From assembly GCA_021815405.1 (NCBI GenBank), contig JAKAGV010000007.1:62001-126000 (forward strand): 64,000 nucleotides of DNA, written 5' to 3'. This stretch comes from Bacteroidota bacterium (GTDB lineage: Bacteria > Bacteroidota > Ignavibacteria > Ignavibacteriales > Ignavibacteriaceae). Below are positions 1 through 64,000 of this stretch, piece after piece (position 1 is the first letter of the stretch; each line of letters opens with the position of its first letter). The position numbers were made by a program, and so were the translations under genes. The notes below the pieces were generated by a model. The model saw only the letters and a list, made by a program, of their open reading frames with translations. It searched no databases and had not been told where the DNA came from.

Positions 1-1056
1 AGCATTTGGGTAAATTTATTTATTCCTTCTATATTAAACTGGAAAGACAAAGGAATTACATTAAAGCAGGAAACAAAATATCCGTATCAAGATTTTTCCG
101 AATTCAAATTCATCTGCAAAAAGCCGGTTGAGCTTTCTATACTGTTCCGTTATCCTTCCTGGGCTAAAGAAGGAATGAGCATTCTTGTTAACGGAGTTGA
201 GCAGCATCTTTCTTCGAAGCCGGGAAATTTTGTTGAAGTAAGAAGAGTCTGGAATTCCGGAGATGAGGTCGAAGTTAAGATTCCGATGTCGATTCATCTT
301 GAATCTATGCCGGATAATCATAACAGAGTTGCGATACTTTACGGACCGATTGTACTTGCCGGCGATCTTGGACCGGATAATGATCCTAACGCAAAAAATT
401 TTGGATACGTCCCGGTGATGATTACCGATAACAGACCGGTCGATAATTGGGTAAAGCTTGTTGATTTAGACAAACTTGAATTTAAAACCGAAGGCGTAGG
501 AACTCCGCACGATGTAACATTATATCCTTTCTATAAATTATTTAATAATAGATATTCCGTTTACTGGGATATTTTTACAAAAGACCAATGGACAGAGAAG
601 AAAGCCGAATATAAAGCCGAGCAGGAAAGAGAAAAGAAAATTGAAGCTGCCACAGTAGATTTTGTGCAGCCGGGAGATTCACTTTCGGAAAGTGAACATA
701 ACCTGCATGGCAAGAACATGGATACCGGCGAAGCTTTTGACAGCAGTTGGCGGCATGCATATTCAGACGGCTGGTTTTCCTATGATATGAAAGTAGATCC
801 TAACAAACCGGTGACTTTGTACTGTAAATATTGGGGCGGCGATAAAGGCGGTAGAACCTTTGACATACTTGTTGATTCTGTAAAAGTAGCAACGCAATCA
901 TTAACCGGAAGCATGCCGGGAAGATTCTTTGATGAATTTTATAAAGTGCCGGAGAATCTTACAAAAGGAAAAGAGAAAGTAACAATAATGTTTCAGCCGC
1001 ATCCGGATAATATTGCAGGCGGAGTATTTGGTGTTAGGATACTCCGAACAAACTAG
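1..1056 (+). CDS. Glycoside hydrolase family 127 (DUF1680) protein, 3' part
   Basis: The reading frame is open from base 1, so the start lies outside the window; the internal ATG at 175 is not the true start. The first residues (WVNLFIPS, then a beta-sandwich stretch with FRYPSWA and VNG) fit the second half of GH127/DUF1680 enzymes, a family containing beta-L-arabinofuranosidases. The IPMSIHLESMPDN and VAILYGPIVLAGDLG stretches are typical of the same domain. The last ~130 residues form a second small beta-rich domain, like the C-terminal extension common in Bacteroidota members. The catalytic region is off-window, so substrate cannot be judged. A role in plant or algal polysaccharide breakdown is inference from the family. 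Confidence 0.85.
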   Translation, partial: SIWVNLFIPSILNWKDKGITLKQETKYPYQDFSEFKFICKKPVELSILFRYPSWAKEGMSILVNGVEQHLSSKPGNFVEVRRVWNSGDEVEVKIPMSIHLESMPDNHNRVAILYGPIVLAGDLGPDNDPNAKNFGYVPVMITDNRPVDNWVKLVDLDKLEFKTEGVGTPHDVTLYPFYKLFNNRYSVYWDIFTKDQWTEKKAEYKAEQEREKKIEAATVDFVQPGDSLSESEHNLHGKNMDTGEAFDSSWRHAYSDGWFSYDMKVDPNKPVTLYCKYWGGDKGGRTFDILVDSVKVATQSLTGSMPGRFFDEFYKVPENLTKGKEKVTIMFQPHPDNIAGGVFGVRILRTN

Positions 1057-1189
1057 ATGAAGAATTAAAGATCAAGGATGTAGAAGCAATTTGGTGAATG
1101 AATGCATGAAGAGCATAGATGCATGATTAACCTGAAGTTCTGAGTTGGATTTTGTAATGTGTAAATTGATTGATAAAAGTTTCATCCGG

Positions 1190-1640
1190 CATAATAGGCG
1201 ATTCACATAGCAAATTTGATATTCAACATGATTGTTTTAAGTTTTTGCAATTCAATAAAAAGGATTCACATAGCATTCTGATAACTTCACATAGCTAAAT
1301 GAAAGCTTCACATTATGAAATATATGTGCAGCAATCACATCTAAAGTGACGCAGAATCAAATAAACAGCTCACATTACAAGTTGATTTCGTCACATAACG
1401 AAATGATAGTTTAACATTATGATGTATATGTGCAGCAATCACATTTCAAGTAGTGCAAAATCAAATTTACATCGCACATAGCTGAATGATCTTAGCACAT
1501 AACGGGAAAAAAGCTCAGCATAATCAAAATTAAAGCTCACAAATCACATTTGGAATTGTGCAGAATCAAATTATTTTTAGCATAATGAGTCGATTTAACA
1601 ACAATACTAAATGGATGCGGCACATAGTTGAAAAGACGAA
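1190..1640. repeat. Degenerate short-period repeat region built on CACAT words
   Basis: The 1057-1696 stretch has no credible gene. Within it the word CACAT recurs more than ten times, often about 20-22 bases apart and followed by A/T-rich spacers (for example CACATAGCTAAATGA and CACATAACGAAATGA). A larger imperfect duplication is also visible: bases 1311-1362 and 1415-1467 share TATGTGCAGCAATCACAT and a following GCA(G/A)AATCAAAT, and a third partial copy lies near 1544-1571. The spacing is irregular and the units have diverged. Confidence 0.55.
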
Positions 1641-1696
1641 GCGCAAAATACATTTCTTTTCAAATTTCAATGAATGATAAGTGCAAAACTCACATT

Positions 1697-1830
1697 ACTT
1701 ACTCACGTTACGCAGATGTCATGCTGAACTTGTTTCAGCATCCCCAAAATGCTGAAAAATGAGATTCCGAATCAAGTTTGGAATGACAAAGTAAATTAGA
1801 TCCTTAATTGTGCGTAACGTAAGTTATTAA
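1697..1830 (+). repeat. MITE-like dispersed repeat, copy 1
   Basis: The element has terminal inverted repeats related to ACTTACTCACGTTACGCA and TGCGTAACGTAAGTTA. Inside are two short palindromes, ATGCTGAACTTGTTTCAGCAT and ATTCCGAATCAAGTTTGGAAT. Related copies lie at 2812-2946 (same orientation) and at 15826-15961 and 20180-20306 (opposite orientation). This copy is the most diverged, with an altered centre. Confidence 0.75.
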
Positions 1831-1936
1831 GTATAAAATTACATTTCCAATATAGAAACCTGCCTTCTTTCCATCATCAAAATTTATTATAATTCCAGCC
1901 AAATTTTTAAAAATAATTTAGATAAGAAGAAAAAAG

Positions 1937-2788
1937 ATGAAAGTATATTTTAACGGACAATATTTGGAACTTGATGAAGTAAGAATCTCACCGTTCGACC
2001 GGGGTTTTCAGTATGCCGACGGCGTTTATGAAGTTATGAGGACTTATTATGAAAAGCTATTTCATGCAAGAGACCACTTTGCAAGATTAAAAGAAAGTCT
2101 GAAAGCGATACGAATAAAATATAATGAAGTGGATGAACTTGAAGATATAATTTACAAGCTGATTGAATTGAATTCTTATTCAAACAGCGAAACTTCAGCT
2201 TATATACAGATTACGCGGGGAGAATTTTATCCGCGTAAACATTCCTTTCCGCCGGAAAATGTAAAGCCGACTGTTTTTGTCGCGGTTACTCCGATTAGCG
2301 GAGATACAAGAACATTAGGCAAGGGAATAAAAGTAATTCTTGAAGAAGATATACGCTGGTCACGCTGCAATATAAAATCGATTTCACTTTTACCGAGTGT
2401 ACTTGCAAACCAGCATGCCGTTGATGAAGGCGCTGAAGAAGCAATCTGGGTAAGAGACGGAATATTATATGAAGGTTCCCATACAAACTTTTGGGGAGTG
2501 AAAGATGAGAAAATATTTACAGCTCCTCTATCAAATTATATTTTACCTGGCGTTTCAAGAAAAGTATTGATAGAAGTTTGCCGCAGCGGCGGAATTGAAG
2601 TGAAGGAAGAAGTTATAAAGGAAAGCGAACTAAAAACCTTTCAAGAATTTTTTATTACCGGAACGAATACGGAAGTAAAACCGATAATTCAAATAAATGA
2701 TTGGAAACTCGGAGACGGAAAGCCAGGAATAATTACTAAAAAGATTCATTCGTTATTATTACATTATATCGATTCAAAGCAATGGTAA
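1937..2788 (+). CDS. dat: D-amino-acid transaminase (class IV, PLP-dependent)
   Basis: This 283-residue protein matches the usual length of D-alanine aminotransferase and resembles the Bacillus enzyme along its length. It probably interconverts D-alanine and D-glutamate with their 2-oxo acids, supplying D-amino acids for peptidoglycan. The fold-type IV signatures are present: FDRGFQYADGVYEV near residue 20, EDIRWSRCNIKS with the PLP-binding lysine at about K147, the GSHTNFWG phosphate-binding region and LPGVSRKVL. The ATG at 1937 follows an AGAAGAAAAAAG ribosome-binding region. The gene stands alone, flanked on both sides by copies of the dispersed repeat. A branched-chain or aminodeoxychorismate lyase role is possible for class IV, but the EDIRW/RCNIKS pattern favours DAAT. 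Confidence 0.88.
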   Translation: MKVYFNGQYLELDEVRISPFDRGFQYADGVYEVMRTYYEKLFHARDHFARLKESLKAIRIKYNEVDELEDIIYKLIELNSYSNSETSAYIQITRGEFYPRKHSFPPENVKPTVFVAVTPISGDTRTLGKGIKVILEEDIRWSRCNIKSISLLPSVLANQHAVDEGAEEAIWVRDGILYEGSHTNFWGVKDEKIFTAPLSNYILPGVSRKVLIEVCRSGGIEVKEEVIKESELKTFQEFFITGTNTEVKPIIQINDWKLGDGKPGIITKKIHSLLLHYIDSKQW

Positions 2789-2811
2789 AATAAGTATAGA
2801 ATAAAGATTAT

Positions 2812-2946
2812 TTAACTACTGAAGTTACGCAATCGTCATGCTGAACTTGTTTTCAGCATCTAAAAACAGCTTAAAAATAAAGATTCCGAAACTAATTCGG
2901 AATGACAAATTAACCATTTCTTCCATTTTGCGTAACTTAAGTTAAT
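2812..2946 (+). repeat. MITE-like dispersed repeat, copy 2
   Basis: The ends are TTAACTACTGAAGTTACGCAA and TTGCGTAACTTAAGTTAA, near-perfect inverted repeats. Two internal palindromes (CATGCTGAAC...CAGCAT and GATTCCGAA...TTCGGAATGAC) are separated by an AAAACAGCTTAAAAATAAAG centre. It is very similar, in reverse complement, to the copy at 15826-15961. It lies between dat and the polymerase gene and has no coding capacity. Confidence 0.85.
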
Positions 2947-3062
2947 TAAATTTTTTGAAAACAAAACAGAAATTGCTTAATTGTTATATTGCTGAAACTA
3001 AGTTAGCAATTAGACATTTTAACAATTGAGATATTAAAAATTAAAAAATTAAGTACAGCAGT

Positions 3063-5420
3063 TTGGTTTCAACGGATGTTTTCATATTGACAGGAGAATG
3101 GCATGACTTCAGAGATAAAAATATTCTGCGGCTGATTGGGATAACGGAAGAACATGGAGCAGCAGAAATAATTATCAGTCATGTAAAGCCTGTTTTCTTC
3201 GTCGAGCATAATGCCAATATTGAAGGATTGACAATCAAATATACCAGGAAGCAATCTGCGATGAAAACATTTTCCGGAGAAAACGTTGATGTACTTTACT
3301 TCAATACTCAAAAAGAATTAAGAGATGCGTCGGACTATCTGCAAGGTAAAGGAATAACAACTTATGAATCTGATGTTGATCCGGTAAGAAGATATTTGAT
3401 GGAGAGATTCATCAATGTACAAGTTAATGTAACGGGAGATTTTACCAAGAAAGAAAAGCTGACAAGCTTTACAAATCCAAAAATAAAACCGTGCGAAGTT
3501 ACACCGCATTTTGTAACAGCATCAATCGATATCGAAACCGGCGTTAATAATAATGCGCTTTATTCTATTGCAATTCACGTAACCGGAAAAAACGGCGAGA
3601 TGAAAAAAGTTTTTATGCTTGGAAGTGTCGGCAAAAAAAGTCCCGATTATATTTCTTTCCATAATTCTGAAAAAGACTTATTAGCAGCGTTCATATCCTG
3701 GTTTAAGGAGATTGATCCGGATATTATCATTGGCTGGCATGTAATAGGTTTCGATTTGATGTTCCTGGAGAGAAAATGCAATGAGTTAAATGTTCCATTT
3801 AATATCGGACGCGGCGAGGGTAAGACTTCTTTAAAAGCAAGAAAGAACGGAGGATATTTTGCATTTGTTCCGGGAAGAATTGTAATCGATGGTCCGCCTT
3901 CATTAAGATCTTCATTCTTCACATTTGAAGATTATAAGCTTGAAACCGTTGCGCAAGAACTTTTGAAAACCGGCAAGACAATAACACCGGATAAAAACAA
4001 AGTTCATGAAATAGAAAGATTATTTAGAGAAGACAAAATTAGATTGGCAGAATATAATTTGCAGGATGCGGTTTTGGTGAGTGATATTTTTAAGAAGTCT
4101 GCTTTAATAGAATTATCCGTCCGTCGTGCCCAGCTTTCGGGTTTGTTGATGGATCAGCTTGGAATGATGACAGCCGCATTCGATCATTTTTATTTGCCGA
4201 GACTGCATCGTGCCGGATTTGTTGCCCCGAATGTAAAAGATATAACCGAGCTTGACCATGCAGCAGGCGGCTACGTAATTGATCCGACACCGGGGTTATA
4301 CAATGATGTAATTGTACTGGATTTTAAAAGCTTGTATCCTTCAATAATCCGTACTTTTAAAATTGATCCGATATCGAGACTTTTATCTGATGAAAATACA
4401 ATTCAAACACCCGAAGGATATAAATTCTCATCTACAAAAAATTTTCTCCCTGAATTCATTGCAAAATTAATGGAACAGCGAAGCGATGCTAAAAAAAATG
4501 GAGACAAGCAGCTTTCGCAGGCAATTAAAATTCTTATGAACAGCTTTTACGGTGTCATGGGCTCATACGGCTGCAGATTCTACCATCCGGATTTACCCAC
4601 GGCAATAACGGGCACTGGTCATTATCTTTTACTTGGCAGCAGAGATTTTCTGCAAGGGAAAAAATATCAGGTTGTTTATGGAGATACAGATTCGCTTTTT
4701 GTTAAGTTGAGAGAAGGCGAAGGTTTAAGTGGAAGTAAAGAAGAAAGCAAGAGTAAGTTTTCTGAGAAAGCAAAACTTGTGGAAGAATTGGGTGAAAGCA
4801 TTGCGAATGAATTAAACAATTATTGGAGGGAAAAATTAAAAAAAGATTTTGGAGTTAATTCGTTTCTGGAAATAGAATATGAAAAATATTATACTAAGTT
4901 TATAATAACTCCTGCAAGAGGAAGCGAAACCGGAGCTAAAAAAAGGTACGCAGGAATGCTTGTGAAAAACGGCGAAGAAAAATTGGAACTTGTGGGAATG
5001 GAGTTCGTTAGATCGGATTGGACCCGTCTGGCTAAGGATTTTCAAGTTGAGCTATACGGGAGAATTTTTAAAAAACTGGAAATTGAAGACTGGATAAGAA
5101 GTGTAGTTTCGAAAGTCTTGAAAGGAGAGCTTGATGATAAGCTTGTTTATAGAAAAAGATTAAGGAAAGACATAGAGAATTATACAAAAAATATTCCTCC
5201 GCAGGTTCGCGCGGCAAGATTGATAGACAGCAGCAGAGGCTTGATATATTATGTTATAACCAAGCGCGGACCTATCCCGATCGAACTTGACCACAGCGAT
5301 ATAGATTATCAGCATTATATAGATAAACAGCTTAAGCCGGTTGCTGATTCGGTGTTGAGTATTTTCGGTACCTCATTTGATGCCATTGTAAATTCTACAC
5401 AACTAAGTTTTTTTGATTAA
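3063..5420 (+). CDS. polB: Family B DNA polymerase (Pol II type)
   Basis: At 785 residues the length matches E. coli DNA polymerase II (783). The exonuclease motifs appear in order: DIET (near residue 155), GWHVIGFDL and a YNLQD Exo III-like motif. These are followed by polymerase motif A (DFKSLYPSI), motif B (KILMNSFYG) and motif C (YGDTDS, near residue 538). Both activities should therefore be intact, giving a proofreading repair or translesion polymerase. The predicted start is TTG at 3063, because no ATG or GTG lies close upstream in frame. The gene appears monocistronic, downstream of a dispersed repeat. In E. coli polB is SOS-induced; I did not identify a LexA-like operator here. Confidence 0.93.
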   Translation: MVSTDVFILTGEWHDFRDKNILRLIGITEEHGAAEIIISHVKPVFFVEHNANIEGLTIKYTRKQSAMKTFSGENVDVLYFNTQKELRDASDYLQGKGITTYESDVDPVRRYLMERFINVQVNVTGDFTKKEKLTSFTNPKIKPCEVTPHFVTASIDIETGVNNNALYSIAIHVTGKNGEMKKVFMLGSVGKKSPDYISFHNSEKDLLAAFISWFKEIDPDIIIGWHVIGFDLMFLERKCNELNVPFNIGRGEGKTSLKARKNGGYFAFVPGRIVIDGPPSLRSSFFTFEDYKLETVAQELLKTGKTITPDKNKVHEIERLFREDKIRLAEYNLQDAVLVSDIFKKSALIELSVRRAQLSGLLMDQLGMMTAAFDHFYLPRLHRAGFVAPNVKDITELDHAAGGYVIDPTPGLYNDVIVLDFKSLYPSIIRTFKIDPISRLLSDENTIQTPEGYKFSSTKNFLPEFIAKLMEQRSDAKKNGDKQLSQAIKILMNSFYGVMGSYGCRFYHPDLPTAITGTGHYLLLGSRDFLQGKKYQVVYGDTDSLFVKLREGEGLSGSKEESKSKFSEKAKLVEELGESIANELNNYWREKLKKDFGVNSFLEIEYEKYYTKFIITPARGSETGAKKRYAGMLVKNGEEKLELVGMEFVRSDWTRLAKDFQVELYGRIFKKLEIEDWIRSVVSKVLKGELDDKLVYRKRLRKDIENYTKNIPPQVRAARLIDSSRGLIYYVITKRGPIPIELDHSDIDYQHYIDKQLKPVADSVLSIFGTSFDAIVNSTQLSFFD

Positions 5421-5604
5421 TTGAAATTTAACTTTGAACTTAGACAGCTAATCCTTATACTTGTCAATCCAAGGATAAAAAATTTTGCACCGTGCTTTGT
5501 ATGAGATATGATTATTTTTAATTGACAAAAAGAGTTAAGTATGCGAAAGGCAAGTTTATTAAGCAAAAAGATATTGAGATAATAAGGAGAAAAAAGGGAG
5601 AAGA

Positions 5605-6684
5605 ATGCAGGACGAAGTAAGAATAGTTATTGCCGAAGACGAAAGTATAATTGCAATTGATATTTCCAAAACACTTGAACATTTAGGATATAAAGTTTTA
5701 GGAACTTCTAGAACGGGTCTGGATACAATCAAACTTGCAAGAACATTTAAGCCCGACCTGGTGTTGATGGATATTGTACTTGAGGATAAGATGTCCGGGA
5801 TTGAAGCAGCAGAAATTATAATGAATGAGCTGAACATTCCTGTTGTATATCTAACTGCGATGGCTGACGACGAGACTATTCAAAGCGCAAAAATTACGGA
5901 GCCATTCGGTTATGTTCTAAAACCATTTGATGAGCGGACGCTTCATTCAGCAATTGAGATGGCGCTTTATAAGTACAAAATAAATCAGCAGCTTAAAGAA
6001 AGAACGAAAGAGCTTGAAGAAGAAAAGGTAAGAGCAAACAGACTGCTTCATAATATTTTTCCTAATGAAGTAGTCCGCGAGCTGCAGGAAACCGGCACTA
6101 TAAAACCAAAAGAATTTTCAATGGTAACACTTCTCTTTACCGACTTCCAGGGATTTACAGAAATATCTTCCGATATGCATCCTCAAGAACTGGTTACAGA
6201 GTTGAATGATGTTTTTAAAAATTTCGATTCTATCATCGCGAAACACCAGCTTGAAAAACTTAAAACGATGGGTGATTCATACATGGTAGCCGGGGGGCTT
6301 CCTAAAGAAACTAACGACCATGCATTCAAAGTAATAAATGCTGCGATTGAAATGCAGGAATACTTAAAGATTAGAAATTGCGAATCAAAATATAAATGGG
6401 AGATGAGAGCCGGCATTCATTCCGGCAGCGTTGTTGCCGGAGTGGTAGGCAAAAATAAATTTACTTATGATGTTTGGGGCAACACTGTAAACATTGCAAG
6501 CGCAATGGAGAGACACGGTTTGCCGGGAAGAATTAATATTACATCAACTACATATGATTTAATAAAGGAGTGCTTCGATTGCAGTTATTTCGGAAGCATT
6601 GACTTAACCGGCAACGGCAAGATTGAAATGTATTTGATCGAAAAAAGGAGATATGAAGAAAAAAACAAGAATACTTGTCGTTGA
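5605..6684 (+). CDS. Receiver domain-adenylate/guanylate cyclase fusion, copy A
   Basis: Residues 5-125 form a receiver domain with E11/D12, phosphoacceptor D56, T84 and K106. A coiled linker follows, then a class III nucleotide cyclase domain from about 170 to 345. The metal-binding aspartates are D180 (LLFTDFQGF) and D224 (KTMGDSYM). K220 and D289 are the pair that selects ATP, so the class would be adenylate cyclase. N296 of the transition-state pair is present, but the arginine expected four residues on is A300 (NIASAM). Activity may therefore be low or need a partner. There is a GGGAGAAG ribosome-binding site before ATG 5605, and the 3' end overlaps the next cyclase gene by 32 bases. The receiver suggests control by a histidine kinase. 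Confidence 0.9.
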   Translation: MQDEVRIVIAEDESIIAIDISKTLEHLGYKVLGTSRTGLDTIKLARTFKPDLVLMDIVLEDKMSGIEAAEIIMNELNIPVVYLTAMADDETIQSAKITEPFGYVLKPFDERTLHSAIEMALYKYKINQQLKERTKELEEEKVRANRLLHNIFPNEVVRELQETGTIKPKEFSMVTLLFTDFQGFTEISSDMHPQELVTELNDVFKNFDSIIAKHQLEKLKTMGDSYMVAGGLPKETNDHAFKVINAAIEMQEYLKIRNCESKYKWEMRAGIHSGSVVAGVVGKNKFTYDVWGNTVNIASAMERHGLPGRINITSTTYDLIKECFDCSYFGSIDLTGNGKIEMYLIEKRRYEEKNKNTCR

Positions 6685-7723
6685 AGACGAGTATATTATC
6701 GCTATTGACCTGAAGAAAATCCTCGAAAAGCTCGGGTACGAAGTAACTTCGTTTGTTGGCAAAGGCGAAGAAGCTATTAAAAGAGCTGAAGAAGAAAAGC
6801 CTGATCTTATATTAATGGATATTATGTTAAGCGGACAGCTAAACGGCATCCAGGCAGCGGAATTAATTAAGAATAAATTTGAAATCCCCGTGGTTTTTCT
6901 TACTGCTTTGGTTGACGAAGAGACACTTCAGAAAGCTAAAATTACTGAGCCTGGCGGTTACCTTTTAAAACCATTTGAAGAGAAGGGACTTCATAGCGCA
7001 ATTGAGCTGGCGCTTTATAAATTCAAAATAGAAAAACAACTTAAAGAAAAAACCAGAGAACTTGAGCTTGAGAAAATTAATAATGACAAGCTTCTTCATC
7101 ATATACTTCCTGCCGATGTAATTTATGAAATGAAAATGAGCGGAACAGTTAATCCGAAGCATTACGAATCTATTTCAATTTTATTTACGGACTTCGAAGG
7201 GTTCAGGCAAATAACCAGTCAGCTTCCTCCGGGCGAACTAGTTGAAGAGCTTAATGAAATTTTCAGCCGGTTTGATTCAATAATAGAAAAGTACAGGCTT
7301 GAGAAGCTGAAATCCATAGGCGATACTTACATGATCTGCGGAGGCTTGTTCGAAGAACAAAATAACCATGCCGTAAGAGTTATTTCTGCTGCTAAAGAAA
7401 TGATGGAATATATTTCTGAAAAGAATAAAACATCAAACGTAAAATGGAAATTAAAAGCCGGAATTAATTCTGGTCCTGTGGTTGCGGGCGTTGTCGGTAC
7501 AAACAATTTTACTTACGATATCTGGGGAGACGCAGTTAATATTGCCAGCCGAATGGAGAACAGTTCTAAAGGCGGAGAGATAAATATTTCAGGCAGCACA
7601 TACGAACTCATTAAAGATTATTTTAATTGTGAATACCGTGGCAAAATGACTGTAAAGGGAAAGGGAGAGACCGATATGTATTTTGTGAAGGAAGCGAAAT
7701 TAAAAGAGAGTATTGTAGTTTAA
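6653..7723 (+). CDS. Receiver domain-adenylate cyclase fusion, copy B
   Basis: This is a tandem paralogue of the preceding gene, aligning without gaps over most of its 356 residues. The receiver has E11/D12, D56, T84 and K106. The cyclase domain has metal ligands D180 and D224, ATP-selecting K220 and D289, and the full transition-state pair N296 and R300 (NIASRM). It should make cAMP. The start ATG at 6653 lies inside the upstream coding region and follows an AAAAAAGGAG ribosome-binding site, so the two genes are probably translationally coupled. Class III cyclases are dimers with shared active sites, so copies A and B could form a heterodimer; this is inference. No cAMP-binding regulator is seen nearby. 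Confidence 0.92.
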   Translation: MKKKTRILVVEDEYIIAIDLKKILEKLGYEVTSFVGKGEEAIKRAEEEKPDLILMDIMLSGQLNGIQAAELIKNKFEIPVVFLTALVDEETLQKAKITEPGGYLLKPFEEKGLHSAIELALYKFKIEKQLKEKTRELELEKINNDKLLHHILPADVIYEMKMSGTVNPKHYESISILFTDFEGFRQITSQLPPGELVEELNEIFSRFDSIIEKYRLEKLKSIGDTYMICGGLFEEQNNHAVRVISAAKEMMEYISEKNKTSNVKWKLKAGINSGPVVAGVVGTNNFTYDIWGDAVNIASRMENSSKGGEINISGSTYELIKDYFNCEYRGKMTVKGKGETDMYFVKEAKLKESIVV

Positions 7724-7752
7724 AATTAATTTAAGTGTATTGCGCATTTCTC

Positions 7753-9762
7753 CTACAAAGAGGCATCCAACTGCAAATATAATGCATTATCTAAATTCCC
7801 GTTGATCATATAATAACCTGATCCAAGTGATTTTTCTTTCGGCTTGTATGTTTCGGAATATTTAATTGAAATCTCAACCTGGGGAAGAAGTTTGTATCTA
7901 AGAATTAAGTACCAGCGCAATCCTTCTCCGAAAAGAGCAAGGTTAGAAAGCACTCCCGAAAATCCGCTTTCGTACTCATAAATTGCGGAGTTGAAAGAAT
8001 CGGTTTTGAAAAAAACAATTCTTCCCAGAAATCCAGCTGACCGTGACGATTGAAATTTTAATTCCTGAAAAAATAGAAATCCTTTTTCGATTCCGACTCC
8101 TTTGATATTGAAATTATTAAAATCAAATCTTCCCTTTAAGATAGTTTTTTCATTTAATCTTTTACTTATTTCAAGTCGGTAGTTTTGTCTAAATCTTCTA
8201 GCAACGAGAAGACAATTATTTATCTCAGTACCTGTTTCTTTATTTTGGATTTTAAATAGGAGCTTTGTCTCCATAGATGTTGCTGGCTTTGAAATTAAAC
8301 TTGCGGATAATTCATTTCCATCCGAAGGAAGAGGATTTTGATAGCTTGATAGCGGGAATTTAAATTGATCAAAATAAAAATTGAAAATGCCTGCCGGCGT
8401 CTTCAATTTTATTCCGGTATAAATTCCAAATTCGTTATTAAGATCTTTCGAATGCTCACCGAAACCAAGTCCGTGGAGATTTATGTAATTTCTTGGATAG
8501 CTTCTAATCGAGACAAGAAAACCAAAATTAGTCCCGTTTGAATATTGAAAGCTGTTTATCGAAGCAATCGATTTTCCATTATAAACAGACTCTCCGAAGA
8601 GGTTAATATTTGGGAAATAAAGATCGTAGTAGAAAGAATAATAATTAAATAACGAGCCTCTCTTTTCATTAGTAGAATAAGACTGAAAAGATTTATTAAA
8701 AGATGAATGATAAATTAAGAAGCCCGCATTTATATTTTTAGAATAATTGATACCTAAGTTTACTCCAAATGAAGTTTCGTAAGCTGTCTTGCGCCTGACA
8801 ATTTCGTTAACCGTTCTGTGGTAGCCGTCCAGCGGTACTGATATTATATCACCGGATATGGAATCGATAGAAGCATCAAAATAATTTCTTGATAGGTAAC
8901 ATGATAGATTAAATGATTTCCAGCTCGAAGTAAAAGCTAATCCGCGAAAAAAATTATTCTCATCTGTGCTGGTGTAAGGAATAATTTTGCTGCCTTCTTT
9001 CTTTGCCGGGAATATTGCGTCCTGTCCTTTTGAAAAGCCATACGGACTCCATACTGCCAAGCCCTGCCCAAATTGAAAATTAAAATCTCCTAAGATGACC
9101 TGGTCAAAAAATAAAAAATTCTTTATTGAAAGATGCGCAGAAGTAAATTCATTTAAAGGTTTTTCACCGGCATCTTTTTCAAATGTTATTCCAGCCTGGA
9201 AATCATTAGAATATTTCCAGAGTAATCTATTGTATTCTTTAATTTGACTGCCTGCAAATGCACCGTCCGCGTAACCGTCCTGCGGCTGCAGTTCTTTGGA
9301 AGTTCGGCTTCTTATTTTCAATCCCGAACCGGAATTAAAATTTGAACGGAGATATTTATCATGAAGTTTGTCTTGATTGTTTATAATATTTTGTACAGAA
9401 ACCATAGGCAAAATATTTTCTACGGTTTCTGACGAAAGCCCTTCAACTGAAAACAATTCATGCTTTGAAAAAAATCTTCCTGTTTTGTCTCTATATTTGA
9501 TAATGTTCATTGCTGCGCGAAAATCGATATAAGGAATTTTTTGAAGCTCGTCGATAGTTGCTGAATTTAGATCGATAGGATTATTCGTAAGATCTTCAAT
9601 TACATTTATCAGCTCGGAGTTTTCTGATTCTTCGGCTGACTCACCGATTAAATTATCGATGATATCATCTTCAATTGCGGCTGAAGAATCAACTTGGGCT
9701 AATAGCGGAAATGTAAACACAAAGAAAACACATGCAAATATTTTCTTCGGCAGAAGCTTCAT
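7753..9762 (-). CDS. Outer-membrane beta-barrel protein with N-terminal helix-hairpin-helix domain
   Basis: The 669-residue product has a signal peptide (about residues 1-22, ending LLAQ). An acidic linker precedes a ComEA-like helix-hairpin-helix region at about 61-123, with NPIDLNSATIDELQKIP and the second-hairpin residues VEGLSSETVENI. The remaining ~540 residues alternate aromatic and polar residues as in a large outer-membrane barrel. Proteins with this arrangement recur in Bacteroidota and Ignavibacteria, but I know of no assigned function. HhH domains usually bind DNA, so an envelope DNA-uptake role is possible but unproven. The start overlaps the stop of the upstream PorQ-like gene by 4 bases (ATGA), so the two are co-translated. 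Confidence 0.75.
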   Translation of the reverse strand: MKLLPKKIFACVFFVFTFPLLAQVDSSAAIEDDIIDNLIGESAEESENSELINVIEDLTNNPIDLNSATIDELQKIPYIDFRAAMNIIKYRDKTGRFFSKHELFSVEGLSSETVENILPMVSVQNIINNQDKLHDKYLRSNFNSGSGLKIRSRTSKELQPQDGYADGAFAGSQIKEYNRLLWKYSNDFQAGITFEKDAGEKPLNEFTSAHLSIKNFLFFDQVILGDFNFQFGQGLAVWSPYGFSKGQDAIFPAKKEGSKIIPYTSTDENNFFRGLAFTSSWKSFNLSCYLSRNYFDASIDSISGDIISVPLDGYHRTVNEIVRRKTAYETSFGVNLGINYSKNINAGFLIYHSSFNKSFQSYSTNEKRGSLFNYYSFYYDLYFPNINLFGESVYNGKSIASINSFQYSNGTNFGFLVSIRSYPRNYINLHGLGFGEHSKDLNNEFGIYTGIKLKTPAGIFNFYFDQFKFPLSSYQNPLPSDGNELSASLISKPATSMETKLLFKIQNKETGTEINNCLLVARRFRQNYRLEISKRLNEKTILKGRFDFNNFNIKGVGIEKGFLFFQELKFQSSRSAGFLGRIVFFKTDSFNSAIYEYESGFSGVLSNLALFGEGLRWYLILRYKLLPQVEISIKYSETYKPKEKSLGSGYYMINGNLDNALYLQLDASL

Positions 9763-10580
9763 TCTTCACCCGGTTTAAAGCTGATAATTATTCCGGCTTG
9801 ATGCGTTAAGCCTAAATCCGGATGTGTGAAAACCGCGTAATCAAGTGAGAAGAGCGAATAATTAATTCCGACGCCGACTGTAAAGCTTGAAGGCTCGTTT
9901 GAAAATCCGGTTCTTATTGAAAAATATTTTACTACGTCATAGTTTATTCCAACAAGCAAAGCTGCATTTTGAAGAACATCTTTTTCCAGAGAGGTATTTA
10001 ATGAAATATTACTCATTACATCAAAACTGAAACCGGTTCTAAACACAACCGGTATCTGATCTTTTTCTTTGCCGAAGCTTGCGCGGTTAACATTTTGAAT
10101 TGCGAATCCCCAACGGAGTTGATCAGTTAAGTAAGCAAGACCGCCTAAATCAAAATAAAATGAATTTGCGGAACCGTAATTTTTAATAGATACTGTATGG
10201 AAATTTATTACGGCGCCAAAGAAAAATTTGTCTGCTAAATTATAAGAGGCACCGAGAAGAATTTTATTTTCTTTGTAAAGATTAAAACCGTAGCTCATTC
10301 CTCCGATTGCAATTGAGCCCCAATTGAAGGGCCCATTGTAAGCTATGTAGCCGTTAGCCATCTCGCTGAATCCAAATGGTGCCGGAGAGTAGTAAACGCC
10401 GGCTTCTCTCCATTTTATTTCGGAAAGACCTGCAGGATTATTGAACAAGGTGAAGACGTCGCTGCTTAATGCTACGTCCGAATGTGAAAGTGCAATTTGC
10501 TTTGCGCCCGGCTCTATTTGCGGGAAAATAGAGATAGAAAATTGTAAAATGTAAGCAAGAAAAAAGTACCCCAGTTTCAT
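9759..10580 (-). CDS. PorV/PorQ-like outer-membrane protein
   Basis: The 273-residue exported protein starts with a hydrophobic signal segment. It then has the pattern of the PorV/PorQ (UPF0164, FadL-like) family: SHSDVALSSDVFTLFNNPAGLS near residues 32-54, then repeated beta strands with GFAIQNVNRA, RTGFSF and VGVGINYSLFSLDYA, ending near an LGLTHQAGI strand. PorV and PorQ are beta-barrel parts of type IX secretion that help process or move cargo. The short length is closer to PorQ than PorV. It is the first gene of a two-gene minus-strand unit with the HhH barrel protein, and is divergent from the PorD-like gene. The exact T9SS role is inferred. Confidence 0.72.
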   Translation of the reverse strand: MKLGYFFLAYILQFSISIFPQIEPGAKQIALSHSDVALSSDVFTLFNNPAGLSEIKWREAGVYYSPAPFGFSEMANGYIAYNGPFNWGSIAIGGMSYGFNLYKENKILLGASYNLADKFFFGAVINFHTVSIKNYGSANSFYFDLGGLAYLTDQLRWGFAIQNVNRASFGKEKDQIPVVFRTGFSFDVMSNISLNTSLEKDVLQNAALLVGINYDVVKYFSIRTGFSNEPSSFTVGVGINYSLFSLDYAVFTHPDLGLTHQAGIIISFKPGEE

Positions 10581-10663
10581 ATTACAGGTTACCTTTTATT
10601 TAGTTGTTCTATAATATTGAAATTCCTATTTTAAATCAAATTTTATAAGAGATTTTTTAATTT

Positions 10664-11551
10664 ATGAAGTACCTCATTCTTTTATTCGTCATATTAACCT
10701 CTTCAGTTTTTTCACAAGAGCTTGATTGCAAAATTTCAATTAATATGGATAACATTTCTATGTCGGATCGTTCTCTGCTTTCCGGCTTCGAAAATGCTAT
10801 AACAGACTATATGAACAAGACTAGATTTACAAATAGAGATTGGAATTATGATAAAATAAATTGCGCAATGAATATTTTTATGCTTACTGCTTCGAGCGAT
10901 GGAAATTTTACTGCTCAAGTTGTTGTTACTAGTCAGAGACCCGTTTATCATTCGGACAAAATTTTGCAAGTGCTTAGAATTAACGATCCCACCTGGGCTT
11001 TCACATATCAAAAAGGACAAGCGTTATATTCAAATCAGTCTGTATTTGATCCGTTGACTGGCTTTCTCGATTACTATGCTAATTTAATCATCGGTTTTAA
11101 TGAAGACTCATGGACTGAATTTGGAGGGACACCTTATTTTAATCGTGCAATAAATATCGATAATCTTGCAATGAACAGCAGCTTTGCAAAAGGATGGGCT
11201 AAAGGAACCGGTATATATGATAGGGAGTCTATAATTGAAAATGTACTTAACGATAAATACAGACCTTTTAGGGAAGCCTTCTATCAATATTATTACGGTA
11301 TTGATTTTTATGAAAATGTAAATAAAGAAAAAGGGATGGAAAAGATTGCTGCAACAATGAGAACGATTGCTTCTTTAAGAGATAAGATTGATTTCGGTTC
11401 CGACTTACTGAGAGTTTTCTTCGATGCAAACAGCGGAACTATTGTAGGTTATCTTAAAAATTATCCTGATAAAAGTATTTTTGTGCTGCTAAAGAAAATC
11501 GATCCATCTCATACCGGATTATATGATAATATATTATTATCTAACCAATAA
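10664..11551 (+). CDS. porD: DUF4835 family protein, PorD-like type IX secretion component
   Basis: The product is 295 residues with a signal peptide ending near VFSQ. The mature start ELDCKISINMDNI, the following ITDYMNKTRFTN, the QRPVYHSDKILQV strand, DPLTGFLDYYANLIIGF, and the SHTGLYDNIL tail match the DUF4835 pattern. That family is annotated as PorD, a protein linked to type IX secretion, though its mechanism is poorly known. Its divergent placement beside a PorQ-like gene supports the assignment. The ATG at 10664 is the only sensible start before the signal peptide. A strong hairpin follows the stop codon. Confidence 0.8.
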   Translation: MKYLILLFVILTSSVFSQELDCKISINMDNISMSDRSLLSGFENAITDYMNKTRFTNRDWNYDKINCAMNIFMLTASSDGNFTAQVVVTSQRPVYHSDKILQVLRINDPTWAFTYQKGQALYSNQSVFDPLTGFLDYYANLIIGFNEDSWTEFGGTPYFNRAINIDNLAMNSSFAKGWAKGTGIYDRESIIENVLNDKYRPFREAFYQYYYGIDFYENVNKEKGMEKIAATMRTIASLRDKIDFGSDLLRVFFDANSGTIVGYLKNYPDKSIFVLLKKIDPSHTGLYDNILLSNQ

Positions 11552-11558
11552 AAAATAA

Positions 11559-11606
11559 AATGGCTTAATAGAAAATTTGTTTCACAAATAAATCAATTAA
11601 GCCATT
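11559..11606. terminator. Bidirectional hairpin between convergent genes
   Basis: AATGGCTTAAT (11559-11569) pairs perfectly with ATTAAGCCATT (11596-11606). The loop contains a second small stem, ATTTGT/ACAAAT. An A-rich run precedes it and TATAAAAA follows, so it could stop transcription of both the porD-like gene and the convergent GNAT gene. Confidence 0.7.
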
Positions 11607-11617
11607 ATAAAAACGTT

Positions 11618-12739
11618 TTAAATATCTTTCTGATAAATTCTATACTTTTTATAAAGGGTGCCATTCATTGCATCAGCACCTCGATTCATCATTTCATTAT
11701 CTTCAAGAATCCAGCTAGCTTCACCTAAATCTATTCCAAGTTTATGAGCTCTGTTTACAATCTCCCAATAAAAAACAGAATCCAAACCTCGTTTTTGAAA
11801 TTCCGGAATAAGTCCCAAAGTTATAATCCGGCACCATTTAATATTTTTCTTTTCAGTAAAAAGTTTAATTATTCCAAAGGGGAAAAGTTTACCGTTCAAC
11901 TTTTTGAATATGTAATTATAATCTAAAAGAACTAGTGCAAAGCCGACAAGCTTTCCTTCAATTTCACCAAATAAGACAAGTGAAGGTTCGGCAAGTGGCT
12001 TTAAATCTTTTGCCATAGCATCAAGCTCTTCATCCGTCATTGGAACAAACCCCCAATTTGGTGCCCAAGCTTTATTGTACACGTACTTTACCTTTTCAAC
12101 TTCTGATTTGAATTTTTTCATATCGAGCTGAGTAATTTTTAACTTAGATCTTTTCTGAGCTATTTCTGCCACACGCTTAACTTTTTCCGATGCTATCACT
12201 TTATGATTTTCAAGCTTGTATGCATACAAATCTTTAATTTTTTTGAATCCATATTTATCACAAAGATCCAGGTAATATTTTGGATTGTAAGTCATCAATA
12301 TTCGGGGCTCATCATCAAAGCCTTCAAGCAGCATTGCATACTCATCATTGCTTGATGGATTTGCCGGACCGCGCATTGCATCGAGTCCTTTGCTCTTCAG
12401 CCAATTTTTAGCTGCGTCGAACAATGCATTTGCAACTGATTGGTCATTTATGCATTCGAAGAAGCCGAAGAAACCCACTTTATCGTTATGATACTTATTG
12501 TGAAGATCATTTTTTATTGCAGCAATTCTTCCAACTAATTCTCCATCTCTTTCGGCTAGAAAATATTCTGCTTCGGCATGTTTGAAGAAAGGATTTTTTT
12601 CTTTACTTAGGATTTTTTTCCTGTCCATAAGCAAAGGCGGAACCCAATATTTATCTCCCTTATAAATTTTCCATTGAAATTTTATGAACCGCATCAGGTC
12701 ATTTGAAGTACTAACAGTAGAAATTTTTATGGAACTCAT
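11618..12739 (-). CDS. GNAT-fold acyltransferase, candidate ceramide N-acyltransferase
   Basis: The 373-residue protein resembles large two-domain GNAT proteins found beside sphingolipid genes. The N-terminal half has YWVPPLLMDRKKIL, FLAERDGELVGRIAAI and GFFGFFE. The centre has MRGPANPSSNDEYAMLLEGFD, and the C-terminal half has a second GNAT-like strand (VLFGEIEGKLVGFALVLLD) and LGLIPEFQKRGLDSVFYW, an acyl-CoA or acyl-ACP pyrophosphate-loop region. In Caulobacter a GNAT-type protein is reported as the bacterial ceramide synthase, acylating the sphinganine amine. Its place just downstream of serine palmitoyltransferase makes that role plausible here. It could instead acylate an unrelated amine. 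A terminator-like hairpin lies between it and the upstream gene, so it may have its own promoter. Confidence 0.65.
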   Translation of the reverse strand: MSSIKISTVSTSNDLMRFIKFQWKIYKGDKYWVPPLLMDRKKILSKEKNPFFKHAEAEYFLAERDGELVGRIAAIKNDLHNKYHNDKVGFFGFFECINDQSVANALFDAAKNWLKSKGLDAMRGPANPSSNDEYAMLLEGFDDEPRILMTYNPKYYLDLCDKYGFKKIKDLYAYKLENHKVIASEKVKRVAEIAQKRSKLKITQLDMKKFKSEVEKVKYVYNKAWAPNWGFVPMTDEELDAMAKDLKPLAEPSLVLFGEIEGKLVGFALVLLDYNYIFKKLNGKLFPFGIIKLFTEKKNIKWCRIITLGLIPEFQKRGLDSVFYWEIVNRAHKLGIDLGEASWILEDNEMMNRGADAMNGTLYKKYRIYQKDI

Positions 12740-12760
12740 TTGCCCACCTTATAAAAAAAT

Positions 12761-12790
12761 AGGCATACCATTACATTAAATGATATGCCT
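12761..12790 (-). terminator. Rho-independent terminator after the serine palmitoyltransferase gene
   Basis: Read on the minus strand, AGGCATATCATT pairs with AATGGTATGCCT (one T-G wobble) across a six-base TAATGT loop and is followed by ATTTTTTTAT. This is a textbook intrinsic terminator. It would separate or attenuate transcription between the palmitoyltransferase and the GNAT gene. Confidence 0.82.
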
Positions 12791-12811
12791 GTTGGTGAAA
12801 AAATAATACAA

Positions 12812-14002
12812 TTATATAAGCCCTAATTTTTTCCCCGTATCAATAAAAATATCTAGTATGGCATCCAGATGCTCATCTTCATGAGTTGCCATGTAACTAG
12901 TTCTCATCATTTGTCTTCCTTGAGGAACACCAGGTGAAATAAATACATTTACAAAAACTCCGCCGTCATAAAGCATTCTCCACATCTTAAAGGCTAACTC
13001 ATCATTACCAACTATCACGGGTACTATTGCTGTTCTTCCTTCAAGTACGGTAAAGCCTGCATCCTTAAGACCCTTGCGCATTTTTTCAGCGTTACGAATA
13101 AGCCTTTGAACGCGTTCAGGTTCAGCTTCAAGAATATCCAGAGCTGCTAACGCAGCAGCAACTGCAGCCGGAGTAGGCGATGCACTGAATATCAATGCAG
13201 GTGAATGATGCTTTAAATAATTTATTACTTTAGCTTCAGCAGCAACAAATCCACCTAAAGACGCAAATGTTTTGCTGAAGGTTCCCATAGTTAAATCTAT
13301 TTCGTTTTCTAGATTAAATTCGCTTGCTGTTCCTCTTCCGCCTTTTCCGATAACACCTACGGAATGAGCATCATCAACTAAAATTCTTGCTTGATATTTT
13401 TTTGCAATTTTGTTCAGCTTATCAAGTTCAACAATTTCACCGCCGGTACTGAATACTCCGTCACTTACGATTAGCTTTCCGGCATCCAGCGGAAGCTTTG
13501 CAATAACTCTTTCAAGATCTTCCATGTCGTTATGCTTATAGCGAACAAACTCAGCCGTTGCGCCTTTAGCCATTAAGTTGCCTGCAATAATACATGCATG
13601 ATTATCTTTATCTGAAACAACATAATCACCTCTCTGAACGAGAGTAGGAATAATCCCTTGCGCAGTTTGATAGCCTGTGCTGAAAAGAAGGACTGACTCT
13701 GTGTTAAAAAATTTTGCTAGTCTATCTTCAAGTTCGATGTGTAAATCTAATGTCCCCGTTAAATAACGCGAGCCTGAACAACCTGTGCCATACTTTTCAA
13801 CAGCTTTAATTGCGGCTTCTTTTACTTTAGGATGTGCAGTTAAACCAAGATAATTATTTGAACCAGCCATAATAACTTTTCTTCCCTCAATTTGAACTAC
13901 TGGTCCTTCATTTTCTTCAATAGGTCTGAAATAAGGATATAACCCCAATGCTTTTACTTCGTCTGCTCTTGTGAACTCATAACATTTTCTAAATAAATCC
14001 AA
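12812..14002 (-). CDS. spt: Serine palmitoyltransferase (alpha-oxoamine synthase family)
   Basis: This 396-residue PLP enzyme should condense serine with a fatty acyl thioester to 3-ketosphinganine, the first step of sphingolipid synthesis. The family signatures are GSNNYLGL (near 48), [10 protein letters not shown] (near 70), [16 protein letters not shown] (near 209) and [12 protein letters not shown] with the PLP lysine at K244. The N-terminal stretch [21 protein letters not shown] closely follows Bacteroides-type serine palmitoyltransferases rather than BioF or Kbl. The divergent SDR reductase and the nearby GNAT gene strengthen this choice over 2-amino-3-ketobutyrate CoA ligase. No dedicated acyl carrier protein gene is visible beside it. 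The GAGGAGGCG stretch before the start is a strong ribosome-binding site. Confidence 0.85.
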
Positions 14003-14114
14003 TACGCCTCCTCGGTTTTTAACGAGAAAAAAGTTTTAATTAAATAAGATTAATTTGTTAAATTTCGCTGTAAAATGTATGATTAAATGAAAAGAAAATC
14101 AAATAAAAATTTAT

Positions 14115-15107
14115 ATGGAAAGTAAAAAAATAGCTGTAGTAACAGGAGCCAACGGCTTTGTCGGGAGTCATTTAGTTGATTTTCTATTGAGTAAAAATTT
14201 TTCGGTAAGATGCATTACAAGAAAGTCAAGCAACCTAAGATGGCTTGAAGGTAAAGGTATTGAAAATTATGATTGCGGATTGTCGGACAAAGAAGGACTT
14301 CGGAAAGTTTTTGATGGCGCTGAATATATTTTTCATGTTGCTGGAGTAGTAAAATCGAAATCACCTGAAGGGTATTTTCAAGGGAATGTAGAAACGACAA
14401 GAATTCTTCTTGATACGGCATTAGAGTTCAAGTCTTCGATAAAAAATTTTTTAATTGTTAGCAGTCAGACTGCAGTCGGTCCTTCGTTAAATGATAAGCC
14501 GGTCGATGAAACTTCAGAATGCAATCCTATTACTACTTATGGTAAAAGCAAGCTTGCTGAAGAAGAACTTGCAAAATCATACATGGACAGACTTCCGGTA
14601 ACTATCTGCCGTGCGCCGGCAATATACGGTGAACGGGATACGGAAATATTTATCTTCTTCCAGACATTTAACAAAGGTTTAATGACGACTATAGGCTTCG
14701 ATGAAAAGAAATTGAGTTTACTTCATGTAGTCGATCTAGTTAATGGATTTTACCTTGCAGCTACATCCGGGAAATCGGCAGGTCAAACATATTTTATAAG
14801 CTCAGAAAAATTTTATACATGGGACGAAGTTGGGAAAATAACCGCAAAAGTTTTAAACAAGAAACCACTGAAGATAAAAGTTCCTCATTCAATAGTATAT
14901 ACGCTAGCTGCAATAGCGCAATTCTTTGCTATGTTCAGCAGCAAGCCGGCAACACTTAATATTGAAAAAGCGAGAGACATAACACAGCATAGCTGGACTT
15001 GCGATACAACCAAAGCAGTAAAGGAATTAGGTTACAGACAAAATATTTCTGTTGAAGAAGGCATTAAAAGGACATGTGAGTGGTATAAAGAAATGAAATG
15101 GATCTAA
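14115..15107 (+). CDS. Extended SDR reductase, candidate 3-ketosphinganine reductase
   Basis: The product is 330 residues with an N-terminal NAD(P)-binding motif VTGANGFVGSHLVDFLL (residues 9-25), an R35-containing segment (CITRKSSNLRWL) favouring NADPH, a VVKS stretch after HVAG, and the catalytic pair YGKSK at about 147-151. This is the NAD-dependent epimerase/dehydratase family, dihydroflavonol-reductase-like branch. In Caulobacter and some Bacteroidota a related protein (CerR) reduces the ketosphingoid intermediate. It is divergent from serine palmitoyltransferase, with about 112 bases between the starts, which supports that role. The substrate is inference from position, and a sterol/flavonol-type reductase name is the neutral alternative. 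Confidence 0.75.
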   Translation: MESKKIAVVTGANGFVGSHLVDFLLSKNFSVRCITRKSSNLRWLEGKGIENYDCGLSDKEGLRKVFDGAEYIFHVAGVVKSKSPEGYFQGNVETTRILLDTALEFKSSIKNFLIVSSQTAVGPSLNDKPVDETSECNPITTYGKSKLAEEELAKSYMDRLPVTICRAPAIYGERDTEIFIFFQTFNKGLMTTIGFDEKKLSLLHVVDLVNGFYLAATSGKSAGQTYFISSEKFYTWDEVGKITAKVLNKKPLKIKVPHSIVYTLAAIAQFFAMFSSKPATLNIEKARDITQHSWTCDTTKAVKELGYRQNISVEEGIKRTCEWYKEMKWI

Positions 15108-15114
15108 ACAAATA

Positions 15115-15522
15115 TTAATTGTTCTTAGCACCTTCCTTGATCCATGTTTTTAATCCATCTACCTGGTTTGTCGTAAAAGGTTTGTAAGGAGAACCTACTG
15201 GAGGCATAGCGGAAACTCCTGGCTTACCTTCTACACACCAGACAATTGAGCTATTATCCGGAAATCCTCGGGCAACAACGCTTGGATCTGCTGTTGTACC
15301 AGCCCATGTTGTTAAATTTACACCGCCATCTGTTTCGCCATTGCCATGGCAATTAATGCATTTAAGATTGAAGACCGGCTGGATATATTTTGAATAGCTT
15401 ACATTTGAACTTGGAATTACAGTATTATCAAGTTGGTCCGCAGTAACTGTATCTTTGCAGCTAAAGAAAAAAAATGATGCAGCAATAATAAATAAAAAGG
15501 CGAAAACGTATTTTAAGTTCAT
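15115..15522 (-). CDS. Haem-binding c-type cytochrome-like lipoprotein
   Basis: The 135-residue protein has a lipoprotein signal with lipobox FFSC at about residue 22, so it is anchored in the envelope facing the periplasm. One c-type haem site is visible, CINCH (near residue 56), preceded by the YSKYIQPVFNLKC pattern seen in Planctomycete-type cytochrome C domains. A later SAMPPVGSPYKPFT segment offers a methionine as the likely distal haem ligand. The C-terminal helix LKTWIKEGAKNN is typical of such domains. It would act in electron transfer, or occasionally carbohydrate-linked redox; partners are unknown. It is convergent with the SDR reductase, 7 bases apart. Confidence 0.8.
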   Translation of the reverse strand: MNLKYVFAFLFIIAASFFFFSCKDTVTADQLDNTVIPSSNVSYSKYIQPVFNLKCINCHGNGETDGGVNLTTWAGTTADPSVVARGFPDNSSIVWCVEGKPGVSAMPPVGSPYKPFTTNQVDGLKTWIKEGAKNN

Positions 15523-15825
15523 ATGATTATAAATTATTGGTTACTAAGATAGAAGGATAGAAAGGACTAATCAATACTAATTTGGTTAACCGGACAAAAA
15601 CTTATTACAAATGATCTTCCTCAAATCCTATATAGAAAAGGAGATAGATAAATAAACAAGGGGAAAATTTAGATTTACCTAAAAGAATTAAAATATCAAA
15701 GTCATTTTGGATTTGGAGACTGCCTAGAAATCGAATTAAAGTTGTCTGGTAAAATCGGATAGTATTTTAATGTTCGTTAAGACGATAATCTTTCCTGACG
15801 GAAATAGTTGTCCGTATAAAAATCA
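15523..15825. other. Gene-free interval
   Basis: I see no ORF with a ribosome-binding site, no strong hairpin and no known RNA. The segment marks the left edge of the mobile-element-rich island and probably holds the promoter of the haem lipoprotein gene. Confidence 0.5.
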
Positions 15826-15961
15826 ATTAATTACTGAAGTTACGCAAAATGAATAAAATGATCCATTTGTCATTCCGAACTTGTTTCGGAATCTTTATTT
15901 TTAAGCTGTTTTTAGATGCTGAAACAAGTTCAGCATGACAATTGCGTAACTTCAGTTAATT
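15826..15961 (-). repeat. MITE-like dispersed repeat, copy 3
   Basis: The ends are ATTAATTACTGAAGTTACGCAA and TTGCGTAACTTCAGTTAAT. The interior carries the CATTCCGAAC...CGGAAT and GATGCTGAAAC...CAGCATGAC palindromes. In reverse complement it is very similar along its length to the copy at 2812-2946. It sits about 30 bases from the end of the IS1380 remnant, on whose insertion it does not obviously depend. Confidence 0.87.
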
Positions 15962-15991
15962 ATATAATATTCAAGATAGAACACTACTTGT

Positions 15992-16318
15992 TTAACTTGG
16001 CTTTGGAGCAAGAGTATATCTGAGATATGCTGATTCAATGAGTTTGTATTTATCAAGAGAGCTTATAATCTTAATGAACAACACTCTGCCATGCTTAATA
16101 ACCCTGGCGGGAAGATGAATCATCTTGTGACGAAAGGTTTTTATAGTTGACTTTAGATACTCATCAAAAAAAGTATCGCGCTTAAGTAATTGCAGTATGT
16201 TGGCGGCAAGTATACCTATTGTAAAGTACATTGCGTTTGCACTGAACTGTCCGCATGGCAGATGATCTAAAGAGCACTGATGCTTTAACTCCCCGATGCT
16301 CTTTAAGCCTCCCCCCAT
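15992..16318 (-). pseudogene. IS1380-family transposase, C-terminal remnant
   Basis: About 108 residues remain. KSIGELKHQ, LDHLPCGQFSANAMYF, IGILAANILQLLKR and the tail TFRHKMIHLPARVIKHGRVLF match the C-terminal part of IS1380-type DDE transposases (the ENxIKELK...DxxPC...ANA region, then an arginine-rich end). The N-terminal ~three quarters, including the first two catalytic aspartates, are missing. Reading upstream on the same strand, the frame continues only to about 16343, where it meets IS1634-type sequence in the opposite orientation. No transposition activity is expected. Confidence 0.78.
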
Positions 16319-16343
16319 TCCCTGTACAGGAAAACCGGTAACC

Positions 16344-16846
16344 TTACAAAGGAGAAGATAACAAACAGAGGATATAATAAATATCTAAAGTTAGAAGGGC
16401 AAGCTACCGTAGCAATAGATTACGATAAGCACAATGACGATGCTAAGTGGAATGGTCTGAAGGGATATTTAACTAACACTGAATTATCAAAGCAAGACGT
16501 AATAACACAATACAAACAGTTATGTCATATTGAATAGACATTCCGGATATCGAAAACAGATTTACGAATACGCCCGATGTTTCATCATTTAAGAAAAAGG
16601 ATAGAATCGCACGTCTGCATAGTATTTGCAGCGTGTGTTATTTACAAAGAGTTGGAAAGACAGTTAAAGATTAAACAATCTTTGTTAAGCCCTGAAAAAG
16701 CAATAGACATATTAAAAACAATTTATGAACACACGATTACAACACCGTATTCTAAAACGAGCTATTCAAGGCTCTTAATCAGAAATGAAGAACAAGCCGA
16801 ATTACTTGAACTATTTAGTATCCCCTTTGGGGGTCCCAGTGCGTAA
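16344..16846 (+). pseudogene. IS1634-family transposase fragment, copy 1, with in-frame stop
   Basis: In one frame from 16346 the sequence gives TKEKITNRGYNKYLKLEG, then DDAKWNGLKGYLTN, then KQLCHIE followed by TAG (16535-16537), then TFRISKTDLRIRP and the C-terminal helix IESHVCIVFAACVIYKELE. This is the C-terminal third of an IS1634-type DDE transposase. The family normally has a basic or similar residue where the TAG lies, directly after the catalytic glutamate, so this is a nonsense mutation. The N-terminal part is absent. The frame seems to extend a few codons further left (KTGNL), which fits the family well, before meeting IS1380 sequence. The ATG at 16577 opens an 89-codon ORF that is only the tail. 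Confidence 0.85.
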
Positions 16847-16869
16847 GACGAGACAATATGTAGGCTAAG

Positions 16870-16930
16870 AATTCAATTGCCCAGCCATAAATAGTCTGCC
16901 CGCCTTTGATAGGGCTGGGCCTATTGAATT
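16870..16930. terminator. Long hairpin between IS fragment and the ygiD-like gene
   Basis: AATTCAATTGCCCAGCC (16870-16886) pairs with GGCTGGGCCTATTGAATT (16913-16930), with a small mismatch in the middle. It lies downstream of the minus-strand dioxygenase gene and just beyond the IS fragment. It may terminate ygiD transcription. No clear U-run follows on either strand, so the role is uncertain. Confidence 0.5.
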
Positions 16931-16975
16931 ACATTTCTCTCTCCCAGCTTCATTACCTTCATACCCAAACTCCGT

Positions 16976-17815
16976 TTAGGAATGAACCTCCTCAATTTTT
17001 ACAGACGTCATAGTAAGCGACCCGCCGACTGCCTTATCATTAAACAGACTCACCTCATCCTTTTCATCCTTCAATGCTAATGCATAAAGCAGCGGCAGAT
17101 AATGTTCGGGAGTCGGAACCGCCAGTTCGAATTCTCTTCCCTGCGATTGATAATTAATTAACTGCTTGTAATCGCCGGATAAAATAAACTTTTTCATCTT
17201 TTCCCTTGCTTCCATTGCCCAATCATATCCATAATCAACTTCATCCAATCTTCGCCAGTCCACCATTCTTAAGTTGTGTACCATATTTCCGCTTCCGATT
17301 ATCAGCATGCCTTTTTTACGGAGTAAGCTTAGCTCCATAGCAAGTTCAAAATGATATTGAGGAGGCTGCCTGTAATCAAGGCTCATCTGAACTACCGGAA
17401 CCTCTGCACCCGGATAAAGATGTTTTATCACCGACCATGCGCCATGGTCTAATCCCCAATTGACATCAAGCCCCACTTCAGTTTTTTTAACTTCATCTTT
17501 AATCTCTTTCGCAAGCTCTGGATTTCCGGGTGCGGGATATTGAACTTCATACAATTCCTTCGGAAACCCGCTAAAGTCATGAATAGTTCTTGGCTTTTCC
17601 ATTGAAGTTACAAAAGTACCGTTTGCTTCCCAGTGGGCTGAGACGCACAGTATAGCAGCCGGCATAGGAATTTCTTTTCCCACTTGCCTGAATCCCTGCA
17701 CAAAAACATTCTCTTCGATAGCATTCATCGGGCTGCCGTGTCCCAGAAACAGCACGGGCATTTTTTCAGTCTTATCAAACTTTTCAGTTATTTTATTTAA
17801 TTCATTCAATTTCAT
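16976..17815 (-). CDS. ygiD: Class III extradiol ring-cleavage dioxygenase, YgiD/4,5-DOPA dioxygenase type
   Basis: The 279-residue protein fits the YgiD/LigB-like family, which opens catechol rings such as DOPA using a divalent metal. The expected motifs and metal-binding histidines are present: LGHGSPMNA (near 25), SAHWE (near 60), LDHGAWSVIKHLYP (near 123), GSGNMVHNLR (near 174) and TPEHYLPLLYA (near 235). The family is normally 260-280 residues, so it is full length. The start ATG at 17815 precedes a charged leader (KLNELNKITEKFD), and a GGTGC stretch lies upstream. It is flanked by IS1634 fragments and has no metabolic neighbours, so its natural substrate is unknown. Acquisition by transfer is possible. 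Confidence 0.9.
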   Translation of the reverse strand: MKLNELNKITEKFDKTEKMPVLFLGHGSPMNAIEENVFVQGFRQVGKEIPMPAAILCVSAHWEANGTFVTSMEKPRTIHDFSGFPKELYEVQYPAPGNPELAKEIKDEVKKTEVGLDVNWGLDHGAWSVIKHLYPGAEVPVVQMSLDYRQPPQYHFELAMELSLLRKKGMLIIGSGNMVHNLRMVDWRRLDEVDYGYDWAMEAREKMKKFILSGDYKQLINYQSQGREFELAVPTPEHYLPLLYALALKDEKDEVSLFNDKAVGGSLTMTSVKIEEVHS

Positions 17816-18077
17816 TTCAGCACCTTGGATTCTAATTATGTTTCAATCCGTTTTCATATACTTTATGAAGCTCAATATAACAAAAATATAAATACTTATA
17901 AATCTCTATGGAACGAAATAAATCCCGATGATCAAATATCTATCAAATAAAATCTAAGCCCTAAAAGGGACTGTGGAATAGACGAAGTTTTTTGATTCAA
18001 CTGCAATAGCCAAAGGGAAAATACGGGATTATGTATATAAGGATAAAGATTTTCTATATGCATTACCGATATTTTTT

Positions 18078-18578
18078 ACAAAGGAGAAGATAACAAACAG
18101 AGGATATAATAAATATCTAAAGTTAGAAGGGCAAGCTACCGTAGCAATAGATTACGATAAGCACAATGACGATGCTAAGTGGAATGGTCTGAAGGGATAT
18201 TTAACTAACACTGAATTATCAAAGCAAGACGTAATAACACAATACAAACAGTTATGTCATATTGAATAGACATTCCGGATATCGAAAACAGATTTACGAA
18301 TACGCCCGATGTTTCATCATTTAAGAAAAAGGATAGAATCGCACGTCTGCATAGTATTTGCAGCGTGTGTTATTTACAAAGAGTTGGAAAGACAGTTAAA
18401 GATTAAACAATCTTTGTTAAGCCCTGAAAAAGCAATAGACATATTAAAAACAATTTATGAACACACGATTACAACACCGTATTCTAAAACGAGCTATTCA
18501 AGGCTCTTAATCAGAAATGAAGAACAAGCCGAATTACTTGAACTATTTAGTATCCCCTTTGGGGGTCCCAGTGCGTAA
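18078..18578 (+). pseudogene. IS1634-family transposase fragment, copy 2, with the same in-frame stop
   Basis: The sequence is identical to the fragment at 16344-16846, including the TAG (18267-18269) after KQLCHIE. The frame stays open leftwards to about 17982 and gives an additional stretch (KGKIRDYVYKDKDFLYALP), but these residues do not match the family as well as the KTGNL seen left of copy 1. Base 18076 is therefore a rearrangement point. The 89-codon ORF from 18309 is just the C-terminal tail. Because both copies share the nonsense codon, they derive from one already broken ancestor or from a recent duplication. Confidence 0.85.
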
Positions 18579-18643
18579 GACGAGAGTAAAAAAGTTATAT
18601 TCATGTTTGGGTATCTTTCTTAGTAAGAAAAATAATAATACTT

Positions 18644-18676
18644 TGGGCAATTAACTTGCAGCATGTTAGTTGCCCA
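18644..18676. terminator. Hairpin right of the second IS fragment
   Basis: TGGGCAATTAAC pairs with GTTAGTTGCCCA (one mismatch) around a nine-base loop. It lies about 60 bases right of the IS end and 128 bases before the antitoxin gene. It could insulate the toxin-antitoxin operon. No strong U-run follows. Confidence 0.45.
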
Positions 18677-18803
18677 TGGTATTAATTAAATCTAACAACT
18701 TTTTAAAATTTTATTTGAATTTTTGTTTACGAGTGATGTTGAAAATAGTTTATAACAAATGTAATCTTATAAGAGACGATAATTAAAGCGAGTAATAATT
18801 AAA

Positions 18804-19001
18804 ATGACTTTAGTAAAGACAAAGACACATATTAAAATTCCCAGAAAGGATTGGGAAGAGATGAAAAAAAATCCGGCTTTGAGCGTAACATTAGAACTGC
18901 TCGAGGACATTTCCGATCTTGCAAAAGCAAAAAAGGTCAGAGGTAAAGGTATTACAATTGAACAATACTTGAAGAAGCGTGGCTTACAAGATATCCATTA
19001 G
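18804..19001 (+). CDS. Antitoxin of a RelBE/ParDE-type pair
   Basis: This small 65-residue protein is highly charged, with an N-terminal short strand (KTHIKIPRKDWEEM) followed by helices rich in Lys, Glu and Leu, and ends in IEQYLKKRGL. It overlaps the start of a clear RelE/ParE-type toxin gene by 23 bases, the classic antitoxin-first arrangement. Antitoxins of this sort bind their toxin through the C-terminal part and repress the operon through the N-terminal part. Similarity to a named antitoxin family is weak, so the call depends on context. Confidence 0.72.
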   Translation: MTLVKTKTHIKIPRKDWEEMKKNPALSVTLELLEDISDLAKAKKVRGKGITIEQYLKKRGLQDIH

Positions 19002-19236
19002 ACCTTCGGCAGTAAAAGATCTTGATTTACTTCCTGATAAGGAAGTTCAAAAGAAACTTGCACTTGTTTCAAAGTTACAAGAGCAGCCCCGTCCAATCGG
19101 CATTCAAAAACTTTCTGATGAGGAAGGTTATTGTATCCTTTCAGGAGATTATCGCTTTCTTTTTGAAATTAATGACAAGGATAAATTTATTTATATTTAC
19201 CGCATTAAACACCGTAAAGATGTTTATCGGAAATAA
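18979..19236 (+). CDS. RelE/ParE-superfamily toxin
   Basis: The 85-residue product has the family's helical hairpin at the N-terminus (IRPSAVKDLDLLP, then VQKKLALVSKLQEQPRP), the core strand GYCILSGDYRFLFEI and the terminal strand IYIYRIKHRKDVYRK, whose Arg/Lys/Tyr residues are typical of active RelE-like ribosome-dependent RNases. The start is GTG at 18979, inside the antitoxin gene, giving translational coupling. ParE-type gyrase poisoning is the alternative activity. A larger ORF in another frame at 19022 is its shadow. Confidence 0.88.
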   Translation: MAYKISIRPSAVKDLDLLPDKEVQKKLALVSKLQEQPRPIGIQKLSDEEGYCILSGDYRFLFEINDKDKFIYIYRIKHRKDVYRK

Positions 19237-19533
19237 ATTTTCTGAGGGATATTTTCCCCTTCTTATATTTTAATGTTACATTATTATTGCTGCAAATAAA
19301 TTAATTGAAGAATATATATATAATACACAGTTCATGATGTTAATCTGTTAAGATAATCAAAAATAGCCGGTGAATATCTAATAAAACTTTTATTGCGTGT
19401 GATCTTTTCTTTTATAAAATAAAAATATTTTTTTATATTGGAGTGCGGATGCAATTTCAAAAACTATTTAAACAATAAGTAAGAATTTTGAGAATTGCAG
19501 TAAATACATTTGATTTAGAGAGAAATAGTACAA

Positions 19534-20163
19534 ATGAGAATCTTAAAGCACCTTTTTGAAAAAAATAAAAAGTGGGCAGAGAAGATGAAAAAATCCGATC
19601 CGGATTTTTTCCTAAACCTTTCCCAACAGCAGAAGCCGGAGTATTTATGGATAGGATGCTCTGACAGCCGCGTTCCGGCAAACCAAATTGTTGATTTACT
19701 TCCGGGAGAAATTTTTGTCCACCGTAATATTGCAAATGTTGTTGTCCATACTGATCTAAATTGTCTTTCCGTAATTCAATTTGCTGTTGAAGTTTTAAAG
19801 GTGAAACACATAATAGTTTGTGGGCATTATGGCTGCGGGGGAGTTAAAGCTGCACTTGAAAATAAAGACCACGGTTTGATAGATAACTGGCTTAGAAATG
19901 TTAAGGATGTTTATCGTTATCATCAGAACAAAATTGATTCTATTCAAGATGAAAAAGAAAAAATAAATAAGCTGTGCGAACTGAATGTAATTGAGCAGGT
20001 TTCTAACGTCTGTAATACAACAATAGTCCAGAGCGCGTGGAAAAATGGGCAGGAACTTGATGTACATGGATGGATCTACAATATTGAAGACGGCATTTTA
20101 AAAGATCTGAATGTTTGCATTACCAACAACGAGGAAATGACAAAAATCTTTAACCTAAAATAG
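19534..20163 (+). CDS. can: Beta-class carbonic anhydrase
   Basis: The enzyme interconverts CO2 and bicarbonate with a zinc ion. The zinc ligands and partners are clear: CSDSR with C42, D44 and R46, and H99 and C102 in the CGHYGCGGV segment. The 209-residue length fits the bacterial Can/CynT family (about 220 in E. coli). HRNIANVV and the VHGWIYNI stretch near the C-terminus are also diagnostic. The N-terminal LFEKNKKWAEKM helix is the dimer-forming arm. The gene is alone, with about 300 bases of A/T-rich leader upstream and a dispersed repeat immediately after its stop. Confidence 0.95.
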   Translation: MRILKHLFEKNKKWAEKMKKSDPDFFLNLSQQQKPEYLWIGCSDSRVPANQIVDLLPGEIFVHRNIANVVVHTDLNCLSVIQFAVEVLKVKHIIVCGHYGCGGVKAALENKDHGLIDNWLRNVKDVYRYHQNKIDSIQDEKEKINKLCELNVIEQVSNVCNTTIVQSAWKNGQELDVHGWIYNIEDGILKDLNVCITNNEEMTKIFNLK

Positions 20164-20179
20164 AAAGATTGTAATTATT

Positions 20180-20306
20180 TCCTGAAGTATCGCAAAAAGA
20201 ATAAAATGGTTTATTTATCATTCCGAATTTGTTTCGGAATCTTTATTCTTATCTGTTTTTAGAAACTGAAACAAGTTCTGCATGACAACTGCTTAACTAC
20301 AGCTAC
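20180..20306 (-). repeat. MITE-like dispersed repeat, copy 4
   Basis: The ends are CCTGAAGTATCGCAA and TGCTTAACTACAG, a decayed version of the inverted repeats. The interior retains CATTCCGAATTTGTTTCGGAATC and the AAACTGAAACAAGTTCTGCATGACA segment. Orientation is as in the 15826 copy. The palindromes have extra changes, so this is an older copy. Confidence 0.8.
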
Positions 20307-20315
20307 TTATTCAGG

Positions 20316-21347
20316 CTATTCTATTCCGCTTAGTACAATTTTACCAATCGTTGTTCCGGATTCTATCTGAGCATGAGCCTTGCGGAGGTTTTCTGCATTA
20401 AGCTTTCCAAAATTTTCTTTCATGGTTGTTTTAATGATACCGTTCTCAACAAGTTTTGCAGTCATGTTTAATAGCTTATGCTGTGAGATCATGTCCGGTG
20501 TTTGAAATGAAGATTTTGTAAACATGAATTCCCAAGAAAAATTTCCGCTTTTACTTCTTAATAAATTTGTATCAAGACGCTCGCCGGGTTTAACATCTAT
20601 AATTGTACAGAATCTTCCAAATGGTTTTAATACCTCTACTGCTTTCGGAAAATTTTTACCGGTATCATTCAAACAAAAAGCATAATCAATTTCTTTGATT
20701 CCGAGTTTGTCAAATTCATCAGCGAAAGAATTGTAATGGTTAATTACAAAATCAGCACCGAGGCTTAGACACCAATCTCTTGTTTCTTCTCTCGATGCTG
20801 TTGCAATGATTTTTAATCCTGTCAATTTTTTTGCAAGCTGAATTGCTATAGAACCGACACCGCCTGCACCGCCGATAATCAATATTGATTTGCCTTTTGT
20901 TTGTTCGGTATTGTCAATCGGGATAAACATTTGCTCGAACAATCCTTCCCAGGCTGTAATTGTAGTTAATGGCAATGCGGCAGCTTCTTCAAAAGATAGA
21001 TTTTTTGGTTTGCGACCGGTTATTCTTTCATCAACTAATTGAAATTCGCTGTTGCTCCCTTGTCTTAAAATGCTACCTGAGTAATAAACTTCATCGCCTT
21101 TCTTGAACAGAGTAACATCATTTCCAATTTCTTCAACAATGCCTGCTGCATCCCATCCTAAAATTTTAGGCGACTGTTCAATCTTATCTTTGGGATATCT
21201 TATTTTTGTGTCAACTGGGTTTACTGAAACTGCTTTTACTCTTACGAGAAGATCGTGACCTTCCGGTTTTGGTTTTGGAATTTCAATTTCAATTAAACTT
21301 TCCGGATTATCGATTAGTAAATATTTATATAAGCCGACAGCTTTCAT
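20316..21347 (-). CDS. Medium-chain dehydrogenase/reductase, quinone-oxidoreductase type
   Basis: The 343-residue enzyme has the N-terminal GroES-like domain (VRVKAVSVNPVDTKIR) without the structural or catalytic cysteine set of zinc alcohol dehydrogenases. The Rossmann domain follows, with GGAGGVGSIAIQLAKKLTG near residue 157 and the ATASREE segment that suggests NADPH. It closely fits the zinc-type alcohol dehydrogenase-like / YogA branch, which usually lacks zinc. Likely it reduces quinones or activated alkenes. It is the second gene of a minus-strand pair with the Sel1 protein, 10 bases apart. Confidence 0.85.
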   Translation of the reverse strand: MKAVGLYKYLLIDNPESLIEIEIPKPKPEGHDLLVRVKAVSVNPVDTKIRYPKDKIEQSPKILGWDAAGIVEEIGNDVTLFKKGDEVYYSGSILRQGSNSEFQLVDERITGRKPKNLSFEEAAALPLTTITAWEGLFEQMFIPIDNTEQTKGKSILIIGGAGGVGSIAIQLAKKLTGLKIIATASREETRDWCLSLGADFVINHYNSFADEFDKLGIKEIDYAFCLNDTGKNFPKAVEVLKPFGRFCTIIDVKPGERLDTNLLRSKSGNFSWEFMFTKSSFQTPDMISQHKLLNMTAKLVENGIIKTTMKENFGKLNAENLRKAHAQIESGTTIGKIVLSGIE

Positions 21348-21357
21348 TTATAATCTC

Positions 21358-22992
21358 CTAATTCAACTGAAACATTTTATCTTTTGGTCTAATAGCGTTA
21401 TACAATTGTTTTAGTTCGTCATATGCAAATCTGCTTCCTCTTTGAGCAGCAAGGCGGAAATACTTAACCGCTTGTGGTTCACTTGTCGGTAATCCAATAC
21501 CGTTTTCGTAGCAATAAGCAAGCGTTGCCTGCGCAAGTACTGAGCCTTCGTCAATCGCTTTATTAAGATTATCAATTGCATTTTGATAATCGGAAGATTT
21601 TACAAAACCATAAATTTCTGCTACATCAATTCTAACTGCGGCTTCTTTGCTTCCCATATTTTTTGCAAGCTGCCAAACTTCGATTGCTTTATTGCGGTCT
21701 TGCTTTAAGTACTTACCAGTGTAAAGATCAAGACCAATCTCATTCATAGCTGGCAGATAGTTCATCGAAGCGGATTTTTCAAGAAGCTTAACTGCATCGG
21801 CTTCGGTAATTTGCTCATCCAAGCCGGAAGTAACTAAGCCATACCAGACAAACATTGCGCGCGGATCGTTATTATCAACTCTTCTTTTTAGCTCGTCAAA
21901 ATAATTAGGCTCTTTTATCATTTTCCATAAGAAGAAAGGTGAGCGTGGAGAATCAAGTTTCATTGCTCTGATATAATAATCCGAAGCTCTGATTAAATCT
22001 TTAGGAAAATAAACTCCGAGTTCATACATTCTGCCGAGTAGAGTTAAAGCTTCGGGGCTTCCAGCTTCGGCAAATTTTATTAACAGCTTTACTGCGGATG
22101 AATCGAAATCAAAAGTTGTATCTTTCTTTTCAGTAAGATGAAGTGCAGTTGCAAGCGAATCATTGCCTTCATGAAGCAGGTCTTGAAGCAGCAAGCGGTT
22201 CGGTATTTCTTTAATTGAATCGGTAACAGTACTGAAATCAATAAAAACTAAATTGCTCGAGGAACCGATAGAAGATTGATTACTAAGTTTGGGATCTACT
22301 TTTGTGTTTGTTTGAGAATAGCTGCTATTATTCTGTGCATAATTGGAACTATCCTGATGATTGGCTTCATTGATAGTTGTGTCAATCTTTGAAAGCGGAA
22401 TATTCTTTATAAAGTTTGCAAGAGTTTCTTTTGCCGGCTTAAAGCCATCGTTAGCAGATTTTTTAATCCAGTAGTATGCTTCGGACCAATTGCGCTCCAC
22501 AAGCAGATTATCTGTATAAGATATTCCAATCATGTATTCTGCCTGAGGCATGCTGTTGCGAGCGGCTATTAAAAAATATTTAAATGCCTGGAAAGGATTC
22601 CATGGCACCCCCCAGCCGTTATTTAAAAGTATTCCATAATTATAACAAGCTCCTGGTAAATTTTGCTCGGCAGCTTTGTGTATCCAGTAAGCGGCTTGAA
22701 CAGTGTCGGCAGGGAAGCCTTCGCCGAGAATGTAGCGCAATCCAAGTTCATGCTCAGCGAGAGCATTGCCGGCATTAGCTTCTTTTCTAAGATTAAACTG
22801 CTGCCAAAGCTGGTAAGAAAGGTCGGGATGATAGTAAAAATAAACTCTGTTATCCGGACGATTCTTCTTGAAGGCGAGACTGGAAGTTGTATCCTGAGCA
22901 TGAAGACTTCCAAGAGCGGAGATTAAAATAATCCCCGTTGTTAAAAGTATTATAAAAAACTTATTTTTCTTTATATCAATCGTTAAAGCCAA
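21358..22992 (-). CDS. Sel1-repeat (tetratricopeptide-like) exported protein
   Basis: The 544-residue protein starts with an N-terminal hydrophobic helix (residues 13-31, ending LHAQ) that serves as signal peptide or anchor. Two blocks of Sel1-like repeats follow. The first (about 58-195) includes AEHELGLRYILGEGF, AAYWIHKAAEQN and GACYNYGILLNNGWGV. The second (about 310-535) includes ALTLLGRMYELGVYFPKDL and AQATLAYCYENGIGLPTSEPQAVKYFRLAAQ. A Ser/Asn-rich linker separates the blocks. Sel1 arrays bind partner proteins, so this may be an envelope scaffold. The function is unknown and the MDR gene downstream offers no clue. Confidence 0.83.
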   Translation of the reverse strand: MALTIDIKKNKFFIILLTTGIILISALGSLHAQDTTSSLAFKKNRPDNRVYFYYHPDLSYQLWQQFNLRKEANAGNALAEHELGLRYILGEGFPADTVQAAYWIHKAAEQNLPGACYNYGILLNNGWGVPWNPFQAFKYFLIAARNSMPQAEYMIGISYTDNLLVERNWSEAYYWIKKSANDGFKPAKETLANFIKNIPLSKIDTTINEANHQDSSNYAQNNSSYSQTNTKVDPKLSNQSSIGSSSNLVFIDFSTVTDSIKEIPNRLLLQDLLHEGNDSLATALHLTEKKDTTFDFDSSAVKLLIKFAEAGSPEALTLLGRMYELGVYFPKDLIRASDYYIRAMKLDSPRSPFFLWKMIKEPNYFDELKRRVDNNDPRAMFVWYGLVTSGLDEQITEADAVKLLEKSASMNYLPAMNEIGLDLYTGKYLKQDRNKAIEVWQLAKNMGSKEAAVRIDVAEIYGFVKSSDYQNAIDNLNKAIDEGSVLAQATLAYCYENGIGLPTSEPQAVKYFRLAAQRGSRFAYDELKQLYNAIRPKDKMFQLN

Positions 22993-23281
22993 ATTATTTT
23001 CTTTTAATTATTGAAAGAAAATTATAACAACGCGTCACTTAGACACCGGAAAGAAGCATAACATTCCAACCAAATCTTTAGACGAAAGTATATCCCTTCC
23101 GGTTTAACTGAAGCCATATTTAATAAAATGCAAATATATTAATTATTCAGCAATAATTTTTGACTATTTTATTTGTACTGATTTATTGAGGGCTAATTTT
23201 TTGTGTGATGAACATCGAAGAAATTCGAATATCAAATAAATCGGCGGATTAAATTCTTATATTGCAAAAAAAAAAATCTTA

Positions 23282-24292
23282 ATGAAGAAAACTGTATCGA
23301 TTTTTATTTTACTTCTAACTATAAGTATTCATTCTCAAGATCTGAATGAAAAACTTAGCTTGGTAGCAGGGGAATATGCTCAATCTTATCTTCAGCCTTT
23401 TATTGATATTTACGGTGCGGCTTTTAATTCCGGGCTTTTTCATTCTGCAAAATTGCCGGAGAATTCCGAAAAAGGATTTCATATTTCATTCAGCATTCAA
23501 TCAAACGGAACTTTTATCCCATCTGCGGAAAAGGCTTTCAATGCGGTTTATCAAACAACAGCAGTTATAGATACAAACGGACAAAGCTACAACGTTGGTG
23601 CGAAGGCAACTGTAAATAACGCTCCAACAATTTTCGGAAGCAGAGATCCTGGAAAAGCTATCATTGATATAAATGATACGCTTACAATCGGCGGTTTGTT
23701 TGCTTATCCAATCCATGAGACGAGAGAATACGATACTTTTGGAAGTGTTGCCAATACGAACATTGCTCCGCTTTTCGTACCTCAATTGAATATCGGTTAT
23801 TTCCTTGGCAGCGAGATTTTAATACGGTGGTTTCCGCCAATCCACATAGGAAATTTTGGTACTACAGGTTATTTCGGTTTTGGAATAAGACATAACTTGA
23901 ATCAATATTTCACTTCGCTTCCTATAAATGTTGCAGGTGAATTTTCTTTTCAAAAATTTAGTATTGATGATACAAACGGAGTAGAATTTTTGTCTGCCAC
24001 TGCTTACTCTGCTGCCATTCAGGTTAGCAAAGATTTTGGAATATTTGATTTGTACGGTGGATTTCAATTTGAAAGCAGCTTACTAAACGTAAACTACCAG
24101 TATAATCCGCCGTCGAATTCAAATAATGGAAATCAATATCAGTTAAATATTAACTTTAATCTGCGCGGTAAGAACACTTTTAGAATTTTAGCCGGCGGTG
24201 CATTTACATTAGGCGGATTTTTTATAAATGCCGATCTGAATATCTCAGCAATCAATACAGTTAACTTTGGGATCGGCTACAACATATTTTAA
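23282..24292 (+). CDS. DUF6588 outer-membrane protein
   Basis: The 336-residue product has a signal peptide (about 1-19, ISIHSQ end) and then a beta-barrel pattern. The segments EYAQSYLQPFIDIYGAAFNSGLFHSAK, FGIRHNLNQYFTSLPINVAGEFSFQKF and the final strand NTVNFGIGYNIF fit the DUF6588 family, common in Ignavibacteria and Bacteroidota. Aromatic residues end each strand, as in outer-membrane porin-like barrels. No function is assigned to the family. The ATG is preceded by an A-run (AAAAAAAAAATCTT), not a clear ribosome-binding site. Confidence 0.78.
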   Translation: MKKTVSIFILLLTISIHSQDLNEKLSLVAGEYAQSYLQPFIDIYGAAFNSGLFHSAKLPENSEKGFHISFSIQSNGTFIPSAEKAFNAVYQTTAVIDTNGQSYNVGAKATVNNAPTIFGSRDPGKAIIDINDTLTIGGLFAYPIHETREYDTFGSVANTNIAPLFVPQLNIGYFLGSEILIRWFPPIHIGNFGTTGYFGFGIRHNLNQYFTSLPINVAGEFSFQKFSIDDTNGVEFLSATAYSAAIQVSKDFGIFDLYGGFQFESSLLNVNYQYNPPSNSNNGNQYQLNINFNLRGKNTFRILAGGAFTLGGFFINADLNISAINTVNFGIGYNIF

Positions 24293-24384
24293 GTTGAAGG
24301 TTATTGAATTCAAAATCTAAAACGACTAAGTTTACCGCCTAAATTGGGAAGATTTTTTTCACAGCGTTAATCAAAGGAAATGTA

Positions 24385-25662
24385 ATGTCAATTATTTTTG
24401 AAAATCTCAATAAGAAAATTGCTATATGGAGACAGGAAGCCAAAGCATTGGTTGAAAAAGGAGGGAATAAAGTTTTATCTGAAGTTACTGTTGCCCAAGC
24501 TTACGGCGGTATGCGAGGCGTACGTTCTTTAATTTGTGATACATCCCGTGTCCCTCAAGATGAAGGGCTAATTATTCGCGGTACTCATTTAATTAAACTT
24601 GTAGATAAAACTCCTGAAGAAATTTTTTATCTGCTGCTGACCGGTGATTTGCCTTCAAAGGATGAATTGAAGGATTTTAGCGAGGATATGAAAAAGCGGA
24701 AACAGGTTCCATCCTATGTCTGGGATGTTCTTAAAGCAATGCCGAAAGATTCTCACCCGATGGCGATGTTAGACACAGCTATTCTATCGATGCAAAAGGA
24801 ATCTATCTTCTTTAATCAGTATGAAAGCGGATTAAAGAAGGAAGATTACTGGAAAGCTATGTTGGAAGATGCTTTGAATATTGTCGCTAGAATTCCAGCA
24901 ATTGCTGCTGCAGTTTATCGATTAAGATTTAATAAAGGAAATATAATTGCACCAGATCCTGATATGGATATTACCGGCGATTATGTTCACATGCTGGGAA
25001 TTGAGGGTGGTGAGGAGTTCCGGGATTTAATGCGGCTTTACCTGGTTGCTCATTGTGACCATGAGGGCGGAAATGTAAGCGCACTTACTACTCAAACAAT
25101 TAATTCTGCTTTGTCCGATCTTTACTATTCTTTATCCGGAGGCTTTAACGGATTAGCAGGACCGCTTCATGGGCTTGCAAACCAAGAAAGCTTAAAGTGG
25201 ATTCTTGAAACTATGGAAAAATACGGCGGCACTCCTTCTAAAGAACAGATTAAAGAAATTGTTTGGGACACTTTAAATGCCGGTAAAGTAATTCCAGGAT
25301 ATGGTCATGCGGTACTTCGAGTTACCGATCCGAGGTTTGAGGCATTTCTAAATTTCGGCAGTAAACATTTTCCGGATGATCCGATATTCAAAACAGTTAA
25401 AAGCATTTTTGAAATTGTTCCTGAAGAGTTGAAGAAAGTAGAAAAAATAAAGAATCCTTATCCAAACGTGGATGCTGCATCAGGATCGATGCTTTATCAT
25501 TACGGTTTAAAAGAATTTTCCTACTACACTGTTGTGTTTGCCGTTTCAAGAAGTCTTGGATTGACTGCGCAAGCCGTTGTGAACCGGGCAATGTTAAGTC
25601 CGATTATAAGACCTAAGTCGGTAACAACTCAGTTTGTTAAAGACTTAATTTCAAAAGCCTAA
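24385..25662 (+). CDS. gltA: Citrate synthase (mitochondrial/eukaryote-like type I)
   Basis: The 425-residue enzyme condenses oxaloacetate and acetyl-CoA to start the TCA cycle. The catalytic residues align with pig citrate synthase: H262 in NGLAGPLHGLANQE, H308 in PGYGHAVLRVTDPR and D363 in NPYPNVDAASG. The HCDHEGGNVSA segment is also diagnostic. The sequence is closer to the mitochondrial type than to the E. coli hexameric NADH-inhibited type. The ATG at 24385 follows AAAGGAAATGTA. The gene is monocistronic, ended by a strong hairpin. Confidence 0.96.
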   Translation: MSIIFENLNKKIAIWRQEAKALVEKGGNKVLSEVTVAQAYGGMRGVRSLICDTSRVPQDEGLIIRGTHLIKLVDKTPEEIFYLLLTGDLPSKDELKDFSEDMKKRKQVPSYVWDVLKAMPKDSHPMAMLDTAILSMQKESIFFNQYESGLKKEDYWKAMLEDALNIVARIPAIAAAVYRLRFNKGNIIAPDPDMDITGDYVHMLGIEGGEEFRDLMRLYLVAHCDHEGGNVSALTTQTINSALSDLYYSLSGGFNGLAGPLHGLANQESLKWILETMEKYGGTPSKEQIKEIVWDTLNAGKVIPGYGHAVLRVTDPRFEAFLNFGSKHFPDDPIFKTVKSIFEIVPEELKKVEKIKNPYPNVDAASGSMLYHYGLKEFSYYTVVFAVSRSLGLTAQAVVNRAMLSPIIRPKSVTTQFVKDLISKA

Positions 25663-25686
25663 CGAGAAAAAGCTTTATTTATGAGT

Positions 25687-25739
25687 ATAAAGGTATAAGT
25701 TATCTAGGATTTAATTGGCTAGATCCATTATACCTTTAT
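25687..25739 (+). terminator. Terminator hairpin after citrate synthase
   Basis: ATAAAGGTATAA (25687-25698) pairs exactly with TTATACCTTTAT (25728-25739). An inner ATCTAG/CTAGAT stem extends the hairpin. It is followed by TTCATTTC, a modest U-run. Confidence 0.72.
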
Positions 25740-25809
25740 TTCATTTCTAAACTATCTTTTATTAGTTTCTTTAAAAAAATTGTAAAATCTATTTTTAACA
25801 GAGTTTTAA

Positions 25810-27501
<1,692 letters not shown>

Positions 27502-27554
27502 ATTCTAGTTGTGGGTTTTTAATTTAAATTTATAATCTGATAATTTTACATAAA

Positions 27555-29051
27555 ATGTTTAAACAATCTGTTTTGCTGTTTGTCTTCTTATTTTTTTTAC
27601 CGATTGAAATTTTTTCTCAGCCATACATGAATCAAGCAATAAAGAGGGGCTTGGAATATGAATACAATTTTAATTGGAATAAGGCGGAAACAGTTTTTAA
27701 GGGAATGATAAAAAGGTACCCGGATGATCCCCGCGGTTTTCATTATCAAGCCGGAATTTACCTTTGGTATTATTTAAGTAATCATGATGATCAAAGCTAT
27801 AAGAATTTTGTTGAATATTCTGACTCAGCAATAGATAAAGCCAGAAATATTTTGGATAAGAAACCTGATAACATTTCAATTCTTTATATCTTAGGATCTG
27901 ATTACAGTTATCGAACAATCGCTTTTGCTAAAGCTGAAAAGTTTTTAGATGCTGTTTGGGCAAGCAAGAAATCGGAATCATATTTATCCCGCACGCTTCA
28001 GCTTGATCCAACTTTTTACGATGCATATCTTGGTTTGGGTTTATACAACTTTGGTGTTGGTCAAATTCCTTCAGCATTCAGATGGGCTTTAAGTTTAGCC
28101 GGCATCCATGGTGATAAAGAGACCGGATTGAAGTATATTAAGATAGCGGCTAAGTCAGGCGATCTTGCTAAAACCGAAGCAGAATATTATCTATCTCAGA
28201 TTCTTACAGATTATTATTTCGATTATAATTCTGCTGCGCATTTACTTCAAAATCTTGTCGGTTTATATCCGCGCAACATACTATTCAGCTATTCGCTTGC
28301 AGCGCTCGATATTAAAAGAAGAAAGCTTGATGATGCAGGCAATCTTCTTGAAAAAGTTTTAAAATCCAAGGATACAAGCTTTTCACAAATAATTTCCTTT
28401 TCTAATTTCCTGATGGGCGATGTTAATTTCAAGGAGAATCATTTCAAAGCTGCCGAGAGTTATTATCAAATATTTTTATCCTCAACCCGCGACAGCGATT
28501 ATAAAGGAATTGCTTATTATAGGTTGGCTATTTGTAATGAGATTTCCGGAGATAGGAAAGAAGCTGTAAAATATTTTGATCTAACTGGAAATGGTAATAT
28601 GGATATTGAAGATGATATCTTTGCAAAGAGACAGGGAGAAATTTATAGCAAAAGACCTTTAGCCGAGACTGAAATTAATTTGATAAAATATTCCAACTTG
28701 ATAGATGATGGTAAGTATAAATCCGCTGCTGATTCTCTCTCAGATTTACTTAATCAGGTGAAGACTGATAGAATGAAAGCTGAGGTATCATTAAACTTAA
28801 GCGAGGCTTATTTTCTTCTTGAAAAATATCAAGAATCTCTAAGCTATGCCTTGACCTCAAAAGCACTTGATGTGTCATCTGAAAAATGGATTGAACCATA
28901 TTCATGTTTTTATGCCGCACGAGCTGAAGCAAAGCTGGGTAATAAAGACGCTGTTAAAAGTTATATTGATGAAGCCAAAAGCTTCTCGGATTATGATTAT
29001 CAAAAGAAACTGGAGAATTTAATTTTTGCCCTTACTTCTTCTGAAGGTTGA
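27555..29051 (+). CDS. Exported tetratricopeptide-repeat protein
   Basis: This 498-residue protein has a signal peptide (LLFVFLFFLPIEIFSQ, residues 6-21). Several helical repeats follow: NWNKAETVFKGMIKRYPDDP (residues 36-55), LSRTLQLDPTFYDAYLGLGLYNFG (near 150), LLQNLVGLYPRN (near 235) and ADSLSDLLNQ to LSEAYFLLEKYQESLSYAL near the end. It probably binds other envelope proteins. Function is not recognised. It starts 53 bases after pyrG, possibly read from the same transcript, and is followed by the purine genes after 81 bases. Confidence 0.8.
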   Translation: MFKQSVLLFVFLFFLPIEIFSQPYMNQAIKRGLEYEYNFNWNKAETVFKGMIKRYPDDPRGFHYQAGIYLWYYLSNHDDQSYKNFVEYSDSAIDKARNILDKKPDNISILYILGSDYSYRTIAFAKAEKFLDAVWASKKSESYLSRTLQLDPTFYDAYLGLGLYNFGVGQIPSAFRWALSLAGIHGDKETGLKYIKIAAKSGDLAKTEAEYYLSQILTDYYFDYNSAAHLLQNLVGLYPRNILFSYSLAALDIKRRKLDDAGNLLEKVLKSKDTSFSQIISFSNFLMGDVNFKENHFKAAESYYQIFLSSTRDSDYKGIAYYRLAICNEISGDRKEAVKYFDLTGNGNMDIEDDIFAKRQGEIYSKRPLAETEINLIKYSNLIDDGKYKSAADSLSDLLNQVKTDRMKAEVSLNLSEAYFLLEKYQESLSYALTSKALDVSSEKWIEPYSCFYAARAEAKLGNKDAVKSYIDEAKSFSDYDYQKKLENLIFALTSSEG

Positions 29052-29132
29052 TATTTTTATTCAAGGCAATTAGTTCTAAATAAATATTGATTATATTTAA
29101 TTTAATTAAACTAAAAATTTTTTAAAAATATT

Positions 29133-29738
29133 TTGAAGATAGCCGTTTTTGTTTCCGGTAGAGGTTCTAATCTTCAGGCAATTCTTGATTACCGGCAAAA
29201 GATAAAGTCAATTGATGTTGAAGCTGTTGTAAGCGATAAGTTAAATTGCCCTGCGTTTGAAATTGCGAAAAGAAATTCGATCCCGGTTTTCAGTATCGGC
29301 AGTAAGGAAGGTTGCATTACTTATGATCAACTTGGCGGATTGCTTGAAGAACTTAAAGTAGAACTCATTGTCCTAGCCGGATATTTGAAATTGATTCCCG
29401 TTGATTTTGTGAAGCGGTTCGAAAATAAAATTATTAATATTCATCCAGCTTTGCTGCCGTCATTCGGAGGTAAAGGAATGTACGGAATGAATGTTCATGA
29501 AGCTGTGTTCAAGTCATCAGCAAAAGTTTCCGGTGCAACTGTTCATATTGTTGATCCGGTTTATGATCATGGTAAAATAGTTGCCCAACAGTGCGTAGAT
29601 ATTTCTAATGTCAGATCTCCGGAAGAAATTGCGGAGAGAGTTTTAATGATAGAGCATAAAATTTTACCGTACGTAGTCGGAAAATTTGCTGAAGGTAAAG
29701 TGAAGATAATAAATGAGCGTGTGGTTATTATTGATTAA
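29133..29738 (+). CDS. purN: Phosphoribosylglycinamide formyltransferase 1
   Basis: The 201-residue enzyme transfers a formyl group from 10-formyltetrahydrofolate to GAR in purine synthesis. Start is TTG at 29133, giving (M)KIAVFVSGRGSNLQAIL, the phosphate-binding loop at the N-terminus. The active-site set NIHPALLPSFGGKGMYG (Asn and His near 100) and HIVDPVYDHGKIVAQ (Asp near 142) is complete. A VSDK stretch and the AGYLKLIP segment fit PurN. It lies 22 bases upstream of purH, so the two form an operon. Upstream is A/T-rich with an uninterrupted run that leaves no better start. Confidence 0.94.
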   Translation: MKIAVFVSGRGSNLQAILDYRQKIKSIDVEAVVSDKLNCPAFEIAKRNSIPVFSIGSKEGCITYDQLGGLLEELKVELIVLAGYLKLIPVDFVKRFENKIINIHPALLPSFGGKGMYGMNVHEAVFKSSAKVSGATVHIVDPVYDHGKIVAQQCVDISNVRSPEEIAERVLMIEHKILPYVVGKFAEGKVKIINERVVIID

Positions 29739-29760
29739 TTTGTGAAAATAAGTGAGGTAA

Positions 29761-31284
29761 ATGAAGTTGAAGAAATTAGCGTTGATTAGTGTTTCAGATA
29801 AGTCAAAGATAGTTGAGTTTGCAAAATCTTTAAACGAATTAAATTATACAATACTTGCGACCGGAAATACTGCAAAGCAGTTGAAAGGTTCCGGCATTGA
29901 TGTAACGGAAATCAGCTCACATACAAATTCACCGGAAATTTTTGATGGCAGAGTCAAAACCTTGCATCCGAAAATTTTCGGCGGGATTCTTTTTAGAAGA
30001 GACAATGAAGAAGACCAAAAGCAGGCGGAACAGAACGGAATCCTGCCTATTGATATTGTCTGTGTAAATTTATATCCATTTGTAAAGACTGCGGAAAATC
30101 CAAGCTCTTCTCTTGATGACATAATTGAGAATATCGATATTGGAGGTCCAAGCTTGATTAGAGCTTCTGCAAAGAATTACAAGTTTGTATCCATTCTTAC
30201 AAATCCGAATCAATATGATCCCTTTCTAGAAGAACTTAGGAAAGACGAAGTAAGTGAATCTACAAGAAAGAATCTTGCTGTAGCCGCATTTTCTCATACT
30301 GCAAATTATGATACCTATATATCAAACTACCTTGAAAAGAAATTCGAAATTGAACCGACTCATATCAGAATAAATTTCCCAAAAGAAAAAGTACTTCGTT
30401 ATGGTGAGAATCCTCATCAGCAAGCTGCGTTGTACGGCAAGTTTGGAGAATATTTTGAAGTCTTCCACGGCAAAGAAATTTCATACAATAACATTCTAGA
30501 TCTTCTTGCAGCAGTAGAATTGGTCGAAGAGCTTGGAGAAAATTCATGTACGATAATCAAGCATCAGAATCCCGCTGGTGCAGCTACAGGCAGCGATCCT
30601 TTTGATGCCTATACCAAAGCATTAAAATGCGACCCGGTTTCAGCATTCGGCGGTATTGTTACTTTTACAAATACGGTTGACGAACAGCTTGCGACAAAAC
30701 TCAACGAAATTTTTCTTGAAATTATCTGCGCCCCCGGTTATACCGAAGGTGCACTAAAAGTATTAGCAAAGAAAAGAGACAGAAGACTTCTTCGCCAATT
30801 AAAATCTGTGAGAGAAGATAAAATAACTTTCCGGAATATTCCGGGCGGTGTTATTGCCCAGGATGCCGATAGGCTGACTTTAATTGAAGAACAGCTTAAA
30901 GTTGCCACTAACAAGAAACCAACGGATAAAGAACTTGAGGATCTTAAATTTGCGTGGATAGTTGCAAAGCATACTAAATCCAATTCAATTGTTTTTGTAA
31001 AAGACAAAGTAACACTCGGCGTAGGTGCCGGACAAATGTCAAGGCTTGACTCAGCGAAGATTGCTTATCTTAAATCTCAGGAACATGGACTTGATTTAAA
31101 AAATTCTGTTGCTGCTTCAGATGCATTTTTTCCTTTTCCGGATACTTTACTAGAGATAATTAAGTACGGTGCAACTTCAGTAATACAACCTGGCGGTTCC
31201 GTAAGGGATAGCGAAGTTATTGAAGCTGCTAATCAAAATAATATTTCAATGGTCTTTACTGGAATAAGACACTTTAAACACTAA
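29761..31284 (+). CDS. purH: Bifunctional AICAR transformylase/IMP cyclohydrolase
   Basis: The 507-residue enzyme catalyses the last two steps to IMP. The N-terminal cyclohydrolase domain (about 1-190) starts KKLALISVSDKSKIVEFAK and has the GRVKTLHPKIFGGIL segment. The transformylase domain has LRYGENPHQQAA (near 214), the catalytic Lys-His pair in IIKHQNPAGAATG (near 270) and SAFGGIV. The C-terminal stretch DAFFPFPD and IQPGGSVRDSEVIEA is typical. Length is normal. It lies between purN and mreB, 8 bases before the latter. Confidence 0.96.
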   Translation: MKLKKLALISVSDKSKIVEFAKSLNELNYTILATGNTAKQLKGSGIDVTEISSHTNSPEIFDGRVKTLHPKIFGGILFRRDNEEDQKQAEQNGILPIDIVCVNLYPFVKTAENPSSSLDDIIENIDIGGPSLIRASAKNYKFVSILTNPNQYDPFLEELRKDEVSESTRKNLAVAAFSHTANYDTYISNYLEKKFEIEPTHIRINFPKEKVLRYGENPHQQAALYGKFGEYFEVFHGKEISYNNILDLLAAVELVEELGENSCTIIKHQNPAGAATGSDPFDAYTKALKCDPVSAFGGIVTFTNTVDEQLATKLNEIFLEIICAPGYTEGALKVLAKKRDRRLLRQLKSVREDKITFRNIPGGVIAQDADRLTLIEEQLKVATNKKPTDKELEDLKFAWIVAKHTKSNSIVFVKDKVTLGVGAGQMSRLDSAKIAYLKSQEHGLDLKNSVAASDAFFPFPDTLLEIIKYGATSVIQPGGSVRDSEVIEAANQNNISMVFTGIRHFKH

Positions 31285-31292
31285 GAGGTTTT

Positions 31293-32318
31293 ATGGGAGT
31301 TTTTGATTTTTTCTCGGCTGATATAGCCATTGATCTCGGCACTGCTAATACTCTTATCTACGTAAAAGGTAAGGGCATTGTTTTAAATGAGCCGTCGATT
31401 GTTGCCTTCGACAGGAACACTAAACGGATCATCGCTCTTGGCAACAAAGCAAAAGAGATGCAAGGAAGAGAGCATAAAGAAATACGGGTTACCAGACCAA
31501 TGCGCGACGGAGTAATTGCCGACTTTGAAATTGCCGAAGGCATGATAAGAGCTTTTATTAAGATGGTCAGAGCCGGCGTATTAACAAGTAGAAGAGTTGT
31601 TGTTGCCGTTCCTAGCGGCGTAACAGAAGTTGAAAAGAGAGCAGTACGGGACAGTGCAGAGCATGCCGGTGCCAAGGAAGTTCACTTGATTGCCGAACCA
31701 ATGGCTGCGGCTATTGGAATTGGAATTGATGTCGAAGCTCCGGTAGGCAGCATGATAATCGACATTGGAGGAGGAACTACAGAAATTGCAGTTATTGCTC
31801 TCTCCGGTATTGTTAATGAAGAATCTATAAGAATCGCAGGTGACGAAATGAATTATGCCATCATGCAGTTCTTCAAAAAAAATCATAATATTTTAATCGG
31901 TGAGCGGACTGCAGAAGCTATTAAATGTGAAGTTGGTTCAGCAGTTCCTTTAAAAGAAGAAATTACTATTCAAGTAAAGGGAAGAGATCTTGTCGGAGGA
32001 GTTCCAAAAACAACTGAAGTAAGTTCTGTTGAGATACGAGAAGCTTTGAACGAAGCGATTGTACAAATTGTAGATGCTGTAAGACAATCGCTAGAAAGAA
32101 CACCGCCGGAGCTTTCAGCAGATATACTTGATAGAGGAGTAATGATTACCGGCGGGGGGGCATTGTTGAAGGGGCTTGATGAAAGAATTAGAATGGAAAC
32201 CAACTTACCTGTTCATGTTGCCGAAGATCCGCTAACTGCTGTTGTACGGGGAGCCGGAAAAGTTATCGACAACCTAAATCATTTCTCGAAAGTATTAATC
32301 AGAAATAGAAGATATTAA
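31293..32318 (+). CDS. mreB: Rod shape-determining actin homologue MreB
   Basis: The 341-residue protein assembles into membrane-associated filaments that guide lateral wall synthesis. The N-terminal amphipathic MGVFDFFSADIAIDLGTANTLIYVKG is diagnostic, as are GIVLNEPSIVAFD, IADFEIAEGMI, the nucleotide-binding IDIGGGTTEIAVI (near 153) and ITGGGALLKGLDE (near 285). It starts 8 bases after purH with an AAGAGGTTTT ribosome-binding site. Its TAA overlaps the mreC ATG by one base (TAATG), so translation is coupled. Confidence 0.97.
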   Translation: MGVFDFFSADIAIDLGTANTLIYVKGKGIVLNEPSIVAFDRNTKRIIALGNKAKEMQGREHKEIRVTRPMRDGVIADFEIAEGMIRAFIKMVRAGVLTSRRVVVAVPSGVTEVEKRAVRDSAEHAGAKEVHLIAEPMAAAIGIGIDVEAPVGSMIIDIGGGTTEIAVIALSGIVNEESIRIAGDEMNYAIMQFFKKNHNILIGERTAEAIKCEVGSAVPLKEEITIQVKGRDLVGGVPKTTEVSSVEIREALNEAIVQIVDAVRQSLERTPPELSADILDRGVMITGGGALLKGLDERIRMETNLPVHVAEDPLTAVVRGAGKVIDNLNHFSKVLIRNRRY

Positions 32319-33169
32319 TGTTCCGATTCTTTTCTACGGTATGGGAAAATTTTAAAGAATACATTATCCTTGTAATACTGTTGATTATCAGCCTGATAAC
32401 CATGTCGTTAAACCAAAAGCCAGCTGCAAGAAAAGTAAGATCACTCGCTTTCGGCAGTTTTGCAGCTTTCACTTCAGTAATATCTGATGTTGTTAATATA
32501 GGTGGTTTAAAAAGTGATAATGCCAGCCTTCGTAAGTTGAACGCCGAACTAATGCTTCAAGTTAACGAATTGAGGAAGTACGGAATTGAAAATGCAGAAT
32601 TAAAAGGATTACTCGGACTTAAGGATACAACTAATCTTCCTCTAATTGCAGGAACTGTTGTTTCAAAATCTTTATCTAGATCTCAAGGTACATACACTCT
32701 TAACATCGGTAAGAAGAACGGCGTTGAACCCGGGATGCCTGTTATAAATGATCACGGTCTTGTCGGTATTGTAAATTCAACTTCGAATAATTTTTCCATT
32801 GTGAGAACTCTTAAAAATCTTGATCTGAAGTTAACTGTTCAAGATGAAAGAAGCCGCGTTGAAGGCATAATGAAATGGAATGGTGCAGACCTGGTTATGA
32901 TTGATATACCGAAAACATACGATATTGAACCAGGCGACAGAATTGAAACTTCTCAACTTAGTTCGATTGTCGACATTCCAATTCCGGTTGGCAGCGTTAT
33001 CGGATTAAGTAAAGTAGAGACCGGTATTTTTAATGAGGTCAAAATAAATCCATTTGTGGACTTCATTAAAACAGAACATGTTTTTGTAGTTGCTATTGTT
33101 GAGAGTAAAATTGAAGATGGCGAGCAACTGAATTTTTACAAACGAAAAATATCAAAAATTAATAAGTAA
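32318..33169 (+). CDS. mreC: Rod shape-determining protein MreC
   Basis: The 283-residue protein has a cytosolic N-terminus, one membrane helix (IILVILLIISLITMSL, about 16-31), a coiled-coil region (about 70-105, NASLRKLNAELMLQVNEL) and a beta-barrel periplasmic part with AGTVVSKSLSRSQGTYTLNIGKKNGVEPGMPVI and DLGLVGIVNST-like residues (HGLVGIV). This is the usual MreC layout and it bridges MreB with PBP2. The ATG overlaps the mreB stop, and the mreC TAA abuts the mreD ATG with no gap. Confidence 0.94.
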   Translation: MFRFFSTVWENFKEYIILVILLIISLITMSLNQKPAARKVRSLAFGSFAAFTSVISDVVNIGGLKSDNASLRKLNAELMLQVNELRKYGIENAELKGLLGLKDTTNLPLIAGTVVSKSLSRSQGTYTLNIGKKNGVEPGMPVINDHGLVGIVNSTSNNFSIVRTLKNLDLKLTVQDERSRVEGIMKWNGADLVMIDIPKTYDIEPGDRIETSQLSSIVDIPIPVGSVIGLSKVETGIFNEVKINPFVDFIKTEHVFVVAIVESKIEDGEQLNFYKRKISKINK

Positions 33170-33658
33170 ATGCGCTCACAGTACATTTGGTCGATTGTTC
33201 TTTTCTTTCCATTGTTGATTGTCCAAACAACGATTGTACCTTTAATTGCTATCCATGGGGTTGTGCCGGACTTAATAATGGTCCTGCTTGTTTATTATTC
33301 AATGAGCTGCGGACAGATTTACGGTACCGTTCTTGGTTTTATTTATGGTCTGCTGTTCGATCTAATTACTGGAAGTCTTTTGGGCAGTACGATGTTGTCT
33401 AAAACGCTTGCCGGCTTTATTGCCGGTTATTTTTCAAATGAAAACAAAAGGGAAAATTATTTCAAGTCTTATATTTTCATGCTCATAGTTTTTCTTTGTT
33501 CTGTGGTTGATTTAGTCGTGAGCTCTTTCTTTTCTTCTATAGATTTGAATACAAGTCTTGTGAGGTTACTTTTTGAGCAAGGAATTTTGCCTGGCATTTA
33601 TACTGCGGTTCTTGGCATATTTGTAATCATGTTTTATCCAAAACGGAGTATAAGTTGA
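33170..33658 (+). CDS. mreD: Rod shape-determining membrane protein MreD
   Basis: The 162-residue product is highly hydrophobic, with about five membrane helices (for example SIVLFFPLLIVQTTIVPLI and VPDLIMVLLVYYSM). The LLFDLITGSLLGSTMLSKTLAGFIAGYF segment is typical of MreD. Position directly after mreC with zero spacing confirms identity despite fast sequence divergence in this family. Its TGA overlaps the TTG start of mrdA (TTGA). Confidence 0.9.
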   Translation: MRSQYIWSIVLFFPLLIVQTTIVPLIAIHGVVPDLIMVLLVYYSMSCGQIYGTVLGFIYGLLFDLITGSLLGSTMLSKTLAGFIAGYFSNENKRENYFKSYIFMLIVFLCSVVDLVVSSFFSSIDLNTSLVRLLFEQGILPGIYTAVLGIFVIMFYPKRSIS

Positions 33659-35478
33659 ACGAGGATCGGTTTGCCTCAGTTTCGAGGAAATCAATCGTTT
33701 ATTTTATAATTGTCAGCGCTTTTGCATTACTTGGATTTAGACTTTTCCAGATGCAAATAATAGAGCATACCGATTATAAAGAGAAAGCCGCGGAAAATGC
33801 TATTAAGCCTATCGAAATAACTCCATTAAGAGGTGTATTTTACGATAGGAATATGAATGTTGTTGTAAGTAATGTCCCTGCTTACACATTAAGAATTACT
33901 CCTGCCGAATACGATACTTCTTTAAACAAAGTAATAGAAACCGTTATTGATGAGCAGCCAGGATATATCAATAAGATTTTAAAAGAAAATCGAATCTACT
34001 CGAAATTTATACCTGTTAGAATTAAACGGGATATTGATTTCAAAGCAGTTTCTTGGCTTGAAGAGAACTCCGAGCATCTGCCGGGTGTTGATTATGTTGT
34101 TGAAATGCAGCGTGGTTATCCTGCCGGCATTCAAGGCTCCCATATGTTTGGTTATGTAAGAGAAATTACTCCCCGGCTTTTAGAAAAACATAAGGACTAT
34201 TATAAGCCTGGAGATATGATAGGCTATAGTGGTATAGAAAAAGCTTATGAAAAATTTCTGCGGGGAGTTAAAGGCTACAATTATGTTTTAGTCGATTCAA
34301 GAAGACGCGAAATCGGTAAGTTTAAAGACGGTGCTGAGGATATACCAGCAATAAAAGGCAAAGATCTCGTTCTTGGTATCGATTCTGACGTCCAAAGAGT
34401 TGCAGAGGAATCTCTCAAAGGGAGAAGAGGTGCTGCTGTTGCAATGGATCCGAAAACCGGAGAAATTTTAGCATTTGCCAGCGCTCCAGATTTTGATCTC
34501 AATGAATTTGCTTATGTTACTTCTAAAGATTATTTAAGAAAGTTATACACCGATCCAGATAAACCTTTTTTTGACCGTGTTACATCTGCAGCATTGCCTC
34601 CGGGATCTACCTTCAAAATAATGGAAGCTATTGCAGCTTTAGACCAGGGCGATATTACTACTTCCTTTACTATTGATTGCAGGGGAGGTCAAACCTTTTT
34701 CGGAAGATATTTTAAAGACGATGCAGCCCATGGCACCGTAAATGTAATTCACGCCATTGAACATTCGTGCAATGTGTTCTTCTATAATCTTATTTACAAA
34801 ATCGGAATGCCTGAATGGGAAATTTATGCAAGGCGTTTTGGTTTTGGGAGAAAGACCGGGTTAGACATTGATGACGAATCAGCAGGCTTTATTCCAAGTG
34901 TGGCTTACTATCAAAAATTATACGGACCTGATTGGCCTAAAAGCATTATGGCAAGTTTGGGAATTGGTCAGGGAGAAGTTAGTGTTACACCAATCCAATT
35001 AGTTCAGTATTGCTCTTTGATAGCTAACGATGGTGTAACTTATACTCCGCATCTTGTGCGCGGTTATCTTACTAACAAAGATAAGAAGCTTGTGCCGTTT
35101 ACTTATAAAAAAATTGATTTGGGAATCCGGGATAGCATCTTCAACATTGTAAAGCAAGGAATGTTTTTAGTAGTCAACGGTTCCGGTACTGCGGCAGGTA
35201 TAAAGGATAAGGATATTCAGATTGCAGGTAAAACCGGAACAGCTCAAAATCCTCACGGAAAAGATCATGCATGGTTTATCGGATTTGCCCCTTTTGATAA
35301 TCCGAAAATTGCGGTAGCTGTACTTGTTGAGAACGTCGGATTTGGTGCAACTTATGCCGCACCAATTGCGAAGAGAATGATTGAAGCTTATCTTGAAAAA
35401 GATAAACTGAAAGAAATAGAAAAGAAATTGCAGCCCGAACTTCCTCAAAATTTAATTGGAGAAGCAGTTGCGCATTGA
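33655..35478 (+). CDS. mrdA: Penicillin-binding protein 2 (elongasome transpeptidase)
   Basis: The 607-residue protein has one N-terminal membrane helix ([20 protein letters not shown], about 17-36), the PBP dimerisation domain starting [15 protein letters not shown], and a transpeptidase domain. The catalytic motifs are S318-T-F-K (PPGSTFK), SCN (EHSCNVFFY) and K526-T-G ([10 protein letters not shown]). It cross-links peptidoglycan in lateral wall growth. The start is TTG at 33655, overlapping the mreD TGA; an in-frame ATG would cut the N-terminus far too short. The 3' end overlaps rodA by 23 bases. Confidence 0.95.
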
Positions 35479-36697
35479 TTATAAGTTAAATGATAAGTTT
35501 GATCTTGGGATTTTTATTCCGGCAGCTATTTTATTCTGCATAGGGCTTGCGGCAATTTACAGTTCGACACTAAATAATCCGCATGCTGCTGGTAATTTCC
35601 AAAAACAAATAATTTGGGGTATAGGATCATTCGTATTATTCTTTGTAATTTATTCTTTACCGACGAATACATTTAAGACACTTGCAATCCCAACTTATGT
35701 ATTATCTTTATTGCTGCTGGTGGTTGTGCTTGTAATCGGGAAAAGAATTTCTGGTCAGAAGAGCTGGCTTGGATTGGAAGGCTTGGGATTTCAGCCATCA
35801 GAGATTGCCAAGCTTGGAACTGTATTGGCGCTTGCATATTTTCTAAGTAGAAAGAATACTAACATTGAGTCTTTCAAAGATATTTTAATTGCTCTTTCAG
35901 TCGGATTATTTCCCGTTATTTTGATAATGCTCGAACCGGATCTCGGTACTTCATTTATCTTTTTCGGATTAATACTTGCCATGATTTTCTGGAAAGGTAT
36001 TAGCTTGTTCGGTTTGTTTGTTGTACTATCACCAGCGATTGTTGCAATATCTTCATTGTTTGATTTATACTATCTTATCGGATCGCTCATTCTTGTAATT
36101 GTAGCCTTATTATTTTTTAAGAAAGATATTCTCTTTAGCGGGTCAATATTTGCATTAAACGTTGGTGCAGGATTTTTCACTACTTACCTTTTTAGAGCAT
36201 TAAGTCTTCATCAGCAGACAAGAATAAGATCTTTTATTAATCCTGGTGCTGATCCGCTAGGCGCAGGCTACAATGCAATCCAGGCTAAGGTTGCAATAGG
36301 TTCGGGCGGGTTTTGGGGCAAAGGATTTCTCGCAGGCAGCCAAACACAGCTTCAGTTTATTCCTGAACAGTGGACGGATTTTATTTATTGTGTAATCGGC
36401 GAGGAGTTTGGATTTATCGGAACAATAATAGTTATGACTTTGTTCCTTTACCTATTTATGCGAATATTAAAGCTGGCATCTTCTGCAAAAGATGAATTTC
36501 TGAGCTTAACTCTTATCGGCATTCTGGCAATTTATTTTGTCCACTTTTTAATTAACGTTGGAATGGTTGTCGGTATAATGCCCGTAATTGGGTTACCTCT
36601 TCCATTTGTTAGTTACGGAGGGAGTTCTCTGCTTGCAGATATTTTAATGCTTGGAATTGCTGCAAACATTTATCGAACAAGAAAAAACTACACTTGA
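35456..36697 (+). CDS. rodA: Rod shape-determining glycosyltransferase RodA
   Basis: The 413-residue protein belongs to the SEDS family, with about ten membrane helices. Diagnostic segments are [25 protein letters not shown] at the start, [20 protein letters not shown] (near 112), [11 protein letters not shown] (near 160), the [24 protein letters not shown] loop (near 267), and [18 protein letters not shown]. It polymerises glycan strands together with PBP2. The most likely start is TTG 35456, with TTG 35468 as an alternative; both lie inside mrdA. This 23-base overlap strongly suggests translational coupling with mrdA. Confidence 0.94.
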
Positions 36698-37515
36698 TAA
36701 ATATGATTGCAATAGAAAAATTAAAGAAGAAAAATCAGGAAGGAAAATTTATTTGCGTGGGGCTGGATACCGACATCGATAAAATTCCAGTTCATTTAAA
36801 AGGAATGGAAAATCCGGTTTTTGAATTTAACAAACAGATAATTGAAGCTTGTTCCGATTCTGCTGCTGCATTCAAATTGAATTTTGCTTTTTATGAAAGA
36901 GACGGGTATAATGGTTTGCAGACTCTCGAAAAAACTCTTACTCTTATTCCCGATGATTTGTTGAAAATTGCAGATGCTAAGCGGGGAGATATCGGCAATA
37001 CATCTCAAATGTATTCCAAAGCCATCTTGGAAAATTTAAATTTTGATTCAATCACAGTGAATCCATATATGGGAGAAGATTCGGTTTCTCCTTTTTTTAA
37101 GAATAAAGATAAGCTGATTTTTATCCTTGCACTAACCTCAAATCCGGGTGCATTGGATTTTGAAAAACTGAAACTTGAAGATGGTTCCTACCTTTTTCAG
37201 AAAGTTATCCAAAAAGTTAACCAATGGAATACAAACCGGAATTGCGGAATTGTTTTCGGTGCAACTAAAACTGAAGAACTGCAAAATAACATAAAATCAT
37301 TCTTTGAACTTCCCGTATTATTGCCGGGTATTGGGGCGCAAGGCGGAAGCCTTGAAGATGTTGTTATGACATTCAAAAAAAACGGCAGGAAGGATTTCCT
37401 TATCAACGTAAGTCGGGGAATAATTTATAAATCGACTAATCAAGATTTTGCCGGAGCTGCACAGGAAGAATTATCCAACTTAAACAAAATAATTGCGGAA
37501 CTTTTAAATAGATAA
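36694..37515 (+). CDS. pyrF: Orotidine 5'-phosphate decarboxylase (type 2)
   Basis: The 273-residue enzyme removes CO2 from OMP to make UMP. It follows the longer bacterial subfamily 2: [14 protein letters not shown] at the N-terminus, [12 protein letters not shown] (near 62), and the catalytic [19 protein letters not shown] segment (near 92) with the Lys/Asp network, then [13 protein letters not shown]. The TTG at 36694 overlaps the rodA stop; the ATG at 36703 is an equally good or better start and gives 270 residues. The [11 protein letters not shown]-type ending ([13 protein letters not shown]) binds phosphate. It closes the pur-mre cluster. Confidence 0.94.
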
Positions 37516-37586
37516 AAAATTTTATATGTTTATATAAATGAATTAACTATTTCCAAAATTGTTCTTGTTATATTAAGAGGGATATT

Positions 37587-37667
37587 ATGACACAGTGTGT
37601 AAATAAAAAGCGCCTGTTGATATTTAAGAATATTATCTTGAATAAAATAAAGGGGAGAATGGTATGA
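37587..37667 (+). CDS. Possible 26-residue leader peptide before the DUF2851 gene
   Basis: ATG at 37587 follows AAGAGGG, and the frame encodes a basic, hydrophobic peptide (MTQCVNKKRLLIFKN...). Its TGA overlaps the ATG of the next gene (ATGA at 37664-37667). The reasonable ribosome-binding site and coupled junction hint at a translated leader. With only 26 codons, chance remains likely. Confidence 0.3.
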   Translation: MTQCVNKKRLLIFKNIILNKIKGRMV

Positions 37668-39142
37668 AGAAAGAACGCAAGATATTGGAGAAATTCCTTT
37701 ATGAAATCTGGAATGAGAAAAAGTTTGCAAAAGATCTGGTTACTAAAGAAGATATCCCTATTGAAATTATTGATTCCGGGATTGCAAACAAAGATTTAAG
37801 CGGACCGGATTTTAAGAATGCAAAAATCAAAATAGGGAATATTACTTATTCCGGTGACGTTGAGATCGACAATGATTTTTCGGATTGGAAAGCACATGGT
37901 CATAATTATAATAAAAGATATAGCTCAGTAATTCTTCATGCCGCATTAAACAATGAAGAGAATGAGCCATTCGTTTTTACCGCTGAAGGCAGAAAAATTC
38001 CATCCATCTCTCTTGCAGACTTTCTAGAAGAAGACTTGGTTAAAAGCGTTCACTCCGCAATTTTATCAGAAAGAAAGAAAGGATCATACAGCCTGCCTTG
38101 TATAGAAAATAATGATGAAATCAAGGACATTGATAAATTAAATTTTGTTTATGATCTTGGTAAGAAGAGATTTAATAAAAAGAAAGAAGCATTTTTCTTC
38201 AGGTTAAAAGAATTAGTCTACTTTCAAGAGCTGAATATAAAAGAACCAGTAATCAATTATGATTTCGACGAGAACTTTTATAGTCGTACCTTTTTCCAAA
38301 AAGATTTTAGTAATAAAAATTTATGGATTCAATTAATCTATGAATCTATTTTCGAAGCCCTGGGATATTCAAAGAATAAGGATATGATGAGAGCTTTGGC
38401 TAAATCTGCGGATGTGAATTTTTTTAACAAGATAGACTGTGAAAAATATGTATTAACTATTGAAGCAGCTTTATTTAAAATTAGCGGGTTGATACCTGAT
38501 GTGCAGAATCTTCCGGACGAAGAGACATCATCATATACAAAAGAACTTTTCGAAATGTGGAATAAAATAAAACCACTTTACGATAACAGAACTTTTCATC
38601 CTGCACAATGGCATTTTTTTAGATTAAGACCAAGAAATTTTCCTACAATTAGAATTGCCGGAGGTGCAAGATTAATTTATAAACTGCTTAAGAAAAATTT
38701 AATCGGTCAAATTCTTGACGCCGTAAAGAAAAGTTCTAATCAGAAGCAGCTTACAAGATATTTGCGTTCTATGTTTACCATAAAAGCCGAAGGTTTCTGG
38801 ACTCGTCATTATGTTTTTGATCAGCCTGCACAATCGACAATTGATTATTTAATCGGTGAATCAAGAGCAGATGAAATAATCATTAACACTATTCTACCTA
38901 TTATCTCATTGTATTTTGAGATTTTCAAGCAGAGAGAATTAAGTGTTAAAGTAATAAAGCTTTATCTAAATTATTATCAAAGGAATGAAAATAATTTAGT
39001 AAGCGAAGTTGCCGATACATTACATTTGAATGATGCATGGCGCCGCACAGTTTTATATCAAGGCATGATTGAGCTTTACAGAGCTTATTGTTCTCAAGAG
39101 AAATGCTTAGAATGCCACATCGGTGAAAAGGTTTTTGCTTAA
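37664..39142 (+). CDS. DUF2851 family protein
   Basis: The 492-residue protein fits DUF2851, common in Bacteroidota and relatives: EKFLYEIWNEKKF near the start, IIDSGIANKDLSGPDFKNAKIKIG (residues 44-67), SGDVEID then DWKAHGHNYNKRYSSVILHA (residues 80-100), and the terminal cysteine motif CSQEKCLECHIG. The latter has three cysteines and a histidine and could bind a metal. The family has no assigned function and resembles a nuclease-like core in its N-terminal part; this is speculation. Start ATG 37664 follows AAAGGGGAGAATGGT, a good ribosome-binding site. It converges on the DUF151 gene with only 3 bases between stops. Confidence 0.85.
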   Translation: MKKERKILEKFLYEIWNEKKFAKDLVTKEDIPIEIIDSGIANKDLSGPDFKNAKIKIGNITYSGDVEIDNDFSDWKAHGHNYNKRYSSVILHAALNNEENEPFVFTAEGRKIPSISLADFLEEDLVKSVHSAILSERKKGSYSLPCIENNDEIKDIDKLNFVYDLGKKRFNKKKEAFFFRLKELVYFQELNIKEPVINYDFDENFYSRTFFQKDFSNKNLWIQLIYESIFEALGYSKNKDMMRALAKSADVNFFNKIDCEKYVLTIEAALFKISGLIPDVQNLPDEETSSYTKELFEMWNKIKPLYDNRTFHPAQWHFFRLRPRNFPTIRIAGGARLIYKLLKKNLIGQILDAVKKSSNQKQLTRYLRSMFTIKAEGFWTRHYVFDQPAQSTIDYLIGESRADEIIINTILPIISLYFEIFKQRELSVKVIKLYLNYYQRNENNLVSEVADTLHLNDAWRRTVLYQGMIELYRAYCSQEKCLECHIGEKVFA

Positions 39143-39145
39143 GAT

Positions 39146-39739
39146 TTAGTTGTTCCCCATTAATTTTTGAATATCATCTCTTAACTTTGCGGCTCTTTCA
39201 TATTCTTCTGCATCAATAGCTTCTCTTAATTTGTTTTGAAGTGCTGCGATTTTTGCATCCTTGGTCTTAGGCTTTTCTTCTTCTACTTTTTCACTTTCGT
39301 TCTTAAATGCTGCTTCCTTTTCAGTTTCTTCTGAGGGAACAAAAGCTGCAATTTGCATAACGGATTCAGCTACATAAATAGGAGATTGAGTTCTGACTGC
39401 AAGTGCAATTGCATCACTTGGTCGACTGTCAATTTCATTTGTTAGAGCAGATACTTCAAGAATAATTTTGGCATAAAACGTATTTTCCCGAAGTTCATCA
39501 ACAATAATTTCAACTACAGTTGCTCCGAGGTTATCAATTACCTGCTTAATTAAGTCGTGTGTTAATGGACGCGGTGGTTTTATGCCTTCAATTTCCAGAG
39601 CAATAGCTTGCGCTTCGAAGGCGCCGATAATAATAGGCAGCCTTCTTACTCCATTTATTTCTTTAAGTAAAATCGCATATGCACCTCCGGTCGAAGGACT
39701 GGAGGACAATCCCAAAATCTCACATTGAACTTTTTGCAA
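39146..39739 (-). CDS. Bifunctional nuclease family protein (DUF151) with UVR motif
   Basis: The 197-residue protein joins a BFN/DUF151 domain (residues 1-135) with a C-terminal UvrB/UvrC-type helical hairpin ([24 protein letters not shown], residues 166-189). In the first part, [34 protein letters not shown] and the [12 protein letters not shown] stretch are typical of DUF151. Plant relatives have RNase and DNase activity. The UVR motif usually binds partner proteins. A charged linker ([20 protein letters not shown]) joins the domains. The gene precedes etfA by about 20 bases on the same strand order (etfB, etfA, then this), so it may be the third gene of that unit. Confidence 0.87.
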
Positions 39740-39760
39740 TTAAAAATCTCCTAATAATTC

Positions 39761-40729
39761 TCATTTATATTTCTTTATTTCCTCAGTCAAAGCCGGAAGA
39801 ATTTCAAAAACGTCTCCGGCTATTCCATAATCAGCGACACTAAAAATCGGCGCATCTTTATCTTTATTAATTGCTACAATATATTTTGATGATGACATTC
39901 CTGCAAGGTGCTGAATAGCACCTGAAATTCCACAGGCAACATAAAGTGATGGTGTAACAGTTTTCCCGGTTTGTCCAACTTGCTCTCTGTGAGGTCTCCA
40001 GCCTGCATCAACAGCGGCTCTGGAGGCTCCTACAGCGGCTCCAAGTACATCGGCTAAATTTTCTACCAAATAGAAATTCTCTGGTCCTTTCAGACCTCTT
40101 CCGCCGGAAACAATAATATCAGCTTCTGCTACATCCAATTTACCTTCCGACTTTTTAAACTCAACAACTTTTGATTTCAAATTAGGTGAAGTAACATCTT
40201 TTACTGTAACATTAAGTTTAGTCAGTTGCCCGTTTGATTTAGGTTTAAAAACATTTGGTCTGATGGTAATAATTTTTATTTCACTTTTAAGCTTCGCGTC
40301 GACTAATGCTTTCCCGGCATAAACGGGTCTAGTTGCCACGACTTCTTCAGAATCAGTAATTAAGTTGATACAGTCAATCAAGCACCCAGCGTTTAGTTTT
40401 ATGCTGACAACAGGAGCCAGATCTTTTCCTAATGAAGTATTTGAAAAAATTAAATACTTGGAGCCGATTTCTTTTGAATAATCAGCTATAATTTGCGAAT
40501 AACCAGAAGTAGAGTAGAAATTTAAATTTTCATTTTTAAAATGAGTTACCCTAGATATTCCATAGCCTGAAAGCTCATGAAGATTTTCTATCTCATTTCC
40601 GATTACTAATAATTCCGCATCTAGATTTAATTCCTGAGATAATTTTGAAACGACGTTTACTACTTCGAAGGAAACTTTTTTTAATTTCCCGTCTCTTTGT
40701 TCGAGTACTCCGATAATTTTATCTGACAT
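39761..40729 (-). CDS. etfA: Electron transfer flavoprotein, alpha subunit
   Basis: The 322-residue subunit binds FAD and passes electrons between acyl-CoA or other dehydrogenases and the quinone pool. The C-terminal FAD domain is complete: SGGRGLKGPENFYLVENLAD (near 210), GASRAAVDAGWRPHREQVGQTGKTVTPSLYVACGISGAIQHLAGM, and NKDKDAPIFSVADYGI. The N-terminal domain is the usual shorter Rossmann-like part. It follows etfB by 11 bases in the same minus-strand operon. No acyl-CoA dehydrogenase is in the window, so the electron donor is unknown. Confidence 0.95.
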   Translation of the reverse strand: MSDKIIGVLEQRDGKLKKVSFEVVNVVSKLSQELNLDAELLVIGNEIENLHELSGYGISRVTHFKNENLNFYSTSGYSQIIADYSKEIGSKYLIFSNTSLGKDLAPVVSIKLNAGCLIDCINLITDSEEVVATRPVYAGKALVDAKLKSEIKIITIRPNVFKPKSNGQLTKLNVTVKDVTSPNLKSKVVEFKKSEGKLDVAEADIIVSGGRGLKGPENFYLVENLADVLGAAVGASRAAVDAGWRPHREQVGQTGKTVTPSLYVACGISGAIQHLAGMSSSKYIVAINKDKDAPIFSVADYGIAGDVFEILPALTEEIKKYK

Positions 40730-40740
40730 ATTTGTTTCCT

Positions 40741-41487
40741 TTATAAAATTTTTGCTTCTTCATGTAAAAGTCTTACAAGTTCCGGAACAGCGGATGAATC
40801 AGTTCCGATTATTCTGCCGGGCTGTTTTTCCTGCGGTTTTTTCATTTTAATAATTTCTACCAGGTTTTCAGAACATGCAGCTGGTTTTTCTTCAATTACT
40901 TTTTTCTTTGCAGCCATTATTCCTTTAAGAGATGCATACCGTGGTTCATTTAATCCCTTCTGACAGGTGATAACTACCGGAAGTTCCGTTTCAACAACTT
41001 CCTTACCGCCTTCAATTTCTCTCTCGGCAATTACTTTATTGTTTTCGATTTTCAGATCAACAACCACAGTAGCACAATTAAAACCCAGCAGTTCAGCAAT
41101 TAATTGACCGGTTATCGAATTATCGTAATCGACCGACTGTTTACCGGTAAATACAATCTCACAATTTAAATTTTTAATCTCTTCGGCAAGTGCTTTTGCT
41201 ACTGAAAATGAATCTCTGGAATTATTATCCTTAAGAAGAATTCCTTGATCTGCACCCATAGCTAAAGCTTTTCTTATGGTTTCTTTGTTTGCATCGTTTC
41301 CAACACTAAGAACGATAACTTCACCTCCGAATTTTTCTTTTGTCTTCAGAGCTTCTTCAACTGCGAATTCATCATATGGATTTATGATGTAAGTTACACC
41401 GGCGGAATCGATTGTTTTTTCATCCTGACCGATTTTGATTTTTGTAGCAGTGTCAGGTACATGGCTAACGCAAACTGCTATTTTCAT
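40741..41487 (-). CDS. etfB: Electron transfer flavoprotein, beta subunit
   Basis: The 248-residue subunit starts MKIAVCVSHVPDTATKI and has the NPYDEFAVEEALKTKEKFGGEVIVLSVG segment, followed by ALAMGADQGILL, SVDYDNSITGQLIAELLG and the signature VITCQKGLNEPRYASLKGIMAAKKK. This matches EtfB throughout. It holds AMP and supports the FAD-binding alpha subunit. It is the first gene of the etfBA unit, with its promoter in the ~150 bases shared with the divergent clpS gene. ACCTCCG before the start on the plus strand is the complement of a strong GGAGGT ribosome-binding site. Confidence 0.95.
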   Translation of the reverse strand: MKIAVCVSHVPDTATKIKIGQDEKTIDSAGVTYIINPYDEFAVEEALKTKEKFGGEVIVLSVGNDANKETIRKALAMGADQGILLKDNNSRDSFSVAKALAEEIKNLNCEIVFTGKQSVDYDNSITGQLIAELLGFNCATVVVDLKIENNKVIAEREIEGGKEVVETELPVVITCQKGLNEPRYASLKGIMAAKKKVIEEKPAACSENLVEIIKMKKPQEKQPGRIIGTDSSAVPELVRLLHEEAKIL

Positions 41488-41639
41488 TAAACCTCCGTTT
41501 TAATGTTTTATTTTTGTTGAAAAAATATAAACATACATTGTTATAAAATCAAACCAAACTCATCTCAAGTTATCGAAAAAATGAATTTTGAATAGAAGAA
41601 GTGCTTTAAAATCTTATATTAAATTTTTATTTTTTAAAC

Positions 41640-41930
41640 ATGGAAAAAGAATTAGAAAACAAACCAATAGGCGATGTTGATGTTGCCGAAAATATTTCTA
41701 TAGGCTTAGAAAGCAAGGTTGTCCTATTTAACGATGACTGGCACACATTCGACGAAGTAATTAGCCAACTTATAAAAGCTGTAAACTGTTCATATGAACA
41801 GGCAAGAAGTCATGCATTTGAAGTTCATGTTAAAGGTAAATCAATAGTTTTTAACGGCTCAATGAAGGATTGTCTGCGAGTTACTTCAATTTTAGAAGAA
41901 ATTGCACTGACAACTCAGATAATTACCTGA
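41640..41930 (+). CDS. clpS: ATP-dependent Clp protease adaptor ClpS
   Basis: The 96-residue adaptor delivers N-degron proteins to ClpAP. It has the core [22 protein letters not shown] (residues 28-49; NDD and W near the N-degron pocket), then the helical [21 protein letters not shown] and IALTTQI. The N-terminal ~25 residues are a flexible acidic extension, as expected. The HxxHxxG-like helper region is recognisable. No clpA gene is within view. It is divergent from etfB and followed by an A/T-rich TATATATATA stretch before typA. Confidence 0.92.
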
Positions 41931-42004
41931 CACATCTTTCCATTGTAACTACCTCATCTTATATATATATTTGTGGTCTCATTTTTTAATAAGTTAGGTA
42001 TGGT

Positions 42005-43852
42005 GTGAAAAAAATAAGAGACGACATAAGGAACATTGCTATTATTGCTCATGTTGACCATGGTAAGACTACGTTAGTAGATCATATGCTGAAGCAGACG
42101 GGAGCCTGGCGTGCTAATCAGCATGTTGAAAAGAGAGTAATGGATTCAAATGCATTGGAACGAGAACGTGGAATTACTATTCTTGCAAAGAATCTTAGTG
42201 TTAAATACAAAGACATTAAAATAAATATTATTGATACTCCGGGTCACGCTGATTTCGGTGGTGAGGTTGAGCGGACTTTGAAGATGGTAGACGGCGTTTT
42301 ACTTCTTGTTGATGCTGCAGAAGGACCGTTGCCTCAAACAAAATTTGTTTTGAAAAAATCTTTAGACCTCGGATTAAAACCGATTGTTGTTATAAATAAA
42401 ATTGATAGAAAAGATGCTCGACCTAATGAAGTTCTTAATGAAGTATTTGACCTATTTATTTCGCTTGGTGCTTCCGAAGAACAGCTTGATTTTCCTTTCA
42501 TCTTCGCTATTGCCAAAGAAGGTGTTGCAAAGAATAATCTTGAAGATGAAGGTAAAAATTTAGTCCCTCTTTTTGACGCAATCATTAAAAATGTTCCGCC
42601 ACCGGAAGCGAATTCGGAAGATACTTTCCAAATGCTGATTTCTGCAATTGATTATAACGATTACCTCGGCAGAATAGGAATCGGACGAATCCACAGCGGA
42701 ACTGTGCACATAGGCGATAATGTACTTCTTATTTCTAAAGAAGATGAAAAAACAAGTACAAAGATTACGAAACTTTATGCTTTTGAAAATATAAAGAGAG
42801 TTGAAGTTGAAGAACTTAGCGCCGGAGATATTGCTGCTGTTGCTGGTTTTGATGATGTAGATATTGGCGATACAATAACGGATCCTTCAATACCGGAAAG
42901 ACTTCCTTTCGTCGCAATCGATGAGCCGACTATTACAATGAATTTTATAGTGAACAATTCACCATTTGCGGGTACAGAAGGCAAATATGTAACAACAAGA
43001 AATTTGAGTGAAAGACTTTCGAGAGAACTTAAATCTAATGTGAGTCTTAGAGTTGAAATGACAGACTCTCCGGATTCGTTTAAAGTAAGCGGAAGAGGCG
43101 AACTTCATCTAGCAATATTAGTTGAAAATATGCGCCGTGAAAGTTATGAACTGCAGTTGAGCAAACCTCAGGTAATAATGAAAAAAATTGATGATGTCCT
43201 TTGCGAGCCGGTAGAGCATGTTATAATTGATGTGCCGGAAGAGTTTGTTGGTGTAGTTATTGAAAAGCTCGGCAAGCGGAAAGCTGAAATGAAAAACATG
43301 CTTACCTTTAATGAAAATACCAGACTTGAATTTGTCATTCCATCACGAGGTCTCATCGGTTACAGAGCTGAATTTATGACTGATACAAAAGGAACCGGAA
43401 TTCTTCATCATAATTTTGAAGGCTATGAGCCGTACAAAGGCGATATTGCACATAGGCAGCGAGGTGCTTTAGTAGCTATGGAAGGCGGTATTGCTTCTGC
43501 ATATGCAATGTTTAAACTACAAGAACGTTCAGTCTTTTTTATTGAACCGGGTACTAAAGTTTATGAAGGAATGGTTGTCGGAGAAAATTCACGTGCTAAT
43601 GATATGCATGTTAATGTAACTAAGACAAAACAGCTTACCAACATGCGTGCTTCCGGAGCTGATGAGGCAATAAGGCTTGAGCCGCCGACTATCCTTACCC
43701 TCGAACAAGCAATCGAATGGATAACCGATGATGAGTTCGTTGAGGTTACTCCGCAAAGCATTAGAATAAGAAAGAAATTTCTTACCGATATGGATAGAAA
43801 GAATGCACGGCTTGCTGCTAAACAAAAGGAAGCGGAAGCAGCCGTAGATTAG
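42005..43852 (+). CDS. typA: Translational GTPase TypA/BipA
   Basis: The 615-residue GTPase acts on ribosomes in stress and 50S assembly. G-motifs are IAHVDHGKTTLVDHML (G1, near 13), RGITI (G2), DTPGHADFGGEVER (G3) and VVINKIDRKDARP (G4). The TypA-specific downstream parts, such as GRGELHLAILVENMRRESYELQ and IEYVIPSRG-type FVIPSRGLIGYRAEFMT, are complete. Start is GTG at 42005, since the nearby ATG at 42000 is out of frame. TAGGTATG just before may be the ribosome-binding site. Length is normal. Confidence 0.96.
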   Translation: MKKIRDDIRNIAIIAHVDHGKTTLVDHMLKQTGAWRANQHVEKRVMDSNALERERGITILAKNLSVKYKDIKINIIDTPGHADFGGEVERTLKMVDGVLLLVDAAEGPLPQTKFVLKKSLDLGLKPIVVINKIDRKDARPNEVLNEVFDLFISLGASEEQLDFPFIFAIAKEGVAKNNLEDEGKNLVPLFDAIIKNVPPPEANSEDTFQMLISAIDYNDYLGRIGIGRIHSGTVHIGDNVLLISKEDEKTSTKITKLYAFENIKRVEVEELSAGDIAAVAGFDDVDIGDTITDPSIPERLPFVAIDEPTITMNFIVNNSPFAGTEGKYVTTRNLSERLSRELKSNVSLRVEMTDSPDSFKVSGRGELHLAILVENMRRESYELQLSKPQVIMKKIDDVLCEPVEHVIIDVPEEFVGVVIEKLGKRKAEMKNMLTFNENTRLEFVIPSRGLIGYRAEFMTDTKGTGILHHNFEGYEPYKGDIAHRQRGALVAMEGGIASAYAMFKLQERSVFFIEPGTKVYEGMVVGENSRANDMHVNVTKTKQLTNMRASGADEAIRLEPPTILTLEQAIEWITDDEFVEVTPQSIRIRKKFLTDMDRKNARLAAKQKEAEAAVD

Positions 43853-43990
43853 GAAAATTTTTTTATTGAGTTGAGAAATAAATAATAAAAGTATAAAATC
43901 ATGTTTGCACTATTCGAAAGATTGCTTAACAATTGTGCAAGTAGGATTATACTCTTAAATTTAATTTTGTAGAATTAACTGGAGATAAAA

Positions 43991-45454
43991 ATGTCAGAGC
44001 AAGTTATTCAAGGTTTGGAGCCAAAAATTCTTTGGCAAAGGTTTTATGAAATTTCAAGAGTCCCGCGTCCTTCTAAAAAGGAGGGAAAGATTCTTGAACA
44101 CATAAAAAATCTGTGTAAGCAATTAAATGCAGATTGTAAACAGGATAAAGTCGGAAACATTCTTATTTCCGTACCAGCAACTAAAGGATTTGAGAAAAGC
44201 AAAACTGTAGTGCTTCAAGGGCATGTTGACATGGTATGTGAAAAAAATAAAGTTGTTAAACATGACTTTGACAATGATCCGATAATATTAAAACGTGAAG
44301 ACGGCTGGATAGCTGCAGAAGGAACAACTCTTGGAAGCGATAATGGAATTGGCGTTGCTGCAGCACTTGCAGTAATTACCGATAAAGAAATTATCCATGG
44401 ACCGGTTGAAATTCTTCTTACAATTGATGAAGAAACGGGATTAACGGGTGCCAATAATTTAGAACCAGGGTTTATTTCAGGCAAAATATTATTGAACTTA
44501 GACTCAGAAGAAGACGGTACTTTTTATATCGGCTGCGCAGGAGGTGTAGATACCGCGGGTATATTCCAGATAGAATATGAAGATACGAAATCTGGTACTG
44601 AAGCCTTTGAATTAACGGTAACAGGTTTGAAGGGCGGTCATTCAGGTTCAGAAATTAACACAGGGAAAGCCAATGCAATTAAACTATTGGCTAGAGCAAT
44701 TAATGAGTTAGATGAAATTGAATTCGATTTAGCTTCAATTTCCGGCGGCAGCAAAAGAAATGCTATTCCCCGTGAGGCTGAAGCGATGCTTTTAATGAAT
44801 CAATCTTCATTCTCAAAGGCTGAAAAGATCCTTAAAAATTTCCAGCAGGATTTGAGTAATGAATTCAAATCTTCTGATGGTGGTGTTAAGATCGAATTAA
44901 AAAAATCTTCTGACTTACCGAAGAAAACTTTTACAAAATCATTTAAAGATAATGTTGTTAAAACACTTTTAGCTCTTCCTCATGGTGTTATTGAAATGAG
45001 CCAGGATATTGAAGATCTGGTCGAAACCTCGACAAACTTGGCTACCATCGTTTTCGAAAATAATACGTTAATAGTAGGGACGAGTCAGCGGAGCTCAGTC
45101 CAAAGCGCAAAAAAATATATTGCCGAAAGTGTGGCTTCAGTTTTCAGATTAGCCAATGCTGAAGTTGAACATACTGATGGTTATCCCGGATGGAAACCGA
45201 ACATGGACTCCGGAATATTAAAGTTATCTGAAAGAGTTTATAAAAAGTTGTTTAATTCAAAGCCTGAAATAAAAGCAATACATGCCGGATTGGAGTGTGG
45301 GCTGCTTGGCGATAAAAATCCAGGTTTAGACATGATTTCATTTGGACCGACTATAATCGGCGCGCATTCTCCGGATGAAAAAGTAGAGATTGAAACTGTA
45401 AAAAAGTTTTATGAACTACTTAAAGGAATACTGAAGGAAGTCGCTGAGGCTTAA
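43991..45454 (+). CDS. pepD: Aminoacyl-histidine dipeptidase (cytosol non-specific dipeptidase)
   Basis: The 487-residue M20 peptidase hydrolyses dipeptides such as carnosine-type and Xaa-His. The N-terminal LWQRFYEISRVPRPSKKEGKI is typical. The metal site includes LQGHVDMVCEKN (His and Asp), TTLGSDNGIGVAAALAV (Asp) and LLTIDEETGLTGANNL (catalytic Glu and metal ligand). The AIHAGLECGLLG segment near the C-terminus holds the last ligands. A GGAGATAAAA ribosome-binding site precedes ATG 43991. It converges on the SET-domain gene, 15 bases apart. Confidence 0.95.
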   Translation: MSEQVIQGLEPKILWQRFYEISRVPRPSKKEGKILEHIKNLCKQLNADCKQDKVGNILISVPATKGFEKSKTVVLQGHVDMVCEKNKVVKHDFDNDPIILKREDGWIAAEGTTLGSDNGIGVAAALAVITDKEIIHGPVEILLTIDEETGLTGANNLEPGFISGKILLNLDSEEDGTFYIGCAGGVDTAGIFQIEYEDTKSGTEAFELTVTGLKGGHSGSEINTGKANAIKLLARAINELDEIEFDLASISGGSKRNAIPREAEAMLLMNQSSFSKAEKILKNFQQDLSNEFKSSDGGVKIELKKSSDLPKKTFTKSFKDNVVKTLLALPHGVIEMSQDIEDLVETSTNLATIVFENNTLIVGTSQRSSVQSAKKYIAESVASVFRLANAEVEHTDGYPGWKPNMDSGILKLSERVYKKLFNSKPEIKAIHAGLECGLLGDKNPGLDMISFGPTIIGAHSPDEKVEIETVKKFYELLKGILKEVAEA

Positions 45455-45469
45455 AAGAATTAAAAAGTT

Positions 45470-45853
45470 TTAAGCACAGATTGAACAATGGCATTCCTTG
45501 TAAATTTCTTCGTAGCCGTAGTCAATCGTTAGTTCTTCGCCTGCAGATATATTTCTATAAGCGATCAAACGTAGTGTGTTTTCTTCACCGTCAAGTACAT
45601 CGCAGTTAAAATCGCAATTATGATTAATGTATTTAATCTTTTCTGTATTGGAGGTATCAATATAATTATCTTCATCCCAGAAAATATAAACGTTGCCTTG
45701 TTCTTCCCGTTTTATACATTCTTCTTCTGATATTACTTCACCTGAAATGATAAGTATTTCGCTTCCTTCAGGAATTTCTACATTAGTAAAGATTCCCATG
45801 CCGTGAATTGGCGAAGATTTAACTACAATATACTTTTCAAAATTATCCTTCAT
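45470..45853 (-). CDS. SET-domain protein (putative protein-lysine methyltransferase)
   Basis: The 127-residue protein carries a complete SET fold: IHGMGIFTNVEIPEGSEI (residues 14-31, SAM-binding start), EVISEEEC, the YINHNCDFNC motif (near 78-87) and the catalytic GEELTIDYGYEE (near 107). A post-SET CHCSICA cysteine cluster closes it, probably binding zinc together with the upstream cysteine. SET proteins are mainly eukaryotic; in bacteria they are scattered and substrates are mostly unknown. The ATG overlaps the stop of the upstream lipoprotein gene (ATGA at 45850), so the two are co-expressed. Confidence 0.85.
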   Translation of the reverse strand: MKDNFEKYIVVKSSPIHGMGIFTNVEIPEGSEILIISGEVISEEECIKREEQGNVYIFWDEDNYIDTSNTEKIKYINHNCDFNCDVLDGEENTLRLIAYRNISAGEELTIDYGYEEIYKECHCSICA

Positions 45854-46305
45854 TCTGTTATGCTCGATTTACCTGAAAACTTTTTCTTAATTATATCTAT
45901 TACTTTAGACAGTGTCTGATTATCATTTACAGGATATGAATATTTTAAACTGTCCGGGTAGTTGTTAATTGGATAATCAAAATCGGAAATCAATTTATTG
46001 TTTATTCCGAAATAAGCTGCTTTCATCATTCCATATCTCATCATTTTTAAATTTACAGCATACTGGATTTTAGTACGGTAAATTCTTCCATCAATTTCTT
46101 TGAATTCAAGAGGCGGGTTATACATTCGGAGTATCCACACACTAAAGTTTTCACTATGAAGAGTGTCAAGGAAAGATTCATCGTACCAAATTTTCTCTTT
46201 CCCTTTACTATCAAGCGGTTTCCATCTCTGGTTTTCCATTTGACAGAAAGAGGAACAGCTTAATAATAAAAAGAGTATAGCAGTTGTGGTTATTAAAATT
46301 TTCAT
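45850..46305 (-). CDS. Putative lipoprotein, adhesin-E-like
   Basis: The 151-residue product has a lipoprotein signal (LLLSC, cysteine at about residue 17). The body (KIWYDESFLDT, VWILRMYNPP, KIQYAVNLKMMRYGMMKAAYF, then a C-terminal VIDIIKKKF) recalls small surface proteins with a beta-sheet core of the adhesin-protein-E type, but the match is weak. It is likely anchored in the outer or inner membrane. Why it is co-transcribed with a SET-domain gene is unclear. Its start is ATG at 46305, with about 135 bases separating it from the divergent sensor gene. Confidence 0.6.
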   Translation of the reverse strand: MKILITTTAILFLLLSCSSFCQMENQRWKPLDSKGKEKIWYDESFLDTLHSENFSVWILRMYNPPLEFKEIDGRIYRTKIQYAVNLKMMRYGMMKAAYFGINNKLISDFDYPINNYPDSLKYSYPVNDNQTLSKVIDIIKKKFSGKSSITE

Positions 46306-46440
46306 AGATATTAATTTACAAAATTGTAGGTTCGAACTTAAATAAAATAATTGACATTTAAAAAGTAATTGTTGATTTAATTCAGTGCGGATATGCTATT
46401 CTTTCATTAACTTGTAATAAAAAATATTCCTATGAAATAA

Positions 46441-49400
46441 ATGAAGAACGAGAATCTTAATAATCTGTTAGCAGCTATTGTTGAATCTTCGGATGATGCA
46501 ATATTGAGTAAAACTCTCGATGGCATCATTTTAAGCTGGAACAGAGCTGCCGAAAAACTTTTTGGCTACACTGCGGATGAAATGATTGGACAATCAATTA
46601 TAAAAATATTCCCTAGTGAGTTGAAATATGAATTTGACGGTATTTTGAAAAAAATAAGAAGCGGAGAAAGGATTGAACAATATGAAACCATTAGAGTAAG
46701 AAAAGACGGCAGAAGAATAAACATATCATTAAAAATTTCACCAATTATTGATGAAGAGGGCAAAATAACTGGTGCTTTAGCAATTGCACGCAATGTTGAT
46801 GGGAAAAAAATATTGGGGTCTGAACACGAAAAAAAAGAACGGCAGCTTGCACTTACCCAGAAAATCGCAAAGCTTGGATATTGGGAGTGGGATTTGCTTT
46901 TCGGCAGGTTGGAGTGGTCGGATGAACTTTACAAAATATATGGATTAAAAAAATCCGCAGAAGAAATTTCTCTTGAAAATTATTTTGAAATCATTCATCC
47001 TGAAGATCGTTCGGATGTTCGCAAAGTAATTGATTCTTCATTAATCACTCTTCTGCCGTTTAAAGCTGACTATCGAATTTTACTGCCGAATAAAGTTATC
47101 AGATACATACATGAAATCGGTGAAGTTTTTGTGAATGGAGACCAAAAACCGGTAAAGATAAACGCTGTAGCTCAAGATGTTTCAGAATATAAAAGAATTG
47201 AACGAAGACTTACCTCGCAATTTGAAGTAACTCGTCTTTTAGCCGAATCGAAAAACTTACCTGAAGCAGCCCCGAAAATTTTGGAAGTTATTTGTGAAGG
47301 AGTAGATTGGTTAATTGGCGAACTGTGGCTAGCCGATTACGATTCAAATCTTTTGCATCTTGTGGGTAGCTGGCACAAGGAAGGTATAAACGCAGAAGAG
47401 TTTATAGAGATTAGCAGAAAGTGTAAGTTCGGACCTGGTGTAAGTCTTCAAGGGCAGGTTTGGGAAAAGCAGGCTCCCATCTGGAGTACTCATGCGGTAG
47501 ATGATCAATTTTTTCCCAGAGCAGCTTTAGCCGCAAAATTAAAACTGCATACAGCACTTGCATTTCCGATTGTTTGTAAAAAGAAGGTTATCGGTGTTGT
47601 TGCTTTTTATAAAGATGATATTACGGAACCCGATGATGAACTTTTGGAAATGTTCGATTCTTTAGGAAAACAAATCGGTGACTTCATTGAGCGAAAGCAA
47701 TCCGAACCGGCTCTGAAAGAAAGTGAAGGTGTATATAAAACTCTTGTTGAAATATCTCCAGATTCAATTACATATACTGATTTAAGCGGTAAAATTATTT
47801 TCTGTAATCAACAAACTGCAGAGCTATTCGGATTTAATTCAATTGAAGAGATTATCGGTCAAAATATATATGCATTTATTGCCTCGGAAGATCAAAAACA
47901 TGCGATTGAAAATGAACATAAGATAATTGAAACCGGGAAGACCAGAAATATAGAATATTCATTAATTCAAAAAGACGGTACAAAATTTCCAGCAGAAATA
48001 AATACTTCGATAGTATTGGATGCTGATGGAAAGCCGAAAGCATTTATCGGAGTAATTAGAAACATCTCTGTGCGAAAGAAGACCGAGAAGGAAATTAATA
48101 TTCGAATTAGGCAGCAGGCTGCAATAGCTGAATTGGGACAACAGGCATTAGTGGGTACTGAAATACACAAGCTGCTTGACAATGCGACCGAACTTGTGTC
48201 AAAGACTCTCGACTTAGAATATTGCGAACTTTTGGAACTATTGCCTGATGATAAATCATTATTGTTAACTTCTGGTACTGGATGGAAAACGGGTTCGGTT
48301 GGCTCAACAATAGTTAACGCAGGAATAGAATCTCATGCAGGTCAAACCCTGTTATCAAACCAACCGGTTATTTCGGAGAATTATGAATCCGAAAAAAGAT
48401 TTAGACCTTCAGATCTTTTAATTGATCATAATGTGGTGTCTGGAATTACAGTTTTAATTCATGGACGAAATAAACCATTTGGAGTTCTTGGAGCTCATTC
48501 TTCAAAACCGAAAGTATTTTCAAAAAACGATTCTCATTTTCTTCAGGCAATTGCTAATGTCATTGCAGCTGCAATTGATCGTAAGAAGGTTGAAGAAGAG
48601 TTGGCACAATCTCTAAACCTTTCTAGACAAAATCAACTTCAAGCCGAAGAAAACAAGAAAAAACTTTCGTTCCTGGCTGAAGCAAGCAGGATTTTTAATT
48701 CATCACTCGATTACCATCAAACTTTGTCGGGTGTTGCGAATTTGTTAACTCCTGAATTGTCAGACTGGTGCGTAATAGATTTACTTCAAGATGATGGAAC
48801 CTTAAAGCATGTAGCAATATCTCATAAGGATCCACAAAAGATGGAGATTGCCAATGAACTCGAAAAAAAATACAAACATAATTTGGATTCGTTTAGGAGG
48901 GTATATCATGTTGTTAGAACAGGTAAGTCTGAATTTTATTCTTTCATTAGAGAATCCTTAATAGAGACCTCGACACATAAGGATGAATATATGCATTTCA
49001 TAAATGAGTTTGGTGTTAAGTCGGCAATGATCGTTCCACTAAAATTGAGAGATAAGGTATTAGGAGTAATAAGTTTTATATCAACTAAACCGGATTACCA
49101 TTATTCAAATTTCGATTTGGCTTTTGCAGAGGATATTGCCAGTCGAGCAGCATCAGCAATTGAAAATGCGAGACTTTATCGAGAGGCAAATTTGTTGAAC
49201 TTACATTTGGATAGAAAAACAAAAGAACAAAAGGATGAACTGAAAATTTCGAATACCGAACTAGAAGTTGAAATTAAGCTAAGAAGAAAAATAATTGAAG
49301 AACTTGAAGCTAAAGTTCAACGTCAAGCTAATCTATTTGATCTAAGTCTTGCTGCTTTTAAGCTTAGTGACATGACATCTATACTACAATCGGCTGTTCA

Positions 49401-49800
49401 ATTAACTGCATCAATCCCTGGCTCAAAAAAGGTTGGCTTATTTGAATATAACAACGAAAAGAATAAAATTGTTTTACGTGCTGGCATTGGTTGGGGGTTT
49501 TCATCTATTGGAACGATTGAAATCGATATCGATTCAAATTCTATTGAAGGATTTACTTTGCTTAATAACGAGCCGATAATATTTTCAAATTTCTTTCAAG
49601 ATAAAAAATTCCGAGTAATTGATGAACCTGAAAATGAAACTGCGGCTTGTGCACTCTGCGCATTAATCGCTGTTAGTCAGAAACCATACGGCGTATTAAG
49701 TGTCTATTTTTCAAATAACGAATGTTCCAAAGATGATAGGAATTTTTTGCTAGGTATTGTGAAATTTCTTTCATTATTAATTGAGATGAAATCAAATTAA
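46441..49800 (+). CDS. Large multi-PAS/multi-GAF sensor protein without an output domain
   Basis: The 1119-residue soluble protein has no membrane helix. Domains in order: PAS (about 5-120, SSDDAILSKTLDGIILSWNRAAEKLFGY), PAS (130-255, GYWEWDLLFGRLEWSDELYKIYGL), GAF (262-420, with the WSTHAV pocket region), PAS (430-550, SPDSITYTDLSGKIIFCNQQTAELFGF), GAF (560-715), GAF (735-915, MIVPLKLRDKVLGVISF), coiled coil (920-960), GAF (965-1119). The reading frame ends inside the last GAF, so no kinase, GGDEF, cyclase or DNA-binding domain is visible. It may modulate the neighbouring response regulator and kinase genes by protein contact. Annotating it as a kinase would be wrong. Confidence 0.85.
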   Translation: MKNENLNNLLAAIVESSDDAILSKTLDGIILSWNRAAEKLFGYTADEMIGQSIIKIFPSELKYEFDGILKKIRSGERIEQYETIRVRKDGRRINISLKISPIIDEEGKITGALAIARNVDGKKILGSEHEKKERQLALTQKIAKLGYWEWDLLFGRLEWSDELYKIYGLKKSAEEISLENYFEIIHPEDRSDVRKVIDSSLITLLPFKADYRILLPNKVIRYIHEIGEVFVNGDQKPVKINAVAQDVSEYKRIERRLTSQFEVTRLLAESKNLPEAAPKILEVICEGVDWLIGELWLADYDSNLLHLVGSWHKEGINAEEFIEISRKCKFGPGVSLQGQVWEKQAPIWSTHAVDDQFFPRAALAAKLKLHTALAFPIVCKKKVIGVVAFYKDDITEPDDELLEMFDSLGKQIGDFIERKQSEPALKESEGVYKTLVEISPDSITYTDLSGKIIFCNQQTAELFGFNSIEEIIGQNIYAFIASEDQKHAIENEHKIIETGKTRNIEYSLIQKDGTKFPAEINTSIVLDADGKPKAFIGVIRNISVRKKTEKEINIRIRQQAAIAELGQQALVGTEIHKLLDNATELVSKTLDLEYCELLELLPDDKSLLLTSGTGWKTGSVGSTIVNAGIESHAGQTLLSNQPVISENYESEKRFRPSDLLIDHNVVSGITVLIHGRNKPFGVLGAHSSKPKVFSKNDSHFLQAIANVIAAAIDRKKVEEELAQSLNLSRQNQLQAEENKKKLSFLAEASRIFNSSLDYHQTLSGVANLLTPELSDWCVIDLLQDDGTLKHVAISHKDPQKMEIANELEKKYKHNLDSFRRVYHVVRTGKSEFYSFIRESLIETSTHKDEYMHFINEFGVKSAMIVPLKLRDKVLGVISFISTKPDYHYSNFDLAFAEDIASRAASAIENARLYREANLLNLHLDRKTKEQKDELKISNTELEVEIKLRRKIIEELEAKVQRQANLFDLSLAAFKLSDMTSILQSAVQLTASIPGSKKVGLFEYNNEKNKIVLRAGIGWGFSSIGTIEIDIDSNSIEGFTLLNNEPIIFSNFFQDKKFRVIDEPENETAACALCALIAVSQKPYGVLSVYFSNNECSKDDRNFLLGIVKFLSLLIEMKSN

Positions 49801-50049
49801 ATTTTAGTTATATTTTTAGGCAGAGGATAAGTTCTTTTTTTATTTTGAAGTCGGGGAAGAGGAGAAAAAGCTAAACTATATGTAGTGCTAAATATGACTA
49901 TTTAATCAAAATAACTACTACAAATAATTTAATTTAAGAATAGTAAATTTTGAGGCGGATTTCGATTAAAATTCTAAACTTAAGGAGTAAAAAATATTCA
50001 CTATTAGAAATAATTTTTATTCCATAATAAAATATAAAAAGGAAGCGAT

Positions 50050-50676
50050 ATGCGGATTTTACTTGTTGTAAAGCATGATTTAATTAAAGAGGGTTTACTA
50101 AAAATCTTTGAAGAACAAAATGATTTTAACGTTGTGGAGGTCATTGCCTCTCCGGAGAATCTATTATCTATCATGAAAAAAGTAAATGTTGATGTTATTG
50201 TTTTTAACATTTCTTATCCAAATAAAGATGATATTGATCTGATAGGAGAATTGCATTCAAAATATCCTCAAGTTAAGCTGCTTATACTTGGAGCTATTTC
50301 TATCGAACGCTTTGCAATAAAAACGTTAAAAACGGGTGCTTCAGCTTTTTTAACTGAACAAACCTCAGTGGAAGACTTACTTACCGCCATGAATAAAATA
50401 ATGAGCGGCTCGAAATATATTGAATCAAAGTTATCTGAACGAATATCACTTTCAGCAATTGAATCTTCATACAATTTACCTCATGAAAGACTTTCCGAAC
50501 GTGAGTTTCAAGTAATGAAGATGATAGCATCCGGGAAAAAGATAAGTAACATAGCGACCGAACTTTCTCTAAGCATTAATACTGTTTCAACATACCGAGC
50601 ACGTCTTTCAGAAAAGTTGAATTTAAAATCAACAGCCGATATTGTTCGATACGTTATGGAGCACAACTTATTGTAG
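50050..50676 (+). CDS. LuxR/NarL-type regulator with degenerate receiver domain
   Basis: The 208-residue protein has an N-terminal receiver-like domain (1-125) and a C-terminal GerE-type helix-turn-helix (about 145-205: LSEREFQVMKMIASGKKISNIATELSLSINTVSTYRARL). The receiver lacks all phosphorylation residues: the acidic pair is V7/K8 (before H9), the acceptor aspartate is N53 (VFNISYP), the conserved Thr/Ser is G81 and the conserved lysine is E103. The fold is otherwise normal (LKTGASAFL). It may bind a small ligand or protein instead of being phosphorylated. It lies 249 bases after the outputless sensor and 223 before the histidine kinase. Confidence 0.92.
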   Translation: MRILLVVKHDLIKEGLLKIFEEQNDFNVVEVIASPENLLSIMKKVNVDVIVFNISYPNKDDIDLIGELHSKYPQVKLLILGAISIERFAIKTLKTGASAFLTEQTSVEDLLTAMNKIMSGSKYIESKLSERISLSAIESSYNLPHERLSEREFQVMKMIASGKKISNIATELSLSINTVSTYRARLSEKLNLKSTADIVRYVMEHNLL

Positions 50677-50899
50677 TTAATTTTGAATTCTTCGGATTTA
50701 TTACGAACAACATATTCTATTAACGGCTGAATTAATCATTCCTTTAAGAAGTTGCTTTATCCATTGAAAATTAATTTTTATTATTCTAAAAATAATTTTT
50801 AATTTAGAATTGTACTTGTGTATTTTGTGTTTAAAATTCTCTTGCAATAATTTTATTAGTTAAAATAGGAAATACTGGTATTAATTTGTTACTAATTAC

Positions 50900-53407
50900 A
50901 TGAAAGACAAAACCGACATTAAGTGGCTAAATGAACAGCTTAAGAAATTGCATGATGAAGTTACCATTCTCCGACAAGAAAAAAATGAATTCAGGAAACA
51001 AAAAGAATTATTTTCTGAATTAGAATTAGAGCATAAAAGACTTTTTTATCAATTGCCTTTCCCGTTTGCAATTTACGATTCAAACGGTACGTTGATTTCA
51101 GTGAATAGAGCCTTCCTTGAAATGTGCAACATCCCATCTGAAGAATTAATTCTAAACAAGTTCAACATTTTGCATGATAATTCAGTAAGCTTTTTTGAAT
51201 ACGGTGAAATAAAAGCCGCTTTTACTGGTGAGAGCGTTTTTCTTCCATATTTTGAAATAAATTTTAAAAAATTTTTGAAACATTATGGTATTCAAAGGGA
51301 AGATACTGGAATATTCACACTTACTATGTTTCCTGTTTACGATGCTATTGGGAAAATTAGACAAGTAGCCTCAATATGGAAAGAAATTACCAAAGAAAAA
51401 TCAGATGCTCAAATGCTGCGCACGTTTAAATCCGTTCTTGATGTTACTGCGAATGGAATTATTATTACTGACGCAGAAGGCAAAATTGTGTGGGTAAATA
51501 AAGCATTCATATCTATTACGGGTTATGAACAAGATGAAGCCCTCGGAAAAAATCCGCGTTTGCTTAAATCCGGAATACATACCGAACCATTTTATAAGAA
51601 ATTATGGGATACAATTTTAAATGGTGAAGTTTGGCAAGGTGAAATAGTCGAGAAGAAAAAAGATGGCAGTCTATATTCATCGCTGGAAACTATCACTCCT
51701 GTAAAAAATGAAAAAGATGAGATTCAAAATTTCATAGCTATAAATACTGATATTTCTGATCGGAAAAAATATGAAAATGAGCTTGAAAAACTTAACCGGG
51801 CGCTAAAAACTATTAGTGCCTGCAACAGCGTTCTAATTCATTCAGCTTCTGAAAATGAATTGCTAGACAAAATTTGCAAGCTTATAATTGAAACTGGCGG
51901 TTACTATTTTGCCTGGATTGGACTTTTTGATAAATCTAATTTATTAAAACCCGTTTCATTTTACGGACACGAGCAAGGTTATTTTAAAAATATAGTTGAA
52001 AGATTAAAATCCAACCAAAATGTTAATTTCCCAATGATGAAAGCGGTAAAGGAGAAAGTTCCCTTTATAATTAAAGATATTAAAAATGATGAGAACTTTT
52101 TAACATGGAAATATGAAGCTCTGAAACGCGGTTATGCTTCAGTAATAATTATTCCTTTAATTAATGAAGAAAAAACATTAGGAGTAATTAATATTTACAG
52201 CAGTTCAGTTGATTCTTTTAATAATGAAGAATTGAATTTGCTAAAAGAACTTTCCGACGATCTATCATTTGGAATTAAGTCCCTCAGGATTAGAGAAGAA
52301 AGAAGATCTGCGGCTTTAGCGCTTAGTGAAAGTGAGAAAAGATATCGGCTCTTCTTTGAGCAAGATCTTGCAGGTGCTTATATATCAAATCCCGAAGGTA
52401 GGATTTTAGATTGTAACACTTCCTTCTTGAAAATTTTTGGATTTCCTTCTAGAATTGAAGCACAAAATTTCAATGCAGCCGATCTTCATACTGATCCTGA
52501 TACTAGGAAAGTATTTCTTGAAAAAATAAAAAAGGACAAAATGATTCAAGGTTTGGAATTAGAAATGAAAACCTTTGATGGAAGAATAATTTATTTAATT
52601 GAAGATGCATGGGGAACATTTAATGAAAACAATGAGCTATTTGAAATTAACGGTTACTTCCAGGACATAACAAAAAGGAAACTTGCAGAGGAAGCATTAA
52701 AAGAAGCAAAAGAAAAAGCGGAAGAATCAGATCGTTTGAAGACAGAATTTCTTGCGCAAATGTCTCATGAAATCCGGACACCGGTAAACGTTATGTTGAG
52801 CTATAGTTCTTTACTTAAAGAAGAATTGAATGACAGTATGCCGTCGGAATGGAATAGTGCTTTTAAATCTATTGAACTTGCGGGTAGAAGGTTAATCAGG
52901 ACAATAGATTTAATACTTAATATGTCAATGATTCAAACAAACAAAACTGGACTAAATTCGAGCGAGGTAGATATTCACTTTCTTCTCTTGAATTTAGTTC
53001 ATGAATATCAAGGTATTATTGAAGGAAAGAACCTAAAGATCGTATTAATAAACAATGTGGAGAATCCTGTTTTACTTTCAGATGAATTTATTCTTACTCA
53101 TATTTTTCAAAACTTAATTGACAATGCAATTAAATATACAATTGAAGGAAAGGTGGAAATTATTATTTACAATGATAATAAGAAAAATTTGTGCGTCGAT
53201 GTTCGGGATACCGGAATTGGTATTTCATCGCAATATCTTTTGCGGATGTTTAGACCCTTCACTCAAGAGGATACTGGCTATTCAAGAAAATATGAAGGTG
53301 TCGGTCTTGGTTTATCAATTGTAAAAAAATATTTAGATTTATTAGGTGCAGCTATCAGAGTTGAATCTGAAAAAGGTAAAGGATCTACTTTTACAATTAT
53401 ATTTTAA
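50900..53407 (+). CDS. PAS/GAF sensor histidine kinase
   Basis: The 835-residue protein starts with a coiled coil (1-45). It continues with PAS (about 47-165), PAS (175-295, GIIITDAEGKIVWVNKAFISITGY), GAF (305-465), PAS (480-600), and then a HisKA domain with H623 in LAQMSHEIRTPVNV. The HATPase domain (about 715-835) has the N-box IFQNLIDNAIKYT, G1 DVRDTGIGIS and G2 GVGLGLSIVKKYLDLLGA. No membrane helix is seen, so it senses cytosolic signals. It is a typical active kinase, but the neighbouring regulator cannot be phosphorylated in the ordinary way, so its real partner is unclear. Start ATG 50900 has a weak ribosome-binding site. Confidence 0.93.
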   Translation: MKDKTDIKWLNEQLKKLHDEVTILRQEKNEFRKQKELFSELELEHKRLFYQLPFPFAIYDSNGTLISVNRAFLEMCNIPSEELILNKFNILHDNSVSFFEYGEIKAAFTGESVFLPYFEINFKKFLKHYGIQREDTGIFTLTMFPVYDAIGKIRQVASIWKEITKEKSDAQMLRTFKSVLDVTANGIIITDAEGKIVWVNKAFISITGYEQDEALGKNPRLLKSGIHTEPFYKKLWDTILNGEVWQGEIVEKKKDGSLYSSLETITPVKNEKDEIQNFIAINTDISDRKKYENELEKLNRALKTISACNSVLIHSASENELLDKICKLIIETGGYYFAWIGLFDKSNLLKPVSFYGHEQGYFKNIVERLKSNQNVNFPMMKAVKEKVPFIIKDIKNDENFLTWKYEALKRGYASVIIIPLINEEKTLGVINIYSSSVDSFNNEELNLLKELSDDLSFGIKSLRIREERRSAALALSESEKRYRLFFEQDLAGAYISNPEGRILDCNTSFLKIFGFPSRIEAQNFNAADLHTDPDTRKVFLEKIKKDKMIQGLELEMKTFDGRIIYLIEDAWGTFNENNELFEINGYFQDITKRKLAEEALKEAKEKAEESDRLKTEFLAQMSHEIRTPVNVMLSYSSLLKEELNDSMPSEWNSAFKSIELAGRRLIRTIDLILNMSMIQTNKTGLNSSEVDIHFLLLNLVHEYQGIIEGKNLKIVLINNVENPVLLSDEFILTHIFQNLIDNAIKYTIEGKVEIIIYNDNKKNLCVDVRDTGIGISSQYLLRMFRPFTQEDTGYSRKYEGVGLGLSIVKKYLDLLGAAIRVESEKGKGSTFTIIF

Positions 53408-53705
53408 TATCACTCAACAATTATTCCGTCAAGATTTTTAGTCTTACAAATATAATCTTTAATTTAAATTACACTTCAGAATACTTACTACATTAAAATC
53501 TGGTTGGTTCCAAATATTCGTAAAAAGGAGCATAAACTCCGATTTAATAAATGTTCTTAATTACTGGAAAATTAAATCCGGTACTTCTCATAGATGCAAA
53601 TAAACTTCCTATAATTATATTGTAATATAATTCCTATTAGGCTGGTATATATATTGCCGTTTTTTCCGAAATAATTTTTTTAAAAGAAAAAACGAAGGGG
53701 CAGAA
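53408..53705. other. A/T-rich interval, no gene seen
   Basis: Nothing with coding potential or strong structure was found. GAAGGGGCAG at its end is the ribosome-binding site of the small ORF that follows. Confidence 0.5.
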
Positions 53706-53840
53706 ATGTTCTGGATAAAAGTTAAATCGTTTTTTATTGACTATGATGTAGTTTTGTTTTTAGGACTGATTACACTTGGATGGGTTGTCCTTTACACATT
53801 TTTCATTCTTTTAGCGATGCTGTTCTTTTCTGTGGGCTGA
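53706..53840 (+). CDS. Small single-helix membrane protein (44 residues)
   Basis: ATG at 53706 follows a strong AAGGGGCAGAA ribosome-binding site. The product is short and very hydrophobic (two segments, VVLFLGLITLGWVVLYTFFILLA region), probably one long or two close membrane helices, with the charged MFWIKVKSFF start. A rho-independent-like hairpin follows it. The good initiation site and the isolated position in an otherwise gene-free interval argue for a real small gene. No family recognised. Confidence 0.6.
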   Translation: MFWIKVKSFFIDYDVVLFLGLITLGWVVLYTFFILLAMLFFSVG

Positions 53841-53896
53841 TTCTTGGTCTAATTCAAAAAGAAAGAATAAATTTCTTTATTAAAACATAAAAATAA

Positions 53897-53928
53897 AAAA
53901 GCCCAATGATCGGGCGACCACGGGCTTT
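53897..53928. terminator. Bidirectional intrinsic terminator
   Basis: AAAAGCCC (53897-53904) pairs with GGGCTTT (53922-53928) over a GC-containing loop. On the minus strand the hairpin is followed by TTTTTTATTTTTATG, a good U-run, for the carbamate-kinase-like operon. On the plus strand it is followed by AACTCTTTTTGC for the small ORF. Confidence 0.8.
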
Positions 53929-53930
53929 AA

Positions 53931-53971
53931 CTCTTTTTGCTCAAAAGGCAGGGGAGAACCTTTTGAAAGAG
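53931..53971. ncRNA. Second structured hairpin, possible small-RNA element
   Basis: TCAAAAGG pairs with CCTTTTGA around CAGGGGAGAA. Flanking CTCTT and AAGAG extend the stem across a bulge. It lies 2 bases after the first hairpin. The tandem, GC-clamped structures in a non-coding space could be a stand-alone structured RNA, a compound terminator, or both. No family recognised. Confidence 0.4.
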
Positions 53972-54060
53972 TCATTCCAAATTTATAGTATTCTATTAAA
54001 TTATGCAAATGAATAAATTAGAAAAATCTTTTTTGTGATAGTTTTAACCAAATAATTTCT

Positions 54061-55164
54061 TTATACTTCTATCTTTGTTCCGGCATTTCCGGCAAGTGCT
54101 TCATAATATAATGATGCTTTTGTAATATAAACCTTACTACCGCCGGATTCGATAAAATTAATTGCCGCTTCTATTTTAGGTGCCATACTACCGCGGGGAA
54201 AAGTATTATTCGCAATAAGTTTTTTTATTTCATTTAGTGAGGCATTCCGGATATCTTTTTGATCAGTTGTCTGATAGTTTAATTTCACAGAGTCGATATC
54301 AGTAAAAATTATTAATTCTGCATCAAATTCTTCGTTTCTTTCTTTTGCTCTTTGAATCAGCATTTTGCCTAGAAGGCTTGTAGCAAGATCTTTATCGACA
54401 ACAGCCTCAACGCCTGTATAAATATCAATTGGGTTTAATAAAGGGTCATATTTTTTCTTATATATGATGTCATAGTTACATCTATAAACTTCTTCTTCAT
54501 CAATTATTTCAGGCTTTACTTTTTTTACTGGGATTCCTCCTCCGCCTACAGCGATTGGAATAATTCCTGAACGCATATTTGTATCGATGATTTCAATTTC
54601 TACGATATCTACAGGCTTGGGAGACGGTACAACTCTCCTCCAAATTTCTTCTCCTAATTCATTAAACTTGTAAAATTTCATTTTATATCCATCACGCTCT
54701 TGTTTTTTTAAAGCATCTTCCTTAGTGTAAGAAGGTCCGATAAATTTTGATGGTGTTAAATATTCAGGATCATTTTCATTTACAACGACACGGGTAACCG
54801 TCTCGGCAGCTATTCTGTTAATACCTAAAACTTTTAAATCGTTTGTAAGCTGTGCAAGCATATAACCCATTGCGCCTTGAGTATCGGCATCGCAGACATC
54901 AAGCGGCAGTAAATGCAAAATCGGCTGAGAGTATTCGGCACGCAATAAAATATTTCCAACTTGTGGTCCGTTGCCGTGTGTAATTACGTAATAATCATCA
55001 GGATTTTCCTTTATTATTTGAGCAAGCAGCTTACAAGTTTCGGCACTACGCCGCCACTGTTCAGGTAAATCCGGTATTATTAATTTGCTGGTTTTAGGAT
55101 CTATCTTTCCGGTTGGAGATACTTCATTACCTCCAAGTGCAAAAATTCTTAGTTTCTTTTTCAT
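54061..55164 (-). CDS. arcC: Carbamate kinase-like protein
   Basis: The 367-residue protein belongs to the amino-acid-kinase fold. It has FALGGNEVSP at the start, ITHGNGPQVGNILL (near 61), the PSPKPVDIVEI segment (near 180), IPIAVGGGGIPV, GVEAVVDKDLATSLLG (near 252) and RGSMAPKIEAAINFIESGG (near 325). The catalytic lysines and the KD pair are therefore present. It is about 50 residues longer than standard carbamate kinase (~310), mostly from an insertion after GGGGIPV (about 217-250). It likely makes ATP from carbamoyl phosphate. It follows the xanthine dehydrogenase genes, like the carbamate kinase in the E. coli purine-degradation gene region. Confidence 0.85.
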   Translation of the reverse strand: MKKKLRIFALGGNEVSPTGKIDPKTSKLIIPDLPEQWRRSAETCKLLAQIIKENPDDYYVITHGNGPQVGNILLRAEYSQPILHLLPLDVCDADTQGAMGYMLAQLTNDLKVLGINRIAAETVTRVVVNENDPEYLTPSKFIGPSYTKEDALKKQERDGYKMKFYKFNELGEEIWRRVVPSPKPVDIVEIEIIDTNMRSGIIPIAVGGGGIPVKKVKPEIIDEEEVYRCNYDIIYKKKYDPLLNPIDIYTGVEAVVDKDLATSLLGKMLIQRAKERNEEFDAELIIFTDIDSVKLNYQTTDQKDIRNASLNEIKKLIANNTFPRGSMAPKIEAAINFIESGGSKVYITKASLYYEALAGNAGTKIEV

Positions 55165-55179
55165 AAATATTTAAATGAT

Positions 55180-57468
55180 TTATTGAGATAAATAATTTGA
55201 GGATTTTTCTTTTGATCTTGAATAAAGCTTGAGCATAACTTTCTCAGGTGTTAGAGGCGCAGAAAATGAAATATTAATATTAGGTCTAAATGCTTTCATT
55301 GCATTTGCGAGGGCAAAGAAAACTCCAATTCCATACATAAGAGGAGGTTCACCAATAGCTTTTGAATTAAATACACCAGAAGGATTTGTGGAATTTTCAA
55401 GAGGTAATATCAACATTTCTTCAGGTGCAAAATGGATATCCGGTATCTTATAATTGGAAAAAGAATTTGTTGCAAGTTTTCCTTCGTGGTCGAATATAAT
55501 ATCTTCAATTGTAATCCAGCCAAGCCCTTGAACGATTCCACCTTCAGCCTGACCGATGTCTATCTGTTTGTTAAATGACTTGCCGAAGTCATGAACTACT
55601 TTGACTGAATCAATTCTGTAAATTCCTCTTAAGCAGTCAAGAGTAGTTTCTATTATCGCAGTTCCATAAACATGATATGCGAATGCATTTCCTTTTGAAA
55701 TTTCTTTGTCAAAATAAATTCCCGGTGTTGCATATTGAGCTTGAGTTGAAAGGTTTACTCTTTTTAAGAAAGCTGAATTAACGATATCTATCCATTTTGA
55801 TTTAGTCGGATTTCCATTCGAGTATACTATTTCATTTTTTATTTCTAAGAAGGAATTTTCCTTTAAATTCAAATCTTCTTTGGCTGATTTTAATAATCTT
55901 TCAAGCAAAGTATTGCAGGCTATTAGCAAAGCTTTGCCGTTTAAATCAGTGCTGCTGCTGGCTGCGGTAGGTGATGCATTTGCAACTCTTGTTGTATTAG
56001 AAGATTCAATTTTTATCCTGCTGATTTCTACTGAAAAAATTTTTGCGGCAATCTGTCGCAGCTTGGCGTTGATGCCTTGTCCCATTTCCACTGCTGCTGA
56101 AGAGATGCCAACGCTTCCATCAGAATAAATATGTACGAGAACGCTTGCTTGATTCATAAAAGTATTTGTAAAAGAAATCCCAAAGCAGATTGGCATCAAA
56201 GCCATTCCTTTCTTCAGAAGAGTATTTGAAGAATTGAATTTAGCAATTGAATCTTTAATTTCCTTAATCTGAAATTTTGAATCGAGGGACTGCCAGCATA
56301 ACCTAGCAGTGCAGTTAACAGCGTTTTGTCCATAATGAAAGCTGTCACCTTCCTTCAATAAATTTTTTTGTTGGATTACGTCTGGTTCTATTCCCATTGT
56401 TTGTGCAGCCTTAAAAATTGCCGCTTCTATAACGAACATTCCTTGAGGTCCGCCAAAGCCTCTGAAGGCAGTATTAGGTGGAAGGTTGGTTCTGCAGCAT
56501 AAGCCGGTTGCTTTTAGGTTAGGTATAAAATAAGAATTTGCAGCATGGAATAATGTCCTGTCCAAAATTGCAGGTGACAAATCTGCGGCTGCACCAGCAT
56601 TTTGATAGAAAGTAAATTCATAAGCTAAAATTTTCCCATCTTTGTCCAATCCGATTTTGAAGTCCGAAGAATAAGGATGGCGTTTACCAGTAACTCTAAT
56701 ATCTTCTTCACGTGGAAGCACTAATTTTGCCGGACATTTAAGATTGAATGCAGCTAGAGCGGTTATGGCAGCCCATGCATTTGCTTGATCTTCTTTTCCT
56801 CCAAAACCTCCGCCAATTCTTGGGACGTCCACTTCAACTTTATTCATTGGCAGGTCAAGTACTCTTGCAGCTATACGCTGCACTACAGTTGGTCCTTGGG
56901 TTGATGAAAATATTTTTATTCCTTCGCCATCAATTGGAAATGCAAGAGAAACTTGAGTTTCCATATAAATATGTTCTTGTCCGCCGGTCTCAGTTGTCCC
57001 ATCTACAATAACATCGCAATCTTTCCATGCGGTCTCGATATTACCTGAAGAAAATATTTTTGGCGGAATAATTAATTCTCCAGCTGCAAATGCTTCTCTT
57101 GGATCTGTAATTGCTTTCAACTTTTCAATTTCTACTTTTATTTTATTTCTCGCTATTCTAGCGATTAACTGTGTCTCGGCAGCAACCACAGCAACGGGCT
57201 GTCCAACGTAAGTAACTTCATCTTCCGCAAGGAGTAATTCATCTAAGACAATTCCGCCAATCTGATTCTTCCCTGGAATATCTTTGGCAGTAAAAATTTT
57301 TTTAACTCCTGGAACCTTAATCGCTTCATCAAGAATTATTTTTTTGATTTTCCCATGAGCTAATGGCGAAAAAAGTATTGAGAGGTAAACTGTATTTACA
57401 GGTACTGGGATATCATCGATAAATATCGATTCACCACGAACATGCTTAGTCAAGTCAGTGTTTACCAT
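55180..57468 (-). CDS. xdhB: Xanthine dehydrogenase-type molybdenum hydroxylase, large subunit
   Basis: The 762-residue protein holds the molybdenum cofactor. The N-terminal part has SPLAHGKIKKI, GVKKIFTAKDIPGKNQIGG and GQPVAVVAAET. The Mo domain has GGGFGGKEDQA (with the Glu that binds purine in xanthine oxidase), AFRGFGGPQGMFVIEA (with the substrate Arg) and the catalytic Glu in KAIGEPPLMYGIGVFFALANA near the C-terminus. These three positions support purine (hypoxanthine/xanthine) as substrate over aldehydes or CO. It overlaps the small subunit by 7 bases and precedes the carbamate kinase-like gene by 15 bases. No xdhC maturation factor is in the window. Confidence 0.93.
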   Translation of the reverse strand: MVNTDLTKHVRGESIFIDDIPVPVNTVYLSILFSPLAHGKIKKIILDEAIKVPGVKKIFTAKDIPGKNQIGGIVLDELLLAEDEVTYVGQPVAVVAAETQLIARIARNKIKVEIEKLKAITDPREAFAAGELIIPPKIFSSGNIETAWKDCDVIVDGTTETGGQEHIYMETQVSLAFPIDGEGIKIFSSTQGPTVVQRIAARVLDLPMNKVEVDVPRIGGGFGGKEDQANAWAAITALAAFNLKCPAKLVLPREEDIRVTGKRHPYSSDFKIGLDKDGKILAYEFTFYQNAGAAADLSPAILDRTLFHAANSYFIPNLKATGLCCRTNLPPNTAFRGFGGPQGMFVIEAAIFKAAQTMGIEPDVIQQKNLLKEGDSFHYGQNAVNCTARLCWQSLDSKFQIKEIKDSIAKFNSSNTLLKKGMALMPICFGISFTNTFMNQASVLVHIYSDGSVGISSAAVEMGQGINAKLRQIAAKIFSVEISRIKIESSNTTRVANASPTAASSSTDLNGKALLIACNTLLERLLKSAKEDLNLKENSFLEIKNEIVYSNGNPTKSKWIDIVNSAFLKRVNLSTQAQYATPGIYFDKEISKGNAFAYHVYGTAIIETTLDCLRGIYRIDSVKVVHDFGKSFNKQIDIGQAEGGIVQGLGWITIEDIIFDHEGKLATNSFSNYKIPDIHFAPEEMLILPLENSTNPSGVFNSKAIGEPPLMYGIGVFFALANAMKAFRPNINISFSAPLTPEKVMLKLYSRSKEKSSNYLSQ

Positions 57469-58907
57469 ACCAGTTCCTCGGCTTTGATTAAATCCGGAAA
57501 CAATTTATTGAAGTGAGCTAAAATTATTTGCTTTACTAAGATTGTTTTATATTCTGCTGACCCACGCACATCACTTATCGGCGAGATTTCTTGTTCTGCA
57601 ATTTCACAAGCTTCTTTTAAATTAGTTAAGCAGAGCTGCTTTCCATTTAAATATTTGGAGGTTTTTTTTAGCAGCATTGGAAATGGAGCGACTCCACCAG
57701 CTGAAATTGAGATATCAGTAATAATGTTTTGTCTGACATTAATAAGAATTGCAGAGTTCACACTGGCAATATCAAGATATGTTCTTCTTGAAATTTTTTC
57801 AAAATTTATTTTTAATCCTTTCTCAGGGATGCGAAAACTGATTGTCTCAAGTATCTCCTTTGGCTTTTTATCGAATAGTTTATAACCTTTATAAAATTCA
57901 GACATGCTGACTTCTCTTAACTTCCCATCTTCACTAAAATGAAGAATAGAATTTAGTACAAGAAAGAAAATAGTCATGTCCCCGATTGGAGATGCATTTA
58001 TAATATTACCTCCTAAGGTTGCGCGATTTCTGATCTGGGTTGAGCCGAATAAACTGAAATATTCTTTTATATCAGGAAGGATTTTATTTAGAATTGAGGA
58101 TTCACGTATTTCGTTAACAGTAGCAGAAGCACTTATTCGGCACTCGTTATTTTCAATATATATTTTTGGCAATTTGCTATCGGTTTCTATGAAAATTATT
58201 CCTTCGTTTTCAATCTCTTTATTTTTTTGAAGGAAAATATCAGTCCCGCCTGCTGTTACTAATCCATTCGTGATATAATCCTCCTTGGCTTCTTTAGTAA
58301 TATTATTTAACATGTCAGGAATTGAAAGAAAGTATTCCGGAACAATACCATATTGTACCAATTCTTTAGTTCGTTCATTTGCCTGATTAATTTTATTTGA
58401 ATGAAGATCCACAAAATTTATGATAGATCTTTTAATGGAAGCATATCCGGTACAGCGGCATATATTACCATCAATTGCTGCAAGCAATGTTACATAATTT
58501 ATTTTCGAACTTGAAAGAAGGGAACCAGTGAGCGAGACAATGAATCCCGGCGTACAGAATCCGCATTGAATTGCTGATTCATTTATAAATGACTGCTGCA
58601 CCGGATTTAAGTTTTGCTGGTTTAGCCCTTCGATTGTTACTATATGTTTACCAGCAAGTGCACCGATTGGTAAGATACATGAATTGACGGTTTTATAGTT
58701 TACTTGACTGCCGTTCAATTCTCCTATTAGAATTGAGCATGCACCGCAATCGCCTTCTCTACAACTTTCTTTAGTTCCGTTTAGATGGAGTTGTGTGCGA
58801 ATAAAATCCAATGCACTAGCTGCTGGATTTATTTCGGTTGAAATAATTTCATTATTACAAATAAAGTGGATCGTTCTTGCCAATCTGATCCCCGCATTTT
58901 TTTGCAT
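57462..58907 (-). CDS. xdhA: Xanthine dehydrogenase-type hydroxylase, small subunit (2Fe-2S and FAD)
   Basis: The 481-residue subunit joins two [2Fe-2S] clusters with an FAD domain. The first cluster is ESCREGDCGACSILIG plus a later cysteine (NSCILP). The second is QCGFCTPGFIVSL and NICRCTGY. The FAD domain follows (about 210-475): TAGGTDIFLQ, SLFGSTQIRNRATLGGNIINASPIGDM and the SRRTYLDIASVNSAI stretch. This is the XdhA layout of enzymes that split FeS/FAD and Mo subunits. It is the first gene of the minus-strand operon, with its promoter in the 509-base gap shared with the divergent T9SS protein gene. The ATG at 58907 gives a natural start. Confidence 0.93.
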   Translation of the reverse strand: MQKNAGIRLARTIHFICNNEIISTEINPAASALDFIRTQLHLNGTKESCREGDCGACSILIGELNGSQVNYKTVNSCILPIGALAGKHIVTIEGLNQQNLNPVQQSFINESAIQCGFCTPGFIVSLTGSLLSSSKINYVTLLAAIDGNICRCTGYASIKRSIINFVDLHSNKINQANERTKELVQYGIVPEYFLSIPDMLNNITKEAKEDYITNGLVTAGGTDIFLQKNKEIENEGIIFIETDSKLPKIYIENNECRISASATVNEIRESSILNKILPDIKEYFSLFGSTQIRNRATLGGNIINASPIGDMTIFFLVLNSILHFSEDGKLREVSMSEFYKGYKLFDKKPKEILETISFRIPEKGLKINFEKISRRTYLDIASVNSAILINVRQNIITDISISAGGVAPFPMLLKKTSKYLNGKQLCLTNLKEACEIAEQEISPISDVRGSAEYKTILVKQIILAHFNKLFPDLIKAEELVW

Positions 58908-59416
58908 GAAAAATAGTTCTAACTTTTTGAACTTGCAAGCGAAAAGAATTTAAATTTATTATGTGCTTTAGAACCTATTTACCAATTTTTTCTTCTATAA
59001 AGTATTGCCAATTTATAATCTTATCCTTACTTTGAGTTTGCAATTATTATTATGCTTAAAACATTTGAAATACAGGAGATGACAAAAGTAATATTGATTT
59101 AAAGTTATTCCTTTTGTCGGATTATTTTACCTTTAGTCGTTTATATTTGCTGAGGGTAGAATTTTGATTAAGATAATAATTTGTTTTTAGCAAATTTATT
59201 CGAACTAAAAAATTTCTATTTTCATTTCCATCTAGAGTGCGGAAAATCGTCTATCATATTTAACCTTGGATTAGATCAAGTCTAAAAGTGTTTTAGACGC
59301 TGGATGGAAAACGGTTCTGAATTTTTGATTGCGGATCAGAAATAATTTCAATAAAAATTTGATTCCCATAAGTATATGGAATTAATCATTCATTCATTCA
59401 ATAGTGAGGGCAATTT
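58908..59416. promoter_or_regulatory. Divergent 509-bp intergenic region with structured leader for the T9SS protein
   Basis: No gene is seen. It should carry promoters for both xdhA and the large secreted protein. In the last 140 bases there are two hairpins: TCTAAAAGTGTTTTAGA at 59281-59297 and TTCTGA...TCAGAA at 59315-59341. GAGGGCAATTT just before ATG 59417 is the ribosome-binding site. No known riboswitch motif is recognised. Confidence 0.5.
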
Positions 59417-62400
59417 ATGAAAGTCAAATTATACCTTTCGGTTGCATTGCTTACAGCTTTATTAGGATTAGTTTTCGTTACTCCTGTAAAAGCTCAAAGT
59501 CTTCAGGCACCATGGTTACTAGCTCCAAATTTTAATCCATTAGTCAGCACGAACCCAGTTGAATTGACTTGGGAGTATGCGCTTGGTGATACGGCATTAC
59601 CACCATCTGGTGAGACGTATCATGTTCAAGTTTCAACAAGTTCTTCTTTTGCTACTACACTTCTTGATGTATCTGGCTTGACTAATGAATATTATAACGG
59701 GTTCCCAGTTTCAGCATCAACTACTTATTATTGGAGAGTGAGACTTGAATCTGTATCAGATTCATCTTCATGGTCTTCAGGTTGGTTTGGAACAACAGCG
59801 AGCATTACCCCGACTGCAAGTGATACTATTTTTGCTTCAGTCAATTCCATTGGAATGATTTCACCTTCTGGAAGTGTTGCGGTTGCCAGCGGAGGCAGTC
59901 AATCTTTTACATTTTCACCAAGTACAGGATATCATCTTGATAGTTTGTTGGTTGATGGAGTCAAAGTAGATTCTTTGACCAGTTATACTTTTACAAATGT
60001 AACTGTAAACCATACAATTGCGGCTTACTTTAGTATCAACACTTATACTATTACTGTTACTCCCTCAGTTACAAATGGTACCGTTACTGCAACGGGAATT
60101 GTAGATAGTGTTTTAACTGTAAATTATGGTGCAACGCCAACCTTTACTATTACACCAAATGCCGGTTATGAAATATCTTCGATAACTATTAATGGTATGA
60201 CGAATGTACCGGTTACAGATTCTACCGGACAAAATTACACGTTCGCAAGTGTTTCATCCAACCAAACTATAACTGCTTCTTTTATTGTCAGCAACAATTA
60301 TTATGTTGATGGTACTTTAGGAACTGATGATACATTACACGGATCTTCTAAAGGAACCGGCGCGTGGAAAACAATTCAATTTGCTATCGACCATGTTGGT
60401 TCCGGTAAAACTATTAATGTTGCAACCGGTACTTACGATAGTACCTTTTCGGTTTATAAGAAAACTAATTTAACAATAAAAGGAAGCGGTGCCGACAGCG
60501 TTATCATAATTCCTTCTACTCTTATTTCAACTGGAGTTGCGCATAAATATGTTGCGAATACGCAGGCAGTTGTTTTCGTAGATAGTTCTTCAAATATTAA
60601 TTTAGAAGATCTAACAATCAAGAGCGGCTCGGCTGCTCCCGGAAACGGCGGCGCCGATGCAATAGTGTTCTGGAATTCTTCCACCGGCTCAATTAACGGA
60701 AGTAATGTAACCGGAACGTATACGATAAATGGTGACCAGACTGGACAGGGAATTGCAATTGATGCAGGTATTGGAGATACTTCAACAATATCAGTGACAA
60801 ATTCAGTAATTAGTGGATTCCAGAAAAATGGTATTGATGCTCTTAATGGAAATGGTGTTATTAACACCAATCCTGGAGTTATCAATTTAACCGTTAACGG
60901 ATGTACAATTACCGGTGCCGGTCCTACTACCGCCATTACACAAAATGGAATAGTTGTTTGGAACATAGGCGGTGGAAGTGTAATGGGAACCGTTAACAAT
61001 ACTTCATTTTCTGGATTTGATCTGGACACAGCTGCAACTGTCAGCAATTATGCATGCGCAATCCTTACATATGGTACAAGTGCTGCAAACATTATGACTG
61101 TTTCAAATTGTACATTTGGATCAAACATTCAACTTTATATTTCTGCTGTCAGCGGTGCAAATATTGACGCAACAAATAATAATACATTCAATGGCGTTAA
61201 TCCTGCAAGTGCATCCTTGCCACAGTTATTCGCGATCGAAGATAAAATTGATCATAAGCTTGATAATGCAAGTGAAGGTGTTGTTTACGTTAAATCGAAT
61301 AACTTATACGTGAGCAACGATGGGACTAATACTTCAATACAAAATGGTATTGATGCTGCAACTGCTGGTGACACTGTTAATGTTAACGCAGGAAGGAACA
61401 TAGAGAATATAAATATCTCGAAAGATATAACGCTTTCTTCATCAGCAGGTGCTGATACTATTAATGGCTTAATTACAATTGCAAGTGACGGAGTTAATAT
61501 CAATGGCTTTACGATAATTAATCCTTCTGCAAATACCGGCATTTACGCAAACGCCGTTAATAATTTAACAATTGAGAATAATACAATAGACAGTATTGGA
61601 ACAGTGTTATCTAATGGTTCAGCCCAAGCAATTGATATCCATGGTTCTACCATTAATAATATCTCGAATATCACTATATCCGGCAATACTATTTTGAATA
61701 TAGGTAATACCAATCTAATTCATGACTCAACTGCTGGAGGCAGTGCTAAAGGTGTTTATCTTGGTGATACTTCTCCAACAGGAAAAATTAGCAATGTTAT
61801 AATTGAAAACAATAACATTAGCCACATATATGCATCTACTGCTCCATGGATTGGAGGACCTCATTACGGCGGAGGTGCCGGAGCGTATGGAGTTCTTGTT
61901 AATCATGTAGCTCCTAATCTAGTGGTAAAAAATAATAAAATAAGTTATCTGGAAGGATTGTGGGCTCATGGTATCGGGCTTGAAGGCAATACTCAAAACG
62001 CTTCCGTTCAAAGAAATACAATTAGTTATTTAGTAGATCATAAGATTCCTTCGGATGCAGTTGCAGTATTTGTTGATAATACTAATACATCAGCAAATAC
62101 TTTGCATATAAATAATAACAGCTTTGAACATATGATTTACGGCGTAGTAAATACCGATACCGTAAATACTGTTGACGCTACCGAAAACTGGTGGGGTGAT
62201 GCAACAGGACCAAGCATTTCTACAAATCCGGGCGGTCTTGGAGACTCGGTTAGCTTTTATGTTAATTACAGTCCATGGAATACTGGGACTTCCGGATTAT
62301 ATTTTACCAATCAGGTTTCTGTTACCGGTGCAACTTTTACAATTCCTTTTTATATAAGTTCTGACGGAAATAGCTTTAATACTTTGCAGGGCAAGTTTAC

Positions 62401-63637
62401 CTATGATACAACAAAGCTATCATTCCAAGGTGCAACTTATGGTCTAGGGACATTAATAAATGATGAAGGTTGGACAATATTCTTTAGTGAAACTTCACGC
62501 GGAACAATTAGTTTTGCCGGTGTCGGATTAACTCCAATCGACTCAAATGGTTTGTTGTTCAATCTAACTTTTACCATAACCGCTAATAATGCAGGCTCTT
62601 CATCAATTACTGGTAATTATGCTGACTTTTTAGCTGGCGGTAATCAAATATTTGGCAACTCAGGTTCATTTTCCGGAACTGTTACTTATACTCATATTAA
62701 TACCACTTATTTAAGAGGTGATGTTAATCTTGATGGAGCTGTTACTTTAGATGATGCTCTCCTTCTACAAAATAAAATTACTAGTGGTACGCTTAGTACA
62801 TTATCTAATTTGGCAAGACAAAATGCTGACGCTGATTTAAGCAGCGGCAATCCGTCTGCTACGGTTCCTGATACTACTCAATTAACTGCAAATGATATTC
62901 TTTATATTTTGCAGTATGTAATAACTGGATCCTGGCCGACTCCGCCAGTGGCAAACATCGTATCAGCTGCTTTGCAATTCTCTAATGCATCAATCGGAAA
63001 TAATCAATTGCTGCATTTGCCTATTGCAGTCAACAACGCAACCGGAGTTCAAACTCTTGAAGTTACTTTGAGATATAATTCCAAGGAACTGAATTATCAG
63101 ACCTTTGCTCAATTGAAACTAAATAATGGTGATTTGTTAGATGCTCAAAAAATTTCTGATGGAATCGTCAGATTTGTTTACGTTTCAAGGACTCCTAGCA
63201 AAGGGAACATTTTACCTGGTGAGATTGTACTTAAGCTTACCAACGGTATTCCACAATCCGGAAGCATTACAACTACTTACAGCATAAACGGAAGCAAAGA
63301 GCAAACCGGACCTTCGTATAACTTTGGTGTAACTTCGGTCGAAAATACCGTTGTTCCAAAAGAATTTTCTGTAGCGCAGAATTATCCTAATCCGTTTAAC
63401 CCGAGTACAATAATTAACTACGATCTTCCAAAATCTTCTTTCGTTTCTATTAAGATATATGATATGCTTGGTAGGGAAGTAAAAACTTTAGTTAGTTCTG
63501 AAAAACCAGCCGGCTCATATTATGTTCAATGGAACGGAGATAACAACAATGGAGAACACGTTGCCAGCGGTGCTTATATTTATAGAGTGGTTGCTGGTAA
63601 TAATGTTGTTGTTAAAAAAATGTTGTTGCTCAAATAA
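59417..63637 (+). CDS. T9SS-exported beta-helix protein with cohesin-like and dockerin-like modules
   Basis: The 1406-residue protein has a signal peptide (1-26, cleaved after VKA). Domains: FN3-like (about 45-130); two InlB-type divergent repeats (138-207, 208-292); a long right-handed parallel beta-helix (about 294-940) with many NNxI-type repeats and the closing ENWWGDATGPS/YSPW pattern; a cohesin-like beta-sandwich (about 960-1090); a dockerin-like module (1097-1170, first EF loop DVNLDGAVTLDD, second with a longer insert before LTANDILYILQYV); another cohesin-like domain (about 1180-1300); and a T9SS sorting domain (1313-1406, NYPNPFNPST, IKIYDMLGREV, final KKMLLLK). It is probably surface-attached or secreted and may bind or cut polysaccharide. 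Catalytic activity is not evident. Confidence 0.9.
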   Translation: MKVKLYLSVALLTALLGLVFVTPVKAQSLQAPWLLAPNFNPLVSTNPVELTWEYALGDTALPPSGETYHVQVSTSSSFATTLLDVSGLTNEYYNGFPVSASTTYYWRVRLESVSDSSSWSSGWFGTTASITPTASDTIFASVNSIGMISPSGSVAVASGGSQSFTFSPSTGYHLDSLLVDGVKVDSLTSYTFTNVTVNHTIAAYFSINTYTITVTPSVTNGTVTATGIVDSVLTVNYGATPTFTITPNAGYEISSITINGMTNVPVTDSTGQNYTFASVSSNQTITASFIVSNNYYVDGTLGTDDTLHGSSKGTGAWKTIQFAIDHVGSGKTINVATGTYDSTFSVYKKTNLTIKGSGADSVIIIPSTLISTGVAHKYVANTQAVVFVDSSSNINLEDLTIKSGSAAPGNGGADAIVFWNSSTGSINGSNVTGTYTINGDQTGQGIAIDAGIGDTSTISVTNSVISGFQKNGIDALNGNGVINTNPGVINLTVNGCTITGAGPTTAITQNGIVVWNIGGGSVMGTVNNTSFSGFDLDTAATVSNYACAILTYGTSAANIMTVSNCTFGSNIQLYISAVSGANIDATNNNTFNGVNPASASLPQLFAIEDKIDHKLDNASEGVVYVKSNNLYVSNDGTNTSIQNGIDAATAGDTVNVNAGRNIENINISKDITLSSSAGADTINGLITIASDGVNINGFTIINPSANTGIYANAVNNLTIENNTIDSIGTVLSNGSAQAIDIHGSTINNISNITISGNTILNIGNTNLIHDSTAGGSAKGVYLGDTSPTGKISNVIIENNNISHIYASTAPWIGGPHYGGGAGAYGVLVNHVAPNLVVKNNKISYLEGLWAHGIGLEGNTQNASVQRNTISYLVDHKIPSDAVAVFVDNTNTSANTLHINNNSFEHMIYGVVNTDTVNTVDATENWWGDATGPSISTNPGGLGDSVSFYVNYSPWNTGTSGLYFTNQVSVTGATFTIPFYISSDGNSFNTLQGKFTYDTTKLSFQGATYGLGTLINDEGWTIFFSETSRGTISFAGVGLTPIDSNGLLFNLTFTITANNAGSSSITGNYADFLAGGNQIFGNSGSFSGTVTYTHINTTYLRGDVNLDGAVTLDDALLLQNKITSGTLSTLSNLARQNADADLSSGNPSATVPDTTQLTANDILYILQYVITGSWPTPPVANIVSAALQFSNASIGNNQLLHLPIAVNNATGVQTLEVTLRYNSKELNYQTFAQLKLNNGDLLDAQKISDGIVRFVYVSRTPSKGNILPGEIVLKLTNGIPQSGSITTTYSINGSKEQTGPSYNFGVTSVENTVVPKEFSVAQNYPNPFNPSTIINYDLPKSSFVSIKIYDMLGREVKTLVSSEKPAGSYYVQWNGDNNNGEHVASGAYIYRVVAGNNVVVKKMLLLK

Positions 63638-63656
63638 AATACTTACTCAAATCAAT

Positions 63657-63684
63657 TCCCAATTCCGCTAAAACGGAATTGGGA
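63657..63684 (+). terminator. Rho-independent terminator after the T9SS protein gene
   Basis: TCCCAATTCCG pairs perfectly with CGGAATTGGGA (11-bp stem) with a six-base CTAAAA loop, then GTTTGATCTT. A strong intrinsic terminator 20 bases after the stop codon. Confidence 0.85.
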
Positions 63685-63742
63685 GTTTGATCTTCAAGTC
63701 TTAAAAAGATATTTTGATTAAATATTAATACTGGAGAAAATT

Positions 63743-63856
63743 ATGAGTTTGCAAACTATAGTTGTGAGTTCTGTAGTTATGTTTAGTGCTTTTGCAGGAG
63801 TGACATTTTTAGGTGGTTATATATCGTATTATATTAAGAAATCAAAAAGGGATTAA
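63743..63856 (+). CDS. Small single-pass membrane protein (37 residues)
   Basis: ATG at 63743 is preceded by CTGGAGAAAATT, a good ribosome-binding site. The product has one hydrophobic helix (VVSSVVMFSAFAGVTFLGGY) and a basic tail (IKKSKRD), the pattern of a single-pass inner-membrane micropeptide with a positive cytosolic end. It stops 4 bases before the stop codon of the convergent SDR gene. No family recognised. The terminator upstream suggests its own promoter. Confidence 0.55.
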   Translation: MSLQTIVVSSVVMFSAFAGVTFLGGYISYYIKKSKRD

Positions 63857-63860
63857 GAAT

Positions 63861-64000
63861 TTATTTAATAGAATAACCACCGTCAATTACAATATTGGAT
63901 CCTGTTATCCACTTAGCTTCATCACTAAGCAGAAACATTGCAAGATTAGAGACATCTTCAACGCTTCCAATGCCGAGAGGATGCTCTAATTTTATTGTAT
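63861..64000 (-). CDS. Short-chain dehydrogenase/reductase, C-terminal part
   Basis: The minus-strand frame runs from beyond the right edge to the stop at 63861-63863. It encodes the end of a classical SDR: LEHPLGIGSVEDVSNLAMFL, then LSDEAKWITGSNIVIDGGYSIK. The ITGSxxxIDGG pattern is the typical SDR C-terminus. The nucleotide-binding and catalytic regions lie outside, so substrate and cofactor cannot be judged. Confidence 0.88.
   Translation of the reverse strand, partial: TIKLEHPLGIGSVEDVSNLAMFLLSDEAKWITGSNIVIDGGYSIK

Follow-up and report, generated by a model that had tools for sequence, protein, structure and literature searches.

The window, a stretch of 64,000 nucleotides from a 4.97 Mb genome of the Ignavibacteriaceae, encodes two tandem receiver-cyclase paralogs, which we refer to as copy A and copy B. 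Judging from their sequences and those of their relatives, A and B are probably the two subunits of a heterodimeric class III adenylyl cyclase that is controlled through its receivers and has a single canonical active site. Across the family, the catalytic residues lost from one copy have tended to be the opposite half of those lost from the other, so the two probably act together as a mixed pair. Here, we describe the gene pair and the distribution of its catalytic residues, and then weigh the heterodimer against other readings.

Pfam models for Response_reg and Guanylate_cyc match copy A (E 9e-19 and 3e-55, respectively) and copy B (E 1e-22 and 1e-54), and the cyclase homology domain (PF00211) is present in both at E about 1e-55. 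The proteins share 53% identity with no internal gaps over their shared length. An earlier note on this DNA had described two receiver-cyclase paralogs encoded by genes overlapping by 32 bases, with a gap-free alignment, D180, D224, K220, and D289 in both copies, and N296/A300 in A versus N296/R300 in B; our analysis confirms this description (Table 1). It had also taken the overlap as favoring co-assembly, which did not hold up: the overlap is found only in the window genome, while elsewhere A and B are separated by about 12-180 bases (by predicted starts), and the conserved feature is the tandem A-B order, which is retained in 10/10 pairs.

Table 1. Coordinates of the A/B gene pair and its active-site residues in the window
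Feature	Positions	Strand	Remarks
Copy A: receiver, signalling helix, and class III cyclase domain, 359 aa; putative C1-like subunit	5605..6684	+	
Copy B: receiver, signalling helix, and class III cyclase domain, 356 aa; putative C2-like subunit	6653..7723	+	
A/B gene overlap, 32 nt; AAGGAG-like ribosome-binding sequence just 5' of the B ATG	6653..6684	+	Without conservation in relatives
A D180, metal aspartate	6142..6144	+	Retained in all A copies
A D224, metal aspartate	6274..6276	+	Retained in all A copies
A N296	6490..6492	+	Invariant
A Ala300 at the transition-state Arg position (tmAC R1029)	6502..6504	+	
A Arg303, one helical turn on	6511..6513	+	Arg/Lys in all R300-less A copies
A Thr335 at the triphosphate Lys position (tmAC K1065)	6607..6609	+	
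B D180, metal aspartate	7190..7192	+	Replaced by Asn in the B copies of G024 and G025
B D224, metal aspartate	7322..7324	+	Replaced by Asn in G024 B and by Ala in G072 B
B Lys268 replacing the metal-side triphosphate Arg	7454..7456	+	
B Arg300, transition-state Arg	7550..7552	+	Retained in all B copies
B Lys335, triphosphate Lys	7655..7657	+	Retained in all B copies

In class III cyclases, the metal side of the active site consists of two Asp and one Arg from one subunit, and the opposite side of Asn, Arg, and Lys from the other subunit (PMC2576301, PMC3591389). Both window copies have the two metal-binding aspartates and N296, and both carry the ATP-selecting Lys/Asp pair (K220 and D289) expected of an adenylyl cyclase. 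They differ at residue 300, which is Ala in A and Arg in B; the earlier note had left unmentioned that A also has T335 in place of K335, as well as an Arg at 303. Window B holds the full homodimer set (Asn, Arg, Lys, and metal Asp in one chain), and R268K is the sole alteration of its metal side. Lys in place of this triphosphate-positioning Arg also occurs in B of one relative (G023); all other members of the order-level set have Arg. In copy A, Asn296 is present, and Arg300 and Lys335 are missing. The AF2 model of A (mean pLDDT 86.8) aligns with cyclase structures in the PDB at Z scores as high as 28.9, including 27.9 against 5o5k and 26.2 against 7yz9. The window genome encodes a third cyclase domain (L003; G000:C12:176073-176615) within a 1434-residue frame. 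Its active site is degenerate, with Gln/Gly at the metal positions, Glu in place of Asn296, and Ala300, so by its sequence this domain is probably not a cyclase.

Receiver-cyclases of the A/B type were recovered at full length from 19 genomes of the window's Ignavibacteria family and as a fragment from one more; the scan of genome contigs was dominated by receiver domains and recovered few cyclase relatives. Ten genomes from three genera (G000, which contains the window, plus G012, G017, G018, G021, G022, G023, G024, G025, and G072) have tandem A-B pairs. In the cyclase-domain tree, the B proteins group together (97/86), as do nearly all A proteins (81/90), with the placement of copy A of G072 not firm. 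Based on this grouping, A and B derive from one duplication that predates the genera involved. Their neighbors in the tree are single-copy proteins of ~1000 residues from the same order, with propeller, Y_Y_Y, and cyclase domains, nearly all of which retain N296, R300, and K335.

The two copies have diverged from this complete set in complementary ways. Sixteen copy-A proteins, drawn from four genera of a single Ignavibacteria family, have no R300; the residue at this position is instead A, K, I, L, T, or F. As to the conservation of A300, which the earlier note had proposed to check, R300 is absent from all paired A copies, and the replacing residue is not a conserved Ala. K335 is gone from 15 of the 16, with Lys only in G018. 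D180, D224, R268, K220, and N296 are invariant among the same 16 proteins, and position 289 is Asp, or Glu once. Copy B, for its part, has R300 and K335 in 11/11 proteins and substitutions at the metal positions: Asn180 in G025, Asn180 plus Asn224 in G024, and Ala224 in G072, the last seen in one assembly only. The sharing of Asn180 by two assemblies argues against sequencing error. When mapped on the tree, loss of metal Asp falls in two independent lineages of B and in none of A. The partners thus show complementary loss of the C1/C2 type, with A lacking R300 and K335 and B lacking metal Asp in two lineages.

These losses leave one combination intact. A composite site with metal residues from A and Arg/Lys from B is complete in 10/10 pairs; the mirror site (B metals with A) and the A-A site are complete in 0/10, and the B-B site is incomplete in three. 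The A-B heterodimer with one good site proposed in the earlier note is thus upheld as regards the composite site, and its physical pairing is what we infer from it. The best evidence for the heterodimer comes from G024 and G025, each of which has A and B as its only two class III cyclase proteins. In these genomes, the only complete canonical site is therefore the one that combines the A metals with the B Arg/Lys. The metal-less B genes of both genomes are under purifying selection (pN/pS 0.13, by a simple pN/pS measure), so B is maintained without a metal site of its own.

In the proposed heterodimer, A would give the metal side (D180, D224, and R268), like C1 of mammalian cyclases, while B would give the K220/D289 adenine pair, N296, the transition-state R300, and the triphosphate K335, like C2. 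A and B would pair physically, convert ATP to cAMP, and be activated by receiver phosphorylation. The mirror site, formed by the B metals and helix 4 of A without R300 and K335, would probably be weak, regulatory, or dead. Two features of the sequences speak against this arrangement. Window B has every canonical residue apart from the R268K change, so a B homodimer could work. In addition, a pure C1-like subunit would have no need of K220, D289, and N296, yet all three are retained in A, apart from one Glu at 289.

A third point against the heterodimer is that R300-less A also occurs without B, in five genomes (G013, G014, G015, G019, and G020); a B-type profile search of these A-only genomes did not find a second close copy. 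In four of the five, the gene downstream of the lone A corresponds to the one found after B in the window; the G014 contig stops after A but is nearly identical to the G020 sequence. G013, G014, G015, and G020 have no class III cyclase other than A, which in these genomes has Leu300 and Ile/Val335 and pN/pS of 0.07-0.19. Given such retention and strong conservation, R300-less A is probably not dead and must do something alone. Since A persists without B in these five genomes, we do not claim an obligate pair for the whole clade, and the earlier expectation that an A homodimer should be impaired is unsupported as stated, as Arg/Lys303 may compensate. Arg300 itself is present in only two A-type proteins, one each in G078 and G079, both with K335 absent. 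An A ortholog with Arg300 had been named beforehand as evidence that would count against the pair; as both genomes are without B, the pair model is not refuted by them.

In a rival reading, for which the lone A copies speak, both copies would be mainly homodimers with different receivers and inputs, and Arg/Lys303 would replace the missing Arg in A. We consider this unlikely, since the metal-less B proteins of G024, G025, and G072 cannot be ordinary homodimeric cyclases and A is also without K335. Residue 303 speaks in its favor. Arg/Lys303 is found in 16/16 R300-less A copies and in the R300-less propeller cyclases of G058 and G059, whereas relatives of the same order that do carry R300 show Ser, Asn, Thr, or residues like them at this position. 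Among 182 domains surveyed from class, phylum, and more distant genomes, Arg/Lys303 is present in 18 and absent in 5 of those without R300, and present in 1 and absent in 158 of those with R300. Taken by lineage, this amounts to 18/18 R300-less relatives of A against 1/159 R300-bearing domains; the Fisher p of 2e-19 for the association ignores relatedness, and we claim no proof value for it. All six Arg codons, as well as AAA, occur at position 303 among the A copies, which indicates that the residue has been retained through many silent changes. In the predicted structure of A, helix 4 spans residues 293-303, with a pLDDT of 92-94 in the blocks concerned, and the i, i+4, i+7 spacing of 296, 300, and 303 places them on one face.

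Independent origins of the 300/303 swap were considered and are unsupported: parsimony gives two changes each for sites 300 and 303, and AU tests reject neither a single R300-less clade (p 0.41) nor a clade including G058/G059 (p 0.28). Because the swap may represent only one or two events, a displaced arginine is suggestive and not shown, and this also weakens the argument for homodimers. Altogether, it is reasonable to hypothesize from the sequence pattern that Arg303 acts as a displaced arginine in catalysis or phosphate binding. More tentatively, and in our view somewhat improbably, the A lineage may have moved its catalytic Arg from 300 to 303, with A acting as a C1-like half with B and also working alone when B is lost. 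If true, homodimeric and pseudo-heterodimeric cyclases would coexist in the family as the two states of a reversible step. Two other groups of R300-less cyclases were seen. The propeller-type proteins of G058 and G059 (L207 and L208), which have Arg303, are without a close partner copy in the genome. Receiver-containing cyclases of the alphaproteobacterial SAR116 group (L071, L072, L074, and L076) are without the transition-state Arg, having Asn300 and Asp303 with Lys335 retained, and no second cyclase was found within the few kilobases covered around them.

Copy A could also be a non-catalytic pseudo-enzyme that tunes a B-B or A-B cyclase, in keeping with its lack of R300 and K335 and with the nearly full set of residues in window B. 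This seems quite improbable to us, because the metal Asp, Lys220, and Asn296 are never lost in A, whereas B loses metal Asp, and because A is maintained in genomes that have no other class III cyclase. That A is a decaying duplicate without special function is barely credible: residue 300 does vary freely among A copies, but low pN/pS, the invariance of the other active-site residues, occurrence in four genera, and survival after loss of B all speak against it. The same conservation and pN/pS led us to reject decay as the reason why R300 was lost.

For the heterodimer, control through the receivers is consistent with their sequences, as both copies retain D12, D56, T84, and K106, which comprise the phosphoacceptor Asp and the conserved Asp/Thr/Lys of receivers of the CheY-AC type. 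In eight relatives, a protein of ~785 residues is encoded upstream of and divergent from A, with one intervening gene in G078; the two such proteins examined combine HisKA and HATPase domains with three receivers. Loci of the hybrid kinase include L174:6704-9061 and L190:12149-14512 and their orthologs. Based on gene neighborhood only, this hybrid histidine kinase with three receivers is likely the cognate kinase of A/B. The window genome has a 72% identical ortholog on another contig (G000:C19:34800-37148). In place of the kinase, the gene directly upstream of A in the window encodes a family B DNA polymerase (3063-5420, 785 aa, probable TTG start). The polymerase gene is also upstream of A in G017, G018, G021, and G023; this position is occupied otherwise in the A-only relatives and in the other genera that were examined.

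The closest parallel to the proposed A-B heterodimer is the C1/C2 arrangement of mammalian transmembrane adenylyl cyclases, in which one domain retains the metal Asp and has lost Arg and Lys, and the other retains Arg and Lys while its metal Asp can be lost, leaving one complete site. A and B differ in being two soluble bacterial receiver proteins encoded by separate tandem genes; in addition, A retains N296 and the adenine pair and has Arg303, and the metal Asp of B is present in most genomes. Soluble guanylate cyclase likewise has separate subunits, with metal Asp in alpha, Asn/Arg/Lys in beta, and a mirror site without key residues (PMC3591389), but it is eukaryotic, guanylate-specific, and has a heme sensor instead of receivers. 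The two-gene class III heterodimers of NeoR/RGC rhodopsin cyclases differ in that RGC1 and RGC2 retain all cyclization residues (PMC8815786), which in A/B are divided. Specialized class III heterodimers have been described chiefly from higher eukaryotes (PMC8815786). Bacterial class III cyclases are reported to homodimerize with monomers contributing equally, and fused dimers are not known in bacteria (PMC9552081). The model of A has the fold of homodimeric bacterial enzymes such as Rv1625c/Cya (matches to 5o5k and 7yz9), in which both monomers contribute equally to two sites (PMC9552081), whereas A and B do not. The CheY-AC response regulators (named in PMC1183210) also join a receiver to a class III cyclase, whereas A/B are two divergent tandem paralogs with complementary losses. 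The A/B pair, which divides its catalytic residues as C1/C2 do, is best read as a heterodimer with one canonical site; the literature covered by a limited open-access search describes bacterial class III cyclases as homodimers. If A and B do divide the site in this way, they would illustrate independently how cyclases of the mammalian type arise, with the intermediate stages (a nearly intact B, a B lacking metal residues, and a lone A) present in a single family, and the possible displaced arginine would test the rigidity of class III catalytic geometry.
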